Shown: piece by piece, positions 1-35,099 of the stretch | How the letters are laid out: the number at the start of each line of letters is the position of its first letter | Position numbering within the stretch: position 1 is the stretch's first letter | The notes under the pieces: model-generated | Seen by the model: the letters and a program-made list of their open reading frames with translations, nothing else | Databases searched by the model: none | What the model was told of the DNA's origin: nothing | IMG/VR virus record: IMGVR_UViG_3300030118_004212 | Location: 1 to 35,099 of that record | Source: a virus | Length of the DNA: 35,099 nt | Reading direction: 5' to 3' (one strand) | Position numbers and translations under genes: made by a program

Positions 1-187
1 AATTGATAGGAAATTCTAATGCAGAACCTTCACCTACAGCAACAGGTGGTTTATCTGGATCAAAATACCAATCAATTTCTGTATTATCAGATAGCTTATT
101 TGCAAAATAAATTAAGGATTGTGAACCTGCAGTTCCTTTACCTATAACAGCTATCCTTCTTGTTTTTTCATCTGTATCTAATTCCAT
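1..187 (-). CDS. Flavin-dependent (tryptophan) halogenase-like protein, N-terminal part
   Basis: Only the first 62 codons lie in the window; the gene runs off the left edge. It starts at ATG 187 behind a good ribosome site (AGGAGA). Residues 12-21 (IAVIGKGTAG) form the FAD-binding Rossmann loop, in the form GxGTAG typical of tryptophan halogenases. Residues 50-56 (AVGEGSA) match the conserved VGE(A/G) segment of that family. Known family members halogenate tryptophan or other aromatics using FADH2; T4-like cyanophages carry comparable halogenase-like genes. The substrate cannot be told from this piece. The catalytic lysine and the WxWxIP motif lie outside the window. Confidence 0.7.
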   Translation of the reverse strand, partial: MELDTDEKTRRIAVIGKGTAGSQSLIYFANKLSDNTEIDWYFDPDKPPVAVGEGSALEFPIN

Positions 188-201
188 CGTATCTCCTAAG
201 T

Positions 202-287
202 TGGTGCTCGCACCCGGACTCGAACCGGGACAGCTAAATGCCGACAGATTTTAAGTCTGTTGTGTCTACCGATTCCACCATGCGAGC
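202..287 (-). tRNA. tRNA-Leu (anticodon TAA)
   Basis: Class II cloverleaf. Acceptor GCTCGCA pairs with TGCGAGC, the anticodon stem ACAGA/TCTGT encloses loop CTTAAAA (anticodon TAA), there is a long variable arm, and the T-arm reads CCGGG TTCGAGT CCGGG-like. The discriminator is A and CCA is encoded at 202-204. It reads UUA, a frequent codon in AT-rich phage genes. Confidence 0.95.
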
Positions 288-292
288 TATAT

Positions 293-366
293 TGGCAGGA
301 GTGCAGGGAGTCGAACCCCAGCTTTTGGGTTTGGAGCCCAACGTGCTACCATAACACTTCACTCCT
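293..366 (-). tRNA. tRNA-Trp (anticodon CCA)
   Basis: Acceptor AGGAGTG pairs with CACTCCT. The anticodon stem TTGGG/CCCAA encloses loop CTCCAAA (anticodon CCA). Discriminator G and an encoded CCA end. Its first two bases overlap the stop codon of the gene at 365-979, so mRNA processing to release this tRNA would cut that message at its end. Confidence 0.95.
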
Positions 367-979
367 ATTCTTTATGCTCACCATTGACGTAGAATGGGCC
401 TTCTTCATCTAGAAAAGTATTCTGAAGGTCCTCAACAATTTCATATTGATGTTCCCAAAACATATCATTACCTTCTTCAGTAAACTCTTCTGTTTCAGCA
501 TCATATTCGTCTTTTAGTCCTTCGACACGGTCAAGCATTATATCTCTAAGTTCGTCATATGTCCATTCTTCATATTCTTCTACACCATCTTTGGTCATAA
601 CATTAGCTCCGACAAAATTAGGCATCTCATCTATATATGATACGTATGCAACTAAATCCGGATCAACTTCACCAAGCATTTCCATAAGTTTTTCAAGTCC
701 TGTTTCAGGTGTAGCCCAAGCAGAATTTAATGAAAAGCTACCATCATCTGGATCGTAGTTTTCAATGTGACACCATTTAGCTCCGACATTGTCTGTTGTC
801 CAGCTATACTCTTCTACCATATCATAGGTAACATCAGTTCCATCGACAAATAAATCTGGGAACCAACCTTCACCATCGTCTTCACCTCTAACACGTTCAG
901 ATACAAGATTGTTTAGACGCTCAAGACCTGCATCGTTTAATTTTTCAAACCTAACATAGGTTGATACATGATTTGCCAT
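365..979 (-). CDS. Conserved hypothetical phage protein (MANHVS family)
   Basis: 204 aa, acidic, starting MANHVSTYVRFEKL. The start at 979 has a strong ribosome site (AGGAGG). The first 15 residues form a beta-strand-like segment that I recognise from hypothetical proteins of large marine phages. The rest is rich in Glu/Asp and aromatic residues with no catalytic motif I can name. The gene sits between tRNA-Arg(ACG) and tRNA-Trp, and its stop codon overlaps the latter. The function is unknown. Confidence 0.8.
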   Translation of the reverse strand: MANHVSTYVRFEKLNDAGLERLNNLVSERVRGEDDGEGWFPDLFVDGTDVTYDMVEEYSWTTDNVGAKWCHIENYDPDDGSFSLNSAWATPETGLEKLMEMLGEVDPDLVAYVSYIDEMPNFVGANVMTKDGVEEYEEWTYDELRDIMLDRVEGLKDEYDAETEEFTEEGNDMFWEHQYEIVEDLQNTFLDEEGPFYVNGEHKE

Positions 980-1001
980 TATTGCCTCCTTAAGACTTTG
1001 T

Positions 1002-1077
1002 TGGCCTCCCGTGGAAGATTCGAACTCCCAACCCCCAGATTCGTAATCTGGCGCTCTATCCAGTTGAGCTAACGGGA
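1002..1077 (-). tRNA. tRNA-Arg (anticodon ACG)
   Basis: Acceptor CTCCCGT pairs with ACGGGAG. D-arm GCTC/GAGC, anticodon stem CCAGA/TCTGG with loop TTACGAA (anticodon ACG), T-arm GGGAG TTCGAAT CTTCC. Discriminator G and encoded CCA. The first 22 bases overlap the 3' end of the reading frame at 1056-1763. Reading the full CGN set would need A34 to be edited to inosine by a host enzyme. Confidence 0.95.
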
Positions 1078-1763
1078 GATGAATTGGCCTGCCCTGTAGG
1101 ACTCGAACCTACGACCCACAGCTTAGAAGGCTGTTGCTCTAATCCAGCTGAGCTAAGGGCAGTCTCAAAAAACTCTTTTGGTATATCCCAAAACAGAACA
1201 TACCTTTCTTCATCTGTTCTATTCCATGCTCGATGAAGTTCCCAATCTTTAAAAACAAATGTTTCTTTTTCTTTCCATCGATATATATGTGCTTCTGTTT
1301 CTAGCCCTAACTCAAATTCATCGCTTGGTATTTGTAAACCTAAGTGCATTTTATAAGCATAATGTTTACCACGAGTTAGTGGTATATGTAAATAATCTGG
1401 ATCACAATCTACTGACCAGTCCCATCCACCTCTGTTTGCTAATTTGTACATTCCACTTTTAGTTGGAATGCCAGTGTGCCAACCTGTGGTTGAATTAGGA
1501 CCTAAACAACTAATTGATAAATTTACTGCCTCAGGCATATAATTTTCAAATATATTTCTGATTGTGGGAAACTTTATTTTACTCGTTTTTGACCAATGTC
1601 CCCAAATCGATTTTAAACCAAATACATTCCATTCACCTTCTTGTCTTCCATCTTTGTATGGTAAGAAGTCAATATCGTTTTTTGCATTATTAAACTCTGC
1701 TAGTATATCATCAAAATTAGATTTCAATACCTCATCAAGTTTATTTACTATAGTTGTAGACAA
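1056..1763 (-). CDS. 2-oxoglutarate/Fe(II) dioxygenase, aspartyl/asparaginyl beta-hydroxylase family
   Basis: 235 aa. The segment MHLGLQIP (H140) followed by ELHRAW (H177) and R187 matches the two Fe-binding histidines and the 2-oxoglutarate-binding arginine of AspH-type hydroxylases, with the correct H-to-R spacing of ten residues. GWHTG at 94-98 corresponds to the family's PHTG. The start appears to be TTG at 1763, one base after the upstream TGA; no ATG is nearby. The domain ends near residue 198. The last ~35 residues are read straight through tRNA-Arg(TCT) into tRNA-Arg(ACG). The substrate is unknown; comparable genes occur in T4-like cyanophages. Confidence 0.8.
   Translation of the reverse strand: MSTTIVNKLDEVLKSNFDDILAEFNNAKNDIDFLPYKDGRQEGEWNVFGLKSIWGHWSKTSKIKFPTIRNIFENYMPEAVNLSISCLGPNSTTGWHTGIPTKSGMYKLANRGGWDWSVDCDPDYLHIPLTRGKHYAYKMHLGLQIPSDEFELGLETEAHIYRWKEKETFVFKDWELHRAWNRTDEERYVLFWDIPKEFFETALSSAGLEQQPSKLWVVGSSPTGQANSSPVSSTG
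1085..1162 (-). tRNA. tRNA-Arg (anticodon TCT)
   Basis: Acceptor CTGCCCT pairs with AGGGCAG, D-arm GCTC/GAGC, anticodon stem ACAGC/GCTGT with loop CTTCTAA (anticodon TCT), T-arm GTAGG TTCGAGT CCTAC, discriminator G and encoded CCA. It reads AGA, the favoured Arg codon in AT-rich genes. The entire tRNA lies inside the 3' end of the hydroxylase reading frame on the same strand. Confidence 0.95.
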
Positions 1764-1970
1764 TCAAACTTTCCATTCTATTTTTTCATCAATGGCCCAT
1801 TGAACCCCATGAACATAATCTCGACCTTCATCATCTAGATAGGCCCAATATAGGGAACACTTATCAACAACTTCTTGTACGTCTGCAGGATTAATAAGAT
1901 GCTTATTTGCTTCCATCATAGCTTGTAGTTCATCAAGCAATGCATCGGTTTTATTTTTTATTTTAGTCAT
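1764..1970 (-). CDS. Small conserved hypothetical phage protein
   Basis: 68 aa. Probably helical: residues 5-40 include a run of charged and Leu/Met residues, and the C-terminal half has the motif YWAYLDDEGRDYVHG. It ends with TGA directly before the TTG start of the hydroxylase gene, so the two are likely co-translated. The ribosome site is weak (GAGGTAA about 14 bases upstream). No function is recognised; the pattern resembles small T4-like cyanophage proteins. Confidence 0.7.
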   Translation of the reverse strand: MTKIKNKTDALLDELQAMMEANKHLINPADVQEVVDKCSLYWAYLDDEGRDYVHGVQWAIDEKIEWKV

Positions 1971-1984
1971 CAGTCATATGGTTA

Positions 1985-2100
1985 CCTCAGATATTGAAAA
2001 AGGTAGTCTTTCTACTGAAGGCGCTACCATTCCTACCTGCGTCTTAATTTTATAGTCGTTACAGGCTTAACCGTGTTTCATCACTCGACTGTCTTTCAAA
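1985..2100 (-). ncRNA. Candidate structured RNA in a gene gap
   Basis: The 136-base gap between two genes has paired segments: AGTCG with CGACT about 30 bases apart, and GGTAG with CTACC enclosing a smaller CTTC/GAAAG stem, followed by TTTTT. The last hairpin (about 2000-2028) could be an intrinsic terminator. A late-promoter-like CATAAATA lies at 2104-2111. I could not match it to tRNA, tmRNA or a known riboswitch. Its independent existence is unproven. Confidence 0.35.
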
Positions 2101-2103
2101 TTA

Positions 2104-2111
2104 TATTTATG
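2104..2111 (-). promoter_or_regulatory. Late-promoter-like CATAAATA
   Basis: One mismatch from the T4 late element TATAAATA. It overlaps the stop codon of the gene at 2107-2331 and would start transcription just before the structured gap. Confidence 0.3.
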
Positions 2112-2331
2112 AACAATAAAGAAAGTCTGCTTTAGACACAACATTATCATAAAGAAGTTCGTAAAACTCACTATAGTTTTGTTCTTGAAGTTCTACTAAC
2201 TGGTCATCGTTTAAAGGTTTACCATTTTCAAACTTTGCTTCACTTATGTAAGCATCACAATAGTCAGGATGATCTTTCATATCGATGCCATCAACTTCAA
2301 CATCAATCACTTTCACATTATTTAATTTCAT
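2107..2331 (-). CDS. Small conserved acidic phage protein
   Basis: 74 aa. The segment VEVDGIDMKDHPDYCDAYI (11-29) is a pattern I recognise from small hypothetical proteins of phages and some bacteria, followed by a helical half with LNDDQLVELQEQ. Strongly acidic. It lies 9 bases downstream of the gene at 2341-2685 and is probably in the same early transcript. The function is unknown. Confidence 0.75.
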   Translation of the reverse strand: MKLNNVKVIDVEVDGIDMKDHPDYCDAYISEAKFENGKPLNDDQLVELQEQNYSEFYELLYDNVVSKADFLYCS

Positions 2332-2340
2332 ATATACTCC

Positions 2341-2685
2341 TTATAAAAGATAATTAGGACCGGTCCAACGGATATCATAATCTTCAAAAATGTTACCTCG
2401 GGCAGCATTTCGAGCAGGTCCTTGCCATCCGGCAGCCATCAAAATATCGCCAGCTTTGAATTTGTTATCGTCTGCCATCTGAACAAAACCCCAAACACTT
2501 CGGCTTGAAACAATTTTGGCATACTTCCGACCTTCTTGAACAGTAAGGCCATCATTAAATTCAGATATCATCTTCTTGTTAATATCAGAATACTCAGTTT
2601 CACCTTTTGCGAGAACACCCCGCATTGTCCACTCAGCGTAATCTTTCTTGATATTCTCTAGAAGGTTTTCCATTGCTTGGTTCAT
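2341..2685 (-). CDS. Conserved hypothetical early phage protein
   Basis: 114 aa from ATG 2685. An in-frame ATG at 2709 also exists but lies in the promoter-proximal leader; the GAGAG site before 2685 favours the shorter form. The C-terminal half (SVWGFVQM ... FKAGDILMAAGW ... ARGNIFEDYDIRWTGPNYL) is a family common in T4-like cyanophages, probably a small beta-rich domain. It is the first gene after the CCGGTTGACA promoter at 2720-2754, so early expression is expected. No biochemical role is known to me. Confidence 0.8.
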   Translation of the reverse strand: MNQAMENLLENIKKDYAEWTMRGVLAKGETEYSDINKKMISEFNDGLTVQEGRKYAKIVSSRSVWGFVQMADDNKFKAGDILMAAGWQGPARNAARGNIFEDYDIRWTGPNYLL

Positions 2686-2719
2686 ATTTTCACTCTCTTT
2701 CATCATCATTTCAGTCTAT

Positions 2720-2754
2720 ATAATAACAACCACAAAACTATTTGTCAACCGGTT
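2720..2754 (-). promoter_or_regulatory. Early promoter, CCGGTTGACA type (copy 1)
   Basis: Minus strand: AACCGGTTGACA (2743-2754), a 17-base spacer, then -10 TATTAT (2720-2725). It lies 35 bases upstream of the gene start at 2685 and is one of five copies in this window. Confidence 0.8.
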
Positions 2755-2756
2755 TT

Positions 2757-2993
2757 TTACCTAATTGCGACTGCTTCATTCCAAATCTTTTTCGCACCAT
2801 CATGGGTTGCGAAACCAACTTCATCAGCAAAGTCCATAGTACTGCAGAACATTACGTTACCGTAAATTCCGTGAGTATCTAGGATATAAGCAAGTGCCTT
2901 AGCATCTTTAGCAGCACCAATCATATTACCGGCACCTTTGAAAACGGCGACTTTCGCACCTTCGATTGCATCAATGAAAATTGTATCTGTCAT
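2757..2993 (-). CDS. Conserved hypothetical early phage protein (GAGNxIGAAKDA family)
   Basis: 78 aa from ATG 2993. A longer frame back to 3041 would start inside the promoter -10 and is rejected. Motifs: VFKGAGNMIGAAKDAKALA (18-36), THGIYGNVMFCSTMDFADE, and HDGAKKIW near the end. I recognise the family from T4-like cyanophages, where it has no known role. It is the only gene between two CCGGTTGACA promoters, so it forms a short early unit by itself or reads through into the next. Confidence 0.8.
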   Translation of the reverse strand: MTDTIFIDAIEGAKVAVFKGAGNMIGAAKDAKALAYILDTHGIYGNVMFCSTMDFADEVGFATHDGAKKIWNEAVAIR

Positions 2994-3028
2994 ATTTCTC
3001 TCTTTCTTTATCATCACGTTACATATAT

Positions 3029-3063
3029 AATATAATGTCAATAACCGGTAATGTCAACCGGTT
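3029..3063 (-). promoter_or_regulatory. Early promoter, CCGGTTGACA type (copy 2, with second CCGG site)
   Basis: Minus strand: AACCGGTTGACA with -35 TTGACA at 3052-3057, a 17-base spacer and -10 TATATT at 3029-3034. The spacer itself contains ACCGGTTATTGACA, a second copy of the upstream element about 14 bases away. Tandem sites suggest a bound regulator. Confidence 0.8.
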
Positions 3064-3065
3064 TT

Positions 3066-3090
3066 TGAAAAAAAATGCATTTTTTTTTAA
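3066..3090 (-). terminator. Weak AT-only hairpin after hemA
   Basis: Palindromic A8-TGCA-T8 followed by more A/T, directly downstream of the synthase gene and before promoter copy 2. It has no GC clamp, so termination is plausible but weak. Confidence 0.35.
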
Positions 3091-3096
3091 TTTTTT

Positions 3097-4284
3097 TTAA
3101 ATTTTGTGTCTATCAAGCACTACAAGAAGTTTATCTACTAAATTGTCCATCATTGCAGATGTATGGTTTGGGCCTGGACAAAATCTTAGACGTTCAGTAC
3201 CTTTTGGCACTGTAGGATAGTTAATAGGTTGGACATAAATACCATCTTTATACAATAAATCATCAGATATCTGTTTACATTTTACAGGATCTTTAATAGG
3301 TACAGGAACAATGTGACTTTTATTGTCTAATATAGGTATGTTGTTTTTCTTGAATTTTTGTTTTAGTCGGTTTGCTTTTAAGTGTAAATCACATCTTAAC
3401 TCGCTATGCTCTCTAACATATTTTATAGATGCTAATGCACCAGCACACAAAACAGGAGATAAAGATGTTGTGAAAATAAAAGCAGGTGCATAACTACGAA
3501 TTGCATCTACGAATGTTTTACTGGCAGCGATGTAACCACCTTGTACACCATACGCTTTTGCAAGAGTGCCATTTATAATATCTGGCTTAACACCCTTTTC
3601 TTCACATACACCTGCACCGTTAGGTCCATACAATCCAACAGCATGAACCTCATCTATATAACTAATTGCATCGTATTTTTTACACAGGTTTACAATTTTT
3701 TTAACAGGTGCTATATCACCATCCATACTATACACAGATTCGAATACTACACATTTAGGACCTTTTACGCTTTTCAATATATCTTGTAATTCATTTAGAT
3801 TATTATGTTCCCAAATGATTTTGTCGGCACGACTATGCCTTATACCTTGTATAAGTGAACTATGATTATTACTATCACTTATAAAAGTTATATCTGGTAT
3901 GATTTTTGCGATTGTTTCTAATGTAGTTTCATTTGCATTAAAAGCGCTTGTAAAAAGAAGTGCAGATTCTTTTTGATGTAAACGTGATAGTTCTAATTCA
4001 AGGGCTACATGATAATGGGTAGTGCCTGATATATTTCTTGTTCCGCCACTGCCGGCACCTGCAGTTTCTAAAGCTGTTTGCATACTATCTAAAACAAACT
4101 GATGTTGACCCATACCTAAATAATCATTAGAACACCAGTTTACAATTTTCTTGATGGCATACTTTGAATACCAAATTGCTTGAGGAAAGTCTCCACGTAC
4201 TCGCAAGATATCATTGAATACACGATACCTGCCTTCTTGTTTAAGAGTTTCTATTGCTTTTTCAAACTTGTCATCATTTTGCAT
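3097..4284 (-). CDS. hemA: 5-aminolevulinate synthase (alphaproteobacterial, C4 pathway)
   Basis: 395 aa, the normal full length. It condenses glycine and succinyl-CoA to 5-aminolevulinate, the first step of heme synthesis in alphaproteobacteria. Family landmarks are all present: [10 protein letters not shown] near the N-terminus, [23 protein letters not shown], the DEVHA segment (Asp for the PLP ring nitrogen), the PLP lysine in TLAKAYG (K243), and [11 protein letters not shown] near the end. Start ATG 4284 overlaps the upstream stop (TAATG); a TTG at 4299 is less likely. It is the last gene of the nucleotide-metabolism unit, after a Fe-S carrier. It appears intact and is probably an auxiliary metabolic gene that boosts host heme or tetrapyrrole supply. 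Confidence 0.95.
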
Positions 4285-4490
4285 TAAGTGTAATACCAAT
4301 ACTCATTTGCTGTTCGCTGTTTATACGCTTCTTCAAAACCTTCCATGCCATAACCAGCACGTTCACAGTTACCCCATAATCTTCTAAAGTAACTATCATA
4401 CGAAGAAGTTATAGTTTCATGTGATGCATTTAAATGTCCTTTGACTAGCCAAAAAAGCCTATACGCTTGTTCGATTTCAAACTTAGTCAT
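4284..4490 (-). CDS. Small hypothetical protein in the hemA unit
   Basis: 68 aa, rich in aromatic residues (7 Tyr, 3 Trp) with a helical N-terminus ([17 protein letters not shown]). It overlaps both neighbours: ATGA with the upstream nuclease gene and TAATG with hemA. This tight coupling suggests it is made together with the synthase. No family is recognised. Confidence 0.75.
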
Positions 4491-4897
4491 TTCAGACCCT
4501 TTACATGACTCCTGTGAATTTTACAATTAATGATGCCGTTGTAATATTCTTCTTTCAATAGAACCTCCCTATCAAATTGTTCCTTTGCTTCCAAATAAGA
4601 CATTTCGCCTTTGTTATTACATAGATGTAATATTTCTCTTTTAAAATTATTACCTTTATGTGTTTCTACTAACTCTTTTACTTCTTCAGATGAACCATAA
4701 TAATCTTGCCAATCAGATTCAACTATTTTAGTTCTTCTTCTTGCCTTACCTTTTAATGGAGGTAACCTACGTTTTGATTGAAATAGTTTTTTGCCTACAT
4801 ATTTTTTATCATCTAATAAATTTGTAATAACATAAACAAATCCTATATAATCACCTATATCATCTGATGTAAATTCTTTATTATTATATAACCACAT
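4487..4897 (-). CDS. GIY-YIG-type endonuclease (SegE-like)
   Basis: 136 aa from ATG 4897, which overlaps the upstream stop (TAATG); a start at 4927 would lie inside the Fe-S carrier gene. Residues 20-36 (FVYVITN...KKYVGKK) carry the FVY and YVG forms of the GIY-YIG motif. A basic stretch (KRRLPPLKGKARRRTK, 42-57) and a candidate catalytic Glu near 103 follow. It resembles free-standing phage homing nucleases of the T4 Seg type. No DNA-binding C-terminal module is visible, so it may be a minimal or non-homing nuclease. Confidence 0.75.
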   Translation of the reverse strand: MWLYNNKEFTSDDIGDYIGFVYVITNLLDDKKYVGKKLFQSKRRLPPLKGKARRRTKIVESDWQDYYGSSEEVKELVETHKGNNFKREILHLCNNKGEMSYLEAKEQFDREVLLKEEYYNGIINCKIHRSHVKGLK

Positions 4898-5181
4898 TAT
4901 ACTGCAAAACTCTCTCCACATCCACAAGAGGCTGTTGCGTTTGGATTAATCACTTTCAAATAAGAACCACCAAGTTCTTCTACATAATCTACAGTACATC
5001 CAAATACAAACATTTCAGCCATAGGGTCTAACCATAGGTTCTCTACAGTTGGTTGTTTATCTGTTACACCCCACTCGTATTGGAAACCAGAACACCCTCC
5101 ACCTTTCACTGTAAGTGAAACATTTGGTTTTCCAACTTTTTTAAGATAATCTTTAGCGTTTTGTGTTAGATTTAAAATCAT
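4897..5181 (-). CDS. A-type iron-sulfur cluster carrier (HesB/IscA/ErpA family)
   Basis: 94 aa, slightly short for the family (usually about 105-120). The three cluster-binding cysteines are at C30 (GGGCSGF), C86 and C88 (SCGCGESF). Known members pass Fe-S clusters from the scaffold to client enzymes; similar genes occur in T4-like marine phages. The start overlaps the upstream gene (ATGA at 5178-5181). It sits between ribonucleotide reductase and heme genes, so iron-dependent phage or host enzymes are plausible clients. That link is inference. Confidence 0.92.
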   Translation of the reverse strand: MILNLTQNAKDYLKKVGKPNVSLTVKGGGCSGFQYEWGVTDKQPTVENLWLDPMAEMFVFGCTVDYVEELGGSYLKVINPNATASCGCGESFAV

Positions 5182-5816
5182 ATCTCGCTTTCTTCTTTTG
5201 TTTTATATTGCCACTCATCAGTATGACCAACTGACCATTTAGGTTCAATTTCTACTGCATAATTTTGTGTACATACTTTAAAGTCAGGTTGTAGTAATTT
5301 ATCTGGAGTTAGTGAACTGTCTCTCCAGATAACTCTATTGTTTGGTTGGGCTGCGAACTGACCATTGTCGAGTCTAATAATATTAAATGATTTATGCTCT
5401 GGATCATGTTCAGAAAAGTTGGTATCAATAATACTTTTATCTCTGTGACCATTATCAATTGTAAATTCGTAATCACCAGGATGCATCTGTTTATCTTTAC
5501 CAAAAAATTCACATCTAGATAAAATAGGTTTTTGCACGACTGTTAAATCATAATCAAAACAATCCCAAAGCTGCAAAACATCAAGAGGAAGGTTACCGTG
5601 ATCCATTTTCCAGACGAAGGCTGAGAGAGGAAGTTTATCATATAATGCTCCATAATCTGTTAGTAAAGTTTCAAAATATAATGCTTTGTACATTGTGGAT
5701 TTAACACTAATCCAAATGCCTGGTGTATATTCACCATGACCTTTTTGTAGATCATAAAGATATTCTTTTCTAACGTATACGTTAATTGGAGGAAGTGGGT
5801 GAACTAGAAATGCCAT
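5178..5816 (-). CDS. Conserved T4-like marine phage protein, function unknown
   Basis: 212 aa. The N-terminus (INVYVRKEYLYDLQKGHGEY) and the segment YFETLLTDYGALYDKLPLSAF are family signatures I recognise from cyanophages, always without an assigned role. The C-terminal part (AQPNNRVIWRDSSLTP) looks like a beta-rich domain. A late promoter (TATAAATA, 5854-5861) lies 38 bases upstream, so besides early read-through this gene and those after it could be boosted late. No signal peptide or membrane segment. Confidence 0.8.
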   Translation of the reverse strand: MAFLVHPLPPINVYVRKEYLYDLQKGHGEYTPGIWISVKSTMYKALYFETLLTDYGALYDKLPLSAFVWKMDHGNLPLDVLQLWDCFDYDLTVVQKPILSRCEFFGKDKQMHPGDYEFTIDNGHRDKSIIDTNFSEHDPEHKSFNIIRLDNGQFAAQPNNRVIWRDSSLTPDKLLQPDFKVCTQNYAVEIEPKWSVGHTDEWQYKTKEESEI

Positions 5817-5853
5817 ATTTTTCTTTTAAACACTCCTTGGTTGTTATCATATG

Positions 5854-5861
5854 TATTTATA
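5854..5861 (-). promoter_or_regulatory. T4-type late promoter
   Basis: Perfect TATAAATA on the minus strand in the gap before the gene at 5178-5816. It may give late expression of the downstream Fe-S carrier, nuclease and hemA genes. Confidence 0.6.
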
Positions 5862-5867
5862 ACCCAA

Positions 5868-6020
5868 TCAATCCCACTCATCGTCTTCCCAGTCCTCATC
5901 GTTTGTTTCTGGTACAACTTCAGATCCACAATTTGGACAAAATGATACAGGTAATAATGAAGGAGTTTCTATTGTAAACTCCCCATCGCAATTATTACAG
6001 TATATTTCCTGTTTTCTCAT
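5868..6020 (-). CDS. Small zinc-ribbon protein
   Basis: 50 aa. Two CxxC pairs, C8-NN-C11 and C28-PN-C31 (FCPNCGS), form a classical zinc ribbon; the tail is very acidic (DEDWEDDEWD). The start ATG 6020 overlaps the stop of the dCMP deaminase gene (ATGA), which strongly supports translation. Such small ribbons often bind nucleic acid or partner proteins, but no specific role can be assigned. Confidence 0.8.
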   Translation of the reverse strand: MRKQEIYCNNCDGEFTIETPSLLPVSFCPNCGSEVVPETNDEDWEDDEWD

Positions 6021-6460
6021 ATTTGTGATATCTCCACTCTACATTGTTCTAGAAATTTTATTCCTTCATCGGAACGATATTTATATCTGTAAAAAACACG
6101 TTTAGCACCCATTGTATAAATTTGCTTTGAACAATCTAAACAAGGTGCATGTGTAATGTACATATCTGCATCCTTGCCACTTTCAATTGCTGCTGCTAAT
6201 TTTGCAATTGCGTTTGCTTCAGCGTGTATTACTTCTGGTTTTGTTTTTGTTACTAATGGGTTGCCTAGATCATCTGTAGATTCAACATATTCACATTCAT
6301 TCGACCAACCAGACGGCATTCCGTTATACCCTATACTGATTATTCGATTATCCTTTACAATGATTGCTCCTACTTTTAATCTTTCAGCAGTTGACAGAGA
6401 GGCGAACCTCTCTGCCGTATCCATGTATGCTAATTGCCACTTATTAGGCTGCGTAGGCAT
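6017..6460 (-). CDS. cd: dCMP deaminase
   Basis: 147 aa from ATG 6460, a start that overlaps the end of nrdB by 17 bases; a frame back to 6538 exists but lies inside nrdB. Zinc-site motifs are complete: HAE (H79, E81) and PCLDC (C107, C110). The enzyme converts dCMP to dUMP, feeding thymidylate synthesis by the nearby ThyX. T4 has the same gene (cd). The GWSNECEY segment with extra Cys/Asn after GYNGMP is typical of the phage and eukaryotic dCMP deaminase branch. Confidence 0.93.
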   Translation of the reverse strand: MPTQPNKWQLAYMDTAERFASLSTAERLKVGAIIVKDNRIISIGYNGMPSGWSNECEYVESTDDLGNPLVTKTKPEVIHAEANAIAKLAAAIESGKDADMYITHAPCLDCSKQIYTMGAKRVFYRYKYRSDEGIKFLEQCRVEISQI

Positions 6461-7643
6461 CGTCCCAGGAACCCTTAAGCCCTGCAACTTCATATTCTGT
6501 AACACGGTTTTCAAAAAAGTTGGTATGATCTGCGCCATTTAGTACCCATTCAAGCCAAGGCAATGGATTATCCTTTACCTTAAAGTTTGGTTTCATTCCT
6601 AATTGAAGTAATCTTCTATCAGTAATATATCTAATATATTGTTTTACTTCGTCCATAATAAGACCTTCAACGTCTCCCATCTTGTAAGCTAGTTCGACAA
6701 ATTTATCTTCTAACCTAACAATATGTTTTGACATATCATAGATATCTTTCTTAAATTCATCATCAACAATACGTGGATGCTCTTTACAGAATGCCTTGAA
6801 TAATTTTGAGATACCTTCAACATGCATTGACTCATCTCTAATTGACCATTCAACAACCTTACCCATGCCTTTCATTTTGCCATAGCGTTGAAAGTTGAGT
6901 AACATAACGAATGATGCAAATAGTGCTACGCCTTCATTGAATACTGATTTTGCAAGTGCAAGACCTAATCCTCTCATAGTTGAAACATCAGAATCAGTCA
7001 TGTAATCAATCTTATCTGCCATCTCTTGATATTCTAGAAAAGCATGATATTCACTATCAGGCAATCCTAATGTTTCGTTTAGTAATGCGTAAGCACGTTG
7101 ATGAATACCTTCACGGGTAGCAAAGGAACCTAACATATTACGAACTTCATTATTCTTAAATTTAGGAATAAATTGGTCAAAGTAGTTTTGACCAACTGCA
7201 ACATCAGATTGTGTAAATAGTCTAAGAATATTTGTTACATATTCTTTTTCTAGATCTGACATCTTACCGCCTTTCCAGTCGGTAACATCTTCTGATAGGT
7301 CAACTTCCTCTTCAATCCAATGTGCCTTTTCATGTCTTGTTGTCATTTCAACTGCCCATGGGTAATGGAAAGGTTTGTATGTTTCTGAAAATTCTAACAA
7401 TCCACCTTGCTTCTTAACCAATTGGTCAGCTATTGACATTAAGTCATTATAGGTTCCAATATGTTTATCATCAATAAAGATTTGAGGTACAGATCTTGCA
7501 TTAGGTAATTTCTGATAAAATGCAAGTCTCTGTTCTTCGTCATCTAATTTGATTTGTGTATATGCAATGCCCTGTTGCTTAAACCATGCTTTTGCTTTTT
7601 CACAAAAGGGGCAGTTTGATTTTGTGTAAATAAGTACGTCCAT
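6444..7643 (-). CDS. nrdB: Glutaredoxin fused to ribonucleotide reductase small subunit
   Basis: 399 aa. The start is ATG 7643 behind GGGAGA; a longer frame into nrdA (7718) is rejected. Residues 1-80 are a glutaredoxin with active site CPFC (C11, C14) and the cis-Pro motif SVPQIFI. Residues 95-399 are class I NrdB: ligands D115, E178, H181, E237, E271, H274, and the radical tyrosine Y185 at the E-x2-H-x3-Y position. The fusion puts the reductant on the same chain as the radical subunit. In T4 these are separate genes (nrdC, nrdB). Confidence 0.93.
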   Translation of the reverse strand: MDVLIYTKSNCPFCEKAKAWFKQQGIAYTQIKLDDEEQRLAFYQKLPNARSVPQIFIDDKHIGTYNDLMSIADQLVKKQGGLLEFSETYKPFHYPWAVEMTTRHEKAHWIEEEVDLSEDVTDWKGGKMSDLEKEYVTNILRLFTQSDVAVGQNYFDQFIPKFKNNEVRNMLGSFATREGIHQRAYALLNETLGLPDSEYHAFLEYQEMADKIDYMTDSDVSTMRGLGLALAKSVFNEGVALFASFVMLLNFQRYGKMKGMGKVVEWSIRDESMHVEGISKLFKAFCKEHPRIVDDEFKKDIYDMSKHIVRLEDKFVELAYKMGDVEGLIMDEVKQYIRYITDRRLLQLGMKPNFKVKDNPLPWLEWVLNGADHTNFFENRVTEYEVAGLKGSWDDAYAA

Positions 7644-7671
7644 TCTTTCTCCCAATGTCTTATCCTCTCTT

Positions 7672-9480
7672 TTATCCTTGGCAAGCGACACAGTCGTCTT
7701 GCTGTTCTTGTGTTCCATTCACAAAGTTTACTTTTTGAGCGTCAATGTTGATAACATTGTCTAACTTTTCACGTTCAACTTTTGCTGAAACATTTTCTGC
7801 TCTATTAGTTGCTTCGGTCCTCAAGTAATACAGACCTTTACATCCTTCTTCCCATGCCTTTAAATGAACCTTATGTAGGTACGCTTTTTCGGCACCTGCA
7901 GGGAAAAATAAATTTAGAGATTGTCCTTGGCATAGATATTCTTGTCTATCACCGCCTAATTTAACAATCCATTCTTGATCTAATTCGATTGCTGTTTTGA
8001 ATACTGCTTTCAAGTGGTCGTCCAAAAATTGAAGGTGTTGAACTGATCCGCCATTAGTAATAATTGACGACCAAATATCTGCTGTATTCTTACCTAACCT
8101 TTCTAACTCTTCTTCAAGATATACATTTTTATTTAAATGAGATCCTACTCTAGTCCTTGATGTAAACGCATTTGCTTTCCATGGTTCAATTGAAGGACTT
8201 GTATTTAAAATCATAGAAGAATTAGCGTTAGGTGCAATAGCAAGCATGTGTGCATTTCTACGACCAGTGCCTTTCATATCAGGCGCTTCACCTTTTAACT
8301 TGCCTAATGCTGTTGTTGCAATTACTGATTTATCTTTCATTGACTTAAAGATAATTTCATTGATTTTAATTGCCTCTTCAGATTCAAACGCTACACGTTT
8401 CTTCTGTAAATACGAATGGAAACCCATTGCACCCAAACCTAAAGACCTTTCTTGCTGTGCTGAATATCTAGCACGAGAAATTTCATCACCTGCATTATCA
8501 ATAAAGAATTGAAGAACATTGTCTAGAAAAACAATAAGATCTTCAATCATTGAAGAGTCTTTCCAATCATCATACAACTCAAGATTAACAGATGAAAGGC
8601 AACAAACTGCTGTACGATCTTCTGATGTTGCGAGATGAATTTCATTACATAAATTTGACCCACGAATCTTTAGACCTAAATCCTTTTGTGTTTGAGGTAA
8701 CGCTTCATTAGCAGTATCAATAAAATTGACATATGGTTCACCTGTACGATATCTTGTTTCTAAAACTAACTCCCATAGTTTACGAGCAGGCATTGTATCA
8801 CGTACTTCATCTGTATCTGGGTCACGTAGTTCCCAATTATCACCTGCTTTAACAGCTTTCATAAACTCATCTGTTACATTTACAGCATGATGTAAATTTA
8901 AATTTTTCCTATTAACGTCTCCAGTCGGAACACGCATGTTTAAAAATTCAATAATATCTGGATGTGAAATATCAAGATAAGCAGCGTAAGATCCTTTACG
9001 TGTTCTACCTTGTCTATATGCAACCATATCCGCATCTACAGTATGTAGAAATGGCATAGGACCTGGTGCCTTTTTTGAAACAGCACGGATATCTGACCAA
9101 TGTCCACCTACACCTCCGCCTTTAACTGATAACCATCTTAATTCTGCTGTGTGGTCAATCAATCCTTCTAACGAATCCGGCACATATGTTAAAAAGCATG
9201 AAATAGGTAATGCCTTTGGTTTCACACCTGGTAATGGTGCATTTGATAACACAGGGGACGCAAACATAAACCATCCTTTAGATACATAGTCATAAATGCG
9301 TTGAGCAAATTCTAAATCTCCATCCGAGTAAGCAACTGCTGCTCGAGCAAATGCTTCCTGTGGTGTTTTTTCATCTTCTTGACAGTAGTAGTCTGTCAAT
9401 AATTTTAACGATTGCTCTGTTAAAATTTTATCCCTTTCTGAGTATATACTAATACCCAAATAGTTGCGTCCTCTAGCCAT
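7672..9480 (-). CDS. nrdA: Ribonucleotide reductase large subunit, class I
   Basis: 602 aa. The active site is complete: C95, N276, C278 (thiyl radical), E280, C294, the Y551-Y552 radical pair, and a C-terminal redox pair CVACQG (C597, C600). The usual N-terminal ATP-cone (about 90 residues) is missing, so dATP feedback inhibition through the cone is not expected; T4 NrdA is about 750 aa. It reduces NDPs to dNDPs for phage DNA synthesis. Clear ribosome site (AGGAG). It is followed 28 bases later by the glutaredoxin-nrdB gene. Confidence 0.96.
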   Translation of the reverse strand: MARGRNYLGISIYSERDKILTEQSLKLLTDYYCQEDEKTPQEAFARAAVAYSDGDLEFAQRIYDYVSKGWFMFASPVLSNAPLPGVKPKALPISCFLTYVPDSLEGLIDHTAELRWLSVKGGGVGGHWSDIRAVSKKAPGPMPFLHTVDADMVAYRQGRTRKGSYAAYLDISHPDIIEFLNMRVPTGDVNRKNLNLHHAVNVTDEFMKAVKAGDNWELRDPDTDEVRDTMPARKLWELVLETRYRTGEPYVNFIDTANEALPQTQKDLGLKIRGSNLCNEIHLATSEDRTAVCCLSSVNLELYDDWKDSSMIEDLIVFLDNVLQFFIDNAGDEISRARYSAQQERSLGLGAMGFHSYLQKKRVAFESEEAIKINEIIFKSMKDKSVIATTALGKLKGEAPDMKGTGRRNAHMLAIAPNANSSMILNTSPSIEPWKANAFTSRTRVGSHLNKNVYLEEELERLGKNTADIWSSIITNGGSVQHLQFLDDHLKAVFKTAIELDQEWIVKLGGDRQEYLCQGQSLNLFFPAGAEKAYLHKVHLKAWEEGCKGLYYLRTEATNRAENVSAKVEREKLDNVINIDAQKVNFVNGTQEQQDDCVACQG

Positions 9481-9497
9481 GCAACACTCCTTTTGTT

Positions 9498-10169
9498 TTA
9501 ATTGTTAATTAGTGGAAAAATTTCCGAAATAGCTTGACCTACTGCCTTTGCTACTTCGATGTGTTCTTTTTGTGTCCCATGTTCAGATCTTAATTCAACA
9601 TAATGAATCCATGATCTAATCGTTCCGTTCATATATAATCTGGACACTGTATTACCTTCAGGCAATACGGCACGTGCTTGCTCCTTGGCGATTCCATTTT
9701 CAATCGCCCAAGTGTACGCTTTACGTGCTTCAATTATAACTCTTTCTTGTGCAAGAGCCCATTCTGTTTTCAATTCTACATCATCAACTTCTATAGAATT
9801 TTGACGATTCTTTTCGTCTTGCAATCTTGCTTCACGCACTACAAACTCTAGATCCTTTGTAGGATCTGCATATCTTTGAGAAAATTCTTGAAAAGAAAAA
9901 GATCTATGTCTTAATATCTGTCGAGCGATATCTCTAGTTGTCTCAATTTCTAAGCAAGCAGATGCCATCTCAAATGGCGACCAGTGCTTGTGCTTTGATA
10001 GATAGTTGAGTAACTTAGTAGAGGTCTCTGTGTTAAGCTGATTTGATGGGTTAGATACTCTAGCACAATAAGCGACAAGATCTTGCATGTGTTCTGCCTT
10101 CTCATCTAATCCATTCTCTAATCTAAACCTACGAGTTGGTTTTGAGTAACTAATTAGTTTTACTTTCAT
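9498..10169 (-). CDS. thyX: Flavin-dependent thymidylate synthase
   Basis: 223 aa. The ThyX signature RHRxxSxQxxSQRY is at residues 87-100. FAD and folate binding regions (HWSPFEMAS, NTVSRLYMNGTIRSW) are intact. It methylates dUMP to dTMP using methylene-tetrahydrofolate and NAD(P)H. The start ATG follows the primase stop directly (TAA then ATG). Together with nrdAB and dCMP deaminase it forms a dTTP supply operon; T4 itself uses the unrelated Td. Confidence 0.96.
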   Translation of the reverse strand: MKVKLISYSKPTRRFRLENGLDEKAEHMQDLVAYCARVSNPSNQLNTETSTKLLNYLSKHKHWSPFEMASACLEIETTRDIARQILRHRSFSFQEFSQRYADPTKDLEFVVREARLQDEKNRQNSIEVDDVELKTEWALAQERVIIEARKAYTWAIENGIAKEQARAVLPEGNTVSRLYMNGTIRSWIHYVELRSEHGTQKEHIEVAKAVGQAISEIFPLINN

Positions 10170-11198
10170 TTAACATTTTCTCCAATTACTTAATTCTAAC
10201 TTACCACTTAATCCTCTATGAGAATTTTCATCAATAACTAATTCAATGGCGGCACTAGATTGACCGTCAATGACCATATCATTAATATCTTTTTTATTTA
10301 CACCTTTGGGCCAGATACAAACACGAAGACCTTTGTCTAATATTTTTTCCATTTGTTGACATATTTGTCTATTCCTTGGTTCATTATCGTATACAAAGGT
10401 TGCATTATCAGTATTGTGTAACCCAATTATGTTACCGTCAGCTCCTGCCATAGCCAATGAGTTTGTAAGAAACAAACTATCAATAGGTCCTTCGGTTACA
10501 TAATACTTCTTATCGAAGTTTATGGTTTCGAGACCAAATACTTTGGGCATAGATTCATCAAGCATAATTGTTATATATCTTAATGAACTAGCACGCAAAG
10601 CACGTCCTTGGAATCCAAAGACATTTCCATAACTATCAATGAAGGGTAATACGAGTCTCGGTTCATCTATATCTATAGGCATCTTGCCTGGAAGTAAACT
10701 GTTGACCCACTCATTGAATTTAGATGCGTAATATAATTTATAATGCTTTGAACCTGGAATCCGCCTATTTTCTAAATATTTTTTTAAAAAATGTTGTGGC
10801 TCTAATTGACTCACTTTCTTCAATGAATGTAAAGGAGATTCCTTTTTTGTAAATGGAGGAGCCTTCCTTACAAGTTTCTCTAAAGGTTCAATAGTATTAT
10901 TTGCATAGGATCTTGTTCTACGTTCAAGTCCCATGTCTATTATATATTCATTATGTAATGCAGGTTCAATGGCTCTTAGTAAATTTTTCAATGACATTGA
11001 TGCATTACAGTTGTGACAATAATACAATGCAAGATTGTCTTTTTCTAAAATCCAACCTCTAGCTTTAGTTTTTGATTTTTGACTATCGCCACATATAGGA
11101 CATCTCATATTTGCTTTGTAAGGTTGTTGACTCTTTACAACAAACCTTTCAAGGCGTACAGAGAGGTATCCTGCATACTTAAGATCAATAGGATGCAT
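10170..11198 (-). CDS. 61: DNA primase (T4 gp61-like)
   Basis: 342 aa, the same length as T4 gp61. An N-terminal zinc ribbon has C33, C36, C61 and C64 (CPICGDS ... YYCHNCN). A Toprim-type catalytic core follows with E236 (YVTEGPIDSLF), D271-x-E273 (VYDNEP) and KDINDM near 303. It makes RNA primers for lagging-strand synthesis with the gp41 helicase, whose gene end is at the right edge of the window. First gene of a nucleotide-replication unit, about 40 bases after a sigma70-like promoter. Confidence 0.93.
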   Translation of the reverse strand: MHPIDLKYAGYLSVRLERFVVKSQQPYKANMRCPICGDSQKSKTKARGWILEKDNLALYYCHNCNASMSLKNLLRAIEPALHNEYIIDMGLERRTRSYANNTIEPLEKLVRKAPPFTKKESPLHSLKKVSQLEPQHFLKKYLENRRIPGSKHYKLYYASKFNEWVNSLLPGKMPIDIDEPRLVLPFIDSYGNVFGFQGRALRASSLRYITIMLDESMPKVFGLETINFDKKYYVTEGPIDSLFLTNSLAMAGADGNIIGLHNTDNATFVYDNEPRNRQICQQMEKILDKGLRVCIWPKGVNKKDINDMVIDGQSSAAIELVIDENSHRGLSGKLELSNWRKC

Positions 11199-11236
11199 AA
11201 TAATAACCTGCAGTTAGTTTGCGCTGTATAACGTTC

Positions 11237-11264
11237 ATTATACAGGTTTTTGTTCAAATGTCAA
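11237..11264 (-). promoter_or_regulatory. Sigma70-type promoter for the primase-thyX-nrd-hemA unit
   Basis: Minus strand: perfect -35 TTGACA (11259-11264), 16-base spacer, perfect -10 TATAAT (11237-11242), about 39 bases before the primase start. Unlike the five early promoters elsewhere it lacks the AACCGG extension, so it may be controlled differently. Confidence 0.8.
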
Positions 11265-11270
11265 GTAAAA

Positions 11271-11669
11271 TTATTGCAGAATTGAAATAAAATTTCCTGC
11301 TTGTAAAAACGTGGCGATGAGGAATCCAAACCCCCAAGCCGTTCCCATAATATACCATTTCCATTTTTCTAGTATAGCTATTCTTTTATCCATTGCAGAT
11401 ATTAGCCGATCTAGCTTAGAATGAAATTCATCTAAATCTTTTTTAAGTTCACGTTCACCATCTGTTATCCTTTGATGAACAATTTCAATATCTTTTTCTG
11501 TTGCCTCTTGTTTGGTTTCGTGTACGGCAAGTATCTGATTAATACCAGATGATACCTCAGCAATCTTGTCAATAGCACTATCAAGCTTTTCTAAAACTTG
11601 ATTGATATTGCTTACGTCTCTTTTCAGAATTTCAACATCTGTTTTTATACTTAAATCTTGTTCCGTCAT
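11271..11669 (-). CDS. Coiled-coil protein with C-terminal membrane anchor
   Basis: 132 aa. Residues 5-100 form a long charged coiled coil (heptad Leu/Ile pattern). Residues 104-123 (WYIMGTAWGFGFLIATFLQA) are one membrane helix preceded by WK. The layout resembles XhlA-type hemolysin/holin-associated proteins and a T4-like cyanophage family; no direct lysis evidence exists. It is the last gene before the primase promoter. Confidence 0.75.
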   Translation of the reverse strand: MTEQDLSIKTDVEILKRDVSNINQVLEKLDSAIDKIAEVSSGINQILAVHETKQEATEKDIEIVHQRITDGERELKKDLDEFHSKLDRLISAMDKRIAILEKWKWYIMGTAWGFGFLIATFLQAGNFISILQ

Positions 11670-11681
11670 TAAATTTACTCT

Positions 11682-12209
11682 TTACCTGTACGTAGCAAAC
11701 CTTTTTAGAGGCATACCATCTTTATTTTTCTTTTTATACTTTTTCATTTGTTTAGGCGTAAGTCCAGGTTCACCAGCTTCGCCACCTGTACCTGCAACAT
11801 TTCCTACAACATTGGCAATATCCTCATCTACAATAGATTCAAACATTTTGTTTATATCATAATCTTCCGCAAGAACCATATATCGTTTTAATTCTTGTTC
11901 TATCTCTTCTTCAGTTATCATTTCAGCTTCTTCGATTCTATGGTTCTCTTTAATTAACCATAAAGCTGCTGCATATGATCCAAGTCGTGTGCTACCACCA
12001 GGCACCTTTTCAAGTAACCTTTTCAACTTTGTAACCATTAAGTCAAACAATCCAAATGCATCATGTTCTTTTTGTTTTCTAAAATCTTTGCGTTTTTTTA
12101 ATTGTTTACCTTTAGCATCTATAATACCGAGTTCATACGCATCCCACTCCTTGAATGGAGTAGCAAGTCGTTTGATAAACTGATATAATAAAAATAAATC
12201 AATAACCAT
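11682..12209 (-). CDS. Conserved T4-like marine phage protein, probably virion-associated
   Basis: 175 aa. The N-terminus IDLFLLYQFIKRLATPFKEW and the segment LLEKVPGGSTRLGSYAAALWLI match a conserved cyanophage family found near structural genes. The C-terminus is a flexible Gly-rich, Lys-rich tail (GNVAGTGGEAGEPG, KKYKKKNKDG). The start overlaps the upstream stop (TAATG). The role is inferred from neighbours only. Confidence 0.75.
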   Translation of the reverse strand: MVIDLFLLYQFIKRLATPFKEWDAYELGIIDAKGKQLKKRKDFRKQKEHDAFGLFDLMVTKLKRLLEKVPGGSTRLGSYAAALWLIKENHRIEEAEMITEEEIEQELKRYMVLAEDYDINKMFESIVDEDIANVVGNVAGTGGEAGEPGLTPKQMKKYKKKNKDGMPLKRFATYR

Positions 12210-12583
12210 TAAATGTTCCTAAGTTCTTGTACTATTTTATCATCTAAAGATATATCACTACTATTAATTGTTAACCCATCATATTCTATCTTATCAGGCA
12301 TATATCCTAACATGATAACAAAAGGTTTTAGATAACTACTATATTCATCTAATTTCATAAACAACATTTGTGTTGCTGCCGGTCCAAAACAATTATATAA
12401 GACGATTAGATGATTTAGTATTAAACGAACTTTAAGATCATCATCTTCTTCATATCTTTTAAATAATCTTTTCAAATATTGAAAGCGCTTCAAGTCGTCA
12501 TAGAATTCATCGACTGAAGCGGCTTTCCTTTGGTCATAATGTTTTGCTGCAAAAATCGTAAAATTGTTTTCGTTCAATACCAT
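12209..12583 (-). CDS. Conserved T4-like marine phage protein (ILNHLIVLYN family)
   Basis: 124 aa, mostly helical. LNENNFTIFAAKHYD at the start and RLILNHLIVLYNCFG at 53-67 are family signatures I recognise from cyanophages, where they sit in the head/neck structural region. An AATAAATA element (12623-12630), one mismatch from a late promoter, lies about 40 bases upstream. The function is unknown. Confidence 0.78.
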   Translation of the reverse strand: MVLNENNFTIFAAKHYDQRKAASVDEFYDDLKRFQYLKRLFKRYEEDDDLKVRLILNHLIVLYNCFGPAATQMLFMKLDEYSSYLKPFVIMLGYMPDKIEYDGLTINSSDISLDDKIVQELRNI

Positions 12584-12628
12584 TTTCTAATCACCCAATA
12601 TCATTATTGTTAATTACAATAATATTTA

Positions 12629-12931
12629 TTAGGAGTCAGCTACAACAGTATCTTCGTTTGTGGCATCATCAGCACCACCCTTATCAAGACCTGCGTCTCC
12701 TTGTGCAATTGACATTGCAACTAAAGATTCTGCCTTGTGGCGTGTGATAGCCCCGCCGGCGCCTGCTGTATATGTTGTATACAGATTCCAGCCACCTGTT
12801 TTAAGACCTTTTGCACGGTTACTCGCTACCGCTGCTTCTGTAGTATCAACAAAATAAGCATTGTCCTTATCTGTTGAGTTCAGATACTTTGGTGCGCTGT
12901 TAGCATCATCAGTATTTCCCCATAGTGCCAT
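12629..12931 (-). CDS. Small putative virion structural protein (MALWGNTD family)
   Basis: 100 aa, low in hydrophobic residues, rich in Ala/Gly/Asn/Thr, opening with MALWGNTDDANSAPKYL. T4-like cyanophage virions contain short proteins with this opening. GGWNLYTTYTAGAGG suggests an exposed beta or loop region. Good ribosome site (AAGGAG). It is compositionally similar to the protein at 25757-26026. The exact place in the particle is unknown. Confidence 0.75.
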   Translation of the reverse strand: MALWGNTDDANSAPKYLNSTDKDNAYFVDTTEAAVASNRAKGLKTGGWNLYTTYTAGAGGAITRHKAESLVAMSIAQGDAGLDKGGADDATNEDTVVADS

Positions 12932-12932
12932 T

Positions 12933-13514
12933 TTACTTCTCCTTGTTTTTAGTTTTTAAGGCTTTAGAGATTGCTTTTCTTCTCATATGTAAATATTTAT
13001 CAGATTCGTCCTCATCACCATCATTATCGATATCGCCATCTTCTCTATCATCGAACTTTTTCTTGAGTTCTTTTTTGTCAACAGGATCCATCTTTGCTTC
13101 ATTCTTTTCCATTTCAGAAGCACATTTTTTTACTTGTTCTACTGGAACATCATATTTTTTAGCTGCCATTTCGTATGTAACATCACCGTTAGCCATGTAC
13201 ATTTTAGCTGCTTTGATTACACCTTCACCATAACCCTCATACGCTTCATTAGCATTTGATTTTTTCTTCTTCTTATCATAAGAAGAGTGAATATGAGACG
13301 CCTCTAATGTAACTTTTAAATCTTTTGTAGGTACCCTAGTTTCAATGCCATGTGGGAACATAACATCATACCACTCAACAATACCTTCTTTAGTTGGGTC
13401 AGCGTGCATTGTAGGAATACAATCGCCTCTTCCCCATTTCTCATGGACAACCTGCTTGGCACACATATGCTCTCTGTTAGCAGGATTATCGCTTGCACTT
13501 AATTTTTCAGACAT
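12933..13514 (-). CDS. Putative head-associated protein with acidic Ca-binding-like repeat
   Basis: 193 aa. The first ~70 residues form a small domain (MCAKQVVHEKWGRGDCIPT). A Lys-rich linker follows, then a helix-turn-helix-like segment (YEMAAKKYDVPVEQVKKCA), then FDDREDGDIDNDGDEDESD, an EF-hand-like Asp string before YLHMRRKAISKAL. I recognise this C-terminal pattern from T4-like cyanophage head-region proteins. A perfect late promoter lies 25 bases upstream. Confidence 0.78.
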   Translation of the reverse strand: MSEKLSASDNPANREHMCAKQVVHEKWGRGDCIPTMHADPTKEGIVEWYDVMFPHGIETRVPTKDLKVTLEASHIHSSYDKKKKKSNANEAYEGYGEGVIKAAKMYMANGDVTYEMAAKKYDVPVEQVKKCASEMEKNEAKMDPVDKKELKKKFDDREDGDIDNDGDEDESDKYLHMRRKAISKALKTKNKEK

Positions 13515-13538
13515 GTAGTTCTCCTTATTGTTATGTTA

Positions 13539-13546
13539 TATTTATA
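13539..13546 (-). promoter_or_regulatory. T4-type late promoter
   Basis: Perfect TATAAATA on the minus strand, 25 bases before the start at 13514, followed by an AAGGAG ribosome site. It probably drives late expression of 13514 down to 11271. Confidence 0.7.
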
Positions 13547-13567
13547 TTTTTGCCTTTATATGTGCTA

Positions 13568-13924
13568 TTAGTTGTCAACCTTTGCACCACCTCGCCACTG
13601 ATAACATGACCAATAACGGGCTTTTGTTTTAGGACCAGGATTATCACAATTATGTCTGGCTCTAAAGTTTTTTCTTCTTGCTGGGTCATCTCTTTTGATT
13701 TCCATATTTGGATCACCAAAAGTTACTTTGACAACATTACCTTTTTCATTTTTAACATATACACCAAATTTACTATTAGACCCTGAAGGTAATCTAAAGG
13801 GGTCATTTAATTTAACCTTCTTACCTTGATACTCAGCCTCTGTAATAACTAAATCATCATAAAGATCACAATCCTCACAGATTTGGTCAATTATATCTTC
13901 GTTGTGTTCTCTAAATGATTTCAT
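13568..13924 (-). CDS. Conserved phage protein with RARHNCDNPG motif
   Basis: 118 aa. It opens MKSFREHNEDI, like other head-associated genes here. The C-terminal half (KVTFGDPNMEIKRDDPARRK, RARHNCDNPGPKTKARYWSC) is a strongly conserved block in T4-like marine phages, with paired Cys and His suggestive of metal binding (C92 and C107 region). It overlaps the lipoprotein gene before it (ATGA). Probably a packaged or structural late protein; function unknown. Confidence 0.78.
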   Translation of the reverse strand: MKSFREHNEDIIDQICEDCDLYDDLVITEAEYQGKKVKLNDPFRLPSGSNSKFGVYVKNEKGNVVKVTFGDPNMEIKRDDPARRKNFRARHNCDNPGPKTKARYWSCYQWRGGAKVDN

Positions 13925-14115
13925 TTAATTAACTCACAATTTGTTGCGTTGGCTTTAAGTTCTTCACCTTTTTTATGCACCCACACATAAGAGTAAACAA
14001 TCCTTCCATCTTCTGGTGCAGTACATTTTTTACCTAATTTAATCTCTGATGGAACAGTATGTCCACTACAAGATGCTAACATTAATCCCGTTAGTAATAT
14101 TGCTACTATCTTCAT
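13921..14115 (-). CDS. Small lipoprotein
   Basis: 64 aa. A lipoprotein signal peptide of 15 residues ends in lipobox LASC (C16), so the mature form would be lipid-anchored, probably in the outer membrane. Two further cysteines (C32, C60) may form a disulfide. ATGA overlaps on both sides bind it to its neighbours. It could act in lysis or superinfection exclusion; the sequence does not decide. Confidence 0.8.
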   Translation of the reverse strand: MKIVAILLTGLMLASCSGHTVPSEIKLGKKCTAPEDGRIVYSYVWVHKKGEELKANATNCELIK

Positions 14116-15482
14116 TTTACTGGCATCACTCTTAAGTTACCTGAAACATACAAAGGATGGTTCTTAATAGCTTTGTGGGTATCTTCCTCATCATTATGAT
14201 TTACTTTCACAAAGTGTTTCTTTCCTCTCATAACAAGATCATAACCTATTTTCGTTTTATCCATTACCTTTTTAATATCTTTATGAATTTGTGCCATGTT
14301 TGCTTCGACTACAGTTTCTTCTTTAACAAGATCTTTTTTAAAATCTCTTTGAATTTTTGGCAATGCAGAAGCTAATGTTTTCAATTGAGGCTCTGTCATT
14401 TGAATATATCTTCCACGCTGTCCAGGACCTGTCATGGTTATTTGTACACCAAGTTTACCTCTAGAAGCAGAGTATCTATTAATCATTATGCCATCTTTAT
14501 CAAAAAGGTCTGTCCCTTCATTAAGTTGTTTTTGCATCACATGATTTGCAAAACCTAAATACTTTTCTTGCTGTGCAACCTCTTTTTCATCTGATTTGAT
14601 ATAATCACGGGCAATGTCTAAATAATCAACAGCTTTTGTAATTTTGCTCTGAACCCACTCTGGCATGTTTTCATCGTCTTCTAACATAGACATTAATTGT
14701 TCAGCGGCATCAATAACTATACGAAGTTGTTGTTTTGCCATTTCACCTTCATTATCATACTCACCTTTTGTTTTTATTTTGCTTTCAGAAGTAGTAGCTT
14801 TATTTTTATCCTTCTCTTTTTTCATCATATCAGCAATCTTTCCTAATGTTTTCTTATCCGATGTACTGATATTCTTTTTCTTTTGAGCATCAGGATCTAA
14901 ATCAGGACTATGACCTTCTACGTTATACCCAAGTTTTTTAGCTACTTGATAACGATGACGATCTTGGTCTCCACCAGATTTATTATGTCCACCTGATTGT
15001 CTGTGATGATAGTCAATGTGAGATGCGGCGCTGCTAAACTTATCATCTTTAGATTTACCTAATTTTTCTGCATCGCTGTGACCTAACATAGATTCATTTG
15101 TAATTTCTTCTTTTGCCGTTTGAGCTGCTCTTTCAAAATCGGCTGCTGTAGGTGCTCCTTTTTCACCTTTCTTCCGCATAGGTCTACCTTCTTTTCTTTT
15201 TTTGTTTATATTATAATATAGACCTTTTGATTTTTCTTGTATAGGCATATCATCTCCTTCTAGATCTCTTTTTCCTGTTAATCTTAATCTGTAATCTTTT
15301 TTAACATCAGTAGGCATAACACGCTGAATATCAGAAATAACGTCTCCTGGATTCTTAAGCAGTTTGCGAAGTTTATTTTTAACTTCACCTGCCGATTTTC
15401 CATTCATGTACATACCTGGAAGTCCTTGAACTTTTACTTTCCAAGTTGCAGTTTCATCTAGCGTGTCTTTAAAAGATTTCAT
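14112..15482 (-). CDS. Putative prohead-core/packaged virion protein, DUF6321-like segment
   Basis: 456 aa, highly charged. The N-terminus (MYMNGKSAGEVKNKLRKLL, 24-42) and the middle block (MAKQQLRIVIDAAEQLMSML ... PEWVQSKITKAVDYL, about 249-292) are modules repeated among head-associated proteins of T4-like cyanophages. Residues 85-110 (KGLYYNINKKRKEG...) match the short motif known as DUF6321. Between them are low-complexity Lys/Asp/Gly stretches. It overlaps the endolysin gene before it (ATGA). It probably enters the capsid; no enzyme motif is visible. Confidence 0.72.
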   Translation of the reverse strand: MKSFKDTLDETATWKVKVQGLPGMYMNGKSAGEVKNKLRKLLKNPGDVISDIQRVMPTDVKKDYRLRLTGKRDLEGDDMPIQEKSKGLYYNINKKRKEGRPMRKKGEKGAPTAADFERAAQTAKEEITNESMLGHSDAEKLGKSKDDKFSSAASHIDYHHRQSGGHNKSGGDQDRHRYQVAKKLGYNVEGHSPDLDPDAQKKKNISTSDKKTLGKIADMMKKEKDKNKATTSESKIKTKGEYDNEGEMAKQQLRIVIDAAEQLMSMLEDDENMPEWVQSKITKAVDYLDIARDYIKSDEKEVAQQEKYLGFANHVMQKQLNEGTDLFDKDGIMINRYSASRGKLGVQITMTGPGQRGRYIQMTEPQLKTLASALPKIQRDFKKDLVKEETVVEANMAQIHKDIKKVMDKTKIGYDLVMRGKKHFVKVNHNDEEDTHKAIKNHPLYVSGNLRVMPVK

Positions 15483-16321
15483 CCGTATAGCTTTCCTAAT
15501 GTCATTGGTCCTGCAACACCGTCTGCTGTTAAACCATTTGCTGCTTGCCAGGCTCTTAAAGCACGTTTTGTACCTGGACCAAAAATACCATCTGCACCAA
15601 TACCTAGTGCCTCTTGCATTGCTTTAACATCATCTCCCTTATCACCTACTGAAAGAGTAACATTTACATTACCTTTAGTTTTGGTGGGCGTATGAGTGGG
15701 AACTTCTCCCCCTAGCATTTGTAATGCAAGTTCCCAATGGTGTTTACGATCTTCTAGACCAATGTATCCACCATTTATTCTTTTTGTCATTCCTTTAACA
15801 TCACCTTTATCACAGAATTTATTAAGTTTGTTTGTGTGCCAATACCAACATGCAGACTCTAATGCACCTTCAACAGTGCTTAGATATTCGATAGCATCTT
15901 CAATATCCATGCCCACAGACTTTGAGAATTTTGTGTAGTTGTTCTTTCCTGTAAGTTGAATGTATCCTCTGCCTCTAAACTTGTACCCTTCGCCAGAAGA
16001 AGTATTTCCGTTCCCCATACGAGATGCGTATACGACATTGGCAATTTTTTCTGGCTGTCTTGCATATTCATCAGCATCTCTGCCTCCACGTTTAAAATAT
16101 TTTCCAAACACACTATCTAGTGCTTTTGCTGAGTAGTTTAAGTTTTCTTCCATAACACGAAACCCACCGGATTCATGTCCGCATTGTGCTAAGAATCCAG
16201 CAACTCTTGCTTCAGTATTAATATCATACTTTGGGAACATATCGTTCATTGCCTCAACAAGTTCTCCTACGCTTTTTGCGTTGGGAAAAATTGATGTAAT
16301 CATGTTTTCAGTAATTTGCAT
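15479..16321 (-). CDS. Endolysin: GH19 chitinase-like domain plus peptidoglycan-binding domain
   Basis: 280 aa from ATG 16321 (ribosome site AAAGGA); a frame back to 16348 overlaps the previous gene and is less likely. Residues 1-205 are GH19-type: LAQCGHESGGF with candidate catalytic E50, EENLNYSA, and YKFRGRGYIQLTGKNNY. Residues 222-278 form a PG_binding_1 domain (VGDKGDDVKAMQEALG, DGIFGPGTKRAL). It cleaves peptidoglycan at lysis. No signal peptide, so a holin is needed; none is certain in the window. Confidence 0.92.
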   Translation of the reverse strand: MQITENMITSIFPNAKSVGELVEAMNDMFPKYDINTEARVAGFLAQCGHESGGFRVMEENLNYSAKALDSVFGKYFKRGGRDADEYARQPEKIANVVYASRMGNGNTSSGEGYKFRGRGYIQLTGKNNYTKFSKSVGMDIEDAIEYLSTVEGALESACWYWHTNKLNKFCDKGDVKGMTKRINGGYIGLEDRKHHWELALQMLGGEVPTHTPTKTKGNVNVTLSVGDKGDDVKAMQEALGIGADGIFGPGTKRALRAWQAANGLTADGVAGPMTLGKLYG

Positions 16322-16334
16322 ATGGATATCCTTT

Positions 16335-19300
16335 TTATTTGTATTCAATTGTCTTGTTCGATGTTGAGAAGTTTTTCTTTCTCATAATAGTCTTATTCAC
16401 AACTTCAAATTCATCTCTATCTTTCATGTACTTAATCACAACAGGAAGGTTTAAATCTTTCTGAATGTCTTTAAGAACAACTTCAGCATTTGCATTCTTT
16501 TTGATGTTTGAACCTTTTTGCTTTGCAATCTTTTTAAACAACTGCTGTAATTCAGCAATCTTAATTCCTGGATTGTTACGTGAGTCGTTCATTCTATCTG
16601 CAAAGTGTTTTGTAAATTCAATATCAATATCAAATTTATTTAACAACCTGTCAGCAAAGATTTCTAAATCTTTAATTTGTTTGATAGTGACATTGTCTAA
16701 CAACAGTTGACCACCTTTTAACTTCTTCTTAGGTAGTTTAGGATTTGTTGTTACAAACACACCATCTGTATCTTCTGCAACTGTTAAAGATCCATCTTTT
16801 TGCTTTTTAACAATATTATTCATTATTTCAACATAACTAGGTTGATGTGGAGTATCCTTTAAATACTTTTTTGTAAGTTCCGGTGTACCCCTATCCATAT
16901 CACCATAACCTTCCATTGTTGAAACCATTTTAGCAACTGTTCTTGAATCTAGTTTATCACGTAATCCTGTTGTTTGTAATATTTTCATTGCATAGTATTC
17001 TGGTGAGTGTCTTAATTTACCACCTGTTTCTTTTTTCTTTCTATCTAATACATCTTTTAGTATTTTAGAAACAGCATTATATTTTTTCTTATATACAACT
17101 TTTCCTATTTGATTAGATACATAACCTTCTTTGATACCACGTTCTGCTTTTGCATTTTTAATCCATTTTAGTGCTACAGGATTTTTTATTGGAGCTTTTG
17201 TCCATGCTCCAATTTTCTTATAAGTGGATTGCACGGCACCTTCCCAATTTGCTCCATCAGAATTATCAACAATAAACATATTACGTCCAAAGAAGTTTTG
17301 AAATTTACCAATATTCTTTTGAACATCTTTCCACATTGTTTCAACTTCTTTTGCAGGAAGTGTCCTAGCACGTTTAGCATTACGTGCTTGTGCTGTTTCG
17401 AGATCTGTGTTTACAAATACCATTGCTGTTTCGTAACCCATGCCTCTTAACTGTGCTGCTTGTTTTGCAATTCTATCATAATCTTTGCCGGTTCCATCAA
17501 CTACAAGACCTAATCGACCATTCATTGCTAATTGCATCTTTTTAGCAGTTAGAGCTTTTGCACTTACACGGATCTCTTGTCCTTTAGGACTAAAAATGTC
17601 TTTAGGTGTTGTTTTCAATCCTGCTTTTTTAAGAGATTGTTCAAAGGCATCATCTGAGTTAATTAATCTTAAACCAAATGTTGTTAATGCAGTTTTACCT
17701 ACAATGAATGATTTACCTGAACCAGGTCCACCTGCAAGAAATACTGCTTTGAAAATACCCGGATCATTTACACCTTCATCTAAAGGTGATGGAGCATTTT
17801 TCTTATTTGTTTCTTTATATTTTTTCTTATCAGCAGTGGCAAACTTTTTTGTATCTTCACGTAAATCTTTATCTGTTGTATGATATGTCTTGCCTTTTGT
17901 GATATATGAATTAACACGAGCGAACCCCCACTGTTGTGGCGTTGTTCCAGGTCTGTGTCCTGTTCTCCAAGCAGCTACTCCACGGTCAAATACTTTTTTA
18001 AGTATTCCATATGAGATACCTGATTTTTCTGCTTTATCTTTTAGAGCTTTAGATGCTTTCGCTTCATCTAAATCAACTGATTCTGAAATGTCATTTGATA
18101 GCACATCAATCCAATCGAGGATTTCTAAATCTTCACGTTGAAGTGCTCTAATTTTAGCATCACGGATTTCATCGTCATGTTGTTTCTTTAATAATTCTTT
18201 TTCTCTCTTATGAGAATTTTTTATTCTTTCAACTTGATTTTCAATCATAGAAGATCTGAAAGCACGAAACCTTGCATCTAATTTTACTTTATTATCTTTG
18301 CCAAACATTTGGTGATATCTTTTTGTGTATTTTGAGGGTTTTGTTTTTGCCTCTTTATCACCGGGAGCAGGTTTATAAGCCTTTGGGTTATCGTCATCCA
18401 TTTTAGCTTGTTTTTTAAACTGAGCGTCTCTTGCTGATTTTGTAGATGGCGCTAATCCTTTATGATATTTTGCAGGTTGTGTTCCCTTACGATCTTTAAT
18501 ATCTCTATCCTGTGCAACAGCTTCCATAAACATTTCAAATTCAAAATCTGTATCGTATTCTTCTTTTGTTGAAGATACAGGTGTCATCTTTTTACCTGAA
18601 AGACGCATCAAATCTGCTCTACGAACTTGTGGAATCATACGCTTTGCAATACGGTCAATAGCCGCTTTACGCTTTGCAACTTTTTTGTCAATAATCATTT
18701 TTTCGCCTGGTGAAAGTTTAGCATAATCTAAACCTTTTTTACCGGCAACTTTTCTACGAATAATATTAATTGCTTTCTTTCTTGCACGTAGTTTTATTTT
18801 ATCTAATGTAGCAGCTCTTCTTAATGCTCTTTTACGTGCCATCTTGATTTTAGATTTATACTTACGCATAATCATAGCACGTTTTCTACGTTGCTGTAAT
18901 GATAGAACAGCCTCTTCTAAAACACCTTCTTGTTCAAGTTCCTCAGCAAGTTTCATGCCTGTACGAACCATATCATACACAGCAGATGCTGAACCTCTTA
19001 GCTTTCTTGGTAAACCTTTTTTAAATTCTTTTTCATTTCCATCAGATGCTAACTGTCTCATTTTAGATGCAGACATACCTGATACATCATCTGCATCTGG
19101 GTCACGTTCACCTGCTGAAACAACATCGATAGAATCAAATGTGAAATCTTTTCCGTTGTATTTGTTTAGTAATGTTTCGAATTGTTGAACACGGTCAGAA
19201 CCTACCACCAATACAACATTTGCATACTTCTTTTGAAGTTCTTGCATTACCTGAATAATTGTTTTTGCTTTAGATCTAACAATCATATTGCCAAATGCTT

Positions 19301-19589
19301 TTTTAGCAAGTGCAATTTTATCGCTATATGAGAGTGGATTCTTTTTTGGATCTTCTGAATGGGATAAGTAAATGTTTGCAACACCACGTTTTTGTTGTGC
19401 AACTGATTTTACTTTGTCGACTAGCTTTTCATGTCCAATTGTGATTGGGTTCATTCTACCCCAACCAAGCACAACTGTACCTGTGGCAGCTTCTTTAAGA
19501 GCTGTAGAGTCTACTTCTAATTTTGGATTGATTTCAATTTTAGGATTTTTCGCAGATTTTGACTGCGATTTCTTTTCTTTGTCAGCCAT
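16335..19589 (-). CDS. Large multidomain virion-type protein: nucleotidyltransferase, P-loop kinase and C-terminal BECR-like domain
   Basis: 1084 aa. Residues 38-195 are a HxGH-superfamily nucleotidyltransferase (GWGRMNPITIGH 42-53; SGMSASKMR near 170). Residues 233-330 are an Arg/Lys-rich helical block. Residues 523-580 (ILKKVFDRGVAAWRTGHRPG ... WGFARVNSY) match the domain known as DUF5824. Residues 614-780 are a P-loop kinase with Walker A GPGSGKS (621-627). Residues 985-1075 (FTKHFADRMNDSRNNPGI ... LNLPVVIKY ... IMRKKNF) resemble small RNase-like or toxin-like folds, a guess. Its own late promoter and head-gene neighbours suggest a packaged, possibly injected protein. Confidence 0.8.
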   Translation of the reverse strand: MADKEKKSQSKSAKNPKIEINPKLEVDSTALKEAATGTVVLGWGRMNPITIGHEKLVDKVKSVAQQKRGVANIYLSHSEDPKKNPLSYSDKIALAKKAFGNMIVRSKAKTIIQVMQELQKKYANVVLVVGSDRVQQFETLLNKYNGKDFTFDSIDVVSAGERDPDADDVSGMSASKMRQLASDGNEKEFKKGLPRKLRGSASAVYDMVRTGMKLAEELEQEGVLEEAVLSLQQRRKRAMIMRKYKSKIKMARKRALRRAATLDKIKLRARKKAINIIRRKVAGKKGLDYAKLSPGEKMIIDKKVAKRKAAIDRIAKRMIPQVRRADLMRLSGKKMTPVSSTKEEYDTDFEFEMFMEAVAQDRDIKDRKGTQPAKYHKGLAPSTKSARDAQFKKQAKMDDDNPKAYKPAPGDKEAKTKPSKYTKRYHQMFGKDNKVKLDARFRAFRSSMIENQVERIKNSHKREKELLKKQHDDEIRDAKIRALQREDLEILDWIDVLSNDISESVDLDEAKASKALKDKAEKSGISYGILKKVFDRGVAAWRTGHRPGTTPQQWGFARVNSYITKGKTYHTTDKDLREDTKKFATADKKKYKETNKKNAPSPLDEGVNDPGIFKAVFLAGGPGSGKSFIVGKTALTTFGLRLINSDDAFEQSLKKAGLKTTPKDIFSPKGQEIRVSAKALTAKKMQLAMNGRLGLVVDGTGKDYDRIAKQAAQLRGMGYETAMVFVNTDLETAQARNAKRARTLPAKEVETMWKDVQKNIGKFQNFFGRNMFIVDNSDGANWEGAVQSTYKKIGAWTKAPIKNPVALKWIKNAKAERGIKEGYVSNQIGKVVYKKKYNAVSKILKDVLDRKKKETGGKLRHSPEYYAMKILQTTGLRDKLDSRTVAKMVSTMEGYGDMDRGTPELTKKYLKDTPHQPSYVEIMNNIVKKQKDGSLTVAEDTDGVFVTTNPKLPKKKLKGGQLLLDNVTIKQIKDLEIFADRLLNKFDIDIEFTKHFADRMNDSRNNPGIKIAELQQLFKKIAKQKGSNIKKNANAEVVLKDIQKDLNLPVVIKYMKDRDEFEVVNKTIMRKKNFSTSNKTIEYK

Positions 19590-19646
19590 TTTTACCTCTA
19601 TGTGTAGGTTTACCTAAGTCTAAACTACAATAATTTCATGTAATCG

Positions 19647-19654
19647 TATTTATA
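19647..19654 (-). promoter_or_regulatory. T4-type late promoter
   Basis: Perfect TATAAATA on the minus strand in the 60-base gap before the 1084-aa gene. It overlaps the stop region of the gene at 19650-20444. Confidence 0.65.
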
Positions 19655-20444
19655 AATTTCTTAAGTTCGCTTGTTCCTTAAGATTATTCTTATACGAATC
19701 TATTAGTTCATAGTTGTGATTTGCTGATTGTCCCCATATTGTAGATTCCCGTAACCAACCTAATGCAGGTGTAGGATCCATAATATGTAATGGAATAGAA
19801 CTAATTTTATCAGGCTGTCCTGCAAACCTTACTTTTTCTCTCATAAAATATCTATTATCAATTGCTTCGGTTATGCCTTGTTGCTCTACTTCATCAAGTA
19901 ATTTTTCTGCTGTTTTCCAATGTATTGCATAGGCATGAGCACCTGAATGCCTTTCAACAGGTATTATCGTTTTAGGAGGACCAGCTTTCTTATAATTATA
20001 TGTGTATAAATCAGGTGACTTATATCCTAATGCTACAATTTTATTTTTAGGTATATTAATATTAGGTTTATAGAATAAAACTGCATCATGCTCTAATATA
20101 ACTGCTGTTTCTTTATTTTTATAAATTTTATTCCATATCGAAATATGACCAGCAGTTGCAGCAGCAGCTCCGGGTGCCATATAATGTTTGCATTGTATAG
20201 ATCTTCCTATTTCTTCACTCACACGACTCCACAATATTTTTTCATGTGCACTCGGATCGGCACTCATGTATATTGTTTTGCCTTGACTAGAAAATACAAG
20301 GTTATGGTGTCTTTTAAAAATATATCCTTCAAAATATTCATATGGTAAATTGACTGAGTCACAACTTAATGCCGCTGTTTCTCTATATTCCATAGATATG
20401 GGTAAATCACAATATAAAATATATGCCTTAGATGGTTTAGCCAT
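19650..20444 (-). CDS. Glycosyltransferase family 25-like protein
   Basis: 264 aa. GHISIWNKI (99-107) followed by TAVILEHDAVLF (113-124; E118-H119-D120) is the GT25 pattern in which the acidic triad binds metal and nucleotide sugar. No membrane segment. It is the last of five co-transcribed surface-chemistry genes (23206 to 19650) and overlaps the upstream stop (TAATG). GT25 enzymes modify lipooligosaccharide or proteins; the acceptor here could be host surface glycan or the virion itself. Confidence 0.78.
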   Translation of the reverse strand: MAKPSKAYILYCDLPISMEYRETAALSCDSVNLPYEYFEGYIFKRHHNLVFSSQGKTIYMSADPSAHEKILWSRVSEEIGRSIQCKHYMAPGAAAATAGHISIWNKIYKNKETAVILEHDAVLFYKPNINIPKNKIVALGYKSPDLYTYNYKKAGPPKTIIPVERHSGAHAYAIHWKTAEKLLDEVEQQGITEAIDNRYFMREKVRFAGQPDKISSIPLHIMDPTPALGWLRESTIWGQSANHNYELIDSYKNNLKEQANLRNL

Positions 20445-20695
20445 TATGCAGGTTGCTCCTTAAGAATAAATGTTCTTACTTGACTTTCCGGAACGCATTT
20501 TATATCTTGTATTGTTCTAACTCCATATTGTAAAATTAAATGCCTTGACAAACTTGGAATATTTTGTGGACTTAAAACATGAGCTCTACATTCTTCAAAC
20601 GTATTAAACGTTGGGTTACTAAAGATATAAATGTCATCATAATCTCCTTGGTTAGGCATTGCTGTCATTATAACAAATATCATCCACTTCATCAT
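20444..20695 (-). CDS. Small exported two-cysteine protein (MKW family, copy 1)
   Basis: 83 aa. A hydrophobic N-terminus (MMKWMIFVIMTAM) looks like a short signal or anchor. The rest has FNTFEECRAHV and DIKCVPESQ, with two Cys (C36, C71) likely to form a disulfide. It is related to the 78-aa protein at 27632-27868 (same MKW-hydrophobic start, F-x-T-x2-EC motif, second Cys near the end). The ribosome site AAAGGAGG lies in the last codons of the sulfotransferase gene. Function unknown. Confidence 0.72.
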   Translation of the reverse strand: MMKWMIFVIMTAMPNQGDYDDIYIFSNPTFNTFEECRAHVLSPQNIPSLSRHLILQYGVRTIQDIKCVPESQVRTFILKEQPA

Positions 20696-20696
20696 A

Positions 20697-21347
20697 TTAA
20701 CCTCCTTTTAACGCCTCATATAAATTAAAATCTTTTTGATAATATTCATATACAGCACGTTTAGTTTTATCATCATAAAATTCATTGATTTTATCTAAAG
20801 GCGTAATACCCGCTTTTAGTTTACCTAAGATAGATTTTGCTTTGCCGTGTTTACTTTGAAACTGTCTTACATGATTTTCAATGTTTTCATAAACCCACCA
20901 TGTACCATAGTCAACACCGTTTACTGTTGTATAATCTGTTTGCAGTATTTGATTGTTAGTGTCTTCTATATGACAACCTGATGAAAAATCTTTTCTAAAC
21001 TTTTCTACAGTTGGCTGATAACCATGTAGCCTTGATAGAAAGAAGAATAAACTTAACTGTCTTTCTAATGGATTTCTTATAACAGCAATGGTCTCATAAT
21101 CTTTTAAATGTCCTTTATGAACTACACCCTCATCATATAATTCTTGTAATTTCATATGAATGAAATGTGAGTCCTTACTATATTTACGTACAAAATCTAC
21201 ACCTCTGTGTGGAATGCCTCCATCGTTTACTTCTGTGTAAATATCATCTTTATCCGTATAATTCATAATTAACCATTGTGCAAGTGATGAACTTGCATTT
21301 TTAGGTACACGCAGAAAAATAAATTTGTGACTATCACTTCTTATCAT
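20697..21347 (-). CDS. Sulfotransferase
   Basis: 216 aa. FIFLRVPKNASSSLAQWL carries the 5'-phosphosulfate loop (PKNASSS, 15-21), and VIRNPLERQLSLFF (89-102) the 3'-phosphate motif (R91, S99) of PAPS-dependent sulfotransferases. The type resembles the bacterial and animal carbohydrate sulfotransferase branch. It sits among glycosyltransferase and methyltransferase genes, which suggests sulfation of a glycan. The start overlaps the previous gene by 14 bases. Confidence 0.85.
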   Translation of the reverse strand: MIRSDSHKFIFLRVPKNASSSLAQWLIMNYTDKDDIYTEVNDGGIPHRGVDFVRKYSKDSHFIHMKLQELYDEGVVHKGHLKDYETIAVIRNPLERQLSLFFFLSRLHGYQPTVEKFRKDFSSGCHIEDTNNQILQTDYTTVNGVDYGTWWVYENIENHVRQFQSKHGKAKSILGKLKAGITPLDKINEFYDDKTKRAVYEYYQKDFNLYEALKGG

Positions 21348-21951
21348 AAAATTGCTCCCAAGAATTATATTCCCATTTGAGTTGCGTTTTAGGATTATCA
21401 GAAAGATTAACTATCTCACATCCCACTTCAATTCTTTTATTATCTAATCTTTCTAATAAGGTGCCCATAGGATCTTCTAAATCTTTATAATGATGTTTAA
21501 ATTGATATAAAGGATCTGGTTCTCCACGAGTTTTCATATCATATCCCACACCATAAAATGATGTTGATCCATCAGGACCAGGTGTGTAATCCATATCAAA
21601 TCCTATACACCCTATGACATCTGGTTTTAAGTAATACATTGTCCAATACATTGTCGTAAAGTAAATAGGTAATCCGCAATATATTCTTGCCTGTTCCCAA
21701 GGCATATTATTAGAACCCCAAATATAAGATTTTTGAAAACTACCCCTACTATGTAGTTTTTGTTTGTCAGGATTAGTTACTACAATTTTATGTGCATCAT
21801 AGTAATCACCTGCATAAATTAAATTTGTCCATCGGTCGGTGCCTTTCCAAACATTATTAACACCTACTACATCCATACCATCTAAATTAGGTATGTTGTT
21901 TACATAATCGACTCCCCCAGGACCACTACCTACGCATATAACTTTTTTCAT
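21334..21951 (-). CDS. Rossmann-like glycan enzyme (DUF115/GT42-like), tentative
   Basis: 205 aa. KVICVGSGPGGVDYV (3-17) is a Rossmann nucleotide-binding loop, followed by VVGVNNVW, and GCIGFDMDYTP in the middle. This order (GSGPS, then VN.., then GxD) recalls DUF115 motility-accessory and GT42 sialyltransferase-like proteins, which handle CMP-linked sugars. The match is by motif only. It lies between methyltransferase (ATGA overlap) and sulfotransferase genes, which supports a glycan role. Confidence 0.6.
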   Translation of the reverse strand: MKKVICVGSGPGGVDYVNNIPNLDGMDVVGVNNVWKGTDRWTNLIYAGDYYDAHKIVVTNPDKQKLHSRGSFQKSYIWGSNNMPWEQARIYCGLPIYFTTMYWTMYYLKPDVIGCIGFDMDYTPGPDGSTSFYGVGYDMKTRGEPDPLYQFKHHYKDLEDPMGTLLERLDNKRIEVGCEIVNLSDNPKTQLKWEYNSWEQFYDKK

Positions 21952-22514
21952 TTTTTCTCAACCAATCTTACCGGAACATTAACTGCCGGTCTTGTTCCTC
22001 TCATATGAAAAGGAAGCACTGCTTTATATTTATTTTCTACTAATAATTTATAATGACTTATAGATTCATTGTAAGCTCTTTGTACATTTTGATTTTGCAA
22101 GTCATCAATTATAGCATATTTTAAATCTGATTTCAAGAATAAATCTATGTCAGATCTAACTTCTGGATAATCATGGGACCCATCAATAAACAAGATATTC
22201 GAATTAGATATATCAGAAGGATTTAATTGTTTACTATCTTTGATAGTTAAATCGAATCTATTTGGAAATTTGTTTTTTACAATTTCCCCATTACTTAGAG
22301 TAATATCATACATGCCTACATCATATGAAGAAACTTTAACATCATCAAATAATGAAAGTATAATAGAAGAACTATGACCTGCATTAAAACCAATTTCGGT
22401 TAGGTGTTTAAAGTTGGTATATTGTTTTACATCTTTCCAAAACGAAATGACTTGTTCGCTTGGCGGCATGTGACCTGTGCCTCCATCATCAGGTAACCAA
22501 GACAAATCTATCAT
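21948..22514 (-). CDS. Class I SAM-dependent methyltransferase
   Basis: 188 aa. Motif I is LTEIGFNAGHSSS (38-50); SYDVGMYD is the motif II region; ILFIDGSHDYPEVRSDIDLF resembles the Methyltransf_24 family (SAM-binding acid and VxxD pattern), then YAIIDDL. It overlaps both neighbours (ATGA on each side), so it is made with the GT-A glycosyltransferase before it. O-methylation of a sugar is the likely activity, by context. Confidence 0.82.
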   Translation of the reverse strand: MIDLSWLPDDGGTGHMPPSEQVISFWKDVKQYTNFKHLTEIGFNAGHSSSIILSLFDDVKVSSYDVGMYDITLSNGEIVKNKFPNRFDLTIKDSKQLNPSDISNSNILFIDGSHDYPEVRSDIDLFLKSDLKYAIIDDLQNQNVQRAYNESISHYKLLVENKYKAVLPFHMRGTRPAVNVPVRLVEKK

Positions 22515-23206
22515 AATAATATCCTTTCGTCATTTTGATCTTGTTGCATCTGTTTCTTATGATGTCTATGATAATGTATAAAGTATGAACTAAACCTTCT
22601 ATCATTAGGCAACCTACTCAAATGATAATTCCATTCTTGAGTTAATTTATTTACAGGAAGGTTATTATCAACAGCATACAAATTAAGATACGCTTGGTCG
22701 TATCCTCCCAACCCCCCAACGAATGGATCACCCGAAGTAACGAGTTGATGATGATGTTTTAAATTTTTTGATAAATGTTGTTGTAAATGATTGTATAAAG
22801 ATCTAGGAAATACAACAGTTCCAGAATTAAAATGTCCTCCATAAGCCTCTAAAGGTTTTAATCTAGAGTGTCCTTGATGAGCACCTGACCGCATACAATA
22901 CATTGATATATGCTTATCACTTGCAAAATCAAATATATTAGGGGCTTGTTTAGTCACTAACATATCAGAATCTACAAAACACATAGCATCATATTCATCG
23001 CACCAACCTTCCGTAAAAGGAAGAAATATACCATAGAAAGGATCTATAGGATGAATGTGTGTTAAAAATTTGTAATCTAACCCATGCTCTTTAGAATATT
23101 TATTAAAGGATTTACTCGATAAATTCCAATAATCAAAAGGTGCTTTAAGGTGTGCAACATCAGGTGAGTCGGGGGTTCTGTAATACTGATATACACAATA
23201 TTTCAT
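22511..23206 (-). CDS. GT-A glycosyltransferase (family 8-like)
   Basis: 231 aa from ATG 23206, preceded by GGAGA at the right distance; a TTG at 23221 is the alternative. DAMCFVDSDMLV includes the metal-binding DxD (D79-S-D81), then GGHFNSGTVVFP and GGYDQAYLNLY, a GT8-like order. Histidine-rich C-terminus. It is the first gene of the glycan cluster, about 40 bases after a perfect late promoter, so it acts late in infection when particles are assembled. Confidence 0.85.
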   Translation of the reverse strand: MKYCVYQYYRTPDSPDVAHLKAPFDYWNLSSKSFNKYSKEHGLDYKFLTHIHPIDPFYGIFLPFTEGWCDEYDAMCFVDSDMLVTKQAPNIFDFASDKHISMYCMRSGAHQGHSRLKPLEAYGGHFNSGTVVFPRSLYNHLQQHLSKNLKHHHQLVTSGDPFVGGLGGYDQAYLNLYAVDNNLPVNKLTQEWNYHLSRLPNDRRFSSYFIHYHRHHKKQMQQDQNDERILL

Positions 23207-23243
23207 AACGATTTTCTCCAAAGTAAAAAATTCACATCACATA

Positions 23244-23251
23244 TATTTATA
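23244..23251 (-). promoter_or_regulatory. T4-type late promoter of the glycan cluster
   Basis: Perfect TATAAATA on the minus strand, about 38 bases before the glycosyltransferase start and right after a terminator. This cleanly separates the glycan cluster from the upstream genes. Confidence 0.7.
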
Positions 23252-23254
23252 ACA

Positions 23255-23279
23255 GTAAAAGAGGGAGAAAATCTCCCTC
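23255..23279 (-). terminator. Intrinsic terminator
   Basis: Minus strand hairpin GAGGGAGA-TTT-TCTCCCTC (23261-23279) followed by TTTT. It lies just after the small gene ending at 23284. Confidence 0.8.
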
Positions 23280-23283
23280 CTAC

Positions 23284-23469
23284 TTATCCACTAACATAAG
23301 TTTTTTTACTTGGTCGATACCAGGATTTTTGATTATGTAGTTTACCTAACAATCCATTAATTTTAATCTTTTCGGATTGCTCAGATATATGCATTTTATC
23401 ACGTAAGGCTATTTCAATCATTTTAATATCTTCTACAGACAGCTTAAAATTTTCATTTGGTTTAGCCAT
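23284..23469 (-). CDS. Small conserved phage protein
   Basis: 61 aa. NFKLSVEDIKMIEIALRDKM (7-26), then LLGKLHNQKSWYRP and the ending YVSG: a small helical family I recognise from T4-like marine phages, with no known role. It sits between pseudoazurin and a terminator. The ribosome site is weak, so it is probably translated by coupling to the upstream gene 13 bases away. Confidence 0.72.
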   Translation of the reverse strand: MAKPNENFKLSVEDIKMIEIALRDKMHISEQSEKIKINGLLGKLHNQKSWYRPSKKTYVSG

Positions 23470-23482
23470 TTTAAAATTTAGC

Positions 23483-23917
23483 TTACAGCTCTCCTAATAA
23501 ACCTTTAAGTTTCTTTTTGCTTTTGCCCATTACTTTTGCTTTAGAAATAGCGTCTTTATTTGATGTGTCATCTCCTACAACAACAAGTGCAATCATACCC
23601 ATACCTTTATGTGGAGTGCATTGATATAAGTAAATGCCAGGTACATCAAATGTGATAGACACTTCTTTATTGTTCTTTGACTTTTTAGGAATATCCCAAC
23701 CCTCAGGAGCAGCAATAAATTCTACATTGTGTCCTTTTGATGTTGGTACCCAAGTAATTGTATCACCTACAGCCACTTTTGCAATGTCTTGGCTATATAC
23801 CATTTTAGCGCCATCATCACGCTTATTCAACATATCAATAGTAACAGTTTCAGCGTATGCCATCGTTGACAGAAAAACTACTCCGAAAACTGCTGTAATA
23901 AATGTTAATGCTTTCAT
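23483..23917 (-). CDS. Pseudoazurin (type 1 copper protein)
   Basis: 144 aa. Signal peptide 1-22 (cleavage after AYA), so periplasmic. Copper ligands complete: H63 (KGHNVEF), C100, H103 and M108 (CTPHKGMGM). The C-terminal helical tail with SKAKVMGKSKKKLKGLLGEL is typical of pseudoazurins rather than plastocyanins. Known members donate electrons to nitrite reductase, N2O reductase or cytochrome peroxidase/oxidase. An electron carrier in a phage of a heterotroph is an auxiliary metabolic gene, comparable in idea to cyanophage plastocyanin. Ribosome site AAGGA. Confidence 0.93.
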   Translation of the reverse strand: MKALTFITAVFGVVFLSTMAYAETVTIDMLNKRDDGAKMVYSQDIAKVAVGDTITWVPTSKGHNVEFIAAPEGWDIPKKSKNNKEVSITFDVPGIYLYQCTPHKGMGMIALVVVGDDTSNKDAISKAKVMGKSKKKLKGLLGEL

Positions 23918-23918
23918 T

Positions 23919-23999
23919 TTAAATATCCTTTCTATATAAGGCTATGTTAGCCTCTCCTAATAATGGAACTCTTTTTGGTTTAGCATATGAATCCGTCAT
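23919..23999 (-). CDS. Possible 26-aa peptide
   Basis: ATG 23999 opens a short frame (MTDSYAKPKRVPLLGEANIA...) ending just before pseudoazurin. It lacks a ribosome site. The same frame is open back to the TAG stop of the gene at 24045, so it may be the tail of a longer product. Weak support. Confidence 0.22.
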   Translation of the reverse strand: MTDSYAKPKRVPLLGEANIALYRKDI

Positions 24000-24044
24000 T
24001 ACGATTTCGAAACATAAGACACATATGACTAGTTCTCTGACGAA

Positions 24045-24257
24045 CTAGTTTCCCTCCTTGAGTTCTTTTTGCAGTTTAATCTTTTCAAGTAAAAGAGCTT
24101 TGGCTTCTTCATGTTTTCCCATTCTTGAAAGTTCATCAGCGGCTCTTGCATAAGAAGCTACTTCAGTCCAATTAAGAAATGATCTAAAAATTGATTTAAA
24201 GAAAGATGCAATTGCATCACAAACATGACAATAAGTTGCAGTAATTGTAGACATCAT
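24045..24257 (-). CDS. Small conserved phage protein with amphipathic N-terminus
   Basis: 70 aa. The N-terminal half is hydrophobic or amphipathic (AIASFFKSIFRSFLNW), the C-terminal half is a charged helix (RAADELSRMGKHEEAKALLLEKI), a motif seen in small marine phage proteins. The start overlaps the upstream stop (ATGA). An inverted repeat (ACTAGTTC/GAACTAGT) follows the stop without a U-run. Membrane association is possible. Confidence 0.68.
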   Translation of the reverse strand: MMSTITATYCHVCDAIASFFKSIFRSFLNWTEVASYARAADELSRMGKHEEAKALLLEKIKLQKELKEGN

Positions 24258-24424
24258 TTAACTCTCCCGTTTGGTTGTGGTCTTTTACCTTGTAGCATCA
24301 TGTGATATGCATGTTGCCACTCTAGCCCGTATTCAGCTTTTGCATATTGCAATATTTCATCTGCATATGATTTTTGCTTTTGATTGATGAAGAATTGCTT
24401 TAAAAACTTAATAATAGTTTCCAT
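24254..24424 (-). CDS. Small phage protein
   Basis: 56 aa from ATG 24424, set by a strong ribosome site (AGAGGAGG); a longer frame to 24514 runs inside the previous gene and is rejected. METIIKFLKQFF start, then SYADEILQYAKAEYGLEWQHAYHMML. Helical, no family known to me. It overlaps the gene before it by 17 bases and the one after by ATGA. Confidence 0.7.
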   Translation of the reverse strand: METIIKFLKQFFINQKQKSYADEILQYAKAEYGLEWQHAYHMMLQGKRPQPNGRVK

Positions 24425-24593
24425 GCAAACCTCCTCTACGATGCATAACGGAATCGTATTGTCTAACCCAGTAATCAACATCAGCTGCTGTCTTGGGATG
24501 TTTTGATGATACATACACGTCTAAGTCGCTTTGATATCGTGTATGGGATTTGGTATGAAACATCTTTTGGATGTATTTTATGATTTTTGACAT
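24408..24593 (-). CDS. Small DUF3563-like protein
   Basis: 61 aa. MSKIIKYIQKMFH, then DLDVYVSSKHPKTAADVDYWVRQYD: the short helical pattern of DUF3563-like proteins found in alphaproteobacteria and their phages (Leu-x-x-Tyr ... S ... D-x-x-x-x-x-R). It is the first gene after a late promoter whose roughly 100-base leader contains two hairpins. Function unknown. Confidence 0.72.
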   Translation of the reverse strand: MSKIIKYIQKMFHTKSHTRYQSDLDVYVSSKHPKTAADVDYWVRQYDSVMHRRGGLHGNYY

Positions 24594-24637
24594 TTTGTGT
24601 CCTCTTCTATGTATGTGTATGTGTAACCCGCACTGAG

Positions 24638-24697
24638 GATAGGCGTTGCTAGCCTATCGGTATTACTAATTTGTGAAATTGATGCAGTGCCGCATCA
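24638..24697 (-). promoter_or_regulatory. Two leader hairpins downstream of the late promoter
   Basis: In the transcribed leader on the minus strand: TGATGC/GCATCA with a 6-base loop (24680-24697), and GATAGGC/GCCTATC with a 7-base loop (24638-24658). Both are perfect stems in an otherwise AT-rich leader of the gene at 24408-24593. They may protect the mRNA end or control translation. Confidence 0.4.
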
Positions 24698-24701
24698 CTT
24701 T

Positions 24702-24709
24702 TATTTATA
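24702..24709 (-). promoter_or_regulatory. T4-type late promoter
   Basis: Perfect TATAAATA on the minus strand, about 110 bases before the start at 24593. A GGGCAGT/ACTGCCC hairpin (24717-24733) without a U-run lies just upstream. Confidence 0.65.
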
Positions 24710-24785
24710 CGAGATAGGGCAGTATCACTGCCCCATTATTGTTATTATTTTCGCATAGGTGCTGTGCAATTTTGTCACAAGTACA

Positions 24786-25256
24786 TTATTTCCAAAATTC
24801 GTAAAACGCTTTTGGTTTAACTTGTTGTTGCTCATCAACTGTTTTCTTCGCATCGTCAATTTGCTTATTCGCATCTTCAAGTGCCTGTTCAGACTCTTCA
24901 TAGTACCCTTTATAAGCAGCAATGATTGCTCTTTGTTGCTGTATAAGCGCCATAATATCACTCATGTTTAAAGACAATGTCTCGTAACCATCGTCTGTCA
25001 ATCCAATTAAAATTGGATCCTTTTTATCTTTCTGAAGATCTGCAAAAACCTGTTCTGCATTTTCTTCAGTAATGATAATCCATTCTAAATCTTTTAATCG
25101 TAATTGTGCTGCTTCTGGTAAAACCAATTTTGGCTTTTCAATAGGAGTAGCAGAAATTTCAATTCGTTGTGGCTTAGAACTACAACCCATTAATATAACT
25201 AATAATACTGCAAAGATAAAAATAAAAATACCTGTTTTCATAGAATTCATAATCAT
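24786..25256 (-). CDS. Lipoprotein, putative outer-membrane spanin subunit
   Basis: 156 aa from ATG 25256, chosen for AAGGA and an ATGA overlap with the upstream stop. Signal peptide with lipobox LMGC (C25). The domain LRLKDLEWIIITEENAEQVF ... LIGLTDDGYETLSLNMSDI is a family common in T4-like cyanophages. The C-terminal third is coiled coil (about 110-150). With the membrane coiled-coil protein before it, the layout resembles an Rz/Rz1-type spanin pair, but the globular domain is unusual for o-spanins. Confidence 0.65.
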   Translation of the reverse strand: MIMNSMKTGIFIFIFAVLLVILMGCSSKPQRIEISATPIEKPKLVLPEAAQLRLKDLEWIIITEENAEQVFADLQKDKKDPILIGLTDDGYETLSLNMSDIMALIQQQRAIIAAYKGYYEESEQALEDANKQIDDAKKTVDEQQQVKPKAFYEFWK

Positions 25257-25750
25257 AGGTTTTTCCTTTTCCATGCATCTGATTGTATATCTGGGTTAAA
25301 GTTTGGATTTGCATCTCTCCAACATTCTGGATTTATTTCAGAAGGTTTTGTAGCCGCTTTTTCTTTATCTGTTAAAGGTGCACCACTGATTATCTCTAGA
25401 CAACGTTGTGCATTCTTAGTTGCATTGTTTAATATTTTTTCGGTAAGTTTTGTTTTTGCTACTGCAGACGCACCAATATCATGTCTTGACAATCTATTTT
25501 CTAATGCTTTGTTTCTTTCATTAATGGCAGCAAATTCTATATTTAATTTGCGATTTTCAGCCTGCATTGTTTCAAATGCTAACTTTTGTTGCTTCAATGC
25601 TTCTTCATTGGTTTGAACAGCAACTTGTAACTTTGCATTATTGTCTTGTAATATTGCTAATCGTTCTTGCGTATCGTTATAATACCAAACGAATCCGCCA
25701 CCTGCTAACAATAACAGTACGAACATTATTCCTGCCGCTTTAAGTCCCAT
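25253..25750 (-). CDS. Membrane-anchored coiled-coil protein, putative inner-membrane spanin subunit
   Basis: 165 aa. One N-terminal membrane helix (AAGIMFVLLLLAGGGFVWYYN, about 5-25), then a coiled coil from 28 to 90 in the periplasm, and a C-terminal region with two Cys (CLEIISGAPLT, ECWRDANP). An i-spanin has this topology. Overlap with the lipoprotein gene (ATGA) supports a partner role in disrupting the outer membrane at lysis. The pairing is inference. Confidence 0.62.
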   Translation of the reverse strand: MGLKAAGIMFVLLLLAGGGFVWYYNDTQERLAILQDNNAKLQVAVQTNEEALKQQKLAFETMQAENRKLNIEFAAINERNKALENRLSRHDIGASAVAKTKLTEKILNNATKNAQRCLEIISGAPLTDKEKAATKPSEINPECWRDANPNFNPDIQSDAWKRKNL

Positions 25751-25756
25751 AATTTA

Positions 25757-26026
25757 TTACTCCGGATATAATGCTGTTCCTCTTGGTGTGTAGTTGTCTA
25801 AAAATGTTTTATCTAGTTCACCAACAGCAAGATATGTTCCATTTCCAGCTGGGAACACATGAGTTTTTCTACATTTAATATATGTTTCTCTAACCGCTCC
25901 ACCTAATGTGGTGTGCGTTCTAATACCACCTGAAATTGTTCCAGGTGTGTCTGAATATGTATCAGATGCTGTAGCAGCATTATCATATTCCCAACCACCA
26001 GAATTTGGTATAGCTACAAATGCCAT
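25757..26026 (-). CDS. Small putative virion structural protein
   Basis: 89 aa. MAFVAIPNSGGWEYDNAATASDTYSDTPGTISGGIRTH: Ala/Gly/Thr-rich and soluble, similar in style to the 100-aa protein at 12629-12931. I recognise such short proteins from T4-like cyanophage particles. Good ribosome site (GGAG). Place in the virion unknown. Confidence 0.72.
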   Translation of the reverse strand: MAFVAIPNSGGWEYDNAATASDTYSDTPGTISGGIRTHTTLGGAVRETYIKCRKTHVFPAGNGTYLAVGELDKTFLDNYTPRGTALYPE

Positions 26027-26035
26027 ATTACGCTC

Positions 26036-27271
26036 CTATCTTTGCCAACCTTTAATTATTTCTTGAGAGAAGTTTGCTTTTGAAAACTCCATGCGGTCGA
26101 CTAATTTAACTGTATTTTTACCTGACCTATCGATAGCAACAAAACCTTCTTGCTCTGTTACTTTGAATCCGTTTTTAGTTAATAAGAAAGTTCCAATAGA
26201 TTTTGCTTTGTCTAATTTACGAACAACCATATGCTTTGCATCAACAATCATATTATATAGTTTAAACATTTCTATAATCTGTGCCTTTGGTACATTGGAA
26301 AAGTATGCCATGACTTCTTTTTGCTTTTGTTTCTTGCCAGCTTTTCCTCTTTCAGTTTTCAATTTATCAATTTCTTTTTGATAATAGTCGTAAATATAGT
26401 CAACCATCTCGGTAACAAATCTGTTAGGATTTGGAATACCCTCTCCACTCTTTATCTTCGTATTTATAAAAGCCTTAACACGTATTAATAATTCATTGTT
26501 TTCAGAAATACCATTTAATGTTTTAGCATTTACTCTATTAAATAATCTTCCTGCATTAGATAGAATCTTTGTTATAGATTTTGTTTCTGCTTCATTGAAA
26601 TTTGCTGTGCCTGAGGCGTCTTTATAAACTGCATCTACCGACCAGACACTTTTTGTTTTTCTTTGACCTGATGCAATCTCCTTTCCAAAACTTGCTGACA
26701 TCTTTTCAAAAGAGTCTCCTCGGTAACTTGTGTGCCATACCACTCCAAGTTCGGATCCGAGTATTGTTTTAGCGAGATCGCTATTTTTTGGTATCGCATA
26801 AACAATCGTATTAGGATGGAAAGTAATATGCGGTTCACCATTAAGTCTTTCTTCTTTGATATCGTCTTTCGAATATAAGAAATCACCTTGCACCACTCCT
26901 TCAATTCCTAGCCCTGGGAAATGCTTCAGAGCTAATTTCATTTTCTTTGCTAAATCTTCACTGCCAATATCATCATCGATATCTTTATTTGTTTTATATA
27001 TTTTAGGATTTTTATTAAAGATGCCTTTCTTCGCAACAAAGAACTGTCCATCAGAAGGATCCTTACCTGCAAACACAGCAGGTGCACCATCCCATTTTAC
27101 TGTTACAGTAACGGAACGCTTAGAGTTACCTGCTAACATATCACGTAAAGAACGTAAATAATTTATAGCCTGTCGTGTACCATCAACACCTCCATTGAGA
27201 ATAATATCCTCAAGGTGTTCCATATGTACATTCTTTTCTTCAAATAGATAGTTAATTAATCTCTGGGTCAT
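26036..27271 (-). CDS. Conserved head-region protein with KxDG ligase-like motif (DUF6267-like)
   Basis: 411 aa from ATG 27271; GTG 27283 is an alternative. HMEHLEDIILNGGVDGTRQAINYLRSL then VTVKWDGAPAVFAG (KWDG near residue 59), FFVAKKGIFNK, GIEGVVQGDFLYS and later VWHTSYRG. K-x-D-G followed by G-D-F-L and Lys-containing blocks is the order seen in ATP-dependent nucleotidyltransferases (DNA/RNA ligases). Cyanophage relatives (DUF6267) are known from the structural gene region. Ligase activity is unproven. Confidence 0.72.
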   Translation of the reverse strand: MTQRLINYLFEEKNVHMEHLEDIILNGGVDGTRQAINYLRSLRDMLAGNSKRSVTVTVKWDGAPAVFAGKDPSDGQFFVAKKGIFNKNPKIYKTNKDIDDDIGSEDLAKKMKLALKHFPGLGIEGVVQGDFLYSKDDIKEERLNGEPHITFHPNTIVYAIPKNSDLAKTILGSELGVVWHTSYRGDSFEKMSASFGKEIASGQRKTKSVWSVDAVYKDASGTANFNEAETKSITKILSNAGRLFNRVNAKTLNGISENNELLIRVKAFINTKIKSGEGIPNPNRFVTEMVDYIYDYYQKEIDKLKTERGKAGKKQKQKEVMAYFSNVPKAQIIEMFKLYNMIVDAKHMVVRKLDKAKSIGTFLLTKNGFKVTEQEGFVAIDRSGKNTVKLVDRMEFSKANFSQEIIKGWQR

Positions 27272-27386
27272 CTTTTCTTTCACACTTACATTCTACGCAA
27301 ACATCATTTGGACAATTGGGACAATCAGGTGAATAGCAGTGACATCTGCATCCACAAGTTTCACAATGTCTTTCTGGGGTAATCAT
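27252..27386 (-). CDS. Cysteine-rich small metal-binding protein
   Basis: 44 aa with 10 cysteines: CETCGCRCHC (8-17), CPNC (22-25), then C30, C33, C35. This density in CxC and CxxC pairs suggests a metallothionein-like or multi-zinc fold. The start ATG 27386 overlaps the membrane-protein stop (ATGA), and its 3' end overlaps the following gene by 20 bases. Similar Cys-rich miniproteins occur in T4-like cyanophages; role unknown. Confidence 0.75.
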   Translation of the reverse strand: MITPERHCETCGCRCHCYSPDCPNCPNDVCVECKCERKDDPEIN

Positions 27387-27541
27387 TCTGATTTCCAGAT
27401 TGTCCAGGCACCATAAGCAATAGCAAGACCTGCTGCAATTTTAGCTAGTGGTGTTAGAAATAAAACCATCACTCCTAGAGCTACTAATGCTGCTCCGTCC
27501 CATGTCGTTCTTTCTTTCATTCTCTTTTTTATCCAAGCCAT
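27383..27541 (-). CDS. Small membrane protein
   Basis: 52 aa with a very strong ribosome site (AAAGGAGG, 6 bases before ATG 27541). A basic N-terminus (MAWIKKRMKERTTWDG) is followed by one or two hydrophobic helices (ALVALGVMVLFLTPLAKIAA, GLAIAYGAWTIW). A late-like GATAAATA is at 27562-27569. I recognise the type from T4-like marine phages. It could be a holin-size protein, but no lysis evidence is visible. Confidence 0.78.
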   Translation of the reverse strand: MAWIKKRMKERTTWDGAALVALGVMVLFLTPLAKIAAGLAIAYGAWTIWKSE

Positions 27542-27635
27542 GTTTGACCTCCTTTAGTTTATATTTATCCGGAACAGTTCCCCAACCTACGGTCCTATCC
27601 CATTGTCTTTGTGTGTATCCTTTAAATTGTTTCAT
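27441..27635 (-). CDS. Possible small protein overlapping the membrane-protein gene
   Basis: 64 aa in another frame. The first ~30 residues (MKQFKGYTQRQWDRTVGWGT...) look like real protein and the ATG overlaps the upstream stop (ATGA). The last ~30 residues are Ser-rich and lie over the strong membrane-protein gene at 27383-27541, which suggests a shadow. Either the overlap is real or the true end has changed. Confidence 0.45.
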   Translation of the reverse strand: MKQFKGYTQRQWDRTVGWGTVPDKYKLKEVKHGLDKKENERKNDMGRSSISSSRSDGFISNTTS

Positions 27636-27868
27636 ATCTTATCTGTTCCTAACATTTGATGGAAAGATTCTTCATTTGCACAAAAAACCTGTTTTACACG
27701 ATTTAAAGGATAAACCATTTTAATATGATCTTTTAATATATGAGATTGTGTTGCTACATATGCAACACATTCTTGTGAAGTTTCAAATTCAGGATCTGTT
27801 ATTTGATAATATTCTGTCAATCCTTCTACTTCAGATCCTATCATAAGAAATACTATAAACCATTTCAT
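27632..27868 (-). CDS. Small exported two-cysteine protein (MKW family, copy 2)
   Basis: 78 aa. MKWFIVFLMIG hydrophobic N-terminus, then DPEFETSQECVAYVATQS and a second Cys in VKQVFCANEESF. It matches the 83-aa protein at 20444-20695 in start, F-x-T-x2-EC motif and Cys spacing. Likely periplasmic or membrane-tethered with one disulfide. ATGA overlap with the upstream gene. Function unknown. Confidence 0.7.
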   Translation of the reverse strand: MKWFIVFLMIGSEVEGLTEYYQITDPEFETSQECVAYVATQSHILKDHIKMVYPLNRVKQVFCANEESFHQMLGTDKI

Positions 27869-28968
27869 GGTAATTCCTTCTTGACGTTTTTAAATTTAAT
27901 ATCGTTTGGATATTCCCCACCTTTAGAGTTTCTAATTTCAATAGTGTAGTCCATATATTTATTATTACACTTAATTGTGATTTGTTTGCTACTCTTTCCA
28001 GGATAACGTATTTCTGTTACATTTATATTACCTGTCAGTTTGTTTAGTTTTGGTCTATCAAGCCAAAATACTGTAAATCCTTGCCGTTCACGTTTCACAT
28101 AAAAGTAATTCATACCCCATGCACGTTCAAATATAGGTACTAGATTTCTAGAATTAAATGTCCTCAAAGGTAAACCCTTTTTAGGAACATCACCATCTGC
28201 TCCAGATTTTCTAACATCAAAACCTCTTTGAACTAAATCCAAGTCAACACCAAACGCTTTAAGAAAATCAGCACCTTTTGACTCAGGTTGTAGTACACCT
28301 TGAGCATTGAATATTGAAGCAGCTCCAGAATATGCACTAAACGTTATACCATTAATATCTTTCAATGATACAAACCATTTATGTCTTGTGGTGTCTTCTA
28401 ATATAATGTCGCCAATAATCTCTCCTAGCTTTTCAATAGGTACACCTTCCTTTAATGTACTACCTGTTCTTTGTGTTACGTTTTCAATTTCAACGTCTGC
28501 AAAAGCAGGATATGATTTATTCATTTGGTCGACTAATTTAGCAAACTCAGCATCTTGTCTTGTTTTAAAATATTCTTTTAAATTTCTTACTGTTCTTATT
28601 TCAAATTTTTCGCCACGGTTTGCACCTCTGGCAATAACAGCATCAATACTATATTCAATGTTATCATCTTTTCTAATAAAACTGTAACTTGAAAACTTAG
28701 AACTATTAGGACTTATATCGTTGAATACAACATTTGAAATACCATTAGTATTTCTTAATTCAGTTTCTAGAAATGCAATTAACTCGTCTTTAGTATCCCT
28801 TTCAGGATTGACGAGTTGTAATCTATATTCTCTTTGATTGGGTAAATATCTAGAAGGTCGTCCAGCAGGTTTTTTATCCTCTACCTTAAACCCTTTCATG
28901 TTAACTAATTCATTTAGAGCTTCACCAAACTGTTTATAAAAATCTATAGCTTTAGTTGCTACTGCCAT
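27865..28968 (-). CDS. Large hypothetical phage protein, nuclease-like in parts
   Basis: 367 aa. The N-terminal part has a beta-rich region with IEYSIDAVIARGANRGEKFEIRTVRNLKEYF. The middle has RHKWFVSLKDINGITFSAYSGAASIF and FLKAFGVDLDLVQRGFDVR, patterns I have seen in uncharacterised T4-like cyanophage proteins. The -D-x8-GE-x-FE- arrangement recalls the acidic/lysine core of restriction-like nucleases, but a full motif is not visible. No family name is assigned. Late region, just before the MKW-type gene. Confidence 0.65.
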   Translation of the reverse strand: MAVATKAIDFYKQFGEALNELVNMKGFKVEDKKPAGRPSRYLPNQREYRLQLVNPERDTKDELIAFLETELRNTNGISNVVFNDISPNSSKFSSYSFIRKDDNIEYSIDAVIARGANRGEKFEIRTVRNLKEYFKTRQDAEFAKLVDQMNKSYPAFADVEIENVTQRTGSTLKEGVPIEKLGEIIGDIILEDTTRHKWFVSLKDINGITFSAYSGAASIFNAQGVLQPESKGADFLKAFGVDLDLVQRGFDVRKSGADGDVPKKGLPLRTFNSRNLVPIFERAWGMNYFYVKRERQGFTVFWLDRPKLNKLTGNINVTEIRYPGKSSKQITIKCNNKYMDYTIEIRNSKGGEYPNDIKFKNVKKELP

Positions 28969-28976
28969 CTGAATAC

Positions 28977-29294
28977 CTATTTCTTGAGTACTAAATCTTC
29001 CCTTCTACCAAGAAATACATCAGCAGCCATGTTACCAATATCGCTATCGAATACATTATTTTGCCACAAATAAAAAAGGAAATCTTGTTCTAATGTTCCA
29101 TCCCGTTTACTTTGTCTTAGGTTGGCACCAAAACCTTCCCAATCCCAAAGTAATGCTTTTAACATTGATATATTGTAATCAGCCATCATACTAGTTATAC
29201 GTTGACCGAATAACCTTTCTGCAACTCTTTTTTCTGCTTCTTTTAATTCGCATTGAGCTTGCAGTTTTTTAAAGTATGCTTTTGACCAATTAAT
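28977..29294 (-). CDS. Hypothetical phage protein, probably with non-standard start
   Basis: From ATG 29189 the product is 70 aa (LKALLWDWEGFGANL ... EQDFLFYLWQNNVF), a small family I recognise from cyanophages. In frame upstream, 35 codons are open and look coded (WSKAYFKKLQAQCELKEAEKRVAERLFGQ). No ATG, GTG or TTG occurs there; an ATT at 29294 lies 8 bases after GAGAGG. The frame is also continuous with the membrane-protein gene across its TAA. I give the longer form; the short form is the fallback. Confidence 0.55.
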   Translation of the reverse strand: MNWSKAYFKKLQAQCELKEAEKRVAERLFGQRITSMMADYNISMLKALLWDWEGFGANLRQSKRDGTLEQDFLFYLWQNNVFDSDIGNMAADVFLGRREDLVLKK

Positions 29295-29297
29295 AAC

Positions 29298-29450
29298 TTA
29301 TTCCTCTCTTGCTAATTTAGGCAGTGCCCAAAGCATCAAACCTAATCCAACACCTGTATACATAAAGAATTCTGTAAAGGTCATGGTGTCCATTTCAAGC
29401 CCACCAACTGAACCCATAATTAATCCTAGACCAATCACAAACCTAATCAT
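29298..29450 (-). CDS. Small membrane protein
   Basis: 50 aa from ATG 29450, set by AGGAGA; a frame back to 29510 lacks a ribosome site. Two hydrophobic stretches (FVIGLGLIMGSVGGL and FFMYTGVGLGLMLWAL) joined by an acidic turn suggest two membrane helices with both ends on one side. Size fits a holin or other small phage membrane protein; nothing proves it. Confidence 0.7.
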   Translation of the reverse strand: MIRFVIGLGLIMGSVGGLEMDTMTFTEFFMYTGVGLGLMLWALPKLAREE

Positions 29451-29467
29451 AATATATCTCCTACTTG

Positions 29468-29475
29468 TATTTATG
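29468..29475 (-). promoter_or_regulatory. Late-promoter-like CATAAATA
   Basis: One mismatch from TATAAATA, about 18 bases before the small membrane-protein start at 29450. It may mark the switch from early genes on its right to late genes on its left. Confidence 0.35.
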
Positions 29476-29479
29476 AAAA

Positions 29480-29683
29480 TTAAAGGTACTTGGACCAGAT
29501 TTCGTTCCATCCTTCAGATACTGTGTCCTCGATGGTTTCAGCATCTATAAAAGGAACTTCTGTTTTTCCAAGATTAACTGCAAAATTCATTGCTTCAGAG
29601 ATATGCTCTGATTCTGTGATTTTGGCATAAACCTTATCCCAGAATTTCTCTTCGATATCCATAATGTAACTACTCATTCCCAT
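29480..29683 (-). CDS. Small acidic hypothetical phage protein
   Basis: 67 aa, Glu/Asp-rich and helical (DIEEKFWDKVYAKITESEH, SEGWNEIWSKYL). Ribosome site GGAG before ATG 29683 lies in the last codons of the upstream gene, which it overlaps by 14 bases. Last gene of the early unit from promoter copy 3. No family function. Confidence 0.7.
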   Translation of the reverse strand: MGMSSYIMDIEEKFWDKVYAKITESEHISEAMNFAVNLGKTEVPFIDAETIEDTVSEGWNEIWSKYL

Positions 29684-29918
29684 TTACATCTCCTTCTTCA
29701 TTATATATTTCTGATGCTAATTTAGCATCACTCGTTTCAAGATTAGAAACAACACCAAAGTATTTGACAAATGTCTTACAAAGGTTTGTATAATCTCCAC
29801 TTGTCATCTCACTTTGAATATTAGAATAATCTAATCCTAAATCTTTTGCCCAAGTTTTCGCTTGACCCAAAAGGAAAAATGCATTTCCTTTAGGTCCGTC
29901 TAAATTAATACTAATCAT
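29670..29918 (-). CDS. Conserved phage protein (NLDGPKGNAF family)
   Basis: 82 aa. The opening MISINLDGPKGNAFFLLGQAK is a pattern shared by small proteins of many phages, followed by helices. Ribosome site AGGAGG; the start overlaps the upstream stop (TAATG). The function is unknown; early expression is expected. Confidence 0.78.
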   Translation of the reverse strand: MISINLDGPKGNAFFLLGQAKTWAKDLGLDYSNIQSEMTSGDYTNLCKTFVKYFGVVSNLETSDAKLASEIYNEEGDVNGNE

Positions 29919-30268
29919 TATATAACCTCCTCAAATCCCATACTAGCAACAACATTTTTGTTGCCTGCTTCATCAACGATAATATCGGCAACACTTACAG
30001 AATGCATCGGAGCCAGTCTCTCAATGTTTTCTTCAGGACCAATATTTCCCACTTCAAACACACCATTCAAGCTATCAGCAGTAATGTTTGAAACATGAGT
30101 ATAATAACCAAGCTCAAGTGCTTTTTTAGCAATAGGAGCAATTTTCTTACCAAACCCAACGCTCATGTCTAATTTCATTGTTTGCTTAGGAACGGAATTA
30201 TGTCCCTCTGCATTAACTTTATCCACTTCTGCGTCTGTTAGGTGAATTTGTAAAAGTTGGTATTTCAT
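29918..30268 (-). CDS. YodL-like early phage protein
   Basis: 116 aa from ATG 30268 (AAGGA upstream); a frame back to 30313 starts in the promoter and is rejected. The C-terminal half FEVGNIGPEENIERLAPMHSVSVADIIV matches the YodL domain, widespread in phages and plasmid-borne antirestriction-type proteins. The N-terminus KYQLLQIHLTDAEV is also family-typical. First gene after promoter copy 3; a role against host functions early in infection is a guess. Confidence 0.8.
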   Translation of the reverse strand: MKYQLLQIHLTDAEVDKVNAEGHNSVPKQTMKLDMSVGFGKKIAPIAKKALELGYYTHVSNITADSLNGVFEVGNIGPEENIERLAPMHSVSVADIIVDEAGNKNVVASMGFEEVI

Positions 30269-30301
30269 GTTTTTTCCTTGTTTATTAATCATCATACTAT
30301 T

Positions 30302-30336
30302 AATATAATACATTCTCAGAAAATGTCAACCGGTAA
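30302..30336 (-). promoter_or_regulatory. Early promoter, CCGGTTGACA type (copy 3)
   Basis: Minus strand: ACCGGTTGACA (-35 at 30324-30329), 16-base spacer, -10 TATATT (30302-30307), then AGTATGATGAT in the first transcribed bases. A terminator lies directly upstream. Confidence 0.8.
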
Positions 30337-30339
30337 AAT

Positions 30340-30368
30340 GAAAAAAACCAACATTTAAAATGCTGGTT
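30340..30368 (-). terminator. Intrinsic terminator
   Basis: Minus strand AACCAGCATT/AATGTTGGTT stem (one G-U pair) followed by a run of T. It ends the early unit from promoter copy 4 and abuts promoter copy 3. Confidence 0.85.
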
Positions 30369-30399
30369 TTTCAAGTGGTTATAAATTATTTTAAAAAAA

Positions 30400-30534
30400 T
30401 TATACAATTTTTTCAGATCCAGTTATAGTAAATCCTCTAGCTTGCATCACTTTTAGAACATGATCCATTCTATTAGCTTCAACAACCCATTGACCCATTT
30501 TTCCATCTTCATCTCTATAAAATATCATAACCAT
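30400..30534 (-). CDS. Small early phage protein, 44 aa
   Basis: MVMIFYRDEDGKMGQWVVEANRM..., ending TGSEKIV. It has a clear beta-strand then helix pattern. It follows the upstream stop by 6 bases with AAAGGG as ribosome site and is followed by a terminator, so it is the last gene of the unit. A second ATG two codons in (30528) is possible. No family name known to me. Confidence 0.72.
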   Translation of the reverse strand: MVMIFYRDEDGKMGQWVVEANRMDHVLKVMQARGFTITGSEKIV

Positions 30535-30540
30535 AGTTAT

Positions 30541-30762
30541 TTACCCTTTCCAATTAATAACTGTTTGTCTATATAAAATAAAGTCTACCAAAACTACATT
30601 ACACAATAAACCAAATGGTGTCAATGAAAATCCTAGCATCCATGGTAAAACAAACAAAAGAAATATCTGCATCATACAATATCTCATAGGATTATCTGGT
30701 GTCCAATCTGCCCATTTAGGCACAGGCCTTTTTTCCCTATAATCCTCAAATTCAAAGTTCAT
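30541..30762 (-). CDS. Small membrane protein with two helices
   Basis: 73 aa. Soluble acidic N-terminus (MNFEFEDYREKRPVPKWADW), then two hydrophobic helices (MMQIFLLFVLPWMLGF and PFGLLCNVVLVDFILY). Early gene in a run of small proteins. A membrane role at the start of infection (for example exclusion) is conceivable but unsupported. Confidence 0.7.
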   Translation of the reverse strand: MNFEFEDYREKRPVPKWADWTPDNPMRYCMMQIFLLFVLPWMLGFSLTPFGLLCNVVLVDFILYRQTVINWKG

Positions 30763-30772
30763 TGTTGTCTTT

Positions 30773-31036
30773 CTAAATCACTGCAATAGTTGCCATTTTC
30801 AGCATAATTCCAGTTACACCTTCTTCAGTTAAAAAACCTTTAACCGTATCACCTTCCTGTGTGATACCTGGAAGCTCAACTTGAGAATCACCTTTGAATA
30901 CAGCAATCTCATATAGTCCTTTAGAACCTCCATATGATGTAGAATGCTTTACAACAGACAGTTCATATTTGCCAAATGGAACTATTGCCTGTACGCCATC
31001 ATATAATGGTTCAAATTTTAAATCTTCAAATCTCAT
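30773..31036 (-). CDS. Conserved small phage protein (MRFEDLKF family)
   Basis: 87 aa, beta-rich: MRFEDLKFEPLYDGVQAIVPFGKYELSVV, then YEIAVFKG and TVKGFLTEEGVTGIMLKM. This layout is common in hypothetical proteins of many phages. Strong ribosome site (AAGGAG). Function unknown. Confidence 0.78.
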   Translation of the reverse strand: MRFEDLKFEPLYDGVQAIVPFGKYELSVVKHSTSYGGSKGLYEIAVFKGDSQVELPGITQEGDTVKGFLTEEGVTGIMLKMATIAVI

Positions 31037-31240
31037 TTACCACTCCTTAAAATGTCCCAGTTCCTCATTGTAATAAAACCCATCTGTATATTCATCAATT
31101 TCTTGTTGGGTCATTTGTTCTTGAGGAATAAGTTGAGATTGTTGAGTTGCCCCAACATAATAATGCGGATTAAATTCTCTCCTATAATAGGAATCTGCAC
31201 CGCCTCTATCCCAAGGACCTCCGTGTCTTTTATCAGCCAC
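31037..31240 (-). CDS. Conserved small phage protein (HGGPWDRGGADSYY family)
   Basis: 67 aa from GTG 31240, which overlaps the upstream stop (TAGTG) and has AGAGG at the right distance; ATG 31258 inside the previous gene is the alternative. HGGPWDRGGADSYYRREFNPHYY and DEYTDGFYYNEELG are typical of a small tyrosine-rich family in phages of marine and enteric bacteria. Function unknown. Confidence 0.75.
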   Translation of the reverse strand: MADKRHGGPWDRGGADSYYRREFNPHYYVGATQQSQLIPQEQMTQQEIDEYTDGFYYNEELGHFKEW

Positions 31241-31785
31241 TAAGCTGCCTCTAACCATTCTTCATAGGTTACAATCTTTTCCAACTTCTTGACAAGTTCC
31301 TTGCCATAGTCAGTGAACAGGATATTGTAATCCCAAACCCAACCCTCTACATCTTGAGAGTGGTAAAACTTTTGACCAGAAGTCAACCAACGTAATGCAG
31401 TTTCTTCATCACCTGCACCTAAGTCGATAGTTTTCTGGACAAGAGCCTTGAACTCTTCTACCTGTTCAGCGTAAAACTTCTGTTCACGCTCATATTCATC
31501 AGATGCGACCTTACAAAGACGGTCATACTCGTCTTTGAGTTCTTGGTCAGTCATATTATCAAAGTCATAGTGACGACCTTTGACACCATATGCAGACTTG
31601 TGTATCTCGTACACATCTTGTTCCAGCATATACCGGTCATACTGAGCAGGAGTTGTGATACCATACTCCTCCCAGTGTTTTACATCGGTAGTAATCATAC
31701 CAGCCCAACGGTTACTAGGATCTTCATCAATCCAAGCTTGTGTCTTAGCGTTGATAGCTTCGATATGTTTAACTAACTCATTCAT
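31240..31785 (-). CDS. Conserved hypothetical phage protein, acidic helical
   Basis: 181 aa, largely helical and acidic. WAGMITTDVKHWEEYGITT, then YEIHKSAYGVKGRHYDFDNMTDQELKDEYDRL, a motif widespread in phages. The codons look less AT-rich than those of its neighbours, which may hint at a separate origin (judged by eye). Good ribosome site (AGGAGA). Function unknown. Confidence 0.78.
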   Translation of the reverse strand: MNELVKHIEAINAKTQAWIDEDPSNRWAGMITTDVKHWEEYGITTPAQYDRYMLEQDVYEIHKSAYGVKGRHYDFDNMTDQELKDEYDRLCKVASDEYEREQKFYAEQVEEFKALVQKTIDLGAGDEETALRWLTSGQKFYHSQDVEGWVWDYNILFTDYGKELVKKLEKIVTYEEWLEAA

Positions 31786-31794
31786 ATTTCTCTC

Positions 31795-32130
31795 CTAATC
31801 TAAACGACAATCAGCGTAGGCAGGAATGCCCATTTTATTTAGCTCTTCAGCATAGACAAGAGCACCTGCATATTTGGCGTCCATGTCTTGTGTGATATTT
31901 TTAGAAGGATTCCAAAAACTAAAACCGGGTCCATCATACTTTTTCTTGAACCCGTTTACTTTAAGGTAATCTAATTTCTTACCACGAATATTTTTTATAG
32001 TGACCCAGGCAAAACCACAACCCATTGGGTTTTCACCATTCTCTTTAATATATTCAGAGGTAGCAACAGCAGCTGCTTCTTGAGCAGCTTTTAACTGTTT
32101 TGCAAAATCAACTTGAGAAGTAACATTCAT
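31795..32130 (-). CDS. Conserved phage protein (CGFAWV family)
   Basis: 111 aa. A helical, Ala-rich N-terminus (FAKQLKAAQEAAAVATSEYI), then PMGCGFAWVTIKNIRGKKLDYLK and AYADCRLD at the end. I recognise this as a widely distributed small family in phages and some bacteria without known role. Strong ribosome site (AAGGAG). Confidence 0.8.
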   Translation of the reverse strand: MNVTSQVDFAKQLKAAQEAAAVATSEYIKENGENPMGCGFAWVTIKNIRGKKLDYLKVNGFKKKYDGPGFSFWNPSKNITQDMDAKYAGALVYAEELNKMGIPAYADCRLD

Positions 32131-32132
32131 AA

Positions 32133-32351
32133 TTAAGCTCCTTGATAGGGGTTAACAAAAACACCAATTGGTGAACCTACTGGGTCCACATAATCATCTC
32201 TAATAAAATCTTCTTCGTAAGTTTTTACAGCGCCTGTATCGTACATAACGGTAACAGATCCATCATGGTTCATTTTAATAACTTCACCAAAATCATTAAC
32301 GATACCAATTCCGTAAAAAGCAACAATTTTTGTTCCGAGAGTCAATTCCAT
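32133..32351 (-). CDS. Small early phage protein, SH3-like in composition
   Basis: 72 aa from ATG 32351 (AAAGGA upstream); the longer frame to 32375 starts in the conserved leader. Short beta strands (GTKIVAFYGIGIVNDFGEVIKM, SVTVMYDTGAVKTY) suggest a small barrel. First gene after promoter copy 4. No function is recognised. Confidence 0.72.
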   Translation of the reverse strand: MELTLGTKIVAFYGIGIVNDFGEVIKMNHDGSVTVMYDTGAVKTYEEDFIRDDYVDPVGSPIGVFVNPYQGA

Positions 32352-32381
32352 GTTTTTCCTTTCATCAATCATCATACTTAT

Positions 32382-32416
32382 AATATAATCATTAATAATG
32401 GAAATGTCAACCGGTC
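32382..32416 (-). promoter_or_regulatory. Early promoter, CCGGTTGACA type (copy 4)
   Basis: Minus strand: ACCGGTTGACA (-35 at 32405-32410), 17-base spacer, -10 TATATT (32382-32387), then AAGTATGATGATTGATG. A terminator lies directly upstream. Confidence 0.82.
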
Positions 32417-32419
32417 CAA

Positions 32420-32449
32420 CAAAAAAATCAACATTTTTAAATGCTGATT
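32420..32449 (-). terminator. Intrinsic terminator after the FabF-like gene
   Basis: Minus strand AATCAGCATTT/AATGTTGATT stem with a T-run. It is nearly the same sequence as the terminator at 30340-30368, so terminator and promoter seem to be duplicated as one cassette. Confidence 0.85.
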
Positions 32450-32481
32450 TTTCAAGGGGTTACGAAATTAATTAAAAATAA

Positions 32482-33654
32482 TTATAATTCTATTACTTGT
32501 GCTGTACACTTTCCACCAAATCCAAACGAATTATTAAGTGTTCTAAGTGTCTCATTTGTCTTTATTCGCACATTTTCTCTGGGTAACATTTTAAAAGGAT
32601 CTACCCAATTTTTAGTATTAGCTATTTTAGGGATAATCTTATTCTGCATACATAAGATAGAATATATTGTTTCAAGTGCTCCTGCCGCTGCTAAAGTATG
32701 ACCAATCATTGATTTTGGTGCCCATAAAGGTGTTACGCCTAAAATATCAGAAACAGCATTATATTCGATAGGATCTCCTATAGGTGTAGCTGTTGCATGT
32801 CCACAAACAAAATGAATAAGATTATTTCCACAATTTTCTCTTGCTTTTTTCATCGAAATTCTTTCACCTATACCATCTGGTGCAGGACTTGTCATATCTG
32901 TAGCATCATTTGCTTTGCCTGGTTTATATAATTTTGCAATAGGTTTAGATTTATATTTTTCTACTTGTTCTTCACTTTGAATAATTAGAATACCTGCTCC
33001 TTCGCCCATAACAAACCCTTTTCTATTTTCATCAAAAGGAATAGATTCGTTTGCGAGTGCACCTATTTGTGTAAAATATTTCATAGCAAGAGAATTACAT
33101 CCTGCATCAGATCCTCCCACAATAACGTAGTCATATTCATCTGCAAGATACATTCCATAATCGATTGCAGTCATTCCTGTTGAACAACTACTATAAACAG
33201 CAACGCTATGTCCATGAAATTTGTAATGTGAGGATATATGTGATGGACACATATCTGGAATACGATTAACTAATCTCCTTGGATTAGTTCTTTTATTGTT
33301 TATAATTTTAGTAAAAAGTTCAGGTCCATCTTCAACATCATTTGATACAGTTCCTACTATAACTGCAACATTTGATGAATGAGGTAAGTTAGCCATCTTT
33401 AATGCTTGGTCGGTAGCATGTAAAGCCATTGACTGTGCTTTTGTTAAAGATTTTATTACCTTAGGAGAAAAGTTATCAGGCATGACAATACTATCTGTAT
33501 CGACTTTATAACCTCGATAGACCTTATAGTTTTCTGTTTTTAAGGGCTCAATATCCGTACTAAAATTATTGCCGGACAACATGTTTGACCAGCATTCAGT
33601 AGGATTATTGCCTAAGACATCTATCATGCCGTAGCCAACTATATAACAATTCAC
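32482..33654 (-). CDS. Beta-ketoacyl-ACP synthase (FabF/KAS II family)
   Basis: 390 aa, nearly full length (FabF about 410). Catalytic Cys C157 (SSCSTG), H286 (CGHATAT), K314 and H319 (PKSMIGHTLAAAG) and the ending GFGG loop are all present. It elongates acyl-ACP with malonyl-ACP. GTG start with AAAGGG. It is the only fatty-acid gene in the window, with no acyl carrier protein beside it, so it would act on host ACP. It may raise unsaturated lipid supply or make a special acyl chain. A phage-borne copy is unusual; the sequence is somewhat diverged (for example GTVSNDVEDG) but looks active. Confidence 0.92.
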   Translation of the reverse strand: MNCYIVGYGMIDVLGNNPTECWSNMLSGNNFSTDIEPLKTENYKVYRGYKVDTDSIVMPDNFSPKVIKSLTKAQSMALHATDQALKMANLPHSSNVAVIVGTVSNDVEDGPELFTKIINNKRTNPRRLVNRIPDMCPSHISSHYKFHGHSVAVYSSCSTGMTAIDYGMYLADEYDYVIVGGSDAGCNSLAMKYFTQIGALANESIPFDENRKGFVMGEGAGILIIQSEEQVEKYKSKPIAKLYKPGKANDATDMTSPAPDGIGERISMKKARENCGNNLIHFVCGHATATPIGDPIEYNAVSDILGVTPLWAPKSMIGHTLAAAGALETIYSILCMQNKIIPKIANTKNWVDPFKMLPRENVRIKTNETLRTLNNSFGFGGKCTAQVIEL

Positions 33655-33655
33655 A

Positions 33656-33844
33656 TTAGAACCCTTTTAAATGTTTCGGTTTTTGATCTTCAAAAATTTC
33701 TTTTACAAAGCCAATAGGACATCCAGATAATTTTTGTGCTACAAATAACACATGATCTTCCTCATATGTTTCTCTTGCACATTCTAGAATTTTAGCTTCT
33801 TCGATTGCTTCAATAATTTGCTCTCGCAGGTTTGCATTATTCAC
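33656..33844 (-). CDS. Small hypothetical early protein
   Basis: 62 aa starting at GTG 33844 (GTGA overlap with the upstream stop; GAAGG as ribosome site). Helical: LREQIIEAIEEAKILECARETYEEDHVLFVAQKL. It lies between the metallopeptidase-like and FabF-like genes. No family is recognised. Confidence 0.65.
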   Translation of the reverse strand: MNNANLREQIIEAIEEAKILECARETYEEDHVLFVAQKLSGCPIGFVKEIFEDQKPKHLKGF

Positions 33845-34266
33845 AGGTTGACGCCTTCCTTTTTACACTTTCTCATAAAGTTTCTGTACATTCTATTTTC
33901 TAGTTTGTACGCCTCTATTTCCCAGGGCTGATCTGCATATGCAGCACGACAAACTTTACCCATCCACCTATTTGGCTTTTTACCTTCTGCAGAAACTAAC
34001 CTACCTTTTTCATATTGGTCAACATGAACCAATTCGTGTAAGATAGTTTTTACAAGTTGTCTAGGTGTCAATCCATGCCTAACTTCAATTTCATATTGAC
34101 CATACTCAATATCCATAGCCCAACCGTGAGCGTCTAGATTTTTTGTAAACGTAATATCAACGTCTATATCTGTATTCATATTTAAATAATCTTCAGCGTA
34201 TGCAATTGCCTTTTTTAACACACTCATTTTAAGAGCACGAGGTTTATTGGTAATTTCTAGCCACAT
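33841..34266 (-). CDS. SprT-like zinc metallopeptidase-type protein
   Basis: 141 aa. ILHELVHVDQYEKG holds the HExxH zinc motif (H77, E78, H81), followed by DQPWEIEAYKLE with a Glu (E116 or E118) as likely third ligand, as in SprT-like and related phage proteins. Ribosome site GGAG. First gene after promoter copy 5, so expressed early. Possible roles are cutting a host protein or DNA-protein crosslinks; the target is unknown. Confidence 0.78.
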   Translation of the reverse strand: MWLEITNKPRALKMSVLKKAIAYAEDYLNMNTDIDVDITFTKNLDAHGWAMDIEYGQYEIEVRHGLTPRQLVKTILHELVHVDQYEKGRLVSAEGKKPNRWMGKVCRAAYADQPWEIEAYKLENRMYRNFMRKCKKEGVNL

Positions 34267-34295
34267 AAAATCACTCCGGGAAACATCATACTAAT

Positions 34296-34330
34296 AATAT
34301 AATACATAAAATAGTAGATGTCAACCGGTT
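34296..34330 (-). promoter_or_regulatory. Early promoter, CCGGTTGACA type (copy 5)
   Basis: Minus strand: AACCGGTTGACA (34319-34330), 17-base spacer, -10 TATATT (34296-34301), then AGTATGATG. It is back-to-back with the plus-strand late promoter at 34348. Confidence 0.82.
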
Positions 34331-34347
34331 TATTGAATTTTTTTTTA

Positions 34348-34355
34348 TATAAATA
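34348..34355 (+). promoter_or_regulatory. T4-type late promoter on the plus strand
   Basis: Perfect TATAAATA on the plus strand after a run of T. It is the only late element I found facing right outside coding DNA, and it precedes a structured region and a terminator. Confidence 0.55.
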
Positions 34356-34378
34356 ACAGTGCATGGGTGCGTGTGAAT

Positions 34379-34495
34379 GTGTTCAAATTAACGCAAGAGG
34401 CAAGTGTGATATTAGATTTTATTGACTTCACAGAAGGAATAGTCGGGGTAGCAGAAATGCCCGTGGGGTTCGGCCCGACCACGCAGGGGTGCTAA
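34379..34495 (+). CDS. Possible 38-aa plus-strand peptide
   Basis: GTG 34379 opens VFKLTQEASVILDFIDF..., ending GPTTQGC. The amino-acid pattern is protein-like, but there is no ribosome site and codons such as GGG, CCC and CCG are rare in neighbours. It competes with the structured-RNA reading of the same bases. Confidence 0.22.
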   Translation: MFKLTQEASVILDFIDFTEGIVGVAEMPVGFGPTTQGC

Positions 34496-34496
34496 A

Positions 34497-34528
34497 AGCG
34501 CTAGTTAGGAAACTAATTAGCGCTTTTT
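34497..34528 (+). terminator. Strong intrinsic terminator, usable in both directions
   Basis: 12-bp stem AGCGCTAGTTAG/CTAATTAGCGCT (one G-U) with a GAAA tetraloop and TTTTT on the plus strand; TTTT on the minus strand. It can end the plus-strand RNA and also the helicase gene, whose stop is 3 bases away. Confidence 0.85.
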
Positions 34529-34530
34529 CT

Positions 34531-35099
34531 TTATGTGAAGTCAGCAAATGCTTTTGATTTTTTCTTCTGTAAACTAAAATCATCTAACACAGGACTATCA
34601 TCAACTAATGTTTGTGCAGAATCTTCTACATCAAACAATCTCATTTTAGATCTATCAATACCCACAACAAATCTTTTTAGTGTATTTACGTCTCCCCATC
34701 TATTTTTCAACTGCTTAATCATAATTTGTCCTAATGATTCTAATTCTTCAGTTGAAATAAGACCTACCATTAAATCTGCTGTTGCTGGCAATCCAAATGA
34801 TTCTGATGTATCTTCTAATCCAATGTCTGAATTACTATAACCAGAACGTGTAGTTTGTGTTGCTGTGACAACAGGTATATTACATTCTACTGCCAATCCT
34901 CGTAATTCTTCAGCAATAGCTTTTACCAATGTATATGAATTTACATTTGCACCCATACGAATACGGCTAGACATACAAATGTTTAGATAATCGATATACA
35001 CAATGTCTGGATGAAAGTTTTTCTTAAGACGTAGTTCATTAATAAGATGTCTAAAATGTGCTGAACCTGCTGATGCAGTAGGATATTCTTTGATAATTA
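34531..35099 (-). CDS. 41: Replicative DNA helicase, T4 gp41-like, C-terminal part
   Basis: The last 189 codons; the gene continues past the right edge. KEYPTASAGSAHFRHLINEL then PDIVYIDYLNICMSS (Walker B, D-Y of RecA-like core), IPVVTATQTTRSG (sensor Gln) and RWGDVNTLKRFVVGIDRSKMRLFD are typical of T4 gp41/DnaB helicases. It unwinds DNA at the fork with the gp61 primase encoded at 10170-11198. The C-terminus (QKKKSKAFADFT) is a basic tail. Confidence 0.93.
   Translation of the reverse strand, partial: IIKEYPTASAGSAHFRHLINELRLKKNFHPDIVYIDYLNICMSSRIRMGANVNSYTLVKAIAEELRGLAVECNIPVVTATQTTRSGYSNSDIGLEDTSESFGLPATADLMVGLISTEELESLGQIMIKQLKNRWGDVNTLKRFVVGIDRSKMRLFDVEDSAQTLVDDSPVLDDFSLQKKKSKAFADFT

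Follow-up and report, generated by a model that had tools for sequence, protein, structure and literature searches.

A structured RNA family encoded near the helicase gene gp41 in a group of T4-like phages

Stand-alone RNAs carried by phages are, as a broad kind, already known. GOLLD is a structured, non-coding RNA of hundreds of nucleotides that is carried by phages and whose function is largely unknown, and the stable RNAs C and D of T4 are small RNAs of unknown function located in the T4 tRNA cluster. The packaging RNA of phi29 is a phage-encoded junction RNA that binds a phage protein and thereby acts in trans; we know of no T4-type terminase that requires an RNA. The structure of GOLLD has been reported (PMC12286853), and the RNAs described from T4-like cyanophages and methylophages include glnA, wcaG, manA, PhotoRC-II, CfrI, abiF and a phage tmRNA (PMC9964418, PMC10665884, PMC9004378).

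The RNA family described here resembles each of these systems in part. Like GOLLD it is structured, non-coding and phage-borne, but it differs in having a conserved core of about 90-120 nt, a T4 late promoter box and a link to gp41, and in lacking any Rfam match. It is a small RNA of T4-type phages, as are RNAs C and D, but those two belong to the T4 tRNA cluster and the T4 genome is without a family match. The cyanophage and methylophage RNAs are likewise elements of T4-like aquatic phages, but these are mostly cis-regulatory or antisense, whereas the present family forms a late unit of its own with no Rfam counterpart. With the packaging RNA of phi29 it shares a junction and a similar size, but the helix order and motifs are different and the Rfam search gave no match to it.

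The starting point was a 35-kb virus record from IMG/VR (IMGVR_UViG_3300030118_004212), the whole of which (35,099 nt) is referred to as the window. A fragment of the gp41 helicase together with other genes places the window among T4-like phages, and no close isolate was found among 50,697 phage records. As a preliminary description of this DNA had stated, the window is mostly transcribed leftwards and contains a GC-rich core (64% GC at 34450-34499 vs 35% in the whole window). Its main open reading frames are on the minus strand, including both genes flanking 34348-34528. The window also encodes, on its minus strand, a 5-aminolevulinate synthase, a heme-precursor gene (3097-4299; TIGR01821, 562 bits, cut-off 339); alaS on phages has already been published (PMC11480375). 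Further minus-strand genes are a pseudoazurin, a copper electron-transfer protein, here in a T4-like phage (23483-23917; TIGR02375, 112.8 bits, cut-off 109.85), a FabF-like beta-ketoacyl synthase with both Pfam domains that scores under the curated NCBIfam cut-offs (32482-33654) and an IscA/ErpA-like Fe-S protein (4897-5181). In two relatives (L134 and L003), a gene that appears IscU-like by eye, from its sequence, adjoins the RNA.

A search of IMG/VR with the gp41 fragment yielded 80 relatives, 22 of which had a clear copy of the RNA, according to the model, adjoining gp41 on either strand. DNA patterns based on the three conserved blocks then served for further scans, which used no gp41 information and from which most copies came. 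At least 144 copies with at least 122 distinct cores were collected from IMG/VR, and the family is larger than the collected copies. The unpaired strands GAGGCA[A/C]G and GGAAUA and the loop UGGGGUU are near-invariant, a conservation that is partly selected because the search patterns hold the same blocks (including GAGGCA[A/C]G); copies found through gp41 alone (e.g., L002, L006, L008, L012, L014, L020 and L027) have the same blocks with small changes. Each stretch searched had one strong model match, each of ten large contigs (50-173 kb) had a single copy, and the GC content of the RNA was above that of its contig in 119 of 122 cases. A divergent copy on L028 (2453-2597, plus strand; 19 bits) keeps TATAAATA, P1- and P4-like pairs and the terminator, with changed junction strands and loop.

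In the window, the RNA is preceded by a T4-type late promoter box and followed by an intrinsic terminator (Table 1). Both elements had been named in the preliminary description and are present, the box TATAAATA on the plus strand and the GAAA-capped terminator with a stem of 14 bp rather than the 12 bp given there. The terminator stem has a predicted energy of -19.3 kcal/mol (z -5.8) and lies outside the conserved fold, with no overlap. Among the relatives, a late box was found in all 119 distinct copies with 60 nt of upstream sequence, as exact TATAAATA in 97 (8-18 nt 5' of P1) and as xTAAATA in 22, while TATAAATA has a background of 1.1% in random 60-nt stretches. A terminator-like hairpin with a T-run was present within 80 nt of P1 in 120 of 120 distinct copies with enough downstream sequence, compared with 5% of random stretches, and several same-strand copies have another late box just past the terminator. 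With the TATAAATA box standing before the RNA, the locus has the sequence arrangement of a T4-type late transcription unit. This layout strongly supports the RNA being a gene of its own, and we infer that it is transcribed, that its transcription is late and that it acts in trans. The feature first described is confirmed and proves larger than stated there, and the earlier suggestion of a small phage RNA equipped with a late promoter and a terminator of its own is strongly supported by the box and terminator in every copy with enough flank and by the many compensatory changes.

Table 1. Features of the RNA locus in the window; the counts given for the junction strands are subject to the partial selection by search patterns described in the text.
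Feature	Coordinates	Strand	Basis or remark
T4-type late promoter box TATAAATA	34348-34355	+	Sequence and relatives
Predicted transcript, about 168 nt	34361-34528	+	5' end by the T4 late-promoter spacing, 3' end by the terminator
P1 5' strand UGCGUG	34368-34373	+	Pairs with 34480-34485
P2 5' strand UGUGUU	34378-34383	+	Pairs with 34390-34395; two-sided changes at 5/5 pairs; RNAalifold consensus
P2 3' strand AACGCA	34390-34395	+	Covariation
Junction strand GAGGCAAG, near-invariant	34397-34404	+	GAGGCA[A/C]G in 115/118
P3 5' strand UGUGA	34405-34409	+	Pairs with 34428-34432
P3 3' strand UCACA	34428-34432	+	Hairpin at fixed place
Junction strand GGAAUA, near-invariant	34436-34441	+	112/118
P4 5' strand GUCGGG	34442-34447	+	Pairs with 34474-34479; at most 4 pair types per position
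P5 optional hairpin GCA-GAAA-UGC, large form only	34451-34460	+	Alignments A1/A2, constrained fold
P6 stem CCG/CGG (34461-34463/34471-34473), loop UGGGGUU (34464-34470)	34461-34473	+	Varying triples
P4 3' strand CCCGAC	34474-34479	+	Covariation
P1 3' strand CACGCA	34480-34485	+	Covariation
Intrinsic terminator: 14-bp stem (34495-34508/34513-34526), GAAA loop, U-run	34495-34528	+	
gp41 replicative helicase, partial, off window edge	34531-35097	-	Pfam DnaB_C and phrog_19; syntenic neighbour of the RNA

In the fold common to the family, P1 closes a junction of P2, P3 and P4, and P6 caps P4. Already in the first, unfitted MAFFT alignment the P4 pairs were 98-100% paired with at most four pair types, and the outer pair of P6 occurred as CG, AT, TA and GC at 100%. 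An alignment of 44 sequences (P1, P2, P4 and P6) had 93.3% of its cells paired; 18 of its 19 pairs had two-sided changes, and its covariation score of 0.605 compares with 0.264 after shuffling and 0.06-0.17 with slid partners, the slide control being the sole correction for phylogeny in these covariation counts. In this alignment P4 was 99.2% paired, and P1 was 97.7% paired with two-sided changes at 5 of 6 pairs, values that favour P1, as pairing had guided the choice of its ends. A further 40 sequences, delimited with the model derived from the first set, were 90.0% paired (P4 99.2%, P1 98.3%, P6 99.2%) and scored 0.537 vs 0.212 shuffled and 0.04-0.11 slid. Taken together, 10-11 of the 12 pairs in P1 and P4 had compensatory changes in each of two separate alignments, and RNAalifold, unguided, recovered P1, P2 and P4. 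The P6 triples were CGG/CCG in 50 cases, AGG/CCU in 37, CCG/CGG in 16, UGG/CCA in 9 and CAC/GUG in 3. P3 is a hairpin of varying sequence at a fixed place (mean z +1.26), and in alignment A4 it was 92.9% paired with two-sided changes, on columns picked on A4 itself. Compensatory changes beyond both the shuffled and the slid controls are what a structured non-coding RNA would display, and on the strength of these alignments this is a real structured RNA family, with a fold that is kept while its letters change. The absence of such changes and of conservation in relatives had been set beforehand as the refuting outcome; this test has been run, and the RNA survived it.

Folding of the window copy itself gave a z of -3.8 for 34378-34540 (0 of 200 shuffles as good), much of which is provided by the terminator, as 34361-34496 without the terminator gave a z of -1.25. 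The compact GC-rich nested stem previously proposed at 34450-34493 was, taken by itself, no better than shuffles (z +0.67 for 34440-34500 and +0.79 for 34430-34500) and the conserved pairs are different ones. For the window copy considered singly, the conserved fold has a predicted energy about 9 kcal/mol higher than that of the optimal structure; the mean pairing probability over 119 copies was 0.68 for P1 and 0.57 for P4.

The position of the RNA relative to gp41 is constant in one respect and variable in others. The gp41 gene is present on 112 of 122 contigs, the other 10 stretches having limited flank on that side, and the RNA is on its 3' side in 112 of 112, at a distance of 39-3390 nt and on the same strand in 70 and the opposite strand in 42. 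Often uvsX is near the RNA as well. In the same-strand layout a late gene is located 3' of the RNA; in the opposite-strand layout, to which the window belongs, no plus-strand gene follows the RNA. On a tree of gp41, carriers of the RNA cluster in deep groups, requiring 6 changes vs 40.7 with shuffled labels, and some of the 6 stem from mislabelled rows (L063, L004, L018 and L028, scored as non-carriers owing to the merging of identical copies or to divergence of the copy). The RNA is kept across deep gp41 branches, with the divergent copy in place in L028, while cyanophages, the Melnitz methylophage and others on this tree lack it. Within what was searched, the family is restricted to a group of T4-like phages. 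Most same-strand loci (e.g., that of L059, as U1) encode, in the interval separating gp41 from the RNA, a protein of about 70 aa with the motif F(D/N)G(F/W)(T/S)P; it was found in 89 of 114 loci with the RNA vs 4 of 45 without, has no PHROG and no match in the 50,697 phage records, and is absent from the window.

Searches against described RNAs and genomes returned no relative. In a scan of the window against Rfam 15 (4,227 models) at the gathering cut-off, only four tRNAs were detected, and at E ≤10 nothing credible matched the plus strand of the window core or of three relatives (L128, L108 and L097); the only Rfam matches with E <1 were to the terminator read on the minus strand. Neither ARAGORN nor Rfam identified the RNA as a tRNA or tmRNA. 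A blastn search with the window element and three relatives against the 50,697 phage records gave chance matches of at most 42 bits, in addition to gp41 itself. The model had no real match in 20 named phage genomes, namely P-SSM2, Melnitz-2, HTVC008M, T4, KVP40, Cr30, phiM12, S-PM2, S-SM2, ACG-2014f, DSL-LC03, S-CREM1, Mosig, S-CRM01, RM378, Ma-LMM01 and four single-cell marine viruses. A 21.5-bit match in KVP40 was a tRNA-Leu and sets the noise level, under which the matches in P-SSM2 (15.6 bits) and S-CRM01 (14.7 bits) fall. No copy was found when 84,980 genomes of bacteria and archaea were scanned with two patterns. Resemblances to RNase P and to T-loops were considered and dropped. In a literature search that covered few subscription papers and compared RNA lists from Rfam only, no published description of the family was found. 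The RNA family is new in the sense that no described relative was found in Rfam or the literature searched.

As to function, we consider it probable, from sequence and layout, that this is a stand-alone late RNA acting in trans, most likely bound by protein through its invariant strands. A phage-modified RNA polymerase would start just past TATAAATA (34348) late in infection and stop at 34528, and the resulting RNA of about 168 nt would fold into a compact junction with P1 closing it, P2 and P3 as hairpins and P4 carrying P6. The RNA would then act in trans, and GAGGCA[A/C]G, GGAAUA and the UGGGGUU loop would most likely be its working surface, to which a protein of the phage or the host, or an RNP, would bind. 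As no plus-strand gene follows the RNA in the opposite-strand layout, the RNA is unlikely to control a downstream gene in cis, and this layout favours action in trans. Helices that are free to change alongside fixed junction strands and a fixed loop form the pattern of a bound surface, and we infer from it that a protein or RNP partner is most likely. A more specific reading, to which we would assign a low probability, is that the RNA forms a small RNP late in infection and thereby captures, or mimics, some component of the host machinery for translation or transcription, which, if true, would be a new functional class of phage RNA. In a post hoc comparison, GAGGCA, GUGGGG and GGAAUA were all found within 19 nt of E. 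coli 16S rRNA (348-366, L292), in an order that differs from that in the RNA; letter-shuffled motif triples co-located within 40 nt in rRNA in 0.085% of cases, and mimicry of this 16S segment is possible.

Among the other functions considered, a base-pairing sRNA acting in trans, with the UGGGGUU loop or the junction strands pairing with phage or host mRNAs and altering their translation or stability, has in its favour an invariant G-rich 7-nt loop at the tip of a stem, which is a common seed layout, as well as its own promoter and terminator. We regard it as rather unlikely, as the complement AACCCCA is not enriched (41 seen vs 57.5 expected in carriers, 11 vs 19.3 in non-carriers) and is absent from E. 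coli rRNA, and as seed RNAs do not typically have a rigid multi-helix core or junction strands that are invariant. An aptamer-like junction followed at once by a terminator, together with the late gene downstream in the same-strand layout, would suit a riboswitch, an attenuator or a 3' processing signal acting on an adjacent gene. Such a cis element is improbable, given that in 42 of 112 contigs, and in the window, the RNA faces the 3' end of gp41, that no plus-strand gene follows it in the window for which it could be the 5' leader, that fold and terminator are separate and that a further late box stands beyond it in several same-strand copies. The compact multi-helix fold and near-invariant unpaired strands would also fit a self-cleaving or otherwise catalytic RNA, but no Rfam ribozyme family matched even at E ≤10 and the RNA has its own transcription unit with nothing placed for cleavage, making this very unlikely.

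Two readings raised in the preliminary description fare worse. An origin transcript or DNA element for replication beside the helicase gene would account for an RNA that is always near gp41 and often near uvsX. T4 origins use middle promoters, unlike the late-promoter box present here, and the finely conserved fold, in which compensatory changes act on RNA pairing, and the variable strand and distance to gp41 speak against this reading, which we hold to be extremely improbable. The idea that the 38 codons starting at 34379 are a tiny protein gene is refuted by the pattern of indels and deserves almost no credence. The frame does exist and is open in the window with a GTG start (the longest ATG frame at this site has 20 aa), but the spacing of conserved anchors covers all values modulo 3 in 119 copies (49/45/25 and 41/40/38), and since it is not kept in multiples of three, the RNA is not a coding gene. 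The three frames are open in 42, 14 and 9 of these copies, so that none is open in most, and no frame is kept in relatives.

In total, aquatic phages for which no isolate was found, and which are usually read for proteins only, gain an RNA family that had not been described and that has at least 122 distinct members. The covariance model can now be used to annotate these phages. A fold kept through much sequence change, a late promoter of its own and one copy per contig point to strong selection on the RNA itself, and this raises the testable question of what purpose a structured RNA serves in the late phase of infection by a T4-type phage.
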